From Thermothielavioides terrestris NRRL 8126 (lineage: Eukaryota; Ascomycota; Sordariomycetes; Sordariales; Chaetomiaceae): 64,000 nt of DNA. The notes under the pieces are model-generated. The model saw nothing but the letters and a program-made list of their open reading frames with translations, was not told the DNA's origin and did no database searches. Positions 1 to 64,000 of this stretch are shown in pieces. The position numbers and the translations under genes are program-made. The DNA lies in assembly GCF_000226115.1 (NCBI RefSeq), contig NC_016457.1:7688001-7752000 (forward strand). Reading direction: 5' to 3'. Each line of letters opens with the position of its first letter. Position 1 is the first letter of the stretch.

Positions 1-1258
1 AGCATTGACGTTGCAAGCATTCCTGGCCTTCCGACGAGGCTCAGCTCGCCGAATCTGCCCCGCTCGTCGACAGCGAGAAGAGAACCCGATGTCCACTTGG
101 TCCACCCAGGGCCATCGCGGGCTTCTCGGCGGCCTCATGCATGCGATTATTCCATCTTGACTTGCTTCCCTGGCTTAATTACCAGGTACCTACCTCAACA
201 TCCAGAACCCAGTTCAGACTACCAGACGAGCTTTCAGTAACAACTATCTCAGCAAGCCCCCTTGCCCTGACGTCCTTATCTTTGTGTCACGCAGCTTCTC
301 CTGCCTGGGCGTCGGATTGGGAGCGAAGCTGAAGTATGACGGGCCAATGAGACCAGGCAAGGGCTGCCCACCCTGCTTCCAGCTGCCGGGACTTGCTGCA
401 TGTCGTTGCGCCCCACAGTGCCACGCGCCGCCTCGGATTCACAAACAACCCGTTCCCACTCGTGTGCACACAATTCCGCACCTTCGGTCCTCACATTCTC
501 CGTCCCTCCGTCCTCCCTGTTGATTAGGTGGGTACTCGCGGGAGGCAGTGATAATAACTCGCGGGCAGTACGTACCGCTTCCCGCTCGAGTACCACCTCC
601 TTTCCCCTTTGACAGCTCAGTCTTAACGGACGACTTCCGCAGGACGACGATTCCTTTGTTTCTTGTCGCTCGTTTCCTTTCCCCACCTTCATATACGTCA
701 CACACACGCAACACTTGCTTCTGAGGGATCATAAAACGTTCGAATTCGGTAGCTGGCGGGGACAAGACCGCCTGTTGCGAGGGCGCTGCACCCACGGCTG
801 GCGCTGCAACTTCAGCCTGAGCTTAAAACGACCGGGTCGGATCCCTCGCATCGGCGCCTCAACAGTAGACCTGTCGGCCTGGATCCTGGATGCCATCAAT
901 GGCAGCTTTCACAATTGCTCCCGTCTGGCGGCTCCTGCACTGTGTTTGGTGAATTGCCACTGATCCCGCTGGTGCGCTGGTTGGGGTTCCATTCTCATTG
1001 CTTCCCAAGGTGGAGACTTGACGTCGAGCCTGGGGCATCGCCCGACAGCAACCGCGGATCAGCTCATCCGCCGAGGAAAGGGGGCCTCGTGATTGTCGAT
1101 TGTCCTGTCTCGAGAGTCACCGCAGCGCTGCCCTCCGGGCACCCAGAACTTGCCCGGCGAGGCTGGTCCTCCGCATCTCCTGTTCATCCCGTCAATTGCT
1201 ATCTGCCGCCATTGTTTCAGTTTCTTTTGTTTTGAGAAAGGCGCTTCAGCGCGACGCC
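1..1258. other. Intergenic / 5' region, no gene recognised
   Basis: Short open frames occur on both strands, but none has recognisable family motifs or believable splice structure. The last few hundred bases are probably the promoter and 5' UTR of the plus-strand gene starting at 1259. Nothing else is seen. Confidence 0.5.
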
Positions 1259-3472
1259 ATGTTTCTGCATCTGGGCGCCAGCTTGCACGGGCACGAATTC
1301 TCGAACCGGCCCTCCTCCAACATCCAGCAATCGCCCTCTCATCTTCGTACGCCGCTCTTGCGATCGGCCTTTTCGCCGCCGAAACAGCGCGCCCGCGCAG
1401 CTGCCGACGGCCCGCCGGCGCCTTCGCTGCGGCAGCGGCCGGTGTCCGACTACATCCCGCGCGAGCCCTCGCCGGTCGTCCGCTTCCGAGAACCCGAGGA
1501 CGAGCCGCTGCCCACGCCCGCAACGCTCGACGAGCCGGTCTCCGAGTCCGAGCTCAGCGATGTTACGGCCGCGATCGACGGCGCCGTGCCCGCGAGGCCT
1601 CCCCGCGCCAGGCGGCAGCGCCGAGTCCCGCACAAGAGCACCACCTACCCTCTTGGGTACCCGGCACCGACGATAATCCTCAAGACGAAGGTCATGCAAA
1701 AGGTTTTTCAGCCCAGGTTGCTCTTGCAACTCCAAAAGGTCAGGGAAGACGGGCGGTCACAGCCCGTGCTGGAAGTTTTCCCAGCCTCGCGCCTCGCCGG
1801 GCCTGTGGTTGCCCCCCGGTTGGCAAAGCGGTTCCCCGGCATATTCGGGGTCAAGCGCCATCTTGGCTACGACGACATTGTGCTGGTGGAAAGGGATGAC
1901 GACGATTCAAACGCGGACGGTGCGGACAGCGACAGCGACGAGAGCTTGGAGAGGAGGACCATTCTTGCGGTGTACAGCCCGCTGAAGCACTCGGAGGAAG
2001 CCGAGATCGTGCTGGACGACGGATCGGTATGGGTGGCCAGGGCACTGCCCAACGGCTCGTACGATTTCTTTCACACGGACGTCAAGGGCAACACCACCAC
2101 GGTGCGGTGGGCTCGCAGATATGCGGGCGCCGTTACCCCAACCTCTGTTTCCGCCGACACCACCGCCTCGTCAACCGCTTCTGCTCAGACCCGGTACACA
2201 TTCAGCGTCCTCAACCCGTCAACACGTCGCCATCCTGTCATGGCCACCCTGACACCCTCCACTCTCAACATTCAAGACACATACACTTCTGTTTCTCCCT
2301 CACATGCCCGGCACCCGCCAATTACTCGAACCGGCCGATCGCGCTCGGTGTCTTCTTCCCCCGCTTTAGCCCGTACAGCTCCCTACTTACCTTCAGTTCA
2401 ATTCTCATCAGCCAGCGCTAGCGACGGCGAAAACGACTCCACCGTCAGCTTCTCGGCCGCGGCGGACAACGAAGCCGCACAACGAACTGTGCATAATGTC
2501 GATGACGCCACCAAGAGGCTCATTGCGGTCACTGCGCTCTGGGTAGCCCTCCGCTCAGGCTGGTCCCAGAGCTACAGCCCCTGCAGCAGTACTCCAGAGA
2601 GCGCAACCGCAAGCACTGCAACCACTGGCCAACGTGGCCGCAGCAGGCGGAACACCTGGACCCGCTCCTCGACAACCGACACCCCACGCTCGCCCGACCT
2701 CACCGGTGGGGAGCCGTCGCGTGTCTCCCTCTGTCTCAAGCGGAATTCCCTACCCGCGCAGCCGCTCGAATCCGCCACCGCCGGCAACAACAGATCCCCC
2801 GCCGCAACACCCACCGTCTCGCGTGCACCAACGCCCACCCCTAGCCCCGCGGACGCCCACCCTCTCCCTCTACCTCGGCGCGCCACTAGCACCGGCACGG
2901 CGTTCACGCGGCGCCGCCAACAGGCTTCGCCCCCCGCTGTCTCCCTCAGCAGTGCTGCATCTACCACTCCTGCCCCTCCCGAAAGAGACCCCGCCGCTGC
3001 CGAGCCAGAGACAGGCAGGAAACGACACCTCTCAATGGCATCCCCCCGGCCATCGCTGTCTCCATCTCCGTCTCCCTCACCGTCCCCTTCCCCTTCGGCA
3101 GTGCCGACAGCCGTACCAGCAAGGATGCCTGCTCTTCCAGTTCCAGTTCAACCACAAGCAGGCGTGGAAAAGCCCGTCACCGGCGTGGGCACGGGCACCG
3201 GCACGGGCACCGGCGTGAACGCGACGAAGAAGTGCCCGAAGCTGCTGGCTAAGAAGGAGCAGCAGCAGCAACGCCAACAGCGGGGGGGAGGAGATGAGGA
3301 GGAGGCCGATCTCACCTCCGTCGCGGGCAGTGGCGCCGGCGCCGCAGATGGGGATAGGGACGGGGCGAAAAAGAGCCGCATGCGCTGGAGACTGGCCAGG
3401 TGGATCCACAAGCTCGGCTCGTCGTCGTCTTCGTCGTCTTCGTCGTCTTCGCCGTCGCCGCCGCGGCGCTAG
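1259..3472 (+). CDS. Conserved-type fungal protein of unknown function, Ser/Pro-rich
   Basis: A single uninterrupted frame of 737 codons from the ATG at 1259. The frame is open upstream to 1100, but the earlier residues look like translated UTR. The first 300 residues are the more ordered part, with mixed hydrophobic and charged stretches such as HLGYDDIVLVERDDDDS and LDDGSVWVARALPNGS. A short hydrophobic stretch (LIAVTALWVALRSGW, about residues 418-432) could be membrane-associated or amphipathic. The rest is low complexity: Ser/Thr/Pro-rich, with Ser-Pro dipeptide repeats, a Gly-Thr run and a terminal poly-Ser tract encoded by TCG/TCT triplets just before the stop. I do not recognise a catalytic domain. 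Codon use and length support a real gene; the function is unknown. Confidence 0.7.
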   Translation: MFLHLGASLHGHEFSNRPSSNIQQSPSHLRTPLLRSAFSPPKQRARAAADGPPAPSLRQRPVSDYIPREPSPVVRFREPEDEPLPTPATLDEPVSESELSDVTAAIDGAVPARPPRARRQRRVPHKSTTYPLGYPAPTIILKTKVMQKVFQPRLLLQLQKVREDGRSQPVLEVFPASRLAGPVVAPRLAKRFPGIFGVKRHLGYDDIVLVERDDDDSNADGADSDSDESLERRTILAVYSPLKHSEEAEIVLDDGSVWVARALPNGSYDFFHTDVKGNTTTVRWARRYAGAVTPTSVSADTTASSTASAQTRYTFSVLNPSTRRHPVMATLTPSTLNIQDTYTSVSPSHARHPPITRTGRSRSVSSSPALARTAPYLPSVQFSSASASDGENDSTVSFSAAADNEAAQRTVHNVDDATKRLIAVTALWVALRSGWSQSYSPCSSTPESATASTATTGQRGRSRRNTWTRSSTTDTPRSPDLTGGEPSRVSLCLKRNSLPAQPLESATAGNNRSPAATPTVSRAPTPTPSPADAHPLPLPRRATSTGTAFTRRRQQASPPAVSLSSAASTTPAPPERDPAAAEPETGRKRHLSMASPRPSLSPSPSPSPSPSPSAVPTAVPARMPALPVPVQPQAGVEKPVTGVGTGTGTGTGVNATKKCPKLLAKKEQQQQRQQRGGGDEEEADLTSVAGSGAGAADGDRDGAKKSRMRWRLARWIHKLGSSSSSSSSSSSPSPPRR

Positions 3473-4512
3473 GGGCGCGGGCCGCGGAGAAGGCTGTGGG
3501 CTGGCGTTCGCGCTGGGACGTGCTGGGTTTGTGGGTGACGGGGGGAACTATTTGGGTAGTTACTTGGGTACTCGGTCTTATGGATCTCGCCGGGCGGGAC
3601 GGAGCTTTCATGCCGCATCGGCGTGTACGATTCGATTCGATTGCGTGTTAGGAGCAGGGCTTGAAAGCATGCATCTTATGTTGGTCGTCTGCTTTTCGGC
3701 GGGCGGGCGGTGATTATTTCTTAGCCGCGGTTGAGATTGTTCATACCTATGTATGATCACTATGGGCAGGCAGGCAGGCAGCAGGCCGCGGGGTATGGAT
3801 AACTGGCGTCAGCCTCGGCCGAGTATGGGAGCACCAGCCTTTGGCCCCAGGGGCCCAGTTATGCAAAGCTCCTGGTTTCACGCTCCTGGTGTCCGCGGCC
3901 TGCCGTGCTGGAGACTCAGCGTCCACAGGGGGCCAGGACTTCTCATGTTATGCCCAGGAGCAAGTAATATTCGACGCTAGCGTTTTCACCAATGTGCAAG
4001 TCGGAGGAGGGCACTTACCCGTTCAATCCAGGCTCTATCGCCAATTGTGGGAAGAAACAATGTTTAGTGATGTTTCCTCCCATCAACTGAGCTGGTTGAC
4101 GTGCACGTGCCCAGGGGCCCGGCGTGAGGGATCCGGGCCCACTTCCCGCTGTTGGTGTCGATCTTATCTCCGGGGCGGGGGCTTCAAGTGGGTCGAGGGA
4201 TTGGCGAGCATGAACATTAATCAGGTTACATTCATGCAAGTAACCTTAACGGTTGCCCGATGTATGCCGCTGAAAGTCTGGTACATATGACGCGGAAGAA
4301 AAGATGGCTCATGGCTTCACACTCCCAGTCGATGGGAGAATAGCGGCCTCGGTGTTCTTAGCAAGAACAAACGTGGCTATGATTAGCCAATGGCCCAGGG
4401 AGATGTCCTCTTTTGAAGATGATGCTATCCGTAGCTCGAATGCCTTCCAACCCGCCGAAACACGCAGATCGCCCGCTCCCCAACATCAACATCCTGCCGG
4501 AGCTCAACCCCT
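3473..4512. other. Intergenic, no gene recognised
   Basis: About 1 kb between convergent genes. It contains only short unsupported frames and presumably the two 3' UTRs. No RNA gene or repeat is seen. Confidence 0.5.
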
Positions 4513-5205
4513 TCACAAAAGACCACACAACGCCAGAATCACCTCCCCGGTCCCCTCCTCGACATTCACATCCCCAACATAAGCCAGCCTGCCCTCCCCA
4601 ACCCTCCCCACCGCAACGGGCGCCTGACCAGGCCGCCGCACCGGCTCGGGGCCCCAAACCAACGACTCCAGCACCGACTGCTCATCCGTGCAATACCACG
4701 CCTGCTCCGGCGCGACGTTCGCCACCGCCAGCGCCTTCATGCTGTACCGCGCGGGGAGCCTGTCCGCTAAGCTCGCGCCCACTGCGGCGCGGTTGAGCGC
4801 GAAGGTGGTGCGCTCGTAGGCGCCGGCCTCCCAGGGCAGGCCGGCGCGGCGGAAGAAGGGCTGCATGTCGGGCGGGGCCACGAAGCTGGGGAAGTGCGCG
4901 AGGCAGACGGCGGTGCCGCCGCGGCGCACGTACTGCAGCACGGCGTCGAGGACGGCGGCGTGCTCGCCGGCGGCGGGGTCGGCGAGGGCGGCGTCCGTGA
5001 TGAGCACGGCGGCGGGCGGGGGGTGTTCCGTGGAAGAAGAAGAAGACGATGATGATGATGAAGAGAGCTCGCGGAGGGCGGTGCGGGCGGTTTTGGCGCG
5101 CTGGATTCGGGCCTTGGCGCGAAGCTTGTCCAGGTGCGGCTTGTACATCTCGTCGAACCAGGACTCGAGGTTCAGCGAGATCAGGAGCACGCGGGGCTGT
5201 TCCAT
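4513..5205 (-). CDS. Hypothetical protein with class I amidotransferase-like fold
   Basis: An intronless frame. I start it at the internal ATG at 5205 (MEQPRVLLISLNLES), which gives 230 residues; an upstream ATG at 5253 would add 16 residues of poor complexity. The N-terminal LLISLN strand, the central AVLITDAAL and RRGGTAVCLAHFPSF segments and the C-terminal GRVGEGRLAYVGDVN strand-turn suggest a Rossmann/flavodoxin-like fold of the kind seen in class I glutamine amidotransferase-like proteins. No nucleophile-elbow Cys is obvious: CLAHF holds a Cys but not the canonical G-x-C-x-G. A poly-Ser insertion (about 11 residues, near positions 49-59) is encoded by a trinucleotide tract. The function is unknown; the fold assignment is inference. 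Confidence 0.65.
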   Translation of the reverse strand: MEQPRVLLISLNLESWFDEMYKPHLDKLRAKARIQRAKTARTALRELSSSSSSSSSSSTEHPPPAAVLITDAALADPAAGEHAAVLDAVLQYVRRGGTAVCLAHFPSFVAPPDMQPFFRRAGLPWEAGAYERTTFALNRAAVGASLADRLPARYSMKALAVANVAPEQAWYCTDEQSVLESLVWGPEPVRRPGQAPVAVGRVGEGRLAYVGDVNVEEGTGEVILALCGLL

Positions 5206-5822
5206 GGCGATGAGGGTGGGTCTGCCTTGCTGTGTGGATGATGTTGGCTGCAACGGGGATGGGGATGGACGTCGGAGTGTTCAAGACGGAGGTTAAGGTT
5301 CAGGAATGGAAGGTTTGGAGGTCAGAATTGCGGGGACGAATGATCATCCAGACTTCTTGGCGGTGAGGAATCTGAGAGGGGTTCACTTGGTAATTTGAGT
5401 AAACCTGAGCATGACTCCCAACCCCTCCGATTCACACACACACAATGGCGTCTAACACCCAGGTAAAGAGCAAATAGTATAGCATATCCAAGCAGCCGGG
5501 AGAAAAACAAGCGATTGCAAAGATATCCCGCAATGCTTCCCCATCCAAATGCGACTGTCGGTGCAGACCAAGTCATCCTGGTCCGTTGGCGCCTTGTGTT
5601 CGACAAGCACCTAAATTGAAGATGCCGTTGGGGAGACCGTTGCCAACGATACACCAGCGAAAAGAGAATCCTACTTGAACAAGCCCATATGGCAAACAGG
5701 GACATGGGTTACCCACGTCAAGATGGCATTTTAAATCAGCGAGGTACCCTACTGCACCAAGGGAGAAAAGAGAGACCGCCCCAATCACGGCGTGCCCGTG
5801 AAACTCAAAAACGTCTCAGCCC
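5206..5822. other. Intergenic, no gene recognised
   Basis: The region separates the 5' end of one minus-strand gene from the 3' end of the GH2 gene, so it should contain a promoter and a 3' UTR. No motif was firmly recognised. Confidence 0.5.
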
Positions 5823-9255
<3,433 letters not shown>

Positions 9256-10340
9256 CGGGGCAATTACCGAGTGCAGCGGACGCGCTAACTAATGTTGGGG
9301 GCGACGGCTCATCGAGAGTCGTCTACAGGTGGTTATTTGGGCTCCAGGTGTTCAATCAATCGATTAACTTCCGGAACGCAGAGCTCGACCAGGCCAGCGA
9401 GAACCTAATGGATCTCGTTTGGAGATCCTCGAGTCCTGGGCAAGGGGAGGAAAGTACAACGCCGGCATCGCACAACAGCCGGGGAAGGCAGGCCAATGGC
9501 TGTTTGGGGTTGTTGATCATTCAGTCACATGCGCCGATGCACCCCGCATCAGGAAGGCGCAGCGAAGCTGAGCCGGCGTTTAGAATCGTCTGGGGCAAGG
9601 GATCGCTGGGTAAGGGTTAGGGTTGAGGAGCTGTTTCGAAACAGCAACCGCGCTCCCAGGCAGAAATGTGAATGCAAGTCAACGTCAATTTGTGTCTGAT
9701 TGGAGAGCTGCACCCCGGACAGATCCATTCATGACCACAGCGACAGCTCTCTCCAACACATCGTTTCCGGCAAAACCTGGTAAACAGAAATGCAACGAAT
9801 TGTTCATGTCAAACTCAATACACCGATAATGCTAGAATATGCAATCGTGGACTCTGACCGTGCTGGATGCGCCGTTCGCTGCTGAACCACAAGTTCCTTA
9901 TCCTCCCACCCCCCACCGAACCGACGCGAGGGTGCGGAAGCACATCCTCCACCCCTTCTCAAGCGACGTCGCATTCACGGAAACGCGGGATCGGGAAGCT
10001 GGCCTAACTCCACTAACGGTACCTACTACCGATTCGCGGAATTTCTGGCCACACTGCAACCTCCTTGAACCGTGGGCCTGGGCCAGGAACCGTCTCATCA
10101 TGCGCCCCAGTCCCCTCGGTGCGCTTCGTAGCGTTGTCCGCGGGACGCCGGCCAGATGCAGATGGATCATGCACCCGCTAAGCCGGATCTCTTCCCGGGA
10201 GATCGGTCCCGTCGTCATATATTACTGCGTATATTAACTACCTGCAATGCCTCGCTTTAAGCCGCCCCCGCCTCCTGAGGCTCTGCTTTTCGAGCACTGC
10301 AGCCGCACTGCACCGACAACAACACAGGCCAGTCTCAGCC
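9256..10340. promoter_or_regulatory. Shared divergent promoter of GH2 beta-galactosidase and GH74 xyloglucanase
   Basis: A 1.1 kb gap between two head-to-head glycoside hydrolase genes with no supported gene of its own. By eye, two copies of TAAGCC (10,179-10,184 and 10,258-10,263; reverse complement GGCTTA) fit the XlnR/Xyr1 consensus GGCTWW. CCCCAC (9911-9916) and CTCCAC near 9947 fit the CreA/Cre1 consensus SYGGRG. Such short sites occur by chance, so only the gene arrangement is well supported. Confidence 0.4.
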
Positions 10341-13115
10341 ATGAAGCACCAGTCGGTGGCCCAGCTCCTCGTGGCCGCCGTGGCAGCCCCTGTCACGGCT
10401 GCCGCGGCCTCCTGGAAGAACGTAAACATCGGCGGCGGCGGTGGTTTCATTCCCAGCATCGTGTTCCATCCTACAGCCAAGGGCGTCGCCTATGCGCGAA
10501 CGGATATCGGAGGGCTCTATAGACTGAACTCTGACGACTCGTGGACGCCCGTTACTGACAGCCTGGCCACCGATGCGAGATGGTGAGCTGCAATCCGCGA
10601 TTTGGCGAGTTTGAGCGCCGGTCACTCACTGTTGAATAGGGGCGACTGGGGCATCGACGCCCTTGCCCTGGATCCTCAGGACCCGAACAAGGTCTACGCC
10701 GCCGTGGGAATGTACACCAACAGCTGGGACCCGAACCCGGGCTCCATCATCCGCAGCTCTGACAAGGGGGCCACCTGGGCTTCCACGGACCTGCCTTTCA
10801 AGGTCGGAGGAAATATGCCGGGCCGTGGTATGGGCGAGAGGTTGGCCGTGGATCCCGCCAACTCCAACATCCTCTACTTCGGTGCTCGCAGCGGCAACGG
10901 GCTGTGGAAGAGCACAGATGGCGGAGTGACCTGGGCCAAGGTCACTTCTTTCCCCAACCCTGGCACGTACAGGCCGGACCCCACCGACACTACTGGGCTG
11001 AATAGCGACATTATCGGTCTGACCTTCGTCACTTTCGATTCCACGTCCGGGCTCACCAACGGCGCCACCTCGCGCATCTTCGTCGGTACTGCTGACAACA
11101 TCACGGCTTCGGTCTATGTCTCGACCGACGCCGGTGCCACCTGGTCTGCTGTTCCCGGCCAGCCTGGGAAGTACTTCCCCCACAAGTGCAGGCTCCAGCC
11201 GACCGAGAAGGCTTTGTACCTCACATACAGTGACGGCGCTGGCCCGTACGACGGCACTCTTGGCGCTGTGTACCGCTACGATCTCACCACCAGCACCTGG
11301 AAGGACATCACTCCCGTGTCCGGCAGCGACTTGTACTTCGGCTTTGGAGGTCTGGGCGTGGACATGCAGAAGCCCGGCACCATCATGGTGGCCTCGCTGA
11401 ACTCGTGGTGGCCCGATGCCCAGATTTTCCGGTCGAACGACTCGGGCACCACCTGGACGAAGATCTGGGAATGGACAAGCTACCCGAATCAGAACTGGTA
11501 CTATGCTCTCTATGTAGGTACACCGTGGCAGCCGTGGTTAATCGACATACATCGCTTGGCTGACAACGCTTGCAGACCGACAATGCGCCCTGGATCAACG
11601 CTGGGTTCATCTCGCAGGACACGAAGCGGCTGGGCTGGATGATTGAGTCCCTCGAGATCGACCCGTTCGACAGCAACCACTGGCTGTACGGAACCGGTCT
11701 GACGCTCTACGGCGGCCACGACTTGACCAAATGGGATACCGCCACGCGGAACGTCACCATCTCGTCGCTCGCCGTTGGCATCGAGGAGATGTCGGTGCAG
11801 GGCCTTGCTTCGGTCCCGGGCGGAAGCGAACTCCTCGTCGCAGTTGGTGACGACTGCGGGTTCACTTTCCAGAGCAGCAGCGACCTCGGCACGCCGCCCG
11901 AGACAAATTGGATGACACCCGAGTGGTCGACCTCTAGCGATGTTGGTGCGTATTCTCGCGTAATCATGGGGCTCCGACGCAGGAAGATCCCCTAACCATC
12001 TGTATACAGACTACGCTGGCAACAAGCCCCAGAACGTCGTCCGCGTCGGCAACGCCAATGGCTCGCCGCAGATCGCCCTCTCCACCGACGGCGGTGCCAC
12101 CTGGTACGCGGACTACGCCACCGACAACACCAAGAGCGGCGGTACGCTCGCCTTCTCGGCCGACGCCGACACCATCCTCTGGTCCTCCGGTAACTCCGGC
12201 GTGCTCATTTCTCAGAACCAGGGCACCTTCACGGCCGTGTCCGCCGTACCGTCTGGTGCCGCCATCGCCGCCGACAAGCGCAACAACACCGTCTTCTACG
12301 CCGGCTCCGGCGGCGACTTCTACCGCAGCACGGACACGGGCACCACCTTCACCAAGACGGCCTCGGCCTTCGGCAGCGCCGTCTCCTCTATCCAGGACAT
12401 CGCCGCGCATCCGGCCGTCGCGGGCGAGGTCTGGGTCAGCACCAACGCGGGCCTGTTTCGCAGCACCGACTACGGCGTCACCTTCGCGCAGGTCGGCGCC
12501 GGCAGCCTCACCAAGACGCAGCAGATCGCCTTCGGCAAGGGCACCGGCGGCGCGAACTCGTGGAACTTGTACGCGTTCGGTACCGGCTCGGCCGGCGCCA
12601 AGCTCTACGCCAGCGCCGACAACGGCGCGACGTGGGTAGATATCCAGGGTACCCAGGGCTTCGGCGCCATCAGCGCGAACAAGGTCGTCGGCAGCGGCAA
12701 CGTGGCAGGACAGGTGTATGTCGGCACGAACGGGCGTGGTGTGTTTTACGCCCAAGTGTCGGTCGCGGGCGGCGGTGGCGGCAGCTCTTCCACGGCACGG
12801 CCGTCGTCGACTTCGACTTCCACGACCAGCAAGACCACGCTGACCACCTCGACTATCAAGACCACCTCGGTGACAACCACGTCGACCTCCACCGTCAAGA
12901 GCACGAGCACCACCACTAGTGCCGCGCCTCAAGCGACTCAGAGCCATTGGGGACAGTGCGGTGGTCAAGGGGTAGGTTCCCCTCCTTGTTTTCTGTGCAC
13001 ACACCGCTTTAACGTGTAAATGGTGACTAACTTGTCATAGTGGACCGGCCCGACTGTCTGTGCCTCGCCCTACACCTGCCAGAAACAGAATGATTGGTAC
13101 TGGCAGTGCCTGTGA
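10341..13115 (+). CDS. Secreted xyloglucanase / endo-beta-1,4-glucanase, GH74 with C-terminal CBM1
   Basis: Cleaves the xyloglucan backbone outside the cell. There are five exons: 10341-10582, 10640-11513, 11576-11945, 12010-12971 and 13041-13115, giving 840 residues, as for fungal Cel74-type enzymes. A signal peptide (MKHQSVAQLLVAAVAAPVTA) starts the protein. The double seven-bladed propeller shows GH74 hallmarks: YARTDIGGLYR, whose Asp is the expected catalytic base, repeated STDGG/STDAGATW Asp-box-like turns, and DYAGNKPQNVVRVGNA across intron 3. A Ser/Thr-rich linker (about 50 residues) leads to a 33-residue CBM1 with its four Cys (HWGQCGGQGWTGP, then CASPYTCQ and the terminal QCL). Intron 4 interrupts the CBM1 after QCGGQG. 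I did not pinpoint the second catalytic Asp. The upstream neighbour is the divergent beta-galactosidase gene. Confidence 0.96.
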
Positions 13116-13505
13116 GCGCTGGTTCTGGACGGTGAAGGACGACGCGGGGAGGTGCATGCCCACTTTGTGCTCTCACTAGTTTGTTGAGTGTTGGATTTGT
13201 GGAGACATATGCGACATATTTGACCGTACATATTCTGGACTGACGCCTCCGAGGGGGCGTTCTTTCTCTTCTTGGTACATATCTTGATGCATTACACTTG
13301 GTTCTCGACGTCCTGCGGTTAACCTGTGATCTTGAACATAATGACTCCCGGCAGGTTACAGCAGCGTATCTTACGGAGAGAAATGAGATACGTGCAAGCA
13401 GGCTTAATACTCACCTGCTGCCGAGGCCGGGCCGCCCTCTGACTTACCAGCAGACCAGCCCCTACTCAACGACTTACCGCTGCTAGTTCTCTTTTCTTCC
13501 AACCA
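13116..13505. other. 3' UTR space between convergent genes
   Basis: The region lies between the stop codons of the GH74 gene and the minus-strand gene at 13,506. Nothing beyond expected terminator sequence is seen. Confidence 0.5.
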
Positions 13506-14456
13506 TCATCCCCTTCCAAGAGGCGACGGCCCTCTCAGCCACATCTCCCCGCTCGCAAACGACGTGCCTAACCCCACCGCCGGCGGCACCTCGCCCAGCC
13601 GCCCGTACCGCCGCCACTTATACACCCTAAAGCACTCCTCCGTGGGCCACTCATCCCGCGCCATCTCCCCCCTCACCGTCCTCAACCGCAGCGCCTCCCC
13701 CCAGCGGTGCGCGTCGAACTCCTCCGCCTCGCGCAGCCCGCACAGCCGCGCCCACAGCGCGGTCCCCAGCCTCGGCTCCGCCTGCCGCCGGCTGCGGTAC
13801 GCCCCGCGCTCCTTGATCCACCGCCGCAGCCGCTGCACCTCCCGCCGCCACCAGCCCCGCCCGCACCGCTCGAACGTCCGGATCTCCTGCTTGGCCAGCT
13901 CCAGCCTGCGCCACCGCGCGAGGTGGTGCGCCAGTGCCTGCCGCCGGTGCTCGGCTGCCGCCGTCGCTGTCTCGTCGTCGTCGCGGCCCTCTCCTCCTCC
14001 TCCTCCTCCGCCGCCATCCCTCTTCCGCTTCACCCCCACCAACGCGGCGGCGGCGCTTACCAGCGTCTTGCTGCTGCTGCTGCTGCTACTGTTGCCGAGA
14101 ACAGCGATCTTCTGCGCAACCCTCCCCTCCACAGTCGTCGACCTCGCCAGACCAGAATGAGAGTAATCAACTGCCGAGGAGGCCGCCCTCTTCTTCGCCC
14201 GGCGCCGCCACCACTCGGCCTCCTCCTCCAGCATGAGGCGGTCGCCGGCGCGGGCGGCGGCCTCCTGCGCGGCGCGCACGGAGGCCAGGCGGCCCGGCGC
14301 GTCGCGGAACAGCCGCCGCAGGTGCTGCAGCCGCAGGCCCTGGGCCGGCGGCAGCGAGGGGCTGCTGACCAGCGTCGCGCGGTCGAGTTGCCATTCCGGG
14401 ATGGGAGGCTGTAGGGGCGGGCGGTGGAGGGGGTGGGTTTGGAGGTGGAAATTCAT
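13506..14456 (-). CDS. Hypothetical Arg-rich protein
   Basis: An intronless frame of 316 residues starting MNFHLQTHPLHRPP. It is strongly basic, with long predicted helices rich in Arg, Ala, Glu and Trp (for example EEEAEWWRRRAKKR and RRWIKERGAYRSRR). A low-complexity centre holds poly-Ser, a KRKRDGGGG nuclear-signal-like patch and poly-Gly. The C-terminal half (CFRVYKWRRYGRLGEVPP) is the least repetitive and looks the most constrained. No known domain is recognised; nuclear localisation is only suggested by KRKR. The length and unbroken frame in GC-rich DNA are modest evidence, because GC-rich DNA makes chance frames easily. Confidence 0.5.
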   Translation of the reverse strand: MNFHLQTHPLHRPPLQPPIPEWQLDRATLVSSPSLPPAQGLRLQHLRRLFRDAPGRLASVRAAQEAAARAGDRLMLEEEAEWWRRRAKKRAASSAVDYSHSGLARSTTVEGRVAQKIAVLGNSSSSSSSKTLVSAAAALVGVKRKRDGGGGGGGGEGRDDDETATAAAEHRRQALAHHLARWRRLELAKQEIRTFERCGRGWWRREVQRLRRWIKERGAYRSRRQAEPRLGTALWARLCGLREAEEFDAHRWGEALRLRTVRGEMARDEWPTEECFRVYKWRRYGRLGEVPPAVGLGTSFASGEMWLRGPSPLGRG

Positions 14457-16285
14457 TTTACTTTTCTCTTCTTTTCTTTTTTCTTTTTTCTTCTTGATAT
14501 ATGGCTTGCGTGATTAGGGGTTGTTAAATAGACTTTTGACTGTCCTGCTTCGGTTCCCTGGCGCTCTCAGCTGGTTCCTGTGTCTTGATACTTGGTGCTT
14601 GAGCCCCGTTGCTTCGAGACAGGCTGGATTCTTGGCCACCGGCGTGGTGCGCGTGTTGTTGCGTCGTGGCTCCGGTAATCCGGCGAGTTTAAGATCTCGA
14701 GGCAGAGTCGAAGCTGGGTTTGGTGTCGATAAAAGGTCTCTTGTGGCCGGAGGTGGGATATAATGCTGCTCGAGATCTTCGTCTTTGTCTGATCCGAAAC
14801 AAATGCATTGTCTGGTTGGCACAAAGCGCATTGTGTATATTTGGGGACGCCGTTGTCCCTGAACAGTTTTTGAAACTACTCCCGTCAGCGGCCCCTTTGT
14901 TCATTCGATCTGTCCATGCTAGAGAGGGACTCAGCTGCAGTACTGCCGGTCCGAGGCGAATGGAAAAAGAGAACAAAGAGTCTACGCGATACCTGGGCGT
15001 GATGGTGGCCCCCATTGATCCTTGACACTCGCAGAAGTTGAGGGAGTCATCATATTTCGACCTCGACAACCCTAATTGGATGAGAGAGACACAGCGGAGC
15101 TTTAGTAAAATTGCTACCGACTTCGCCGACCTCCTGACGAGCAAGGTTGCGTCATGTCATTCCAAGGTTTTGGCCTGCCGCGGACGACTGGAGAATGAGA
15201 GGATCTTGATCCCGCCTGGGGGTCAACTTACATCACCGTGCCTTACGCAGCACGCTTATCTGCTCGCCATCAGCCTGCCCAACTTGCAGGCGATGCCCGA
15301 TGGGGTTTACAACTCGACGTGGGCCAAGGTCGTACATGTACGTAACATGCCCGCCTTTGAGGCGGAGTTCGCTCGATGGAACCAACACCGTTCTCAATCA
15401 CGTCAACCTCACCGCTCCAAGCCACCACCAGGACGAGCTGAACATCGGATCCGCGAGGATCCCGGAATAAATTGTTCCCTGCCTATACTTAACAAATCTG
15501 CTTCCCGACAAGCAAGCAGCCCCGTGCTGAAACACCGCACGCCGAGACCAGAGTTCCCCCCCAACCTTGCCCTCAGAACGCCGATTCACGCCGTTCCCTC
15601 TGTCCAGACGAAAGAAGTAGTGATACAAGAATACCTGCCCTTTGGTAAGGCACAGAAAGACGGAGACGAAACGACGCGGCGACCCAGGAGGAAACAGAAA
15701 AACCCGACAAGAAGGAAAACCGAAGAAATGAAAAGGTGCGTATAACAAAAGATTAAACACGACCGCCGCCCTTTTCCGAACCGCAACGCAACACAACGCA
15801 TCTGACCCATCCCGAACTATCTTCACCTAATCTAGACATACTCCCGAACCGCAACCCCCAAAAATCCCCACCGCCCTACAAATCACATCCTCGAAGAAAG
15901 CATGGGCCAAAACCCCAGCTTGCCCGCGGCATGGCTCGTCCCAGGACGGCCCTGGGGATCTTCCAGCACAAGACGAGAGAACCGGGCTTGTTTTTGGGCC
16001 TCCCGGGCAGAGGCAGAGGCAGAGGCGGGGAAACGGCCTGGGTTTAAACCCGCGGTAAGCAGCTGGCCGGGCGAGGCTTCCTTAATGCCCAGGATGTCGC
16101 TGTCGCTGTCATTGTCGAGGTTTGCCGTCGCGCCTTGTTTGGGCGAGGGGTGCGTGGGGCTTTCCTCGGGCAGGGACGGGCGTAGAGAGCTGCCAGCTGC
16201 ATGCAGAGGGAGAGGGGAGGCCGTTAGATGCGGGCTATGCGAGGCGGACAGAGCAACTGAACGTCATGTCCGGCGAGCAATCCCG
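14457..16285. other. 1.8 kb intergenic region, no gene supported
   Basis: The region lies between the 5' end of the Arg-rich gene and the 3' end of HIR1. A 235-codon plus-strand frame (15,038-15,745) has no recognisable domain and a composition like non-coding DNA, so it was not accepted. Polypyrimidine stretches near 14,460-14,500 precede the minus-strand start at 14,456. Confidence 0.45.
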
Positions 16286-19200
16286 CTACTCCACATCCAT
16301 TCCCTCTGTTTCGCGCTCGCCGCCGTCCTCGTCATTCGCAGTCAGGCCCAGGATGCGGGCGTATTGGACGGTTAGCCGCTGGAGGTCGCGGAACTTGCCT
16401 GTCCAAGCAGTTAGCAGACCGTCATATGGGTGTCGCTGCGAAAACAATAATCGAGAAACTCACCCAAGATCAGCACCACCCCCTTGAGCAGCTCCCTCCT
16501 GTCCCACCCGCACAGCGTCTCTTCCTTGCTAAACCACCCCCTGCCGTCGCCGCCATCCTTGGCATCGCCCCCTTTCTCTTGCAACACCCCTCCAGTCAAG
16601 CTATTCAGCAACTCCTCAACCTTGCCCCGCAGGCCCTCGGCGCCGATACGCTTCGCGTACATGAACAGATACAACCTGAACTCCTCCTTCGCGCCGAGGG
16701 CCAGGGCGCCCGCGATGCGATTCTCCAGGTGCGCCACGCTGACGGTGCTCTCGAGACCTTCGTACCCGTCCTTGGACAGCAGGGTCTTGATGAGCCGCTG
16801 CAGGGTGTAGGCGCGGCCCTTGAGCAGGAACTCGGTCGTGGTGTGCCGCTCCAGGAAGGGTATGATGCCGGCCGACACACTGACCTCGTCCTCTCCGGAC
16901 GCCTTGTCCGACCCCTTCTTACTTGGGCCGGCGACTGGCCCGACCGCCGTCGAAGAGAGCGCGCTGATGGACGAGTCGTTGCTGTTCCAGTACTGGCTGC
17001 CCAGCGCCCACCACGACTCGCTCAGGCGCTGCCAGGCGTACATGGTCGACGAGTAGTAGTAGCCGTCGCCGTTGCTGAGCGTGACGATGATGGCGCCGAC
17101 GCTGTTGAGGTGCGCAGAGGTGATGCCCGGACCCGGGGTCGGGCCCTCGAGAGACAGCGGGGTGATGGCAATGTCGAGGATCGGAGCCAGGGAGACCGGC
17201 GGGTGGGCGGCGGACATGGTCTTCATGTTGAAGACGTGGCAGAGGCCGACGGAGGAGATGCAGAGGAGCCAGTGCCCGCGAGACTCGAGGACGACGGGCT
17301 GGGAGTCGAGGATGATGCCGTTCAGAAGCCTGCGACCGGCGGGTGTCCAGGTGTGGACGGAGCCGTCCTCGCACGCGGCAGCCCAGAAGTACTTGGACCC
17401 CGTGACGAGGAGGATGGCCCGTGGAAGGAAATCCTGCCACAGGAGAGCGCCGCGTTTGGTGGCTGCGATGCGGGAGGGCTCGCGCGGCCTGACGGGGTTT
17501 CTAGCTTCGAGAATGATGTTTTCCGGCACTTTGGAGGCGTCCTCGAGGCTGGACTCGCCCTGAAGAACGCCTCTCTCGAGCGGTCTGAGGATATGGGACC
17601 GAACCTTGGGGACGGCTAACCTGACCTGGGAGCACAGAAGGGCCGGGTTTGTGATGGCAGGACGGAGGTACTCCGGTGTAGGCGCAGGGCCTTGAGCAGA
17701 GGCGCCTTGTACTGAAGAAGCCGGTTCTAAGCCGTCCACCGTGTCAACCACAACCGGGATAGGACCGGCCGATGGGCGCTTGGCTGCAGGTGCTTCCTCG
17801 TCCTCGCCCTCCGTTGCAACAGGCTTTCTCTTGTTACCAAGGAGCATGGAGACGATACCGCCCTTGGGCAGCCCATGAAATGGCTTCGACAGATCGAGAG
17901 TCGTCTGTGGCGTCTCGTTCTGCGTCGATTTCGTGGACTTGGCGCCGACCAGCTGCGACTGGGGTAACGATAATAGGCCGGTGGCCGACGACGAGACCAG
18001 CAGCGGAGCGACCCTCTTCTTTCCGTCCTTGGTAACCTGCACCCGTGATTTTAGTTCGGCTATCCTCGCCGCCGTCTTCTCGGCGCTCTCCTCCGCGGGG
18101 GCTGTCTTGGGGGCCTCCTTGCTCGCCTGTGGTCCCGCAGAGTCATGCGCCCCGCCCTCCTTGGGCGTCGACTTCGAGCCGTTCGTGATGGGGGTCTCGC
18201 TCTTGTCGGCAGGTTGGAAGTCTCCCATAAGGGCGCCCATCCTCGACTCCGCCCCGCGCAGCTCTCCTGCCTTGCTGTGATCCTCGAGGTGCAGACCGTC
18301 GACGTCCTCGGGGATTCCCATGCCCTTCCTCGACCCGCCGAACTTCTGGAGCGCCTTGTCGTTCTCCTCGGAGGTCGCAACCCAACCGAGCTCGCCCTCC
18401 TCAAACCTGACAGCAACGATGCTGCCATCTAAGCTCGAGGTAAACAGGGTCTGGCCGTCCGGGGTCCAAGCGAGGTCGGAGATGGACTTGGATGCTACGT
18501 CCTGCAAGATGACGACCGGCCTTGAGGAGTTGGTATTCCAGATGCTCAGCGTCTTGTCCTGTCCTGCGGAGGCAATGACTGTCACGAGGCTCGAGGAAGA
18601 CCGATCTCCTGATGCATTGCCACTTGGTTTCTGCGTGTGGAACAGCCGCGGAGAGAACATGCAGACTTCTGTAGGGGCTTCGTGGCCGATGAGGTTGATC
18701 TCGCTGTCCCATCTGGTGCGTTCGATGATGGCGACACTGCTCACGGGGCCGTTCACCGCGTTGGCCGCGGCGATGTGGTTGCCGTCCGGGGACCAGCTGC
18801 ATCTCCGGAAGTATGTTGTAAGCGGCGAGCTCTTGAAGGGCGCGCTGATAGTGGTCTCGAGGACGAAGTTGTTCACCATGTCATGCTGGGTCGCGTTCGG
18901 GGGCGGTGGAGTAAAGCGGAAGATCTTGATGTGCCGGTCGTCGCCCGCTGTAGCGAAGAACTTGTTTGCCGGGTCGAATGTGATTCCCTTGACGTGGCTT
19001 TGGTGCGCGGAAATGGTCTTCAGCTTCTCAAACGTGTGACCGGACCAAACCACCACCTTTGAGTCGAGGCCCACAGAGACGAGAATTGAGTTGTCATAGG
19101 ACCACGCGAGGTCCTGGACGTCGCTATCGTGGCCAACGAGGCGTTTGTGTGTCTTCCAATTCTCAACCGGCGGCGGCTCGTTTGTGCCTGCGGCGCTTGT

Positions 19201-19749
19201 CAGTTCATCAATCGCGAAGACGAATTCCTGGTCCGTCCCAATGTTCCTTCTTGTAGCGGCGCACGTACCGAATGTTGCCGCGAGGGAAGGCGGATTGCTG
19301 TCTAGCTGGTAGATGCAGATCACTCGGTCGTCGGCGCCGGATGCGAGGTAGCGGCCGTTCGGCGAAAATCGGACAGAGTGGATGGTGCCTAAGTGGTGGC
19401 TCATGTGGCAGAGCTGTCGCGGCTTGTCGTATGCCGGGTCAGTGGCATTGAGGATGGCCTCGGTCGACCAGATCCGGACGTGGCCATCTGCTCCGCGTCA
19501 GCAAGTATTTTTGGCCAGCGGCACGGGTCTCGATGTCAAATCGGCGTACCTCCGCCAGCGGTCGCTAGTCTCGAGCCATCGGGCGAGATGTGGCAGCTGT
19601 AAACCTCAAAATCCTTCTGCTCCCCTGCGCGAAGCCACGGAAGTCAGCGTCGGTTGCGATGGAGGCGGAGGCCACGACCGCATTGAGCGGCGCGCGCTTG
19701 GTCCAGACTTACCGCTATGCCGCAGCCACGAGGGCTTAAGGATATACAT
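16286..19749 (-). CDS. hir1: Histone transcription regulator / H3-H4 chaperone HIR1 (HIRA)
   Basis: A subunit of the HIR complex, which deposits H3-H4 independently of replication and represses histone genes in the nucleus. I propose five exons: 19749-19713, 19624-19550, 19487-19269, 19187-16464 and 16398-16286, giving 1055 residues. The third intron (19,268-19,188, 81 nt) is a multiple of three without stops; removing it restores the family junction ATFG-TNEPPPVENW. N-terminal WD40 propeller: SRLATAGGDGHVRIW, VGHDSDVQDLAWSYD, SVGLDSKVVVW and ATAGDDRHIKIFRF. The ASF1-binding B-domain is TKDGKKRVAPLLV (about residue 500). A HIRA C-terminal domain follows (YFWAAACEDGSVHTWTPAG). The last exon supplies GKFRDLQRLTVQYARILG, the conserved C-terminus. 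Confidence 0.94.
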
Positions 19750-21029
19750 GTTGGGCGCAAGGTTGCAATGGATGCGCGATGTTCATGTCGATACAATTTT
19801 GTTGGACCGAACCCAGAACCAGGCTGCGCAGAGCTCAGAGCTCGAACACCCCTGCTGCGACAAATCGAAGACTCGCGACACGTCCGCTGCGCGGCTGCGG
19901 TCCCACGCGAGCCCGGCACTGATCAATGCCTCCGCCTTGCTTATCGTTAAGGCCTGTCTGTGCTTTGATAGGCAGTGAAGCTTGTTAGAGGTAAGCTTGA
20001 GGGCCTGCTGATTGGTGCTCCAGTGCGGAGGTAGGTAATCATAGGTGGTGGAACTAGGTAGCGGCTGCCTGCCGACACCACTGCAAGCTGCAAGCTGAGC
20101 TCCCTATCCTACCTACCTAAGGGAAGCAGCGCCATGCAGAAGAGCCCAGCCGATGCGCAACACCGCCTTCCCTAAGGTCCAGTATCAACCTGGAACCTGG
20201 AAGTCATGAAATACTGCCTGTAGGCACTGTTGCGAAACCCAAGCTGGACCAAGTCCAATCACATTCCTATTCATGATCCTTTACCCCTCAGACCAGCCCA
20301 TTGCCAGCTTTGAGAGAAAAAGAAGAGCTCGAAATTATCTCTGGATTCACTGTGAGAGAGGCCTTTGTGATGCGCAGTTGATAGAACAGACATGTAACTA
20401 CCTACCTCTCCCGATGCTTTTGCGTTTCCATGTTCTGGGCTCCCCTTTCCAGTATATCCCGAGTCCCTCTTGACAGGCAGAATGAACGACAGAACGTGGC
20501 CCCTGCTGGCTAACACTTCAGTCCATCAGGTCAACACCAGCTTCATTCAGCGCATTATGGTGGCCTGGATGTCGTACTCCGTATTGGCGTCTTGTCCGCG
20601 TTGCTGGTCTCAGAGCACCCCTTGAGAAAAAAAACGTAGAACTCCGTACCCCTCTCGAACAAGAGTACCTCACGGGCCCCTTCCTTGGCTTGGTGCCCGA
20701 GAGACATCGATGCACGATTGCGAGAACCAGGGAGTTCAGAACATGATATGCCCGGCATTCCTATCTGTCCTATCCCGCTATCCGTGAGTGAAACCGAGAA
20801 TAGTTACAACCCTTGCTATTCCGTATACCCCATCCCTTACGCTACAAGCAAGCCGAGGAGAAAGCAACCGCGAGGAACCTTCAAGCCATCAAGACAGCAA
20901 ACAAAGCAGAGAAGTAAGACCGTAGCTACCCAACGAAAGCAAGCGACATTCCAGACAAGTGATACATCCGCTTGCTCAAGAGAGACAAATTAGCAACGCG
21001 AGTGGCTGAGAAGAGCAAGCATCCTGCCG
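19750..21029. other. Intergenic region upstream of HIR1, no gene recognised
   Basis: About 1.3 kb lies between the HIR1 start and the 3' end of the H1-tail-like gene, both on the minus strand, so it should hold the HIR1 promoter. Only short frames are seen, with no domain. Confidence 0.5.
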
Positions 21030-21555
21030 TTACTTGGCATCGGTGGCCTCGGGTTTCTTGGCCGCTGTCTTTGGCTTGGCCTCCTGGACAGACCGCAGGT
21101 CAGCAACATAGTGGGGAAAAGGGCGGAAATTTAAAGATGGGCGTGGACAGGCGTGTATACCTTCTCCCCTGTCTTCTCCGTCTTCTCCGTCTGCTCCGTC
21201 TTCTCGGCCTTCGCCTTGGCCGTCTTCTCGGTCGCGTCTGCCTTCTTCGCGGTCTTCTTCACGGCAGCCTTGACCTTCACGTGCAACCAGTCAGTATCAT
21301 GATCAAGCTTCCAGGGTGGAGAAACGGGGGGAGAAGGCTGCAGAAAGGTACCTTCTTGGCCGCGTCGCCCTCTTTTTTGGGTGCCTTCTTCTTGGTGACG
21401 CCGGCGGGTTTAGCGCCCTTCGCCTCCGTCTTGGCCGCAGCCTTCTTCTTAGCAGGCGCCTTGGGCTTAGCAGTGCGCTTGATGGTGGGGGCGGTGTCGA
21501 CGACGGGGACGACACGCGGCTTGGAGTTGCCCGTTTGCGAGCGCGTGGAGGCCAT
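21030..21555 (-). CDS. Lys/Ala-rich basic protein resembling a histone H1 tail
   Basis: Three exons (21555-21352, 21274-21161, 21083-21030) give 123 residues. The protein is almost entirely Lys, Ala, Thr, Glu and Pro, with AKPKAPAKKK, TKKKAPKKEGDAAKK and the repeated TEKTAKAKAEKTEQTEKTEKT pattern. This resembles the tails of linker histones and other chromatin or rRNA-associated basic proteins, but I see no winged-helix H1 globular domain. The first splice acceptor (GTGAAG|GTC) is a little weak, but it keeps the basic frame across both introns (77 nt each). A nuclear, nucleic-acid-binding role is inference. The next gene on this strand is HIR1. Confidence 0.65.
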
Positions 21556-23699
21556 GCTTGCGCCTTCGATATAAACCGGTCAATCTGCGCCCATGGTTGA
21601 GAAAAACGATCAATCAGGATCAGCGGGAAGGGAAAAAGCGAGCTGAGTGCTTGTGCGCTGAATGCGACAGTCGGCACCGAGCAGAATGCATTCTTCTGTT
21701 CCGCCGCCCGGGTGCAAATCACGCGCGACACACCATCGCAAGACGACGACTTCGAACTTACAATGTAAATGTGCAACAAGCGCCTTTTTGGGACTAAGCG
21801 TGCGACGATGCGCCGGAAACGGGGCGCTTCGAACTTGAAAAGAAGCTTCCGTCTGGGAGAGCGAAAAGCAGGAAGACGGAATGAGGTGTTATCATGGCGG
21901 AGGCGAATGGTCGCAAGGAAAACAAAGGGTGGGCGGCACAAAAACACGGGGCTGGCATGAGCAACACCGGCATCGCGTCCCGCCTCAAGCAGGTCCCCCT
22001 CCCCCCCCCCAAACCCCAGGCGGAAACTCAGCTACCTGGTAGGCGGTCTGAAAGCTCCCGAGCTCCAGCTGCTTCGAGCTTGGACATCGGAGTTTCAGTG
22101 CGGATGCCTCGCCGCTGCCTTCGCTGATTTGAGCGCGCGACTTCTCATCCAGCGATCTTGTTCTTTGCTGGCCGCCTTTTCCAGTTTAGTCGAGTCTCGG
22201 AGCTCCTGGCCCATGGCTGTCGCTTCAGGGAAGGCGCCCTTGCCGCGCGCCTGTTGCCTCGAAGTAGGATGAAGCAGTGACACGTGGCGAGCGACAGATC
22301 CATTGGGCTTCAGAGACCCCATCATCTCGCAAGGATTTCGGAGCTCCAAACCGCTCTCGGATATCGAGGTATGTTAAGGCCAAGAGCTTGCAGCGCTCCA
22401 AGTCTCGTGCCGACAAATAATCGCGTCCATTCCGCTTGTTTGTCGACCATGTTCTTCTCCAACCTTGCCAGAGGACAAATGTGAAGCGGACTGCGGAATG
22501 TTCGCCAGCTGGGGAACTCGTGAAGTTTTTTGCCGAATGTGTGTCGAATTGAACCCCATCGGTGTATCTGGAAAGTTGCAGGATGAGAGACGGAGATGCG
22601 TTCGCGGGCCGCGCTGCGGTGGGACTGGACCCACCGTTGACGAAAGAAAAGAAAGCCACGCGAACTCGCAAGGGCTGCCGAGGGGAACGACCCCGCATTC
22701 AAGTGCAGCAATGCTGAAGCTATTCAGAATCCCGATCGGGAAGTTTGTGCAACCACCGCTCGATCAAAAATTGCTACCTGATCAGTTACAGGCAAACTGC
22801 ACTGGAACCAATGCGATATGAAACTTCTGCACCAGGCTCACCCTATTCTACTCAGATTTAAAACCGGCGGCCAGGTTGTGCAGCAACAAAAACACCGCTA
22901 ATCTGATATATGGTCAGGTTGTTACCGTGCACCTAACCTCCACTGCCTCACTATCATGGCACGGCGGGTTCGGCCGGGCTCAATCAGCGAAACAAGCAAC
23001 AGATTCCATAGCGGAAGCCTACCTTACGCAACAGAATTCAATTTGACTTGGGAGCTACTTTAGAGGCACCTCAGACACCTATCTCTACCTCGGTCAGTCC
23101 TCCGCACCTTAAACAACCTCAAACCGGCGACCAGCAGCAGACAGAAGAGCAGAGCCCGCACAGTGCGATGGACCGCCGACACGCACTCAGGGTCTGGGGC
23201 TCCGCTCCAATCAGAGACGGGGAACGGAGCTTGCTTGGGAAGGTGGGCCCCTGGCGGGGTTAAACGGGATCAGGATCAGGGGCACTTATCACAGGACAGT
23301 GATCCTTCCACGGTTACTACGCGGTGCGACCAGCTGCCGCGCTGCAAGAACCGAACCGAGTGGCTTGAAGGTTGCAAGAGGTCTCATCTCGAATCTACCT
23401 CGAAGACAGCTGATTAAAGGCTATTATCCCCAAGTTGTTCTGCCAGTCAGCATGTTGAGAAACATCCAGACTTTCCTGCTTCCTGGTCATTTCTACCTCC
23501 AGGTTCCTGGCCCGGAGAGAATGGCAGTTGCTGCCTTCGAGCGAGGTTGTTGGAGCCTAAATACACGAAACATACCAGGTAGGTGCTAAAGCCAAAGTTG
23601 AACTGGTTAGCTCTGGGGCACAGGTTCAGGCTCGTTTGGACTGCTAGAACCAGAACGGCCAATGCTGGGGGCAGCAAACCCCACGTCCCACCGCGGTTC
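21556..23699. other. 2.1 kb intergenic region, nothing recognised
   Basis: Scattered short frames on both strands, including one of 157 codons on the minus strand at 22,225-22,698, have no motifs. A run of ten C lies near 22,003. No RNA gene was recognised. Confidence 0.45.
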
Positions 23700-24620
23700 G
23701 ACAGACTCGGCAGCATTTCAACCCACACTGGCTGAGCATTGACTGGGAACAGAAGATCATCCTCGCCTCGGACTTCAAGCCCGTCAGCATCCTCAAGACT
23801 TCGCTCGGTGTTAAGCGCGCCAACACACTGCCCCTATGGGATCTCGACCCCAAGGTGATCCTGAACACGATCATCATCTCGAACGTGAGTGTCCTCGTTT
23901 CTTTGAGTCAGGGGTGAATAAGTCTTGAGTGCTGACGGGAACCTCGGATCCCGTGCAGGCTGGCGGTATCAAGGACGTCCACTTTATCCCGGCAACCCGC
24001 AGGGTGCCGGGCTGGTCAGGGCTGTCCATCTCGACCAGGTCAGAATCATCTACCCCGAGCGCAAGAATGCCAAGCAACGGCAAGCCCGGTGTTGCTGAGC
24101 TGCTGTTCGACCTTGACCCGAAGGCTCGTGACACGACTGCCATCTAGTGCTTGCCTCCCCACGCTTGCCCCCCTTCAGGAGGTGGCATGTTAGCTATCCA
24201 AAGCGTCTTCAACAGTCCTGACATCTCGCAGGACGACCGGCCGGTTCGCGTACTTCACGCTTACCACGGCCATCCACATCGCCGCACTGGACATCAGCGA
24301 CCTGGGCGACGTAAACCGGCTGGACGACCCGAACGAGGACCAGCCGACGGTCGGGCCGCACCACGTCAAGATCGCGCCGGACCGGCAGCACCTTGGTGAT
24401 GACGGGCTACTTCCTGCAGACGGGCGCGATTAGGCTCATCAACACGCCCGCTCGCCGACTTCAGGGCGCTGTACATCGACATCGACGCCGACGGCAGCCT
24501 GCGCTTCAACCGCTCCATCGATTTCAGCAAGGAGTTCACCAACCGCGGCGGAGGCAAGCTCCACTCGATTGTCGTCTATGACACGACGGATCCCATGAAG
24601 CCGCTCTACTACTCGAGCAT
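23700..24620 (+). pseudogene. Broken beta-propeller gene (selenium-binding-protein/methanethiol-oxidase-like)
   Basis: Pieces of one protein can be read in changing frames: HFNPHWLSIDWEQK, DFKPVSILKTSLGV, AGGIKDVHFIP, VAELLFDLDPKARDTTAI, AALDISDLGDVNRLDD, VMTGYFLQTGAIRLINTP and ADGSLRFNRSIDF. An intron with intact signals (GTGAGT at 23,885, GTGCTGAC branch, GTGCAG at about 23,958) still separates two in-phase segments. At least five indels break the frame (near 23,990, 24,085, 24,240 where CCGG is doubled, 24,392 and 24,450). The N-terminal part of the gene is missing. The motif order looks like fungal SBP56/methanethiol-oxidase-like propellers; that family name is from memory of general features and is tentative. 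Sequencing error is possible but would need several separate mistakes. Confidence 0.65.
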
Positions 24621-25327
24621 TCGAGCTGAGGTTCCTAAAGGGGTCAGTGAGCCTGTAACTCAGGGCCCCGTTCACTCTCTGCTTGTTATGCCCTCAACAA
24701 TACCTAATCAATTCCTAGTATCTAGTAGTTCCGACTTGTACCATAATACCACCAGATATTTTCCTTACCGGATCAATCTCGGAGAGAATGGGAGCTGTAG
24801 GAGCTACTGTGTTGATGATGGTCGAGAGACATGGAACTTGATCTGGGCTGCGCCAAGGTCCCCCAGCCAACATGCCCAACTTTTCCGCACCGCACCAAGC
24901 AAGACAAGACAGACAAGACAGACGACATTGTGTTTATTTAACAGGGGTCGCCAGTGACAAAAGGGGCGCCAAGACGATCAGAAACATACACGCAATTGAG
25001 TCACCGTCTGGTCCTCCTCGGAACTCAGCTTCGGCCCCGCAGCCTCCGGCCCCGCTGCCGATCACCGATCGCATGAGTCAATGCAACCGGGCCGGCGCGA
25101 CCTCACTTTCCTTCCTCTCCTGTACTAACATCAACATTACCCCCTGTCACCGTTACGGCTCAGTTGTCATCCACAGGGCGCGCAGCGCAACTTCCAAGCC
25201 TTCTTTTCTTCTCAACACCATTTCCCTCTCAAGTTCAACACTTCCTTCATTTTCACCGTGTCCTGATAAACTACCTATCTTGAACCAACCAACTCCCACT
25301 AGTGCTTGCACCGCCCACACATCCGCG
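24621..25327. other. Intergenic region, promoter of the GNAT gene
   Basis: No gene is supported here. A CAAGACAAGACAGACAAGACAG short-period repeat lies near 24,897-24,920, and pyrimidine-rich tracts lie upstream of the ATG at 25,328. Confidence 0.45.
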
Positions 25328-26225
25328 ATGATCCCCGCAGCCGACCTACGCACCTGGACCCGGCAGGTTGGCGGGGACACCTTCACCGTGTCGACCGATC
25401 CGTCGCGGATCCAGCTCGACGCGCTCAACGCCGCCTTCGCGACCGATATGCTGTACTGGGCGCGGCCGCTGCCGCTCGACACGCTGCGGCTGTGCGTGGA
25501 GCAGTCGCTGTGTTTTGGGCTCTACTGGCATGTCCCAACGCCGGGGGGAGGGGAGGGAGCTGCGGCGGCGGGTGAGGATGCGCGGGCGGGTGCTGGTCAG
25601 TTTTGCTGTTTCCATATCGTTCATGCGTTGCGCTTCCTACGATTCTCCCTTTTTTGCACTCCCAGCCATTTAACATTCCCGAACCCTTTACACTCACTCA
25701 CCCACCCACTCACTCACTCTCACCTCAACAACCCTTACCTCTTACCCCACAACCTCTCTCCCCACTTCCCTTCATCCTTCTCCGCACGCATATAGTCATA
25801 TAGACTACCGCTCACCGCATATACAACTAACCACCCCACCCCGCCTAGACCACCCCCCGGCAACCGCCATGATCGGCCTCGCCCGCCTGGTGACAGACCA
25901 CACCACCTTCGCCTACCTGTCGGACGTGTACGTGCTGCCGGCGCACCAGGGCCGCGGGCTGGGCCGCTGGCTGATGCAGTGCGTGGACGAGGTGCTGGGG
26001 TCGTGGCCGGCGCTGCGGCGGTGCCTGCTGCTGACGGGCACCGCGGCGGCGGCGCGGCTGTACGAGGAGACGATCGGCGCGCGGGACGTCGGCGTGTCCA
26101 TCCCCGCGGGGCCTGGGGGAAGGCGTGTGGGAGGGCTGCGGCTTTTGGAGAGGAGGGGGAATCCGAGAGCTTTGGGGGCTGGCGATGGGAAGGGTGAGGG
26201 AGAGGAGGGGAAGGACGCACGGTAG
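25328..26225 (+). CDS. GNAT-family N-acetyltransferase
   Basis: Two exons (25328-25571, 25849-26225) give 206 residues. Exon 1 carries the N-terminal strand/helix region (WTRQVGGDTFTVSTDPS, LCFGLYWHVP). Exon 2 opens with IGLARLVTDHTTFAYLSDV and then the acetyl-CoA-binding motif A, VYVLPAHQGRGLGRWLM, which contains the expected Q/R-x-x-G-x-G/A signature (QGRGLG). The splice phase is consistent: G|GTGAGG, and CTAG|AC restores an Asp codon. The 277-nt intron is several times longer than others here and is full of CTCA/CCCA repeats. The substrate cannot be told from sequence. The C-terminus after residue 170 is Gly/Glu-rich and unlikely to be structured. Confidence 0.8.
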
Positions 26226-26329
26226 TTTAAAATGGGAGGGAACCAGCCATTCTTATTTCATTATTTCTCTCTCTCTCTTTTTGGCGCCTTTAATTCCCTG
26301 GGGATACGATACGAACGATTAATGAGGGG

Positions 26330-27594
26330 CTATTTAATTGGCGGCGGCTTCCCGTACGCACCGCCGTTGGCTCGCCGCAGCTCGAGCGCACGCTTGTACG
26401 GCGGCGCGGTGGGCGGCTGCACCGGGTCGAGGGAGACGTGGTCGTCCGGCAGCTTGTAGGAGGCGTCCGAGTCGAAGGCAGATAGGTCGCCGCACGCGAC
26501 GAACGGAGCAATCCACCGGACATCCCCGTCGCGCGGCCCGCTGGACAGGTCTTCGACCGCAACGTCATAGATCCCGTGCTCGTCCGCGGTCGCGGCGGGC
26601 TCGGGCGAGAAATCCCACGCCCCGGACGAGTGGTTTTGCATCAGCACTGGCGCAGTGATCGGAGCTGCGGCGTTCCTGGCTGCCAGCATCTTGGGCAGCC
26701 GGCTGCCGACGCCAAGCGGCTCCTCCAGGCTGGCCTTGAAGCCCTCGGGCGGCTGGAAGTTGACGCACACGATAAAGGCCTCCACGCTGCTCGCCCGCGA
26801 CGAGCGCGGCTTCGCGACGTAGACCTTCTCGAAGAAGATCTTCAGCTGCGCGTAGAGCAGGTCGACGTTTCGACCCCGGAAGATCTTGGCGACGAACTTG
26901 CCGCCGGGTTTCAGCACGCACAAGGCCAGGTTGAGGGCGGCAAACAGCAGCTGCGATTGCACGTAGATGTCGAGGTCGTGGAGGCCGGTGACGTCGGGCG
27001 CGCCGTCGCTGATGACGAGGTCCACGGGCTGCGAGGCCTGCTGGTTCATCGTGCTGGGGTCGTAGTCCGGGTCCAGCGCCTTGAGCAGCAGAGGGACGGT
27101 GGCAGGATGGGTGATGTCGGCCCGGAGCGTGATGATGCCGGGAAGCGGGCTGATGGGCTGGAGATCGATGGACACGATCTTGACTTCGCGTTGTGGCCTC
27201 GGGCCTTCGCTGGCAGGCGTGTCTTTTGGTGGTGATGCTGGCTCGTCCTGCTCAGGGGCCCCGTCTGCTGGAGGGACAATATTGAGCATGTGCCGGCGAA
27301 ACTTAGCCTCCCGGTCCTGCCATGCGCAGCGGCCGAACTTCTCGCCTTTGATAAGCACTCTGGAAAGCACTTGCGACCAGCTGCCGGGGGCGGCGCAGAG
27401 ATCGACGACCCGGGTGACACCCTCAAACAGGTTGAACTCTGGCAGCGTTAGCCCACGCTGATTCGAGGGGACGAACGCAGGTCCTCCTCACCCTCGTCAA
27501 GCTGAAGCAGCTTGAAGGCGCTCCTTGCCCGCCATCCTTGCTCCTTGGCCAGCCGATAGTAGGCGTCCCTCTTGTCTTTTGACGACTTCCCCAT
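26330..27594 (-). CDS. trm7: tRNA 2'-O-ribose methyltransferase TRM7 (FTSJ1 family)
   Basis: Methylates 2'-OH groups in the anticodon loop of tRNAs, using S-adenosylmethionine, in the cytoplasm. Exons 27594-27492 and 27438-26330 give 403 residues; G|GTGAGG and CCAG|AG restore LLQLDEEFNLFEG. RrmJ/FtsJ features in order: the N-terminal helix with the first catalytic Lys ([19 protein letters not shown]), the SAM loop [13 protein letters not shown], acidic strand VSIDLQPI, catalytic Asp in [13 protein letters not shown], Lys in [11 protein letters not shown], and Glu in [12 protein letters not shown], so the K-D-K-E set is complete. The N-terminal [16 protein letters not shown] is typical of TRM7 rather than the mitochondrial paralogue. 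A roughly 40-residue Pro/Glu-rich insertion lies before VSIDLQ. The gene is divergent from MAK5. Confidence 0.94.
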
Positions 27595-28031
27595 CTGTGC
27601 GTAATAAGAGCTGCTGCTCGCGCTCGCTGGCAGTTCCGTAAACAGCAATGTCACGCTTGGTGAGCGGCAGGGCTTGCGCGCGGTGTCGAAGGATGAAGAA
27701 CAGAAGAAAGAAGTTGAGCAATTCACTTGCAGAAACCCCGATAGATAGGTTCCTCCTCAAAAGTGTTTCGCGCTCACTGATGATGAGGCCTGAAATTGAA
27801 ACGATGACGGGCCCTGGGAGCCCTGTAACGTTGACAGGGCGCTAACCGTATCTGGTAGGCGGTATGTTTTATCCTCTATTCGGACACACTGCGTGAACTG
27901 TAAGTAAAAGTGGAGTCCATCATTTCGTCACTGGCATCATTTTTCTGCCGTACCTATCTCAGATTCAAGACCCCACCGTGCCAGCCAGCCGGTCCCCAAC
28001 TTTCCTCGCAACAGTAGCCAACCTTTTGAAT
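27595..28031. promoter_or_regulatory. Divergent promoter of TRM7 and MAK5
   Basis: 437 bp lie between the ATGs of two genes acting in RNA maturation (tRNA modification and large-subunit rRNA processing). No specific binding site was recognised. Co-regulation is suggested only by the arrangement. Confidence 0.4.
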
Positions 28032-30428
28032 ATGGCAGTCGACAAGAAGAGAAAACGGCCTGGGGGACACGGCAAGCGGCCGCAGACCCCCGTTGCCGGC
28101 GCCAAGCGCCAGAAAACGAGCAACGGGAAGCGGGTGACCAGTGTCGACTCGCTCGCCTGGAAGTCGGTCGACGTGCCGGAAATGTTCGATGACGCCGAAG
28201 GCTTCTACGGCCTGGAGGAGGTGGAGGGCGTTGACGTTGTGCGCGAGGGGAACACCGTCAAATTCGTGAGTCGCACCGGCCGGGAACAGTGCCCTCTGAC
28301 CCGCCTGCCCTGTAGCTACTGACTTTCCCCCCAGTTGGCCGCCCCCGCCGAGTCGGACCAGAGTACAGACGGAAACAACGAAGACAACGAGGAGTTCGAG
28401 GGATTTGACGACACTCCGACCGGCAATGGCGCGCCTGGGGCGCCGTCCGAGTCGGCACAGCTCGGCGCATCCGCAGCTTCAAATGTCCAGTCTGAAGCGC
28501 CTCCTTCCAAGGCTCAGAAACGGACAGAGAAAGAGCACAAGGAGAAGGGAAAGAAGCAAAAGGGGAGTAAATCGGGTAGTTCATTGCCGGCCGAGAACGA
28601 CCCCGAACTAGAAGTGAACGTCTTCGCCCAAGCCGCAGCCCTCGCCGAGGCCGGGGCAGAGGACGACGACGTCGACATGTCCCACTGGGTTCCGCTCGGC
28701 CTCTCACAGCAGATGCTCAGCGCGATTGCCCGCCTTAAATTTGCCAAGCCGACGGCAATCCAAGCCAGTGCCATCCCCGAAGTCATGAACGGGCACGATG
28801 TCATTGGGAAAGCCGTCACCGGCTCCGGAAAGACTCTGGCCTTCGGAATTCCCATCGTCGAGAGCTGGCTAGCCAAGGCGACCAATGGTATCCAGACCGC
28901 CGAAAAGAAGCAGCCGATCGCCTTGATTCTGTCGCCAACCAGAGAACTTGCCCACCAGATTGCTGACCACCTCAAGCAACTCTGCGCTGGCCTGGTGACT
29001 TCGCCTTACATCTGCTCTGTCACGGGCGGACTGGCGGTCCAGAAGCAGCAGAGACAGCTGGAGAAGGCAGATATCGTCATCGGAACCCCCGGGAGAATGT
29101 GGGAGGTCATGAGCACAAGCAATTCAGTGCTCACGGCGCTAAGGGGTGTCGGCTTCCTTGTTGTGGATGAGGCAGACCGCCTTCTCAAGGACGGTCACTT
29201 TAAGGAAGCCGAAGAGATCCTGAAGGCTCTTGATCGGACTGCGCCAGGCGATGACGAGGAAGGTTCCGACGACGAGGACGAGGCCCCACGTCACAGCCGC
29301 CAGACCCTAGTCTTCTCAGCTACTTTCAACAAGGCCCTCCAGCAAAAACTCGCCGGCAAGGCCCGGTACAATCTTATGGGCGAGGCCGAGTCCTTAGAGT
29401 ACTTGCTTAAGAAGCTCAACTTCAGGGAGCCTCGCCCCAAATTCCTCGATACCAACCCGGTTTCGCAGATGGCCGAGAACCTCAAGGAAGGCCTGATTCA
29501 GTGCGGCGACCTGGAGAAAGACCTCTACTTATACGCCGTGTTGCTCCTCCAGCCGTCCCGCCGCGCCCTCATCTTCACCAACTCCATCAACACGGTCCGC
29601 CGCCTGACGTCCTTCCTGCAGAACCTCAACCTCTCGGCCTCCGCTCTGCACTCCGACATGGAGCAAAAAGCACGTCTCCGCTCCATCGAGCGCTTCAAGG
29701 CCGAAAAGCCCAGCGCGAACGACAAGGGTACTGGCAAAAGCCCGGCCGCCGCCTCTTCGATCCTCGTCGCCACCGACGTGGCCGCCCGCGGGCTCGACAT
29801 CCCCAACGTCGACCTCGTCATCCACTATCACGTGCCGCGCTCCGCAGACGACTACGTACACCGCTCCGGCCGCACCGCGCGCGCCGCCAACTCGGGCGTC
29901 TCGGTGCTGCTGTGCGGGCCGAAAGAAGCCGTGCCGACGCAGCGCCTGATCGCCAAGGTGCACGCCGCTGCCGCGGCGGCCAGCAATAGGCCCACGTCAA
30001 AGCTGACGAAGGCCGGCGTCGGCGTGCAGACGATCGACCTCGACCGGCGGCTGGTGTCGCACCTGCGCCCGCGGGTGACGCTGGCCAAGAAGATTACGGA
30101 GACGACGCTGGCGAAGGAGAAGGGCGCGAAGGAGGACGACTGGATGAGGGCCGCAGCCGAGGAGCTCGGCGTCGAGTACGACCCGGAGGAGCTGGACCAG
30201 GTCGGCTCGTGGAAGGGCCGCGGCAGCGGGCGGAAGCAGCGCGAGAAGGAGGCCCGGGCCGTCACCAAGGCGGAGGTCAAGCAGTGGCGGTGGGAGCTGA
30301 AAGAGCTGCTCAGCAAGAGGGTGAACACGGGCGTCAGCGAGAAGTACCTCGGGGGAGTGGATGTGGACGGGTTGTTGAAGGGCGCGAGAGGGGAGTTTTT
30401 GGGGCAGGTTGACGGGCTGGGATTGTAG
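28032..30428 (+). CDS. mak5: ATP-dependent DEAD-box RNA helicase MAK5 (60S ribosome biogenesis)
   Basis: A nucleolar helicase needed for 60S subunit assembly. Exons 28032-28265 and 28335-30428 give 775 residues, as usual for fungal MAK5. The basic N-terminus (MAVDKKRKRPGGHGKR, SVDSLAWKSVDVPEMF) is the MAK5 type. Helicase core: the Q-motif region (FAKPTAIQASAIPEV), motif I AVTGSGKT (about residues 238-245), Ia PTRELAHQ, Ib TPGRMWE, II VVDEAD, III SAT, IV ALIFTNS, V ATDVAARGLDIPN and VI YVHRSGRTARA, all intact. An acidic insertion (DDEEGSDDEDEAPRH) between motifs II and III is typical of the family. The Lys/Glu-rich C-terminal tail follows RPRVTLAKKITE. The 69-nt intron lies after codon 78. Confidence 0.96.
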
Positions 30429-31097
30429 GCCGGCCAACGAGGATTTCCACCGGTTGTGCCGACGCAATTCTATCGTTATTGCAAGTACATACACGTTCCC
30501 GCCTCGCCAAGCGATATCTCCCCCCTTGGTGGCATGAACACCAGGACGCTACAACCACACCTTCCCTCCCTGGATCTCCGGTCCTCCACCACGGGATACC
30601 AGCACCCGCGTGCAGAGAGGTAGAATCCCTTGACTTTTCCCAGCTACCTAGCTCCCCGACCCGCCCACGAAAGGCCTTGCCTATCGTGCCGACCATCTCT
30701 TCGTCGCTTCTCCGCACTGCACCATACCGTCATGTACTCAACCCGGAACAGCCCGTTCCACTGCCACATGTTAATACCTTGCCCCTGACAAAGCACCCCC
30801 TCCCCCCTGGGGCGCCCAGTATCGCGCGCCCTCAACCTCCAATTTCTACCCCACCCGATCCCCTGACTCACCCCCCACCCTTCCATATGGGTGGGTCCAT
30901 GAACCGACTACTGTGTAAGGCCGGCAGCACAGCGCCGCCCTCCATGGCGTGGCGTGGGCGTGAAGGGGAAGCTGTGCTGTGGGGAAGAGGTGGGCTCGGC
31001 CGGCCGAAACAGTGTGCCGGCCCGTGGTGGCGTTCGGATCTCTGCTCCCGTGGGTCCGTCCTGTACTCACTCCCAAAGCAAACTAAACTCCAGACGA
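30429..31097. other. Intergenic, convergent 3' ends
   Basis: The region lies between the MAK5 stop and the stop of the minus-strand gene at 31,098. There are C-rich stretches but no supported gene. Confidence 0.5.
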
Positions 31098-32099
31098 TCA
31101 TCCGTCGCACGCCAGGAGACGATTGCGCTGCGACGCGGCTGCGGCGGCGGCGGCGGCGACGGCGGGGCAGGTGCCGGAGCAGATGGCGCATCCGGTGATT
31201 TGGGGGTGGTGGTAGCTTGTGGCGGTTCGTGTGCGTGCGTCACGGCTGTTATTGTTGTTGTTTGTGCCGGTGCTTGTGCTGCTGCAGCCGCTGCCGCGGC
31301 GGTGTTTGGGCCGGTGCAGCGGCCGCGCTTGCTTTCTCGGCCGTGGGAGCAGCAGTCGTTGGGCCGCTTGCTTCGCCTTGTTCCAGGCTAGCTTGACTGT
31401 GATGCCGCCTGGGGTACATGAGCATGGGCTTGGACATGGAGGGCAGGTCGGGGTCGGGGTCGGGGCCGGGGTGGTGTCTCCTCCCTGCTTGTCGGAGTAG
31501 GCTGTGCCGCTGCTGCTGCTGCTGTTGTTGTTGTGAAGACGCCGGAACAGTGCGCTGTCGCTGCCGCGGCGGACTTCGGCTGCGAGCTTCTCCCACAGGG
31601 CGGCGCCGACCTGCGCGTGGATCACGGGCGCCCGGAACAGCTCGCCGCAGGCGCGGCAGCCGTCGCGCTGCGGGAGCGAGCCGAGCGCGTGGAGCCGGCT
31701 CAGCGACAGGTGGCAGCTGGCGCGCACGCTGACGGTGCTGTAGTAGGCTGGGTGCTCGTCCGCGAGGTCGGCGATGAACTGTCTGATGTACTCCTCGGCG
31801 TCCCACTTGTCGATGTCGAACTCGAAGGCTACGTCCTTGGTGTTTTGGGGGCCAGGGTCATAGGAGTGGAAGGGTGGCCTTGATCGGATTGTCAGCCCGC
31901 GCTTTTGATGGAGAATCAGGTGTGACAGGCGCGGTCAGGCAGTTGGAAGAGGAAGCAGGGGAGGTTCGCTGCTCTGGTATGCTTCGGGAGAAGAGACGTA
32001 CGGCAGGGAACTCTCAGCAGCTTGCGTTGCTGGTGTAGATGCAAGCGGTTTGCTGTCCTTGGTCTGCTGTTCCAAGGCACGTTGTAGAAAGCGAGACAT
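31098..32099 (-). CDS. Hypothetical protein with conserved-looking N-terminal domain
   Basis: Two exons are proposed: 32099-32002 and 31878-31098, joined over a 123-nt intron with a consensus donor (GTACGT) and the acceptor TCAAG|G, giving 292 residues. The N-terminus is MSRFLQRALEQQTKDS. The best-ordered part follows the junction: PGPQNTKDVAFEFDIDKW, DAEEYIRQFIADLADEH, SVRASCHLSLSRLHALGSLP and VIHAQVGAALWEKLAAEV. This reads like a compact helical domain, with CRACGELF as a possible two-Cys metal or disulfide site. After about residue 165 the sequence is low complexity (poly-Asn/Ser encoded by CAA/CAG-type tracts on the other strand, then Pro/Thr-rich). No family is recognised. The frame has no Met of its own in exon 2, which is why an upstream exon is required. 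Confidence 0.55.
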
Positions 32100-34284
32100 A
32101 GCAAGTATGCCCTTCAAAGCTCCGCCGGCCCGTCTGCGTGGCTTCTGTGCTAGGCATCTTGAATAGTCAAGGTGCCGACTCAGAGGGAGCCAAAACACGG
32201 GCGACGTCCTGCCCATTGTCGGAGACACAGTCAGGCAGCCGTCAGTTCAAGGCTCAGTTGAAGTCTCCGTGAGCATGCGTGTTGTGGAGAGAGTCGTCAA
32301 GTTGTTCAAGCACTTCGTCGGCCAGATGGGACGACGCTGCGTCCAAGAGGCCGCGGAGACGGAATCGACTGGCAGAAATGAGCCAAGCCGCGTCGGCGCT
32401 TCCCAGTAGTAATGCCAAACCGCGTAAGGTTGATATGATCTTGTTCAACCGGCTCTTCGAAGAGTTGAGGTTGAGGCTGTCCTTCCGACTCAGATGGGAC
32501 TTGGGTCTGCATCTCGCTGCCCGTGTGGTCATGGTCATGTTCATCTTCTTATATTACACCAAACCTGTCACGTATTTGCCGGCAGCAGTCTCTGCTTGTT
32601 CTTCCCTAAGGCTGTCCCTAAGGCTGTCCTGGATGCTGTCATTGAATTGAGATGCAGCTTTGGCATTGATCCCGATTGGAGCGGTGGGCATCTTGCGAGT
32701 ACTTCCCTTTGGCGGCGGTGAAGACGGACCGGGCACGCGCTGACGAGATCCAGAGAAGGGGCATCCAACCGGATCCCATACCGCCGTCTGCATTTTCCGG
32801 GGCTTTGGTGTTTTGCTGATGGATGCGGATGTTTGAGAAAAAGGGGGACAACTCCAAGGTGCAGCGCAACAACAGAACCAAAGCAAACCCCATTAACTAC
32901 CCGCGCACAAAGTACCGATAACCATAGTCTTTGGCATCCCCCATGCCAGCTCCTGCCCGGCTCCTGGATCCGGTCCGCAGCCGGTGCTTCCCCGCAAGCT
33001 CCAGCCTGCATGCTTGCTGCACATATGGATGGACGCACGTGTGTTGCTGCTGCACACGGGCCACCGCGGATGCGCCAGCCAGCTCCGCCGCCACCATCAT
33101 AATGTAAGAAGCAGGTTGTTTGGTTCATGAGGAATGTCTCGCGGGTGTGTGCATGCATGCATGTGTCCCGGGCCGGCCTCCGCGGGCGAACTACCTTTAG
33201 TCAATTCTGACACAACGCCCTTCGCAACTTACGCCGGTCATCCCGAATATGACGACAGCATGTTGATTTCCAGGTTACGATCACCGTCGATCAGGAGGCT
33301 CGGGTACAAGACCCGAGCGAAACCTGTTGTGGTGGGTCCCACAGGGATAGGTCTTCGGCTTCGTAACGTTACCTAAGTTGTTTTTCAAACTCCAGTCTAT
33401 CCAATTGCCTGAACCAGTTACGAAGGGCCTACTTCCAGGTTGGTATGGACATTCTGACTTACGACGTTGCGGATAGCACATCTCTGGGCTCCATTGCAGG
33501 TAATTCTAGGTTTACGGCTGAGCAGTGATCCCAGGTGAGGCCCGAATATGTTATGGTATGTCTGATTTGAGCGGGATGAGACTGAGACATGAGATGGAAG
33601 CACAGGACGCAGGTTCAGGTTCGATTGTTACGCGAAGTCAGGAGTTCAATCCGATTAGGTACAAACCAGCATGCGTGGTTGGGCGCACGATGATTCAACT
33701 TAGTGTAACGCTGTACGTACAAGGGACAGCAAGGTTCCAGCTGTGCGGTACAGTACGGTACAGTGCCAGGTAACCATCATTTGGATGAGGCTGTAAACAT
33801 GAAATTTTGGTAACTTACCTTGAAGGCCCTGCGTCACCATGCATACTCGGTGGAACCACCAATTCTCCCGTGAACAAGAGCCTCATTCAGCTGGGTTTGG
33901 TTGGGCAGCACAGCAGGCAAGGAACCAGGCCCGAAATCCAACATACTGTGTAACATAACATCCGACCACGTCAAGTCGCTTGCGCTGTGAGACCACCACC
34001 GTCTTTTGCCGAGGCTTCCCCGATTCCACCACTGGAAGCATCGCCATCTCAAAGCATCAATCGCCTTGGAGTCTGGAGGCTTGAGGTGCGATATTGAACA
34101 TCGAAGATCAAACATCAAACATCGAGATTGTTTGGTCGCCGAGCATTTTGGCTGCAGTACCATACGCGGGACTCGGCCGGACTATTCCAGAAAGCACTGG
34201 GGACCGGCATTCCAGGCGCAGTTACGCTTGACGCGTGATCAGCCACCGTTTTCTGCCGCTAGCAAGGTTTCATACACCATCGAC
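32100..34284. other. 2.2 kb intergenic region between divergent genes
   Basis: This should contain the promoters of the genes at 32,099 (minus) and 34,285 (plus). A 96-codon minus-strand frame (32,254-32,544) has protein-like composition but no motif or splice partner. The octamer TAAGGCTGTCC is repeated head-to-tail near 32,607-32,628. No tRNA was recognised. Confidence 0.45.
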
Positions 34285-36094
34285 ATGTCAGAAGCCTACC
34301 GTCGCTTGCTCCCTTCGTCTCGGATCCTGCTGCTAACCGGCGCTTGGCAGGGCGTCGTCGACCCTCTCGCTCAGCGAAGCCCAACCGCCGTCGCGCTCGC
34401 TCCACCTGCTTGTCGCTGCCAATGGGCCCCGCGACGTCGCGTTTGCCGAGGCCGTCGCTGTCCGCCTCTCCAAGGAGCCGCAGATCACGACGCGCGCAAT
34501 AGTGGACGAGATGACTCACAGGTTGGCGCAGGAGATAATCGTGCTCCAGAACCGAAGTCTGAGGAGGGGTGCCAGCGACGGCGCAAGCCCCAAAGACATC
34601 GAGTCCTGCCAACGCCAGGCGTCCGAACTGGTCCAGTGGGCCGACCTGCTCGTCCTCGCACCCGTCGATGCCGACACCCTCTCCAAGATGATGTGCGGGA
34701 TATCGGACACTCTGCTGCTCGAAGTGCTGCGGAGTTGGGACGCCTCGAAGAGGATCCTGCTGGTTCCCGGGATGACCACGCAGATGTGGGAGAATCCCGT
34801 CACGAAGCGCCAGATGAGCAAGCTGCACCGCAAGTGGGGATGGATTAGGGTCCTGCCCCCCATCCTGTGGCACTACGATGCGAACAGCCCGCACCCTAAG
34901 CGCATTGTCGATTGGGGCGGCTTCAACGAGCTCCTCGGCATCATCAAGAACCAGGCGGACTTCCTCAAGCTGGGCCGCGACATCGAGGTCAGCGCGCAGC
35001 CAGCCACCCCTCCGGCGGTCAGCACCAAGGCCCGGAGCGTCCTGCCCCCCGAGATCTGGAGCATGATCTTCGAGTACACCAACGACTGGGAGCTCGCTAC
35101 CTGCATGGGAGTCTACACCAACCTCGAGATGCCCACCAGCCAGGGGTGGCGCCGCGAGCCGAGAGACCCCAACGACCCGCTCCAGGTCTTCATGCACAGC
35201 CTGGAGTGGACGCTGCTCACGGCGAACACGAAGGCCGTTTGCGAAAAACTCGCGCAGGCCCCGCCGGCCTTCCACGACCTGTCCGCCCTGGCCGTGCACC
35301 TCATCTTCAAGTTCTCGCTCACGGGCGTGCTGAGCTACATCGAGGCCAACCTGCCGCACATCTTCAAGTGCTTCGACGGCAAGACGATCCCGACCAAGGC
35401 GTCGGCCTACTACGGCCGCACCGCGATCCTCGACTGGTGGGCGCGCTCGCCGTCGTTCCTCGAGAAGCAGTACGACGCCGAGGCGCTCAACAACGCCTCC
35501 GGCCGCGGCTTCGTCGCCGTGCTCGAGTGGTGGCGCCGCTCCGGCCTGCCGCTCAAGTACGACGAGCAGGCCTTCGAGATGGCCTCGGCCAAGGGCCACG
35601 TGCACGTGCTCGAGTGGTGGCGCGAGGCCGGCCTGCAGGACCCGTCCATCGTGCTGAAACCCGGCCGGTCGCTGCTGGCGGCCGCGCAGTGGGGCCAGCT
35701 GGCCGTCATCCGCTGGTGGGAGGAGAGCGGGATCCCCGTCGGCCACCAGGACGCCGTGTGCAAGATGGCGAGCCGGTGGGGGCAGGTCAAGGTGCTGGAC
35801 CTGTGGCGGCAGCTGAGGGGCGACGACAAGCTGCAGTTCGACAACCAGATCCTGATCGAGGCGACCTATCACGCCCACATCCCCGTGCTGGAGTGGTGGC
35901 GGAAGTATGCGCACGGCGAGCTGCCGGGGATGAACGGGCGGAAGGGCAACAGCGTCGAGTACAAGACCATGGACGTCGAGGAGGCGCTGGAGGACTCGCT
36001 CGGGGACCAGACCAAGGTCAGGAGGTGGTGGGCGGAAAACGGGCTGAACCTGGGGCTGGGGACGAGCGAGTGGATGAAGATCCGGACCTTGTGA
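34285..36094 (+). CDS. HFCD-type flavoprotein domain fused to F-box-like motif and WW repeats
   Basis: Most of the protein lies in one frame (34,375-36,094). I add a short first exon 34285-34316 over a 58-nt intron (donor GTCTCG is weak), giving 583 residues; the start is the least certain part. Residues 18-175 resemble the homo-oligomeric flavin-containing Cys decarboxylase fold (SIS2/HAL3, PPC decarboxylase): LHLLVAANGPRDVAFAEAV, WADLLVLAPVDADTLSKM, GISDTLLLEVLRSWD and LLVPGMTTQMWENPVT. The usual ANTL and PAMN signatures read ADTL and PGMT, so decarboxylase activity is doubtful. LPPEIWSMIFEYTND (about residue 205) looks like a minimal F-box. The C-terminal half has at least six roughly 35-residue repeats ending in AILDWW, VLEWWRR, VLEWWRE, VIRWWEE, VLDLWRQ and VLEWWRK, resembling degenerate ankyrin-type repeats. 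The partner or substrate is unknown. Confidence 0.75.
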
Positions 36095-36328
36095 GAGGCG
36101 AGTTCAGCCTCGATTATTCTACAGCAGCGGAACATCAGGGAAATGAGGCTGGAGGGCATACGGCTATATGGGATTCGGATTTGGTTCAATTGAGAGGGAG
36201 AGGGGCGCGTGGCGTTCTATCACCTTATATGACGGCAACGAGCGTTGTGAGGGGATCAAAAGCAGCAGAACTTGTTTGCATGTATGGGTAGCATTCGGGG
36301 TATCTCTCAGAAATAAAAAGCAATGTAA

Positions 36329-37043
36329 TCAAGCAAACTTGGCCGGATTGCTGGGTATCATCCTCCTCAACACATCGATCTGCCGCGCCAGCCCTTTGTT
36401 CTTCAGCTCAGCCACGCCGCGCTTATCCGTCCGCCGCATCCCGTTCGAGTAGACGACCGTAAAGTCGGGCACCACCTCGCCAGCGGCAATCTCGGTGTGG
36501 GCCGTAAGCGTACAGTGCTATCCCATATCCATCCACACCCTGTTAGCCTTGAACGCTCGCCGCACACAAACTTGACAACCATTGATAATCCCCCACACTC
36601 CACGAAGATGCGGGAACTGAACTGACCTTGCCCACCACCGCCCCGGCCCCGACCCTCGCCCCGACCCCAACCACCGTGCCCTCGCCGATCACCGTCCCAC
36701 CCGCCTCAACCACCGCGCCAACCTCCACCGTCACGTAGTCACCCAGCGTAACAGCCGCCGCCGCCTCAGCGGGAGGAGCAGCTGCGGCGGCGGCGGGGAC
36801 AGCGGCAGCGGCGCCCAGCGTCGCGCGCTCCTGCACCACGCACCGCCGGCCGACGGTCACGCGCCCCGCGAGCGAGTCCAGCCGCGCGCGCGGGTGGATC
36901 ACGCTCTCGCCGTGCACCGTGATCGTGTGCGTGCCGGTCAGCAGCGCCGAGTCGGCGATCGTGATGGTCGACGAGAAGTTGACGGGCGGTTTGGGCCCCG
37001 TTTGCGAGACGGGCGGCAGGATTGAGTGTCGTTTGGAGGACAT
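36329..37043 (-). CDS. Dynactin subunit 6 (p27), left-handed beta-helix protein
   Basis: A component of the dynactin pointed-end complex, a cofactor of cytoplasmic dynein. Exons 37043-36627 and 36517-36329 (109-nt intron, AAG|GTCAGT and GATAG|CAC) give 201 residues, as expected for p27. Imperfect hexapeptide repeats build the beta-helix: ITIADSALLTGTHTITVHG, VIHPRARLDSLAGRVTVG, and VEVGAVVEAGGTVIGEGT followed by VVGVGARVGAGAVVGK. After the intron comes HCTLTAHTEIAAGEVVPDF and the C-terminal helix (ARQIDVLRRMIPSNPAKF). An Ala-rich insert of about 20 residues interrupts the helix near residue 90. A generic hexapeptide-repeat protein is possible, but the VVYSNGMRRTDK tail fits the p27/DCTN6 family. 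Confidence 0.88.
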
Positions 37044-37529
37044 TTCTTCTATTTTTTGCTCTCTTATTCTCCTATGTTGTTGACTGTGTGGGTTGGAGGG
37101 CTATGGTGGTGGGGAGGATGGTGCTTGAGCCGGTCGGCGTGACATGTTAGCTCTGTGTTCGTGGAGGTGATGATGGTGGTTTGGCAAACGCGCCGTCGCG
37201 CGTGGATCTGTGCAATTGCGATTCCAGTCGATGTTCCAGTGCGATACGGAGCTCTTGAATTCCACTGCAAGGTCCCCACACTGCCGTCAGTGGCCTTGGC
37301 AGCCCCGCCACAGGTGCACCTGAGCACGAGCCACAGGCCGCGTTCTCCCAGCCAATCAGCGGCCACTTGAATCCAAACCTCAGAAAGCCGCTCAAATCGA
37401 CTTGGCTGCAGCGCTCCGTCGCCACAGCCGACCTCAGCTTGCTCCGCGAACACCGAAACACAGCAGTCTTGCGTGCCCCGGCCAATTGGCATCCCACACC
37501 TCTGCTCTGCCGGGCAGAGACCCTCCGCC
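37044..37529. promoter_or_regulatory. Divergent promoter of dynactin p27 and complex I 51 kDa genes
   Basis: 486 bp separate the two start codons. The sequence just upstream of 37,043 is a TTTTTT/TCTTATTCTCC pyrimidine-rich stretch. No specific regulatory site was identified. Confidence 0.35.
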
Positions 37530-39195
37530 ATGCTGTCACGCACTGCGGCGCCGACCAAGGCGTCGGCAAGGGCAATTTCGAGCGCCGTATCGTCTGCGTC
37601 AACGGCGACAGCGACGGCGCAGCAATGCCGGTCCTTCGCCACCGTCCAAGACGCCGGCACCGCCGCTCCGAAGCGCACCTACGGCGGCCTGCGGGACCAG
37701 GACCGCATCTTCCAGAACCTCTACGGCCGCTACCCGCCCGACCTCAAGCACGCCAAGAAGATGGGTGACTGGCACAAAACCAAGGAGATCCTCCTCAAGG
37801 GCCACGACTGGATCATCGGCGAGATCAAGGCGTCGGGCCTGCGCGGCCGGGGCGGTGCCGGTTTCCCCTCGGGGCTGAAATGGGTGGGTATTTTTGTGCA
37901 CCTCAAACAACAAAACAGCAGCCTGGCTGACCGTGTTTGCCCGCAGTCGTTCATGAATTTCAAGGACTGGGACAAGGACAAAAGGCCGAGGTACCTGGTG
38001 GTCAACGCCGACGAGGGTGAGCCGGGCACCTGCAAGGACCGCGAGATCATACGCAAGGATCCCCACAAGCTGGTCGAGGGCTGCTTGGTCGCCGGCCGCG
38101 CCATGAACGCCACGGCCGCCTACATCTACATCCGCGGCGAGTTCATCCAGGAGGCCGCGATCCTGCAGAACGCCATCAACGAAGCCTATGCCGAGGGTCT
38201 GATTGGCAAGAACGCCTGCGGCTCCGGCTACGACTTCGACGTCTACATGCACCGCGGCGCCGGCGCCTACGTCTGCGGCGAGGAGACCAGCCTGATCGAG
38301 TCGCTCGAGGGCAAGCCTGGCAAGCCGCGCCTCAAGCCGCCCTTCCCCGCCGCCGTCGGCCTGTTCGGCTGCCCGTCGACCGTCGCCAACGTCGAGACAG
38401 TCGCCGTCGCGCCGACCATCTGCCGCCGCGGCGGCAGCTGGTTCGCCAGCTTCGGCCGCGAGCGCAACCAGGGCACCAAGCTGTTCTGCATCAGCGGGCA
38501 CGTCAACAACCCGTGCACGGTGGAGGAGGAGATGAGCATCCCGATGCGGGAGCTGATCGAGAAGCACTGCGGCGGCGTGCGTGGCGGCTGGGACAACCTG
38601 CTGGCCGTGATCCCGGGCGGCTCGTCGACGCCGATCCTGCCCAAGCACATCTGCGACGACCAGCTGATGGACTTCGACGCGCTCAAGGACAGCCAGTCCG
38701 GCCTCGGCACCGCCGCCGTCATCGTCATGGACAAGAGCACCGACGTGGTGCGCGCCATCTCACGCCTCAGCCACTTCTACCGCCACGAGTCGTGCGGCCA
38801 GTGCACCCCCTGCCGCGAGGGCAGCAAGTGGACCGAGCAGATCATGAAGCGCTTCGAGAAGGGCATGGGCCGCGAGCGCGAGATCGACATGCTGCAGGAG
38901 CTGACCAAGCAGGTCGAGGGCCACACCATTTGCGGTACGTTATTCCTGCATTTCCTCACCTCTCCGTTTCTGGCGCTCACAGACAAAAACTAATCGGTCT
39001 TTTTTTTTTGCTTTTTCGCATATAGCCCTCGGCGAGGCCTTCTCCTGGCCCATCCAGGGCCTGATCCGCCACTTCCGGCCCGAGCTGGAGGCCCGCATGC
39101 AGAAGTTCGCCCAGGAGAACGGGGGCGAGGCGCTGGCCGGCGGCTGGAAGCGCGATGCGAGGCAGAAGGGCCAGCTCGTCTCTCCCGGCATGTAA
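37530..39195 (+). CDS. nuo51: NADH:ubiquinone oxidoreductase 51 kDa subunit (complex I, NDUFV1)
   Basis: The NADH-oxidising, FMN- and N3 4Fe-4S-binding subunit of mitochondrial complex I. Exons 37530-37883, 37947-38934 and 39026-39195 give 503 residues. The N-terminal 40 residues are Arg/Ser/Ala-rich and lack acidic residues, fitting a mitochondrial presequence before [17 protein letters not shown]. The NADH/FMN site is [16 protein letters not shown] joined across intron 1 to SFMNFKDWD, then [15 protein letters not shown] and [19 protein letters not shown]. Iron-sulfur ligands are C401, C404 and C407 in [11 protein letters not shown], plus C447 in HTICALGEA, which intron 2 splits. Intron 1 is 63 nt and stop-free, so the reading frame runs straight through it; conservation requires its removal. 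The enzyme is the first step of the respiratory chain. Confidence 0.97.
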
Positions 39196-39887
39196 AAAGA
39201 AAAAAATTAAGCGGGTAGTTGGGGCAAGACGAGAGAGGACGGGAGAGATGGGGGATTGCTGTGGTACGTTGTACATACGCCTGCTTCACCGTAGAGCGCC
39301 CACACTTGGGCTGTACCTTGTTTACTTTGTTGTTGCAGTCAGTCGGGGGGTGCGGCGTGGGGGTGCGAAAAGCGTGGGTTTTTGCCCAGCTTCTGTCCGC
39401 CTTGTGTGTGCCTGAGCGTTCTGTTCCCTTGAGGAGCAATTCCGAAGCTTCGTTTCATGCGTTGGAAAATATCCCGAGAGCAGCTCCCCTGGCCACTGCC
39501 CACCTCCGGTGAGGCTTGGGGTCACGGACGCGGCCAATAACTTCAAGCGGGGGAAGTAAGCTGCTCATGCAGTTGGACGCGGACTCGTCCTGTGGTGTCA
39601 CCTTTCGAATCCCCGCCACGCTGCGCAGCTACGCTGGCCTGCATGCATGAACAAGGCTGGCTGGCTGGCGGCCTGCGCTGCTCGGGTTTGAGGCTGTGCC
39701 GGCTATTTCCTGTCTTTACCCTCTCTTCTCTGTCTCTCTGTCTTCCAATCTTACACTTTTTTTTTCTTCGTTCTGTCAAACGCTGCGCTGTTCCCCCCTT
39801 TCCCCCTAAACTGTGCCCCTGAGCAGTTGAATCCCAATCAACAGTCAATCCCGGTTGTTTTACCTTCCTTTGGGCAGGCAGGCAGCC
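39196..39887. other. Intergenic, no gene recognised
   Basis: About 0.7 kb covers the complex I gene's 3' UTR and the promoter of the following gene. A pyrimidine tract (TTTTTTTTTC) lies near 39,758-39,767. Nothing else is seen. Confidence 0.45.
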
Positions 39888-42203
39888 ATGGCCGAAGTCC
39901 TCGGCGTCGTGGCCAGCGGCATCGCGGTCGCGCAGGCCGCGCAGTCGCTCGGCGGCGCCGTCGTCGCGCTGGCCCGCCTGTGGCGCGAGGTGCGCGACGT
40001 GCCCGACGCCGTCCGCGCCGTCCTCGACGAGCTCGAGCTCGCCGGCGAGGTCGTCGCCGCCATCGAGTCCGAGCTGACTGCAGCGGCGGCGGCGGCGGGG
40101 GCGGCTGGCGTGTCCGAGTCGGGCGTGTCGGCCTTGCACGCTCGCGTCGTGCAGCGCTGTCGCGCGGCTAGGGAGGAGCTGGGTGCGTTGGTGCGCGACC
40201 TCGCGGCGGATATTACCTCGTCGCGCAGGAGGAAGAGGGTGTTGGCTGGGGTCAGGGTGGCGTTGAAGAAGGATGTGTTGGAGGCGTACGAGAAGCGCCT
40301 GCGGAGGGCGCTGCGCATGCTTGATTCGGTCGTTCAGCTGCATCTGGCGTAAGTATCCATCATGTGCTTGCGGAGGCGCGAACGGGGAAGGCGGGGCGCT
40401 GTTGGTGCTTGGAGATATGCTGCAGCTGCTGCTGACTTTGATGATGCCTTAGGTCTGCTCTGAGACGGCAGCCGGAGTTAGTCGCCGCTGAGGTCACCAA
40501 AGTCCTGGCTTTGCGAGGCCCTTCTAAGATGGCAGCGGGCGTACCGCCAAGCGATGAACGTCAGGTCGAAGCCGACGGTGAGGAAGAACAGCAGGCGATG
40601 GTGTCGGCTTCCCGTGCGAGTTCTGCCCGTAGCACACCTGTCGTACTCCGGCGAACCAAGTTTGACTGGGGATTCCTCGGGTTTTCTCTGGTCCAAAAGC
40701 GGTGTGACGGTGTCTTGCTGGCTTCGCAATCTACCAGTACCTGTAAGTGGTACCCATCGCTTGATATCGATGTTGTTTTGGTCTCCATTTGGCGAGTCGC
40801 TGATCTGGACGTAGCGTACCGGTTGCGGTTGTCACCTCCGCAGTGGTTACTGAAAAAGGCCTGGGACCTCCAAATCTCGATGGCATACTCTGGCTGGAAG
40901 ACCTGCTTCCGGCAGTATGTGGTTGTGCCAAACGACTCCGAGATATGGGATGTGTTCCGGCGCTCAGAATCAGAATTTGACGAGCTGCTGAGGCTCTTCA
41001 ACAACGGACTCGCCTCGCCCTTTTCTATGGACACACATGGCCACACCCTGTTGCATGTAAGCAATCTACGTTTTCTCAGCATCTTTGTTACTAGGTCGCT
41101 AAGACGTGACTCTCGATACGTAGTGGGCCATTTCGTTCCGGCCAGAGTTTATCGAGCCCCTGCTACGAATCGGGCTTGATTTCTACGCCAACCCCAGGAA
41201 CGCATTGGATGCTTATCTTCTTACCGAAAACTATTATGGACCTAAAGCAGTGCTTATACACCAGGCCATGCTGTCTCACGGTGTCTACGACGAGGCGGAT
41301 GCTGACACCAGTTGGTGGGCGATTTTGCGCATGTTGGGGAATCCGCAGGTCTTCGACTCCATGCTCGCAAACGTTTTCCCAGACCTGTATCAATGGCCGC
41401 TCGATAGCCGGCTCAGCCGGCTCAGTGAAATCGTCATTGTGCGCGACACAAATATCCGGTTAATTGGCCGATTCTTGCACCCCGACGGCCGTTTCCGACT
41501 GAGCGACCTCCGCAGGCGGGTACCCTGGTACAGCCAGCTCTTCAGACCAACCCACACCGTCTTCGATATGCTCGCTGCCATTTACTTCAAAAAGAGCTAT
41601 GACGCCCAGTGGAGGCAAACCACATATGACCGCGACATGATAGACCTGTGGAACGAGACGCGAATTGCCTTCCGCGACATCGCCGCCACGGCGGACTACT
41701 GCGATCTCTGTTCTGTCAGAAGTAAGAACGGAAGGACGGTACTATGGAGGGAAATGGATTGGATAATCCGGAGGTTGTGTCAGCGGTCGTACTTCTGGGA
41801 GGCTCTCGTCTCCAACTTGCGGCGCTATCGGATCGCCAAACTCGAGATTCATCAGATTGTTCATCAGATTCTTCGACACTGGCTGGAAGATTTGCAAGCG
41901 GGCGGCAAGGATCTTGAGGTATACGGAAGGGCGGAGCTCGCTGCTTTCCGCCGTCACGGCCCACTCCGCTGGTCGAAATTGCCCGAGTGTAAATGGAGCG
42001 GCTTTACGTTTGGATCGCGGCCTGAAGAGTGGAGTCTCACCTGGGAATGGGACCCTGATGTGGAGGGACTGGTGGGAGACTTTTGGGCTTGGACTGAGAA
42101 GTTGGTGGGAGACTCTGGGGTTTGGACTGAAGATCCTCCTCTGCATGTGCCAGGCTCGTGGGTCGATGACGTCGACGATGACTTCGAGGACCGTTGGTGG
42201 TAA
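39888..42203 (+). CDS. Protein with fungal STAND/NACHT-type N-terminal domain, unknown function
   Basis: Exons 39888-40348, 40453-41056 and 41124-42203 give 714 residues. The start MAEVLGVVASGIAVAQAAQSLG, followed by long helices (LARLWREVRDVPDAVRAVLDELELAGEV), is typical of the alpha-helical N-terminal domain found on many fungal NACHT, ankyrin and TPR proteins. No P-loop (GxxxxGK[ST]) or other nucleotide-binding motif follows. The middle and C-terminal parts (DTHGHTLLH-WAISFRPEF, LLRIGLDFYANPRNALDAY, MLGNPQVFDSML) have the spacing of degenerate ankyrin-like repeats. The C-terminus is Trp-rich and acidic (GSWVDDVDDDFEDRWW). The frame is intact right up to the AT-rich island, and the base composition of exons 2 and 3 is less GC-rich than the neighbours. 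Involvement in self/non-self recognition is only inference. Confidence 0.7.
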
Positions 42204-43331
42204 GAGACTAAGGGACCGGTCTCAGATGCCTCGGACAGTGCCTTACCGCGCCACTGGGTAGTGTGAAAATGATCCCTGCCACCGTTTTGCATTGGCAAAT
42301 ACATCCTCCGTTTAGGGGGAGCGTCTTACTGCTCTAAAAATAGTCCCTACACCAATTCCCCGTATCAGTAGCGTGTTGCAACCTACACTGGTGTTATATA
42401 TTGAGAACCATCCCAGTATACATTCTGTTTCTGTTTGTAAAATCTTCTACTATAGTTTTCGTACTCAACTCGTTTGCTATTGCGAAATACATTGCACTAC
42501 CTGTCTATTTCCTAGATACAACTTCGTACTATTGTATAACCTACACTTGGAACAGAGACCTTCAATCTATCGCCCTATCATCTCTGATACGACATCCCCT
42601 ACCAGTACGACACTGTCTTAGTTTTCATAGCACCTCTTAGAATTGCCTATTATCCTCCCGACGCTAGTTATATCTAGGAAGTTGTTTGATATACTACTGT
42701 ATTTTCCGTACTATAACGTTCTACGATAGGAAGTTGCTCTACCTACGACTACCTATTATGAAAAAAAATGTATACCAGTGAGGAAGGCGCTTTGTATATA
42801 TACTCATTTTACAATTAAGGCCATTTTATACTATCCAACGCTTTTTCTTATAGTAGAATTGCTGTATTTTAGAGTATATTTAAGATGTTAAAGGCATCTT
42901 ATATTAAGCGTATCTTTTCTTGCAACTAAGCCAGTAGTGTTGACAATACTAGAATAACTAGGTCTAGTGGCAGTCAAGTACTGTCTATATACTATAAGCA
43001 TCTCAATCCTAGTAGGCTAGTAGTACCTTAGTTTTTATAGTCTACCTTATGCTATTAAGTTATAGTCTCTGATATTATAGTGATAAATATAGCGAAACGT
43101 ATCCGATATTCTAGCAGTAAGATCCGGCTACCTCGACATTGCTACCTCCTTCTTAAGCCCCTTAGACTATAGTTAACCTAGAAGCCTCTAATGACTAGAC
43201 CCTCCTATTAGCTCCGAGCTACCCTAAGGTATACCGAAACTATATAGTCAACTTAATGTAAAACTGGCTCCCTCGCTACCCTAAATGTCCGCTAGTGCTA
43301 TATATATTGAGACTCAGTGTAATAAACCGAT

Positions 43332-43600
43332 TATAAAAACGCCAGTACCCTACCAAGCTTGTAAGACGTCTACTCCGGCTCTAATGCCCCCCCCATTATA
43401 ACTATGTACAATAGACCACCTAACTATAAAAATACCAGTACCTTACTAGGCTTGTAAGACGCTTACTCTAGCTCTAACGCTAGGTTCTTTCTCCCCTCCC
43501 CCCCCTCCCCTAGGCCTATGCTATCCTATCGCCTAGCCAACTATAAAAATGCTAGCACCCCTCTAGGCTTACTGAGACGCTAGCTATAATTGTCCTATCG
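43332..43600. repeat. Three diverged tandem copies of a roughly 95-110 bp unit
   Basis: The unit begins TATAAAAA(C/T) and contains CCAGTACC, CTTGTAAGACG and CTCTAA(T/C)GC. Copies start near 43,332, 43,425 and 43,541. Differences are mainly transitions, fitting RIP decay. Single copies also end in C-runs (CCCCCCC). Confidence 0.6.
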
Positions 43601-43850
43601 CCTTTAGTAGACGCTTAGCTGCTCTATCATCAATGATAGCTCTAGTATCTCCGTAGTCTATAGCCCCTCCCTTATCGCTATTATCGCTATTGGCTATACT
43701 AGCTTCAGTTGCGTTTTTATAGTTGACCGTCTATCTAAGAATCCTATCCTAAAGCAATATAAGGTCAATAGGAATATCTGCCTAGGTAGAGTTGGACTAG
43801 ACTATTGTTTCCCTAGGCTATATATCGCCCTAGACTTACTTAGCATTGTT

Positions 43851-44010
43851 AGGACCTATAGCTAGCTTAGGGTAGTAAAGGGCTATACCTAGCTTAGGGT
43901 AGTAGGGAGCGATAGCTAGCTTAGGGTAGTAAAGGGCTATACCTAGCTTAAGGTAGTTAGGGGCTATACCTAGCTTAGGATTGTTAGGGGCTATAGCCAG
44001 CTTAGATTAT
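43851..44010. repeat. Minisatellite of about six 26-28 bp units
   Basis: Units follow the pattern GGGCTATACCTAGCTTAGGG plus TAGTAA, with C/G, A/G and length variants. At least six head-to-tail copies can be read. There are no spacers, so this is not a CRISPR array. Confidence 0.75.
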
Positions 44011-44211
44011 ATATTGCTATCTTAAGTGGTAGGGGTAAGAAGCTAGTTCTTTAAACGCTTCTTAGGTAGCTAGGTTTTTATACTCTAGCTACTAACGTCG
44101 TTCCGTTTCTTTGGGGCTAGTGTAGCTAGTTGCTTAGTGTTATTTTCATCGTCGACGTCCCCCTCCTCCTTGATAAACATTTGCTCTAGTACAAAGATTA
44201 GCCTACTATAG

Positions 44212-44216
44212 AAAAA
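44212..44216. repeat. Target-site duplication AAAAA (other copy 51,798-51,802)
   Basis: Five A precede the TG of the left LTR and five A follow the CA of the right LTR, the normal 5-bp duplication for copia integration. An A-run is low in information, so this is supportive rather than decisive on its own. Confidence 0.75.
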
Positions 44217-44398
44217 TGAGAAGAGCAGCGAAGTGGGGCCATGCAGGATGCAGAGGCATGTGTATTGAGAGAGGTGCTCCTCTCAAGCTGGGTGGGAGGA
44301 GCGCCGAGGTCTATATACATGTGTGGGCAGAGCTGACATGTGCCCCCTGAGCGCAGGGAGCCTGGCAGATAGAGTCACGTGTGCACTAGCACGCGACA
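44217..44398 (-). repeat. 3' LTR of the copia element
   Basis: 182 bp, TGAGAAGAGCAGCG to GCACGCGACA on the plus strand. It is identical to the other LTR at 51,616-51,797. It contains TCTATATACATG, a possible TATA element in either direction. Confidence 0.95.
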
Positions 44399-44410
44399 CA
44401 CCCCCCAGAC
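44399..44410 (-). other. Polypurine tract of the copia element
   Basis: On the minus strand the bases just upstream of the 3' LTR read GTCTGGGGGGTG and then the LTR TGTCGCG. A G-run touching the 3' LTR is the expected primer for plus-strand DNA synthesis. Confidence 0.7.
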
Positions 44411-45045
44411 AGACTCTCAGGAGGCTGTCTGTGGAACACGCATGCTGGGCACTGACTCTGGAGCTCGCACTGCCAGGCGCATTGAACTGTGGCCTCCGGT
44501 ATTGATCCCACCATTGCGCGCAGCCGCCGCCATTGTGCAAGTTGTCCGCGCGCCATTGTGTACGCGTTGTGGCGCGTGCGTTGGCGAATTGCGTGCTGCG
44601 CTGAATGCGGTCAGACCCAGGGGCGCCAAAGTTGACATTCAGGGGCGCTGTCGTTGGCATTGTTGCGAGCGCCATTGATCGCATTGTGCGCAGTTCCCAA
44701 TTGCGCAGCGCGTTCCATCCCCATCCTCCATTCAGGCGCGTATCTTGAATCGTGCCGCCTCGATTGTGGGTGCAGGTTGCGCAATTGAGCATTGCGATCA
44801 TTCGCATGTGTGCCATTGTGGCCTTTGTTGCCCAACGTCTTGAATGCACGCCCACCATTGCTACCCATTGTTGCATTCGCGCCATGCAGACAATACCGCA
44901 GTGCCGCAGGCCGGTCGATGGCTGCACTCCTGGAAGTATTTAATCATGGTGAGTGCGCCTCAAACCATCTCCCGAACTCTTCCTCTGCAGACCGCGAGCA
45001 ACAGCAGCAGCATCAGCAACAACAACAACATCAACAACAACAACC
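44411..45045. other. CATTG-rich region inside the element, upstream of the antisense gene
   Basis: Between the 3' LTR and the start of the plus-strand gene, the short motif CATTG (often GCCATTGTG, and CAATTG/TTGCGC variants) recurs many times between about 44,485 and 44,880. The spacing is irregular, so it is not a simple tandem repeat. It may be the promoter of the antisense gene. A CAACAACAACATCAACAACAA tract (about 45,015-45,044) lies just before the ATG. Confidence 0.5.
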
Positions 45046-45959
45046 ATGCCGTCCTCTGCTCGCCTCGCCGCTCTCGAGAAGGCCCGCGCCGCCAAGGCGG
45101 CCAAGAACAAGCCTCCCCCGCTCCCGGCCACCCCCACCAAGGCTGGCGCTGGCGCCAGCAAGAAGTGAGCACACCACAATCTGCCCGACTGGCGCGGCGC
45201 GTACATCCGCGTCTCTGACACTTGCAGCAGGACCCCCGCCACGCCGAAGACCCCCTCCAAGCGTGCGGCGCCCCCCTCCTCCTCCTCCTCCTCTTCGGAG
45301 GATGAGGAGGAGGAGGGCGCCCTGAGAGAGCAGCCCTGCCTGGGTTGCCTGAAGTCCGCCATGCGCGGCAAGAGCTCTGGGGAGTGCCGGGAGGCCCCCG
45401 GCAAAGCGGCCCGGTGCGCGCGCTGTGCGCGCGGCAAGAAGTGTCGCTCCATGTAAGTCTGTCAGCACAGTTGCAAGGCGCACGGTACTGATGAATCAGC
45501 CCCGCGAGTGTGCTCCCCGCCGCCAAGCACTTCCTGGCCCTGATGCAGGGGCGCCAGGAGCCCAAGGCCAATCTCGTGAGTACAAATGAAAAGACAAAGG
45601 AAAAGAGCTAGTCTGACTGTGTGTGGTAGGACCAGAAGACGCTGCGCGCCACCCTGCGCGCCCTCCTCGCCATGGAGGGCGAGGACGCCGACGCCGAGGA
45701 TGACGACGACGATGACGACGAGCGCGCGCCCGCGCCCGCCAAGGGCAAGGGCAAGGGCAAGGCAAAGGCGGCCGCGCCCACCAAGAAGTCCAAGAAGGCC
45801 AAGAAGGCCAAGAAGGAGGAGAGCGAGGAGGAGGACGAGGATGAGGACGAGAGCGAGGAGGAGGCTGCTCCGGGCTTTGACCCGGAGGCGCTGGCGCGTG
45901 GTGTGGCGGCGGCGGTGCTGGCCGCCATGACTCCCAAGAAGAAGAAGGGTGGCAAGTAG
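45046..45959 (+). CDS. Four-exon cysteine-cluster, acidic/Lys-rich protein carried antisense in the retrotransposon
   Basis: Exons 45046-45164, 45228-45452, 45500-45575 and 45630-45959 give 249 residues (248 if the NAGNAG acceptor of exon 2 is used three bases later). Donors are GTGAGC, GTAAGT and GTGAGT. Regions in order: basic N-terminus (ARLAALEKARAAKAAKNK), poly-Ser/Glu acidic segment, a six-Cys cluster CX2CX12CX9CX2CX5C at C77, C80, C93, C103, C106 and C112 (EQPCLGCLKSAM, RCARCARGKKC), a helix with FLALMQGRQEP, then an acidic run of Asp, KGKGKGKAKAAAPTKKSKK repeats, a second Glu/Asp-rich stretch and GFDPEALARGVAAAVLAAM. The Cys pattern suggests a zinc site and nucleic-acid binding, but matches no named class I can be sure of. 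The gene lies inside the LTRs on the strand opposite to pol, between the pol stop and the polypurine tract. Function unknown. Confidence 0.8.
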
Positions 45960-46046
45960 TTCCGCGTTGTTGTTTGTTGTTTCGCGGGTGCGGGCACCCC
46001 CCAGTCTGTTTTGCGCCGGCGTGCGCTCCTGTGTTTAGTTTGTTTT

Positions 46047-49000
46047 TTACTCAAGCCTTGCGTTCCTGTCCCCCTGATCGTCTCCCTGCACCATATGACG
46101 CACATCCTGCAGGTTGAGGAGCTCCCTGAAGTGCTCGAACTTCTGGCGAGTCAACACCTTCGTAAGCCCATCTGCAGGCATCTCAGCAGTTGGCAAGTAC
46201 GCGACCTCGAAAGATCCCTTCGCGTGTTCCTGACGCAGCCACATGTTGTGGATGTCAACATGACGCAGGCGAGTGCTGATGCGTTCGTTCTCTCCCACCA
46301 CGAGCCGGATGGTCTGCGTGTTGTCACAGAACACAGTCCAAGGCACACCCAGCTCAAGTTGCAGGTCGCTGAGGAAACGCTTGAACGCCATTGTCTCCCG
46401 CGCTGCGGTGGACAGAGCGAGGAGCTCCGCCTCCGTAGACGAGGTGGTGACTGTATCTTGGCGCGCAGCCTTCCAATGAACGAGCCCACCGAACAGAGAG
46501 ATGAGATAGCCTTGTGACGACCTGCGCGTATCAGGATCATCCGCATGCGACGCGTCCCCTGCGATGAGCAAGATTTGCGTGGGAGCAGCATCCTGCGGCA
46601 CACCCCCGAACTGAATAGCGAGGAAGCGCGTGCCAAACAGGTAGGAGATTGCATGCTTTGCAGCATCAATGTGTGTCCCCGAGGGGTTCGTCAGGAAGTG
46701 CGAGAGCAACGATGCCGGGAACGCGACCTCCGCGCGCAGTACGACCGCGGCGTAGAGTAGCGATCCAACAAGCTCCTGGAACAGCCTGATCTGCGCTCGA
46801 GTGGCAGTGCCAGTGAACTTGCGGAGTTCCATTACAGGGAGAGGGATGCTTGGAAAGGTGATTTGATCCGCGAGACCGAAGCGCTTCGCAATCTTCTCGA
46901 TGTACTGGTCAAGGCAGAGCCAGATCTTGCGTTGCGCGCGGTCGCGGATCACCCTGATGCCCGTCGCGGATCACCCTGATGCCCAGGAACCAAGCCACGT
47001 CCCCCTTTTCGTGCACTTCGTACTTCGCTTTCAGAGCGTCGATGATCCTCTGAGCTGTCTCCGCGTGGTCTCTGTGGTAGAAGACTAGGTAGTCGTCCAC
47101 GTAGAACAGCACGAGCACGCGCCGTTGGCGATCGAAGAACAAGCATGGCTCCTCAGGCGAAGCTGTGAGGCCGAGCTTCCGAAGTGTGCCGGAGAACTCT
47201 CGGTACCAGAGCAACGGAGACTCTCGCAAGCCGTACAGAGCTCTCTGCAGTTCCACAAGAAATCCAGGCTCTTCGAACCCCTCAGGCATCTCGCAAACAA
47301 CACCCTCAGGCAGGTCCGCATTCAAGAACGCCTGCGCTACGTCGAACTGCTTGACCTCAAGATCAAACTGCGCGGCGATAGCCATCATTGTGCGGAACGA
47401 GCGCGCTGCGAGTGTGGCTGCATAAGTGCTTTGCAGAGTAGTGAGCTCCTGAAGGTCGCCTCGAACGCAGATGCGAGACTTGCACTTCTCGAGGTTGCCA
47501 TTCTGATCGAACTTGTAGACGAAAACCCACTTCAGAGGGAGTGGTCTTCCTTTGAAGGTCTCGCGCCGAATCTTGCGCCATGTCTTCCTGTTGACGAGAT
47601 TGCGAATCTCTTCCTCAGCCGCTTTGATGAACTCGGGCCCTTGAGGGTGGTTGGCGAGATCCCTCCAGCGCTTAGGAAGCTTGGCGAGGTCGTCAAAATG
47701 CACCCGGGGCCTGCTTGGCGTTGCCCCAGGACGCGCGTCACGATGTTGGCGGACTGCCGCCGCGAAAACCGCATGCAATGTGCGGTGCTGGATGCTGTCG
47801 CCCTCCTGCAGAGCGATTACAGGGTCATCCAAAAATGTGTGGCTGAACGAATGCCACGCGTGCTGATCTGGTACGTCGATGCTCTCCTCATGGTACATGG
47901 GGGCTGCGAAGCACACCAGACCGCCGCTTCCGCCTGCACCGCCGCCGGGAGACTGTCTACGGATCCGTCTTGAGTAACGAGTTGGTGGTCCGTATACCTT
48001 GCGCACGTACTTGCGCTTCTCCCTCGCTGGCGTGGCTGCGGGTGTTCCAGAATCAGGCTGAGAACCATGGTTTGAGGCGTCTTCCCAGTCGTCTGGAGCC
48101 TCTGGCTGATCGCCAGGGCGGTCGACCTCCTCTTCACTGCTAGGAGTATCGACTGCGGCAGCACTTGCCGTCGTGCTGCCCTGGCTGGCACTCCTAGTTG
48201 TGCCGCCAGCGACGCTGCTACTGGCGTCTCCGATAACTGCATCAGGGGCCTCCGATGATGCAGTTCCCACCGGTCTGCTGTCACTGCTAGCACCGTGATC
48301 AGCAGGGGGGCCGCTCCCTCCAAAACCGTCCGGGCGTTCCTGGCGCGGCTCCGGTGTTGGTTCTGGAGTGTAAAGACCACCAGTGGGCTCCTCACCCGAA
48401 CTCTGGCCGCGATGCTCGAGTACTTCCGCACCCCCCAGACAGGATGGAGAGTGGGGAGGAGCCTGCCCTTCCGGTTCCCGTTCAGTCACACCCCCCAGAT
48501 GTCCTGGAGAGCCGGGAACCGTCACTGGGTCTTCATGGGCATCTGTAACTCCGAACGGCACTGCCTCGGCGTCCCGAGGCTCTATGGGGAGTTCGATGAG
48601 CTCAACAACCTTTCTGGCGACTGCCACCGATTGAGCATCAAGCTGCTCCTCTCCCTCCCGGTAGAACGTGCGTTCGTCAAAGGTCACGTTGCGCGTTGTG
48701 ATGACCTTCCTGAGTTTCGGTACCCAGATGCGGTAAATGTTGGACGCCCTGTATCCAACAAGATACCCGATGTGCGCTCTGGGCTTGACCTTCCCAGCAC
48801 GCCTCTCAATCCCCTTTTCGCGTTCCTTCGTCAGCGGGTACGCTCGGCAGCCGTACGCATAAACGCCGCCCCAGTTAGGGCGCAGGTCGGCAGTCAGGGA
48901 ATGCACGAGACCGGGCTGATACCAGCGAAACCAGTGTCTGAACCAAGAGTCGAGCACCTCGTTCGGTGAGCGGTAGTTGCGAGCGCGACTTGGGCTTATG

Positions 49001-51438
49001 CCGTGCAAGTACGCAGCTGCAACCGTCGACTCTGGCCACAGGTTCTGAGGAAGTCCGGCGCCCGTGAGCATTGCAAGGCTCTTTGTGATAAGTTCTTTGC
49101 CTGCGCGTTCTGAACCGCCGTTGGGCTCCTTGGTATCCGAAGGCGTAACCTCCAAGTCGATGCCCTGCTCCTGCGCCCAGAGCTCGTACGCTGTGTATCC
49201 CTTGATGCCAATGACACTGGTGTCGCCATCCTGCCTGATCTTGCAGATGGGCAGCCCGAATTGGCGTTTCACCCAGCGTTCGAAGCGGACGAGCTCATCG
49301 TACACACTGTCGTGCGTCTTGCGTATGAGTGGAGTCGCGAAAAGCTTCCCACTGTACTCGTCCTTGATGACCAGCAGCCAGTTCGAGCCGTCAAGTGCCC
49401 TCGGAAAGTCGAACAGGTCCCAAGAGACCCTCCAAAATGGGCGTGGTGACGGCTTCGATGGTGGGCGGCGCGAAATAACCTGTTCCGCGTATGCCTGCGC
49501 GCATACCTCGCATTCCAGTCTGCGAGGCCCGCGAATCCGCACACCTCTGGCGTTCAAGACGAGATGTTCCAGCGCCTCTGAACTCAGATGACCAGATCTG
49601 ATGTGCCAGAGAGCAGCTGGGTCTTCTCTCTCTGGGAGCGGGTCCTTGGAGGGCCTGCTCCTCCCAAAGTTCTTCACAACTGCAGCGCTCAAAGTCACAA
49701 GTCCGGCAAAGCTTCTGGGGAGCACCCGAAGGGCATCAGAGTAGGAGGAAAGAGCATTGTATTGCAAGAAGGTCAGGTTGAACTTCTCGACCAGCTGCCT
49801 GAGTACAATACTCTTCTCCAAAGTTCCCCAACGCAGCGTGCAATCCAGACCGCAGTACCAAGCGCCCTGCGCTCGAAGGCGTCTCTCAGAGACAATGTTG
49901 ACGTGAAAGCCCTCGACGACAGCAACGTTGTCTATGACAAGGTCCTCAGTGTTCGGGCCGCGCGCGCCGTTCAAAACGTTCTTGATGATCCATTTGCCGC
50001 GGCCAGAGATTGGGAAGGATGTGGTGCCTGCCTCAACAGTCTCACCGCTCGTCTTGACGAACGTGCCAGGGACAAGGAGAGCCCTGTCATTGACGAGATT
50101 GACCGCTCCACAGTTGTCAAACAGAATGCACTTGCTGAGCGGGTGTGGGCCAAACTCGAGAGATGCGAACACGCCACGCGCTCCTTCGAGCTCGCTTGCG
50201 ATCGCTGGGTCGATGACAGCGTGCACCTGGAGCGCTCCCGGAAATGAAGGACCCGCGCCACTATTGGAACTAGTGGTCTTGGCGTTTGACGATGCGTTCT
50301 GGATCTTCCAACCGAGCTTCTGGAGCTCCACTCGAAGGTCGTTCCAGCGCTCCTTGGCGAATCGTTGGCGCACTGCATTCACCGCGTCGTTTGGGAGCGT
50401 CACGCCGTTCAGGGATTCCCCTGTCAGAGCGTACCGAAGTTGCCGACATTCCGAGGGAAACCACCAGTGGCGAAAAGTCTTCGGCTTGCACGGGCAGTCG
50501 CGGTTCTTCTTGCGCTTCTGACTGCCCTTCTGACCGTTCTGCGCTCCTGGAAGCACGGGGTAGGCTCCAGGCTTCGGGTGGACCACCGCTTCAGCCTGGA
50601 GGATCGCCTCGAGTGAGAGAGCCAAGTCGAGAAGGGTTGGTCCTTTGCCGCCGAGCTTCTCAGTCACACTGATATCCTTCAGCATGCGAGTCGCCCACTC
50701 TGGATCCAAGCGTCTCTGCACAGTCTTGAGGAATGTGGTGACGGCTGTTGCGTCGGTGACTGCGGCGATGTTGGCCGCCCTTGCGCGGTGGAGGACCGAC
50801 ATGTACTCGAGAATCCAGGTCCTGGGTTCGACGCCGCTCTGGCTGCCTCTGGCAAGGACAGTTGCGTACTCCTCGGCAAGCGCAGTGAAAGTAGCGCTGT
50901 TGGAGGGTGCGATAATCTTGCGCAGCGTCTGTATAAACCCGCGTGTGCCGGTGACGTTCTCGGCCTCCATGATGTCGTGTGCGGTGTGTGCGTAGCGGTC
51001 GCTGACAGACACGTTGATCATCTCGCGGAGCTTGTTGACGGCACGGAACGCCGCAGTGTCGATGGCGGACTTCGAGAACGCCTCGCACAGCTTGAGGAAT
51101 TCACGGCGGATCTCCTCCTCAGTAGGATTGGTTGACTGAGGTTCCTCGCCACGGGTGGTGGGATCGGCTGCCTTCCAGGCTTGCAGTGCAGTGTGCCACG
51201 CCTGAAGATGGCGGTCCTGGACCGCCTGACGTGCCGCACCCTGGGTGGGCTGCACAGGAAGGCCGAGCATCTCAGCCTCGGTGGCGAGCTCGGTGTCTGG
51301 GTCGATGATGTGCCAGACACGCAGGTTGTTGGCCTCTTGGCGAACAGCAGAGATCCATCTTGGCCAGTCCTTGGGGCTGTCGAGGGTTGGAAGCGCTGCA
51401 ACAGCAACGGTGACGGTTTTCTCAGTTTCGAGTGTCAT
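46047..51438 (-). CDS. Copia gag-pol polyprotein, interrupted by a frameshift
   Basis: The main frame (51,438-46,909, 1509 codons) starts MTLETEKTVTVAVAALP. Gag-like residues 1-300; a non-standard knuckle C-x-C-x6-H-x6-C at 315-331; protease region with DNCGA at 441-445; integrase zinc site (H612, H617, C643, C646); integrase acidic residues in WDLFDF, QDGDTS and NGGSERAG; a Ser/Pro/Glu-rich linker 950-1140; reverse transcriptase 1290-1490 with FDVAQAFLNADL and FYVDDYLVF. After residue 1492 a 22-bp tandem duplication (46,941-46,983) shifts the frame to an early stop. The RNase H part (about 46,952-46,047) continues in another frame with TSSTEAELLALS, FCDNTQTIRLV and HVDIHNMWLRQE. So the sequence encodes every domain but cannot make the whole polyprotein in one frame. 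Confidence 0.93.
46941..46983. repeat. 22-bp-period tandem duplication breaking pol
   Basis: The 21-base string starting GTCGCGGATC and ending CCTGATGCC occurs at 46,941-46,961 and again at 46,963-46,983. The period of 22 is not a multiple of three. The peptide GIRVIRD is encoded by both copies, in different frames. This is a simple slippage-type duplication. Confidence 0.95.
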
Positions 51439-51581
51439 CTTGAAGCAAACTGAGGTGTGCTGCGTTGTTCAGACTGAACGATGGGGGTGATGTGAACTTG
51501 TGGGAGTTGTTGACGATCGAGAAAACTGGAAGTGGTTGTTGGAGAAAAGAAGAAGGATGGCCCCAACTGGGCTACACCGCT
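51439..51581 (-). other. Leader of the copia element between primer-binding site and gag
   Basis: The short untranslated leader expected between the primer-binding site and the gag ATG at 51,438. It contains CCTTCTTCTTTTCTCC on the minus strand. No other feature is seen. Confidence 0.5.
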
Positions 51582-51615
51582 GTTATGAGTGTTGTGCGCG
51601 AACCGGGCTCATAAC
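51582..51615 (-). promoter_or_regulatory. Primer-binding site matching initiator tRNA-Met anticodon arm, in an inverted repeat
   Basis: Directly inside the 5' LTR the plus strand reads GGGCTCATAAC (51,605-51,615), the sequence of the anticodon stem-loop of eukaryotic initiator tRNA-Met. The element RNA would carry its complement, GTTATGAGCCC. Internal (half-tRNA) priming of this kind is known for copia-type elements. The octamers GTTATGAG (51,582-51,589) and CTCATAAC (51,608-51,615) form a perfect inverted repeat with an 18-nt loop. Confidence 0.8.
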
Positions 51616-51797
51616 TGAGAAGAGCAGCGAAGTGGGGCCATGCAGGATGCAGAGGCATGTGTATTGAGAGAGGTGCTCCTCTCAAGCTGGGTGGGAGGAG
51701 CGCCGAGGTCTATATACATGTGTGGGCAGAGCTGACATGTGCCCCCTGAGCGCAGGGAGCCTGGCAGATAGAGTCACGTGTGCACTAGCACGCGACA
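51616..51797 (-). repeat. 5' LTR of the copia element
   Basis: 182 bp, identical to 44,217-44,398. It should hold the element's promoter (TATATA in CATGTATATAGA on the minus strand) and drive transcription leftwards into gag-pol. Confidence 0.95.
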
Positions 51798-52020
51798 AAA
51801 AATCATAATAGTATAGGGCGACTTACTCTTCTTAGGTAGCTATTTTTTCGTACCCTAGTTGCTAGCGCCCTTCTGTTTTTTCGAGGTTAGTATAACCAGT
51901 TGCTTAGCGTCACTGTTACTCTTATCGTCGACGTCTTTATACTCCTTAGCAAGCATTTTCTCTAATACTAAGATCAACCTACTATAAAAAAAACATAGCA
52001 ATATAAGGCGACTTACTCTT
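51798..52020. repeat. Tandem roughly 185-bp repeat split by the copia insertion
   Basis: Sequence left of the element (44,061-44,216: CTTAGGTAGC ... GTCGACGTC ... CCTACTATA) resembles sequence right of it (51,831-51,990) in the same order and spacing. The right-flank piece 51,803-51,830 (ending GGGCGACTTACTCTT) matches the end of the second copy (about 51,995-52,020). The element therefore inserted inside one unit of an older tandem repeat. Confidence 0.7.
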
Positions 52021-52735
52021 CTTTGCTACACTTATTCTAGAGCTAGTTGTAACCTTGTCTATAGGTAGTTTAATCACTAGTCGCAACCTCGCTTTGATCG
52101 GCGGCTTATACTTATTAAGCTTAATCCTTTAGCCGTCATTAGTCTATATCTTAGCTAAGAATCGTAGGGCTATCTCTGTAGCTTCTAGATACGCCTTTTT
52201 CTAGGCCTTCTAGGCCCTACTAGTAGCGTTATTGCCAATATTAGCTTCGTCGTAGTCCAGGAGTAATAGTATAAAACTATAGATATTATGTAAGGTAGGC
52301 CCTCTGTCGAAGCTCCTTAGACTAGGGCCGGGTACGCTATTAAGTAGCTTTTTTATAGCTCTATGCCACCTAAGTACAGACTTGTTAAAGGATCGGCTAA
52401 ACGAGTTCTCCCTACTAGTGTAAGTCTTAGCAATATCGTTTTCGACTTTCTAGGCTAGTTTCTTACTTATTTTTACAACCAACGCTTTCTCCTCTACTAT
52501 TGCGCCTCTTCGAGTCCTATCTACTATTAAAGTTATATCCTAGTTATTAGTAAACTAGCTATAAGATATAGAAACTTACCTAGAATCGAGTATATAACAC
52601 TGATATAAAAACGATTATAGTGGTATTATTGCTACTAATGTTGTTTAAAACGAGCTAGAGGAGGAAAGGTTGGATTAGCGAAGCGTTAGCGAAATGAAAA
52701 AAAGTTTAGTTCAAAAGAGTAAAGCTTCTAGTGGT

Positions 52736-52825
52736 TAGAAGAAGGGAGAGACTACGTTAGTAGAAGGAGGGAGAAACTATGTTGGTAGAAGGAGGGAAAG
52801 ACCACGTTGGTAGAAGAAGATTACG
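52736..52825. repeat. Minisatellite, about three and a half 25-bp units
   Basis: Units read TAGAAGGAGGGAGAAACTA plus TGTTGG with transition differences, head to tail. It is purine-rich on the plus strand and gives no spaced pattern. Confidence 0.7.
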
Positions 52826-55489
52826 ATAGTTAGCGAACTAGAAGATTGGAAAACCTTAAGGTACTTATATAGTATTGTCGAGGTACTTGTTTAGAAATGG
52901 GCTAAAGTTAGCCAATTTAGTTAAGTGTAAAAAGGTTAGAAGTAGATAGGTCTATCGGTAAACACTCTATAGGTTAGAAGACGGGGAAGTCTAATACCGT
53001 TAAGCATCGAGTGTTCGATATTAGCAGGTAGAGGATCACTAGTAATATATTCAGGGACCGCTATAGGCTACTCGCCCTTGTTGGCTTAGGCTAGCGTCAA
53101 GGATAGCCTATAGTAGTCTACCTTACTATAGAAACCTAGGTCGGTAGTAGTTGTTGAAAGATCCTATATATATAATCAACTAGGTAGAGGCGAAGCTCGA
53201 ATATAAAATGACTCTCTTATACCCTTCAACCTATCTATCTCCGTCGCCTATCCCAAGCCAGATCTATACTCAAGTCTGCTAGCTATATAGGACTCTACTT
53301 GCACTATATCCTACGATCTATCCCCTTCCCTATAGGCATATCTATATTAAAGTAAACGAAATTTTATATTCGAATCCTGCTATATCCCTAGGGATATATT
53401 AGTCCTATATAGTAGTACGAAAAGGCTAACTAACCATTCTTATATCAAGATATCAGTATATATCTATCTATTCGCCCCCCTAACTAAATACCCTAGAACT
53501 GCCCTAGCCAAAATTCATAGTACATAGCAAGGCAATACTAACGATATTCGTATCGTAAATAGCAATAAATCTAGTATCACTCGCTATCTCCTAGCAACGT
53601 TCTAATAGAGGGGAAGTTTGGTTTATATACATCGATGTCCGGGTCGTCTATATAGATAAACTAACGCTTCTCCACCCTCAACCTCTTAGATATACGAGCT
53701 TTGAAGAACCTTATAATACTACGGGGATAGGGATAGTAGCGACTATACCAATCAGAGCTATAGATCGTCTTAAAGTAGCTAATAAACGAAGAGCAGTCAA
53801 CGTTAAACTCTCTCTTCGAGTCTAGATCGTCGAGGTAGTTGATATACAACTTAGTACAATATCTAAGCTCAATAAACAGTACTAGATATACTCCTATTAG
53901 ACACTACTAGGCTTTTTATAATAGGGAATTCGACTTATATTTACACTAGTTCTATATATCCTCCTTGCTCTTTACAATATTGAGATAATTATTAACGAAA
54001 TCGAAGACCTTAATAAACAACTATAGACTGAACTAACGCTCAAGCTTAGAGCAAATGATCTTTAGGTTGCTATAGCTCTTATACACTAGACTCTCGCTAG
54101 CTATCCTCTAGTTCAATACCTAGATTAGGTAACGATAGGAGTAAGTATTAAGCTGAATAGTCTATTAGATATTTTATAGCTTACAATTAGATTGTTGATA
54201 ATCTATAGTTGCTAGTTCGCTATATTGCCCCTAACTCTTAATACTATATAATCCTAGACAAACTGGTCCTATTTACAGTTGAGGTCGCTTATATAGAAAT
54301 CGACGATTTTATTCTAGGTCTCGTCGATCAGAGTTAGAAGGTAAGAGATCCAAAAGTTATATTCTATTGTCTTAAGTCGTATATAGATCGTATCCTTAGT
54401 TTCCTTATTCAAGGCCTATATATATTTACGTTTATTGCTCCTAGGCTACTAGGACGAGTTATAGATTCGCTCCTATAAAAAAGAGTATTAGACACTTGGT
54501 TTAGGTAAAGAAGAGGAACGCCATTTATATCTAGTCTAGTGAAGAAATCCTAGAGGCTCTACTCTACGTCTACTTCCTACTTAGCGTTAAATGGATTCTC
54601 TTGCCCTAGCTTACCTATAAATATATTGGAGCTATTGTCCTTATTGTACCTAGCGCTATTGCTAGCCAACACCGCGTAGTTGCCACTCTAAGAATTTGCC
54701 TAACTATCAATTTACGTAGCTGGTACAACTACTAAAGATTCTAGTCTAGTACACTAGCCACCGCTCTAGCCACTACGCACTATATCGCTAGTTATTATAG
54801 TGGACAGGGCTATACTAAGAACAATACAATTGTATTTGGTATACCTTTTACAATAAGGATGGTCGGTAGAGGATAGGGCGTTAGAGGGCTTGAGCCAATT
54901 AGTAATAACAACATCGAGTCATCGATATAAGAGCGGCAAGCTAAAAATAACCCGACAATTGAGCGACTATAGCGAGAATTTCCAGGCTTTAATAGTAAGA
55001 AAATGGTACCTAGGTTAGGAAGGCGCGCCCCTTTGTAGTATAAGTAAGGTCGATAGCGATAGCAGGGCGCCTACGTAGGGCTAAGTACAGTGGTTGGTAA
55101 TACCTTAGGGTTTTTATAGCCTACCCATTGTCTAGTCCCTAAGAGCTATAATGTCGGAAACCTCTTGTCCTAGAGCCTACTATCCTAGTAGCAACCCTAG
55201 CAACCCAATTTAACCGCTATACTAGAACGCCGATTCAACTTTTAGCACTGACCTAGCTTTTACTAGATATAGCGTTTCTACAACTCTACTAGCGCTAGCT
55301 AACTACGTATTCTAAAACATACCTTTAATAGCTCAATCGATTTCAATACCGAATAGAAGCGCTATAAAGACGCTAAAGCTACTACGAAAAAACCTGCCTA
55401 GCAAGTGCTAAACCCCAATGGCCATTAAGTACTAAACCTCAACGGCTATACTATATAAGATGGTCCTTGCTATACGAAAGCAGGCTACC

Positions 55490-58210
55490 GTCGCCCCCTA
55501 GTTAAAGAATAGCTACTTAGTATAGAGTTCAACGATAGAATCGAGTCTCTACTAGATATACTATTCGACTAGGAACTAGACGATCTCGTAGACTTGCTAT
55601 TTACACTGGACGAGGAGCTAGAGTAAACCGACACTCTAACAACTATAAAAAATATCTAGGAGGAGGTCGCAATAGCGGAATAGACTAAACCCTAGACTAG
55701 TGAGGTCCAAGGCGAAGAAGCTTTACCCCCGTCCCTATCCCCTCTTCTTGATAACCTTTTTACACCTAATATATTAGTTGCTTAGGAGGATATTGGATTT
55801 AATGACCTAGGGGACGAGGTTAGCCTAAGCGTCGAATCTACGTTAAACGATATTATGCTAGACTTCTCCAAGCCTATATATTATAAACCTAAGCCTTTCA
55901 ATATATCGCTATTCGCCTTCGCCCTTGCACTATAGGAGAAGAAACATAATATCTCGTAGGCGGCTTATATATACCTTCTTAAGGTTCTTTAGCTTGCAAC
56001 GTCGTTAGAGGAGTTCTAGTGTATTCCCTACTAGAAAGATACGCTACTTCGACAAATAAAGGATATCCTTCCGCTATCGACATTATGATACTCGACTATA
56101 AAGCTAGACTAAGTGTAGATGCCCTCGAGAACCTATATAGAAACTATAGTCCTTGCGTTCGATATAGAGAGCTTGGCTATTAACCTTCTTAGTTCTACCG
56201 TTCTTTCAAACAAGATGTACTAGGGGTTTGTACAGGTTGTTGATAGCCCTGTTCTAGAGCTGTAGCAAGTACGGTAGTAGGGTAAAAGCGTTCGATCGAT
56301 AAGTAGGAAATTCTTCAAGTATATCGACGGAGGACCAATCCTCCTATCTAACTTCGTATACTAGAGGTGTAAGACTACTAAGCCATTATAGCTATATAGA
56401 TTAGGCAAGTGCAAAAATCTATATATAGGGAGGGTCTAGTACTATAGTATCGATACAAGGACAGTATACCTGTAAAATACTATTGTAAAGATATAGTGGG
56501 TATTTAAATGGTTAAAGCTTCCGCTAAGCTAGTAGACGGCTATAGCCACCACAGTGTCGGCCAACCTTAACCCTAGGTCAACCGAGCTAGTAATAGAGCT
56601 TAATAACGATTTTTCACTATACCTAGCCTATATTATCTAGCATCTCCCTAGTATAGTCCTTGACTATAAGTTTAGTCCAACTGACGTTGACCGCTAAGCT
56701 ACAATAGGCCAGTTCGTTATCCGGTATATCTACAACAACAAGACTAGCAATATATAGCTAGTACGCTTGACCTCCCTACACTAGGCCGAATTGGAAATTG
56801 GCGAGCAAGGCCACAATACTATTATCGCTAGGTTCGTAGGAGAGAATAGGGTCTCTTTGCTATAGGCTCTCTTCTACGATACATTTGGTCTCTACAACAA
56901 TATATACTAAGTAACTATAGGCTTTTACTTAATAGGGCTTTTCCTTAAGGAGTAGCTAAGGGATATAAGTAAAGAGATCTTCCTACTTACCCTAGGCCTA
57001 TATAGTATAGACCTCTTGGACATTGTTAAGTCCCTATTTTATATAAGAAGTCTAGACACTGGACGCTAGCTTAGGATTGGTAATCGCGATCTCTTTGTCT
57101 ATAGTTTTGTCGCTTATATTATTGGCGATATACCGTCCTAATTCAAACTTATTAGGTCTAAGGGGCATTAAGCACTTCGTCTTTATTATAGTTGCAATAT
57201 CCCTCTCGACTAGTAGACAGACCTTAACTACAATATTATTAGCAATGGGCGGTACTATATATAGCACTTGGACAATATCGCTTTTATCTAGTCTTGGCCT
57301 ACTAAGAAGGCAAGGGAAGATACGGAGAGAAAGCTTAGGATCGTTTATAACGGCGAGCTCGTTACTAATATTACCTAGCTATTTCTATACCTCGATATCC
57401 TATAGTCGCGTCCGATTAACGTAGCGTATTCTAAGTTCGTAGGCATTGCCTACGTTATACTCGATACCCTTTTTATACTAGATGGTCTACTACTCGAGCT
57501 AGCGAAGAATGAACTTGCTATAGTATACTAGAATTTTATATTCCCTCCTAGCTAGTCGGGGCTATAGAACTATAAGATATATCGTAGTTTATATAAGATG
57601 AACAAGTATACCCAAAGTTCGATTGTTATACCTATTATTCTTTGCTACTAGCTCGAGCCTTATTACATTAGATCCGACCTTTATAAGCTTATCGTTCAGT
57701 TTGCGCTACAATTCCTTAATATAACCAACTAGTTCCGTTATAATATAGCCTTCGTTGGAGCCTAGGACTAGGTCGTCGCCGCTTTTTAGAGTTTTAGTAT
57801 CTCTATTATTACAATCTTTAGCAGAAGCAATATTAACTACGATTTTATATTTACTACTCTAAATAGTCGAAAGGCAGTATAGTTCCTCTTCTATATACTT
57901 AGAGAGGTAAAAAAACTGGCTACGATCCAGAGCGAAGGAAAGTGACGATAAACTGAGATACTAAGAACCCACAGTACTATATAGACTTTATTCTCTATAG
58001 CTAGCACGTTGACCACCATAATGCCGTTTCCGCCCCCGCCCCTATCGGTGGTTTCTACTATATCTACTATATACTAGCGTAAATTGGCTAAATAGAAATC
58101 TAACGAGTACCTCAATATAAAGGGCTTACTAAATATCTACTAAGTCCTCTACTTGCTATAAGATTATAATGAATATAGATATTGCTTAACTCTAACCTTT
58201 ATTAGCGAAA
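55490..58210 (+). pseudogene. RIP-decayed long reading frame, probably a transposon gene
   Basis: One frame (codon starts at 55,831, 56,143 and so on) stays protein-like for about 900 codons, but is punctured by many stops. These are mainly TAG, some TAA and very few TGA. Readable peptides between stops include KSVRSISRKFFKYIDGGPIL, LGKCKNLYIGRV, NPRSTELVIELNNDFSL, GQFVIRYIYNNKTSN and FVGENRVSLL. TAG is what C-to-T change makes from CAG, or G-to-A from TGG, so the pattern fits RIP of a coding sequence. The family of the encoded protein was not recognised; a DNA-transposon protein is a guess. Confidence 0.65.
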
Positions 58211-59650
58211 CGAAGTATAAGTGAGTTTTTATATAGCCCTCCTATATCTCTAGTAATTTTAAGGACTACTAATGAAATATTGTAGCTACTAGAGATTATA
58301 CTCAAGATATTATAGCAATAAACCATCGTGACTTGGTACTAACGCTTATCTAGCGTAAGAATGAACGGCAAACGATATCTTTTGCCCTAGTAGGCTATTT
58401 CGAAAACCAGTTTCCTGAAATCTATAATGCGTTCTATATAATTTGGTGTAGCTGCCTAAAATTCGCTACTATTTACAACCTGTACTATAGTAAAAACGAG
58501 GAAACTGAAGAAGATTGCTCTGCCTTAGAAATTGCACTAGACGCGTTATATTGTAAACCACTTACGCTTTATAGCTTATCGCTAGCGTAGGTTAGTAGTA
58601 GATGGGATCTATTACTTAATGTACTAAGTCCCCGTTAAATCGACAATGGCAGTGAGTTTATATAGCTCTTCTAGGTAGTAGTCGCCAGGGATTACAACTG
58701 GCTAATCGTAATGTCTTAGGGCAAGGGCAGTTTCCAATAGGTAGAGAAGCTATTATTTGCGACTAGGTAGGCTAATAGCAATAAGGCGGCTACCCTAACT
58801 ATATAGCTAACCTGTCTATAGGGAATCATCTACTAGGAGGGTTTTTACACTAGGCTATTTTATCTATGTCTTAGGCGACAATAAGAAGGTATAGACAGTT
58901 GTATGCCTCGATAGTATCTTCACCTTCTTCTAGACTGGCACTATATATCTCTTTGCTATAGTAACGTATATAGAGGCTAAGACGACATTCCTATAAAAGG
59001 AGTTTATCCTTAAGTGCCTAATCTATACTCTTATAGATAGGCGAGAAATCATTGGGCTTCCCTATATCGGCTCTGACTGGATCTAGATAGTGCCCTGTAA
59101 AGAGAAGGGTTCGTATATCTATATCTACTATAATATCTACTTTATATAATATTAGGTAGACTATATAGGGTTTGCTAAATCTAAGTGTAAATTCCGCTTA
59201 GTGTATTTTCCTTCGTCCTAGCTAGACCTATATAGGCTTAGTGGGCGTAGACTTTATAGGTTTTGACTTATCTAAGTACGAAATCCGCTTAGTGTATAGC
59301 TCTTTGTGCTTGCTAGACTTATAAAGGCTTAGTAGGCCAACTGCAATCTATAGACCTAAAGGTGATATATCCTAGTGTATTAGGGGGCAGATTAGCCTAC
59401 CTTCTAAGTATAAAATTCTAATTAGCTGCTATTCCCTTAGCTGCCTACTGCACTTGCCTAACCTATATAGTCCGGCACCTTAGGGAATTTTAAAGCTCCT
59501 GGATCGCTTTCCTATAGCAATTGCCTAATCGAACCTCTTCCTACTACACTACCTGAGTTAGCCTTAACTTTAATACAATAAGACGCTCCCTACTATGTAA
59601 CATCGCTATTATATTAGCTTGGCGTTGTACTATTACCCTTTTTCGTAGTA

Positions 59651-60115
59651 GGTTTAGATCTAGACGACTTCGCCAACTGACGGCTCCTAGCATTAATGCG
59701 CCCTATTGACTAATGGTCTACCTAATATAGAATTCCAGATTCTTGCTACTTCCTGTCTTGATACCTAAGGTACTTCCCAACCTTTAATACTACCGATAGC
59801 GCGGTTAGATTTTTACATTTAGCTACGCCGCTTTGACACTGATATATATACTATAGTAGTAGATTCCACTGTTCTATTTTTTTATAGTAGGTTCAGATCT
59901 AGACGACGACTTCGCCAACTGATAGCTCCTAGTATTGATATATCCTACTGATTGACGGTCTACCTACTATAGATCTCTAGATTCTTGCTACTTCCTTATA
60001 TTTCCTAACCCTATAGTACTACCGACAGCGTAGTCAGTTTTTTACACTTAGCTACCTCCCCTTAACACTGATATATATAGTAGATTCAGTTCTATTATTA
60101 CCAAGGTACTAACTT
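59651..60115. repeat. Tandem duplication of a roughly 240-bp block
   Basis: GGTTTAGATC (59,651) and GGTTCAGATC (59,890) start two copies, which both continue through TAGACGAC, CTTCGCCAACTGA, GGTCTACCTA, GATTCTTGCTACTTCCT, ACTACCGA and ACACTGATATATA. Copies differ mostly by transitions and small indels. Confidence 0.75.
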
Positions 60116-61300
60116 TCCCTACGCTAGGTTTCACAGTATCTATACTGTTTCTAGCTACTCGCTAATTTGCTTAGTGTATATTATTGACAATGACTTTTTA
60201 TAGTTGCCCTACTGATATCCTAGATCGACAATAGTTTATATTCCTATCGCCTATAATAGTGTTCTAGTAAGTTGCTTTCGCCTATTATATAGCGGTATAA
60301 CAGCCTCTAACATCTCCTATGTATTCGCTACTGCTCAACTAGTAGGATTTTTATAGTTATAGCTTCGACTAACAATATAAGTTTCTGACCCCCGTTTTTC
60401 CACGATATACCTAACTCTTTTTCTAGCAACAGCTTAGATCCTAACAAGGCTATACCTCTATGGTAAGATCCCTCTGGCCTAAGCATTTTTATACTATAAT
60501 AAAAGGAGGATATAAATGGTATTGCTAACGACTATCAGTTAGTTTCTAGTTTACTAATCGCTTTGCCCTATAGTATTATCCTAGATTGCTTCGCCCTATA
60601 GCAACAACTAGGCTATCGCTATAATGGCTAGCGACCCTCCTATAGAATACTTTCTAAACTCTATAGTTAGTGCTTCCTATATCTAGCTTCCTTTTTACTA
60701 TTAGCTAATCGTTCGCTAGGCCGCTCCGCTATATTATTTCTTGACACTGATATACTATAGTATCTACACCAGTGTTCTATCTTCTCCCTCGATTGCTATA
60801 AGCGAACGCCGAAGTAACTCGTAGCGTCGCACCTATATCTTAAGTATATAGGTGAGTCTCGTTCTATAGCGATTGACTAGATACTTAGAAAGCTGACCGA
60901 TATACGGCAACAGTACTAATATCCGCCTACATTGACGATAAGGTATATACGTAATAGCTAGGCTGTTAGCAGTATAAAACAACGTGGTCGGGATAATTGG
61001 GATGGCTAGAATGGTCGGGGTAGCGGGTAGTGGATAGTAGGGTCGGAGGGCGGGGTCGGGTTAGCTAAGGACTGGGCGCCCTACAACTATAGAATGAATA
61101 CGCCTAGCCAGTTATCCTTATAGTGCAAATACGGCCTCTATAGCCACGACCACTTCTATACTCTAAGATGATCAGGGTATAAAAAACGGCTATTTAAGAA
61201 AACTATCTAAAGACGCTAGTACCATCGTCAACTTACAGATAGATCTTGCTAATACGAAATTATCGTAGATATAAATTTACAGCGTAAGCAATCTCGACAA

Positions 61301-62352
61301 CTAGGATTTTCATTTATTGATAGGGAGATTTCGCACTGATAGGCGGCTTAAGCATTGAAGGGTGTCTTCCATATACGGCAATCCTGATACCACTGGGCAA
61401 GCTTAACTGTGAAATATTCCTTGTAGACAGGAGGTTTCAAATGCGAAATTGCTAGGCCAACAGTATAATCCAAAGCAGTAAAATGGGCTTCATTCCAAAA
61501 TAAGCCCTACAACTTAAAAATGAGCCGTAAGCAAGATGGGTTGTTACGTAAGCCATTATACGATAGTTTTATGGCCGCGACCATTTCCACCCCCCAAAGT
61601 TGTCCGCAAGATCATTTTCTCACAACCTGTTGGCGCTGTAAGGTGTCTCTCTCCGGTTCCGGTACGGATCTTTTCAAGAACAAACCGACAGGGTTGTGGC
61701 ACGCTGCTTCGAACACCGGCTCCCGAGACATCACCGTCCCTAGGCGCACCTATCCATGGGTACAAGCAAGAAGCGAGGAGCGAGGGACGAGGGTCGTCCA
61801 TGATGGCTTTCGTTGATGAGCGGTTTACGCTTGCTCGGTCTCCTGAGCGGCATGGTCCCCGGACAAGGAGAAGGCGGACTCGGACTGCTGAGAAATTTGG
61901 GAAGGTTAAAGGCAATGCCGAAATGGTTGTGGGGGAACGGGTCCCCTGGCTCCGTCACAATTGCTGTAGGCCACTGTAACCAAGTCAACAAGAATTGAGC
62001 TTTTGCATCAAAAACCTACACATCTTGGTTACAATGTGTTCTGGCCCCTTTTCTGTCCAGTGTCGACAGGTTTGTCAGTTGCTTGGTCAAGTCAGGGGGG
62101 TCAGGGGTGTCCAGGAAGAGAAAAATGGGGCGCTTCAGGGGTAGCGGCACCGCTGCAATTCTCACTGCACCTGTAACTAAATAGTAGGTTATTTGATATT
62201 CGTTCACATCAACACCTCCGAAGGGTAAAGCGGAGGTGTCAATTGCAACACAGGCTTGCCACTTTCACATATCACTCACTGTTTAATCATTTCCTCCCTA
62301 TTCTATCCGGATCTGACTCTGGGCCGCCCAGGTAGGAAGCCAGGTCGTCGGA
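61301..62352. other. Transition from AT-rich island to gene space, no gene recognised
   Basis: Base composition rises from about 61,500. Frames of about 100-150 codons on both strands near 61,520-61,990 have no domain and overlap each other. The last few hundred bases are the promoter of the gene at 62,353. Confidence 0.45.
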
Positions 62353-63417
62353 ATGGCGGACGCCGCTGCGCAGGTTAGTGCATTTGAGCAGTTCGTGAGG
62401 TTCGGGACCGACGCTTGTGAGTGAATCCAGCAAATATTGGTTCACACCGCATAATCCACACTATACCTACCTCAGCTACTTGTGCTGACGTCCCTCCAAG
62501 ACGGCCTCGAGCGCCTCCTCCGGCTCTTCCAAGCGCTGACCCAGCTCCTGCTTGCCCTGCCATTTCTCCATCCCTTTCTCCTGTCCTTCCTCTCCGACCC
62601 CAGCTCACCCCCCACCACTGAAGCCCTCCTGCTCGTCCAGCAGGCTCTCACCCTCCTCCGCGGCCGCCTCTCCGCCCTGCGCCAGCCCCTCCGCCTCTTC
62701 CGCTTCCTCGATACCCTCTCCTCCGCCTGGTCCGCTTGGCCCGACGGGCAACCACCACCACGCGCAGCAAAGCACGCTCAGGATAAAACCCACCACCCCC
62801 CAACAACCCCGCGCCACAGCTCCAGCTCCAGCTCCAACACCAACTTCCTCGCAGCATCAGCAGCAGCAGCAGCAGCAACCCAGACCAAAGCAAGCCTCAC
62901 CTTCGCCGCCCGCTCCTTCAACGGCGCCTACCAGCTGCTCGAGAGCCTGACCTTCGTCGACAGCACGCTGGCCGTGCCGGGCCTGCGCGTGTGGGGCGCG
63001 CGGCGCGCGGCGGCGCTCGCGCTGGACGGGCAGCGGTTCTGGTTTCTCGCGCTCGCGTGCGCGGTTGCGGCCGGGGCGGTGGAGGTTTGGTTGTTGTCGT
63101 CGTCATCGTCTTCGTCTTCGTTTGCGGGTGACGCCGGGCCGGTGGTTGGTATGGCGGGTGGGGAGGGCGGGGAGGCAGCGGGAAGAGCGGAGGCGGAGAA
63201 GCGGAGGAGGACCAGGAGGAGGAAGGTGCTGAGGAGGGTCGTGGCGGACGCGATGGATTTGGCTGTGCCGGGGTCGGTGGTTGGCTGGGTGCCGTTGGGG
63301 CCGGCCGTGGTGGCCTTGCTTATGTTTGGGAGTACCGTGTTGACGGGGATGGAGGTTTGGGAGCGGTGCGGGCGGGAGGTGGCCGCTGCGAAGGGGGCGG
63401 CGCGCGGCGGGAGGTAG
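62353..63417 (+). CDS. PEX11-type peroxisomal membrane protein
   Basis: Exons 62353-62416 and 62501-63417 (84-nt intron, T|GTGAGT and CCAAG|AC) give 326 residues. The first exon encodes MADAAAQVSAFEQFVRFGTDA, and the join continues YGLERLLRLFQALTQLLL, the amphipathic helix region that starts PEX11 domains and tubulates peroxisomal membrane. Later segments LRLFRFLDTLSSAW, FNGAYQLLESLTFVDSTL, WFLALACAVAAGAVEVWLL and a C-terminal hydrophobic stretch (LGPAVVALLMFGSTVL) fit the family layout of conserved helices and a terminal membrane span. Between them are Ser/Ala-rich and Arg/Lys-rich loops. The expected role is peroxisome proliferation and division. The exact PEX11 paralogue is uncertain. Confidence 0.8.
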
Positions 63418-63569
63418 TGGTTCCGTATGGCGGGGAGAGAGAGCAGAACCTGCTTGTACTGGTTGAATCAAAACGCGTCGGAAGAGTGGACAGTCGAGGA
63501 TATCATCTGCGGTACACACAGCGTTCTGGCCCCGCCCGGCAACAGCATGAAGCTCCCAATGTTTGTCCA
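63418..63569. other. Convergent 3' region
   Basis: A short gap after the PEX11-type gene. It may include the last exon of the broken minus-strand gene, which begins at 63,570 and could run to a stop near 63,490. Confidence 0.3.
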
Positions 63570-63991
63570 CCTGCGTTGGAGATAGGCCCCTTGAACGGCA
63601 TCGAACGGAGCTACTCACGGATGAGGACGAGCATGGAGATCCCAAAGGCCGCATCCACCAACGCAACGAAGGTATCTTTCAGCCACGTCTTGCTCTGTCC
63701 CTCCGGGCGTTTGTCCATCCGGCTCGGGACCGCGGCAGCGAGAGGGCGACGTTCCAGAACAGGGTCAGAAAGAGCTCGGTGGCGCCCTGGAGCCCTTCAC
63801 GATCCAGAGGATGATGTTGGCGAAGTGAAGGCGGCAACTAGGAGGCGCACGGCGAGGCTCAGCCGGTAGTGTCCTCTCCTCGTCGGCCGGTTGTCGCCGT
63901 ACCCGGACTCGGGCGAGACCAGGCGCTCGTATACCATGCAAGCAAGCTGTTGTGGCTGTTCCGTCGTCACAGAATGGGCCTGGAGAAGCAA
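63570..63991 (-). pseudogene. Frame-broken membrane-protein gene at the window edge
   Basis: Reading leftwards from the edge, protein-like pieces follow one another in different frames: MVYERLVSPESGYGDNRP with YRLSLAVRLLVAAFT, then LHFANIILWIVKG, then LQGATELFLTLFWNVALSL, then MDKRPEGQSKTWLKDTF with VALVDAAFGISMLVLI. The last piece ends at a good donor (GTGAGT at 63,618) followed by an acceptor (ACGCAG|G at 63,571). At least three frame changes occur in about 330 nt with no splice signals to explain them. The hydrophobic stretches suggest a membrane protein of the peroxin-like or unknown class. It could instead be a real gene with sequencing errors, or an intron pattern I have misread. The 5' end may lie beyond 64,000. 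Confidence 0.4.
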
Positions 63992-64000
63992 CTAATATGC

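Follow-up and report, generated by a model that had tools for sequence, protein, structure and literature searches.

A three-intron antisense gene of a Ty1/copia retrotransposon in Thermothielavioides terrestris bears the mark of purifying selection on its spliced frame

A four-exon gene lies antisense to gag-pol inside a complete Ty1/copia element of Thermothielavioides terrestris NRRL 8126, and purifying selection marked its spliced frame while the element family was active. The element sits in a 64,000-nucleotide stretch of contig NC_016457.1 (positions 7,688,001 to 7,752,000, assembly GCF_000226115.1), which we call the window and to which all coordinates refer (Table 1). Selection on the spliced frame, together with the presence of the gene across the copies of the element, makes it most likely that the gene is functional; from the sequence comparisons below we suggest that it is most likely an intron-bearing accessory gene of the element family and not recent cargo. 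We consider it reasonably likely that this element-encoded gene acts in trans on the element's own cycle.

Table 1. Features of the copia element and its antisense gene, in window coordinates.
Feature	Position	Strand	Basis or remark
Ty1/copia element, complete	44217-51797	minus	paired LTRs and gag-pol domains
3' LTR, 182 bp	44217..44398	minus	182/182 match to 5' LTR
Polypurine-tract-like run adjoining the 3' LTR (minus-strand CTGGGGGGTG before the LTR)	44399..44412	minus	sequence; putative function
TATA-like TATTTAA, candidate own promoter of the antisense gene	44937..44943	plus	sequence only; about 108 bp 5' of the ATG
5' leader, CAA/AAC-rich	44991..45045	plus	sequence; CAACC right before the ATG
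Antisense gene, four exons, 249 aa	45046-45959	plus	between pol stop and 3' LTR, antisense to gag-pol
Exon 1, Ala/Lys-rich N terminus	45046-45164	plus	
Intron 1, 63 nt	45165..45227	plus	GTGAGC..CTGAC..CAG; 63 nt in 18/18 complete older copies
Exon 2, Ser/acidic tract and all six cysteines	45228-45452	plus	
Intron 2, 47 nt	45453..45499	plus	GTAAGT..CTGAT..CAG; 47 nt in 18/18 complete older copies
Exon 3	45500-45575	plus	
Intron 3, 54 nt	45576..45629	plus	GTGAGT..CTGAC..TAG
Exon 4, acidic and Lys-rich tracts, C terminus, TAG stop	45630-45959	plus	
3' part of pol, out of frame with the rest	46047..46970	minus	short tandem duplication in the window's copy
Gag-pol frame, 1519 aa	46909..51468	minus	Pfam: integrase-core-like, SH3-like and RVT_2 domains
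5' LTR	51616..51797	minus	pair comparison with 3' LTR

The LTRs end in TG..CA and are bounded on both outer sides by AAAAA, a 5-bp target duplication, as expected of a Ty1/copia element. Within the gag-pol frame, Pfam places RVT_2 at aa 1306-1502 (E 1.5e-27), a retroviral SH3-like domain at aa 864-936 (E 1.5e-14) and an integrase core at aa 675-771, the last of these weak and below the cutoff (E 0.021); an integrase core and SH3-like domain ahead of RVT_2 constitute the copia order. The final pol frame terminates at 46047 on the minus strand. In the window's copy a tandem duplication at 46909-46990 splits the pol frame. Among the young, near-identical copies of the element described below, the shorter pol frame is found in 4 of 19 pol matches and a longer one in others, while the spacing of the LTRs, where both are matched, is 7399 in 4 of 18 copies and 7377 or 7378 in 14. 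The stretch following the 5' LTR resembles what we take to be the anticodon arm of the initiator tRNA; pattern searches of the host genome for the tRNA primer gave no matching sequence.

The antisense gene was proposed in the initial annotation, made from the letters alone, as a four-exon gene with good splice signals inside the LTRs, between the pol stop and the polypurine tract; the coordinates agree, and they give it the position that defines the aORF-3R class, antisense to gag-pol between the pol stop and the 3' LTR. All three introns are GT..AG, with branch-like CTGAC, CTGAT and CTGAC beginning 12-17 nt before the intron 3' end, and the GC content of the spliced frame at codon positions 1, 2 and 3 is 0.67, 0.56 and 0.89. 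The NCBI gene model THITE_2120895 (P0001, 165 aa), compared by eye, crosses introns 2 and 3 identically and starts inside exon 2. The product begins with an Ala/Lys-rich N terminus and continues through a Ser/acidic tract and six cysteines (positions 77, 80, 93, 103, 106 and 112) to acidic and Lys-rich tracts; the cysteine spacing, CX2C-X12-C-X9-C-X2-C-X5-C, is the one that had been read initially, along with the charged tracts.

Searching the genome with the product gave at least 146 exon matches among the best 99 candidates. The gene is present in 19 of the 19 young near-identical copies among the matches listed (L009-L027, the window's own copy included). In 17 of these the LTR start is matched exactly and the ATG lies 829 bp from it; the other two have a one-base LTR variant, and hence no exact match to the LTR start. 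Across about 1.88 kb compared in all 19, two positions vary: one in the LTR, in 2 of 19 copies, and one at 45678 in exon 4, the sole coding variant, where a G to T change in the Gly157 codon GGC replaces Gly by Cys in 6 of 19. Twenty older, mutated copies were fetched as well: two are partial (L045, L055), and the other 18 retain the complete layout of four exons and three introns. In all 18 complete ones the length of the coding sequence is a multiple of three, although some exon indels sit in short repeats, where lengths divisible by three are favoured. Intron 3 measures 54 nt in 11 of the 18 and 55 or 58 nt in the seven copies of what we call subfamily B, and the leader differs in length by 3-9 nt in some older copies. 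An additional exon-1 fragment lies on the window's contig. In L048, L049 and L053 the nearest pol match is about 8-9 kb from the gene, against about 1.1 kb usually, which probably reflects nested insertions, assuming that the pol matches belong to the same copies.

These counts support the initial interpretation in part. Other family members do carry the gene at the same place with its introns conserved, as had been put forward for checking; the gene is a lasting component of the element; and the idea that antisense introns survive retrotransposition is in accordance with their being in place in 19/19 young and 18/20 older copies. On the sense genomic RNA the introns lie in reverse complement, where the spliceosome should leave them untouched, and so they pass through reverse transcription. 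Recent capture of a host gene, also raised initially, does not stand: the gene occurs in both subfamilies and is older than their split, so it is not recent cargo, and among the genome matches listed none beyond the element family is a clear copy, the remaining matches having E >= 0.045.

The older copies have been heavily altered. In the 18 complete ones, C-to-T plus G-to-A changes number 388-575, reverse transitions 0-34 and transversions 6-89, an excess that is the signature of RIP. The start ATG has become ATA in 18 of 18, internal stops number 4-6 per copy, and many of the splice donors have changed too; these copies are therefore dead. The antisense gene gave them no protection from RIP, and the unmutated state of the young copies does not show protection either, because older copies were destroyed although they carry this gene too. 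Since the young copies differ at two sites, they have not been mutated by RIP in the compared stretch, and they represent a recent burst, later than the last effective RIP. Differences of kinds outside the reach of RIP, when common to several older copies, mostly date from before RIP; in this way RIP leaves a usable record, which points to selection on the antisense frame as spliced and on its splice signals.

To read this record we took transversions, T-to-C and A-to-G as non-RIP changes, counted those common to at least 4 of the 7 subfamily-B copies, and obtained the synonymous expectation from shuffles in which the same substitutions are placed at random. There are 38 such differences in the exons, distributed over codon positions 1, 2 and 3 as 10, 5 and 23. 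Seventeen are synonymous, compared to 7.6 expected (P<=0.0005; three runs of the test gave P 0.0002, none of 2000 shuffles, and P 0.0005), and the omega-like ratio, i.e. nonsynonymous to synonymous changes relative to the random-placement null, is 0.31. The result is the same at sharing thresholds of 1 to 5 copies (omega-like 0.25-0.35), while at thresholds of 6 and 7 of 7, which leave 23 and 10 sites, it is non-significant (P 0.25 and 0.52). With transversions alone, P is <=0.024 for sharing by 1 to 5 copies and reaches 0.54 and 0.90 for 6 and 7. Neutral codon substitution, named initially as a finding that would speak against the gene, is thus disfavoured by the excess of synonymous changes, with the two strictest thresholds non-significant. 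Along the protein, selection is undetectable in aa 1-70 (P 0.53, 6 differences), is seen in aa 71-150, cysteines included (P 0.013, 22 sites), and has an omega-like ratio of 0.16 in aa 151-249 (P 0.004, 10 differences). In the six Cys codons of the seven subfamily-B copies, all differences are RIP-type or synonymous, alone or combined. Presence in most copies and conservation, by which aORF-3R genes are also recognised, are both found here.

Selection on the antisense gene is weaker than on pol, which is tighter in the same subfamily, with omega-like ratios of 0.03 over 46050-46940 and 0.08 over 46975-47620. As three of the seven subfamily-B copies (L074, L075 and L080) are not colinear there, the pol test was rerun on the remaining 4, and the pol stretches of L081 and L082, which belong to subfamily A, were left out of the count. 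In the 9 copies of subfamily A proper a single exon difference is shared, too few to inform on selection. The very low exon divergence of L047 and L054, 2 of 750, could be taken for strong constraint, a reading that we set aside: both have subfamily-B indels of 1, 3 and 11 nt upstream of an A-like gene and hence look like recombinants. This suggests that L047 and L054, as well as L039, arose by recombination between subfamilies, perhaps at reverse transcription.

The introns carry a corresponding mark. None of their 14 non-RIP differences falls in the splice signals, which make up 42 of 164 positions (P 0.013). Intron 3 shifts by +1 or +4 nt in subfamily B, yet the frame of exon 4 is retained; with the selection seen in the C-terminal part, this implies that exon 4 was read after splicing. 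The same indels argue against the view that the frame is open by chance, lying in GC-rich DNA across from a sense-strand gene that has gone unrecognised, since they would break frames crossing intron 3. The minus strand does have long open frames overlapping the antisense gene, as such an explanation would have it, but at P<0.05 selection is seen in none of the six unspliced frames (plus frames P 0.23, 0.996 and 0.07; minus frames P 0.73, 0.26 and 0.995), nor in the minus ORF 44283-44939 (P 0.34). Given that the subfamily-B alignment is correct, the spliced-frame signal speaks against chance as well, and we regard this explanation as extremely improbable. Chance frame, minus-strand gene and recent cargo were accordingly rejected on the frame tests and the distribution of copies.

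It could also be that the antisense RNA, and not a protein, is what matters, limiting copy number via dsRNA or interference once paired with the genomic RNA at its 3' end, with the frame being incidental. Noncoding antisense retroelement transcripts are named in the review PMC7264820, which keeps an RNA role of antisense ORFs possible. Such a role does not predict selection that follows codons, whereas 23 of the 38 differences lie in third positions of the spliced codons and the unspliced frames give no significant signal; both roles could coexist, but we consider an RNA role with an incidental frame very unlikely.

For the protein itself, Pfam, PDB sequence, AlphaFold and Foldseek searches gave no family. 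At E 10, Pfam returned 7 weak families with zero above the cutoff; plant TRP28 (PF04195) is absent from the seven, and Zn2Cys6 (PF00172) likewise gave no match, in a search whose HMMER filters drop most weak matches. A model of the 49-aa cysteine cluster is weak (pLDDT 71.6, pTM 0.45) and has no PDB match. The fungal Zn2Cys6 cluster has the order CX2C..C..CX2C..C with a second spacing of about X6; in the window's protein the six cysteines follow the same order, but the second spacing is X12.

The protein searches depend on short exact words in common and do not reach relatives that lack them. Among the best 7996 candidates sharing most words, the single homologue outside the species is P0004 (Trichocladium antarcticum BT67DRAFT_434178; Chaetomiaceae), with 36% identity over 63% of the query. 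Its six-cysteine plan, CX2CX12CX8CX2CX6C, is nearly that of the window gene, and by eye its N terminus and its acidic/Lys-rich tail also resemble those of the window gene's product. P0004 searched against the window's own genome gave nothing at E 0.01; as even the window gene goes undetected in that search, its blank says nothing on host relatives. P0004, in another genus, could be a host gene, and the introns and the third-position GC of 0.89 in the window gene are host-gene-like, as they would be if a host gene had been taken in reversed orientation into one element and carried passively. The gene is, on the other hand, shared by both subfamilies, lacks a clear counterpart outside the element family among the matches listed in the genome, and had its frame under selection while the element transmitted it; passive host cargo is, in our view, quite unlikely. 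A role at the level of the host, e.g. in defence against rival elements or in a stress response, would place the selection on the host and not on transposition. All complete copies found sit in elements, RIP has killed the 18 complete older ones, and a domesticated single copy was not found among the matches listed in the genome, so that we judge a host-level role unlikely too.

For the accessory gene that we favour, the role would probably be nuclear regulation, judging from the predicted protein. The antisense gene would be transcribed from its own candidate promoter, with the TATTTAA box and CAA-rich leader, and the transcript spliced to encode a 249-aa protein that is expected to be nuclear. 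Chromatin may be bound by its acidic and Lys-rich tracts, and the probable ligands of the cysteine cluster are zinc together with nucleic acid or a partner. The step acted upon could be transcription of the copies in AT-rich chromatin, or the nuclear step of integration, with the protein acting in trans like other antisense retroelement regulators. Copy-number control and evasion of silencing, the roles put forward initially, are candidates as well. A more far-reaching version, which we consider rather unlikely, is that the protein is a chromatin factor of a new zinc-cluster family that counters silencing, allowing the element to be expressed from, and inserted into, RIP-mutated AT-rich heterochromatin. 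On this anti-silencing reading, the gene keeps its introns by riding the strand that the spliceosome never reads in the genomic RNA; were it true, fungal copia elements would have a split antisense regulatory gene in a layout comparable to that of HTLV HBZ. HBZ of HTLV-1 is spliced and encodes a bZIP protein; the likeness is that of one retroelement antisense gene to another, HBZ belonging to a retrovirus, and no homology is claimed. The HBZ product is described as nuclear, and the gene as one that matters for the virus life cycle (PMC11963269); the HTLV antisense promoter is placed in the 3' LTR (PMC7264820).

The layout is not novel in itself, since antisense genes placed after pol and ahead of the 3' LTR have been described from plant and Botrytis elements. 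PMC7264820 treats extra antisense ORFs in this position as a recognised group in plant elements whose functions are not known. The plant aORF-3R genes named in PMC7264820 and PMC11963269 are maize Grande gene23, rice RIRE2, Silene Retand ORF4/TRP28 and PvRetro13; gene23 is said in the former to have its own promoter and a nuclear product, TRP28 is predicted to bind DNA, and the latter reports antisense TRP28 ORFs in 97% of Retand clusters. Retand and Grande are described as Gypsy-type, whereas the window's element is copia, and the word "intron" is absent from the main text of PMC11963269. In fungi, brtn is the antisense gene of Botrytis cinerea Boty-like elements (Zhao et al. 2011, as cited in PMC8365987, PMC4227169, PMC5987419 and PMC7264820). 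Like the window gene it belongs to an LTR element of a filamentous ascomycete, and the review groups it with the pol-to-3' LTR antisense genes (PMC7264820), a likeness of position and orientation by description; Boty-like elements are listed with gag, ZnF_C2HC, RP, RT, IN and CHROMO domains, and are Gypsy (BcGypsy1), not copia. The words "antisense" and "intron" are absent from the main text of a survey of fungal copia elements (PMC5445492), and no description of the window's copia element was found in the titles or abstract openings of the open-access papers listed. Relative to these descriptions, the window's gene stands out by its copia host, its three introns, a spliced frame with evidence of selection and a product that belongs to no recognised family. 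A multi-intron antisense gene is thereby a credible working part of a retrotransposon, and with its 19 near-identical copies the element is suited to testing the role of such a gene.

The surroundings of the young copies are AT-rich. The 500-bp flank on the 3' side has a GC content below 0.5 in 18 of 19 copies, with a median of 0.35 and a single exception (L066, 0.69), while 4 of 19 readable grid points have GC <0.5; when the masked grid point L098 is included the count is 5/20, and it is to this count that the Fisher P of 1e-5 belongs. Such flanks fit insertion into, or survival in, RIP-mutated AT-rich DNA, and may reflect survival of insertions and not targeting. The window's own copy lies within an AT-rich block at about 42000-62000. 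Its flanks at 44055-44216 and 51825-51992 are a common AT-rich repeat, 77% identical, and an array of 27-bp tandem repeats occupies 43812-44000 in the AT-rich flank.
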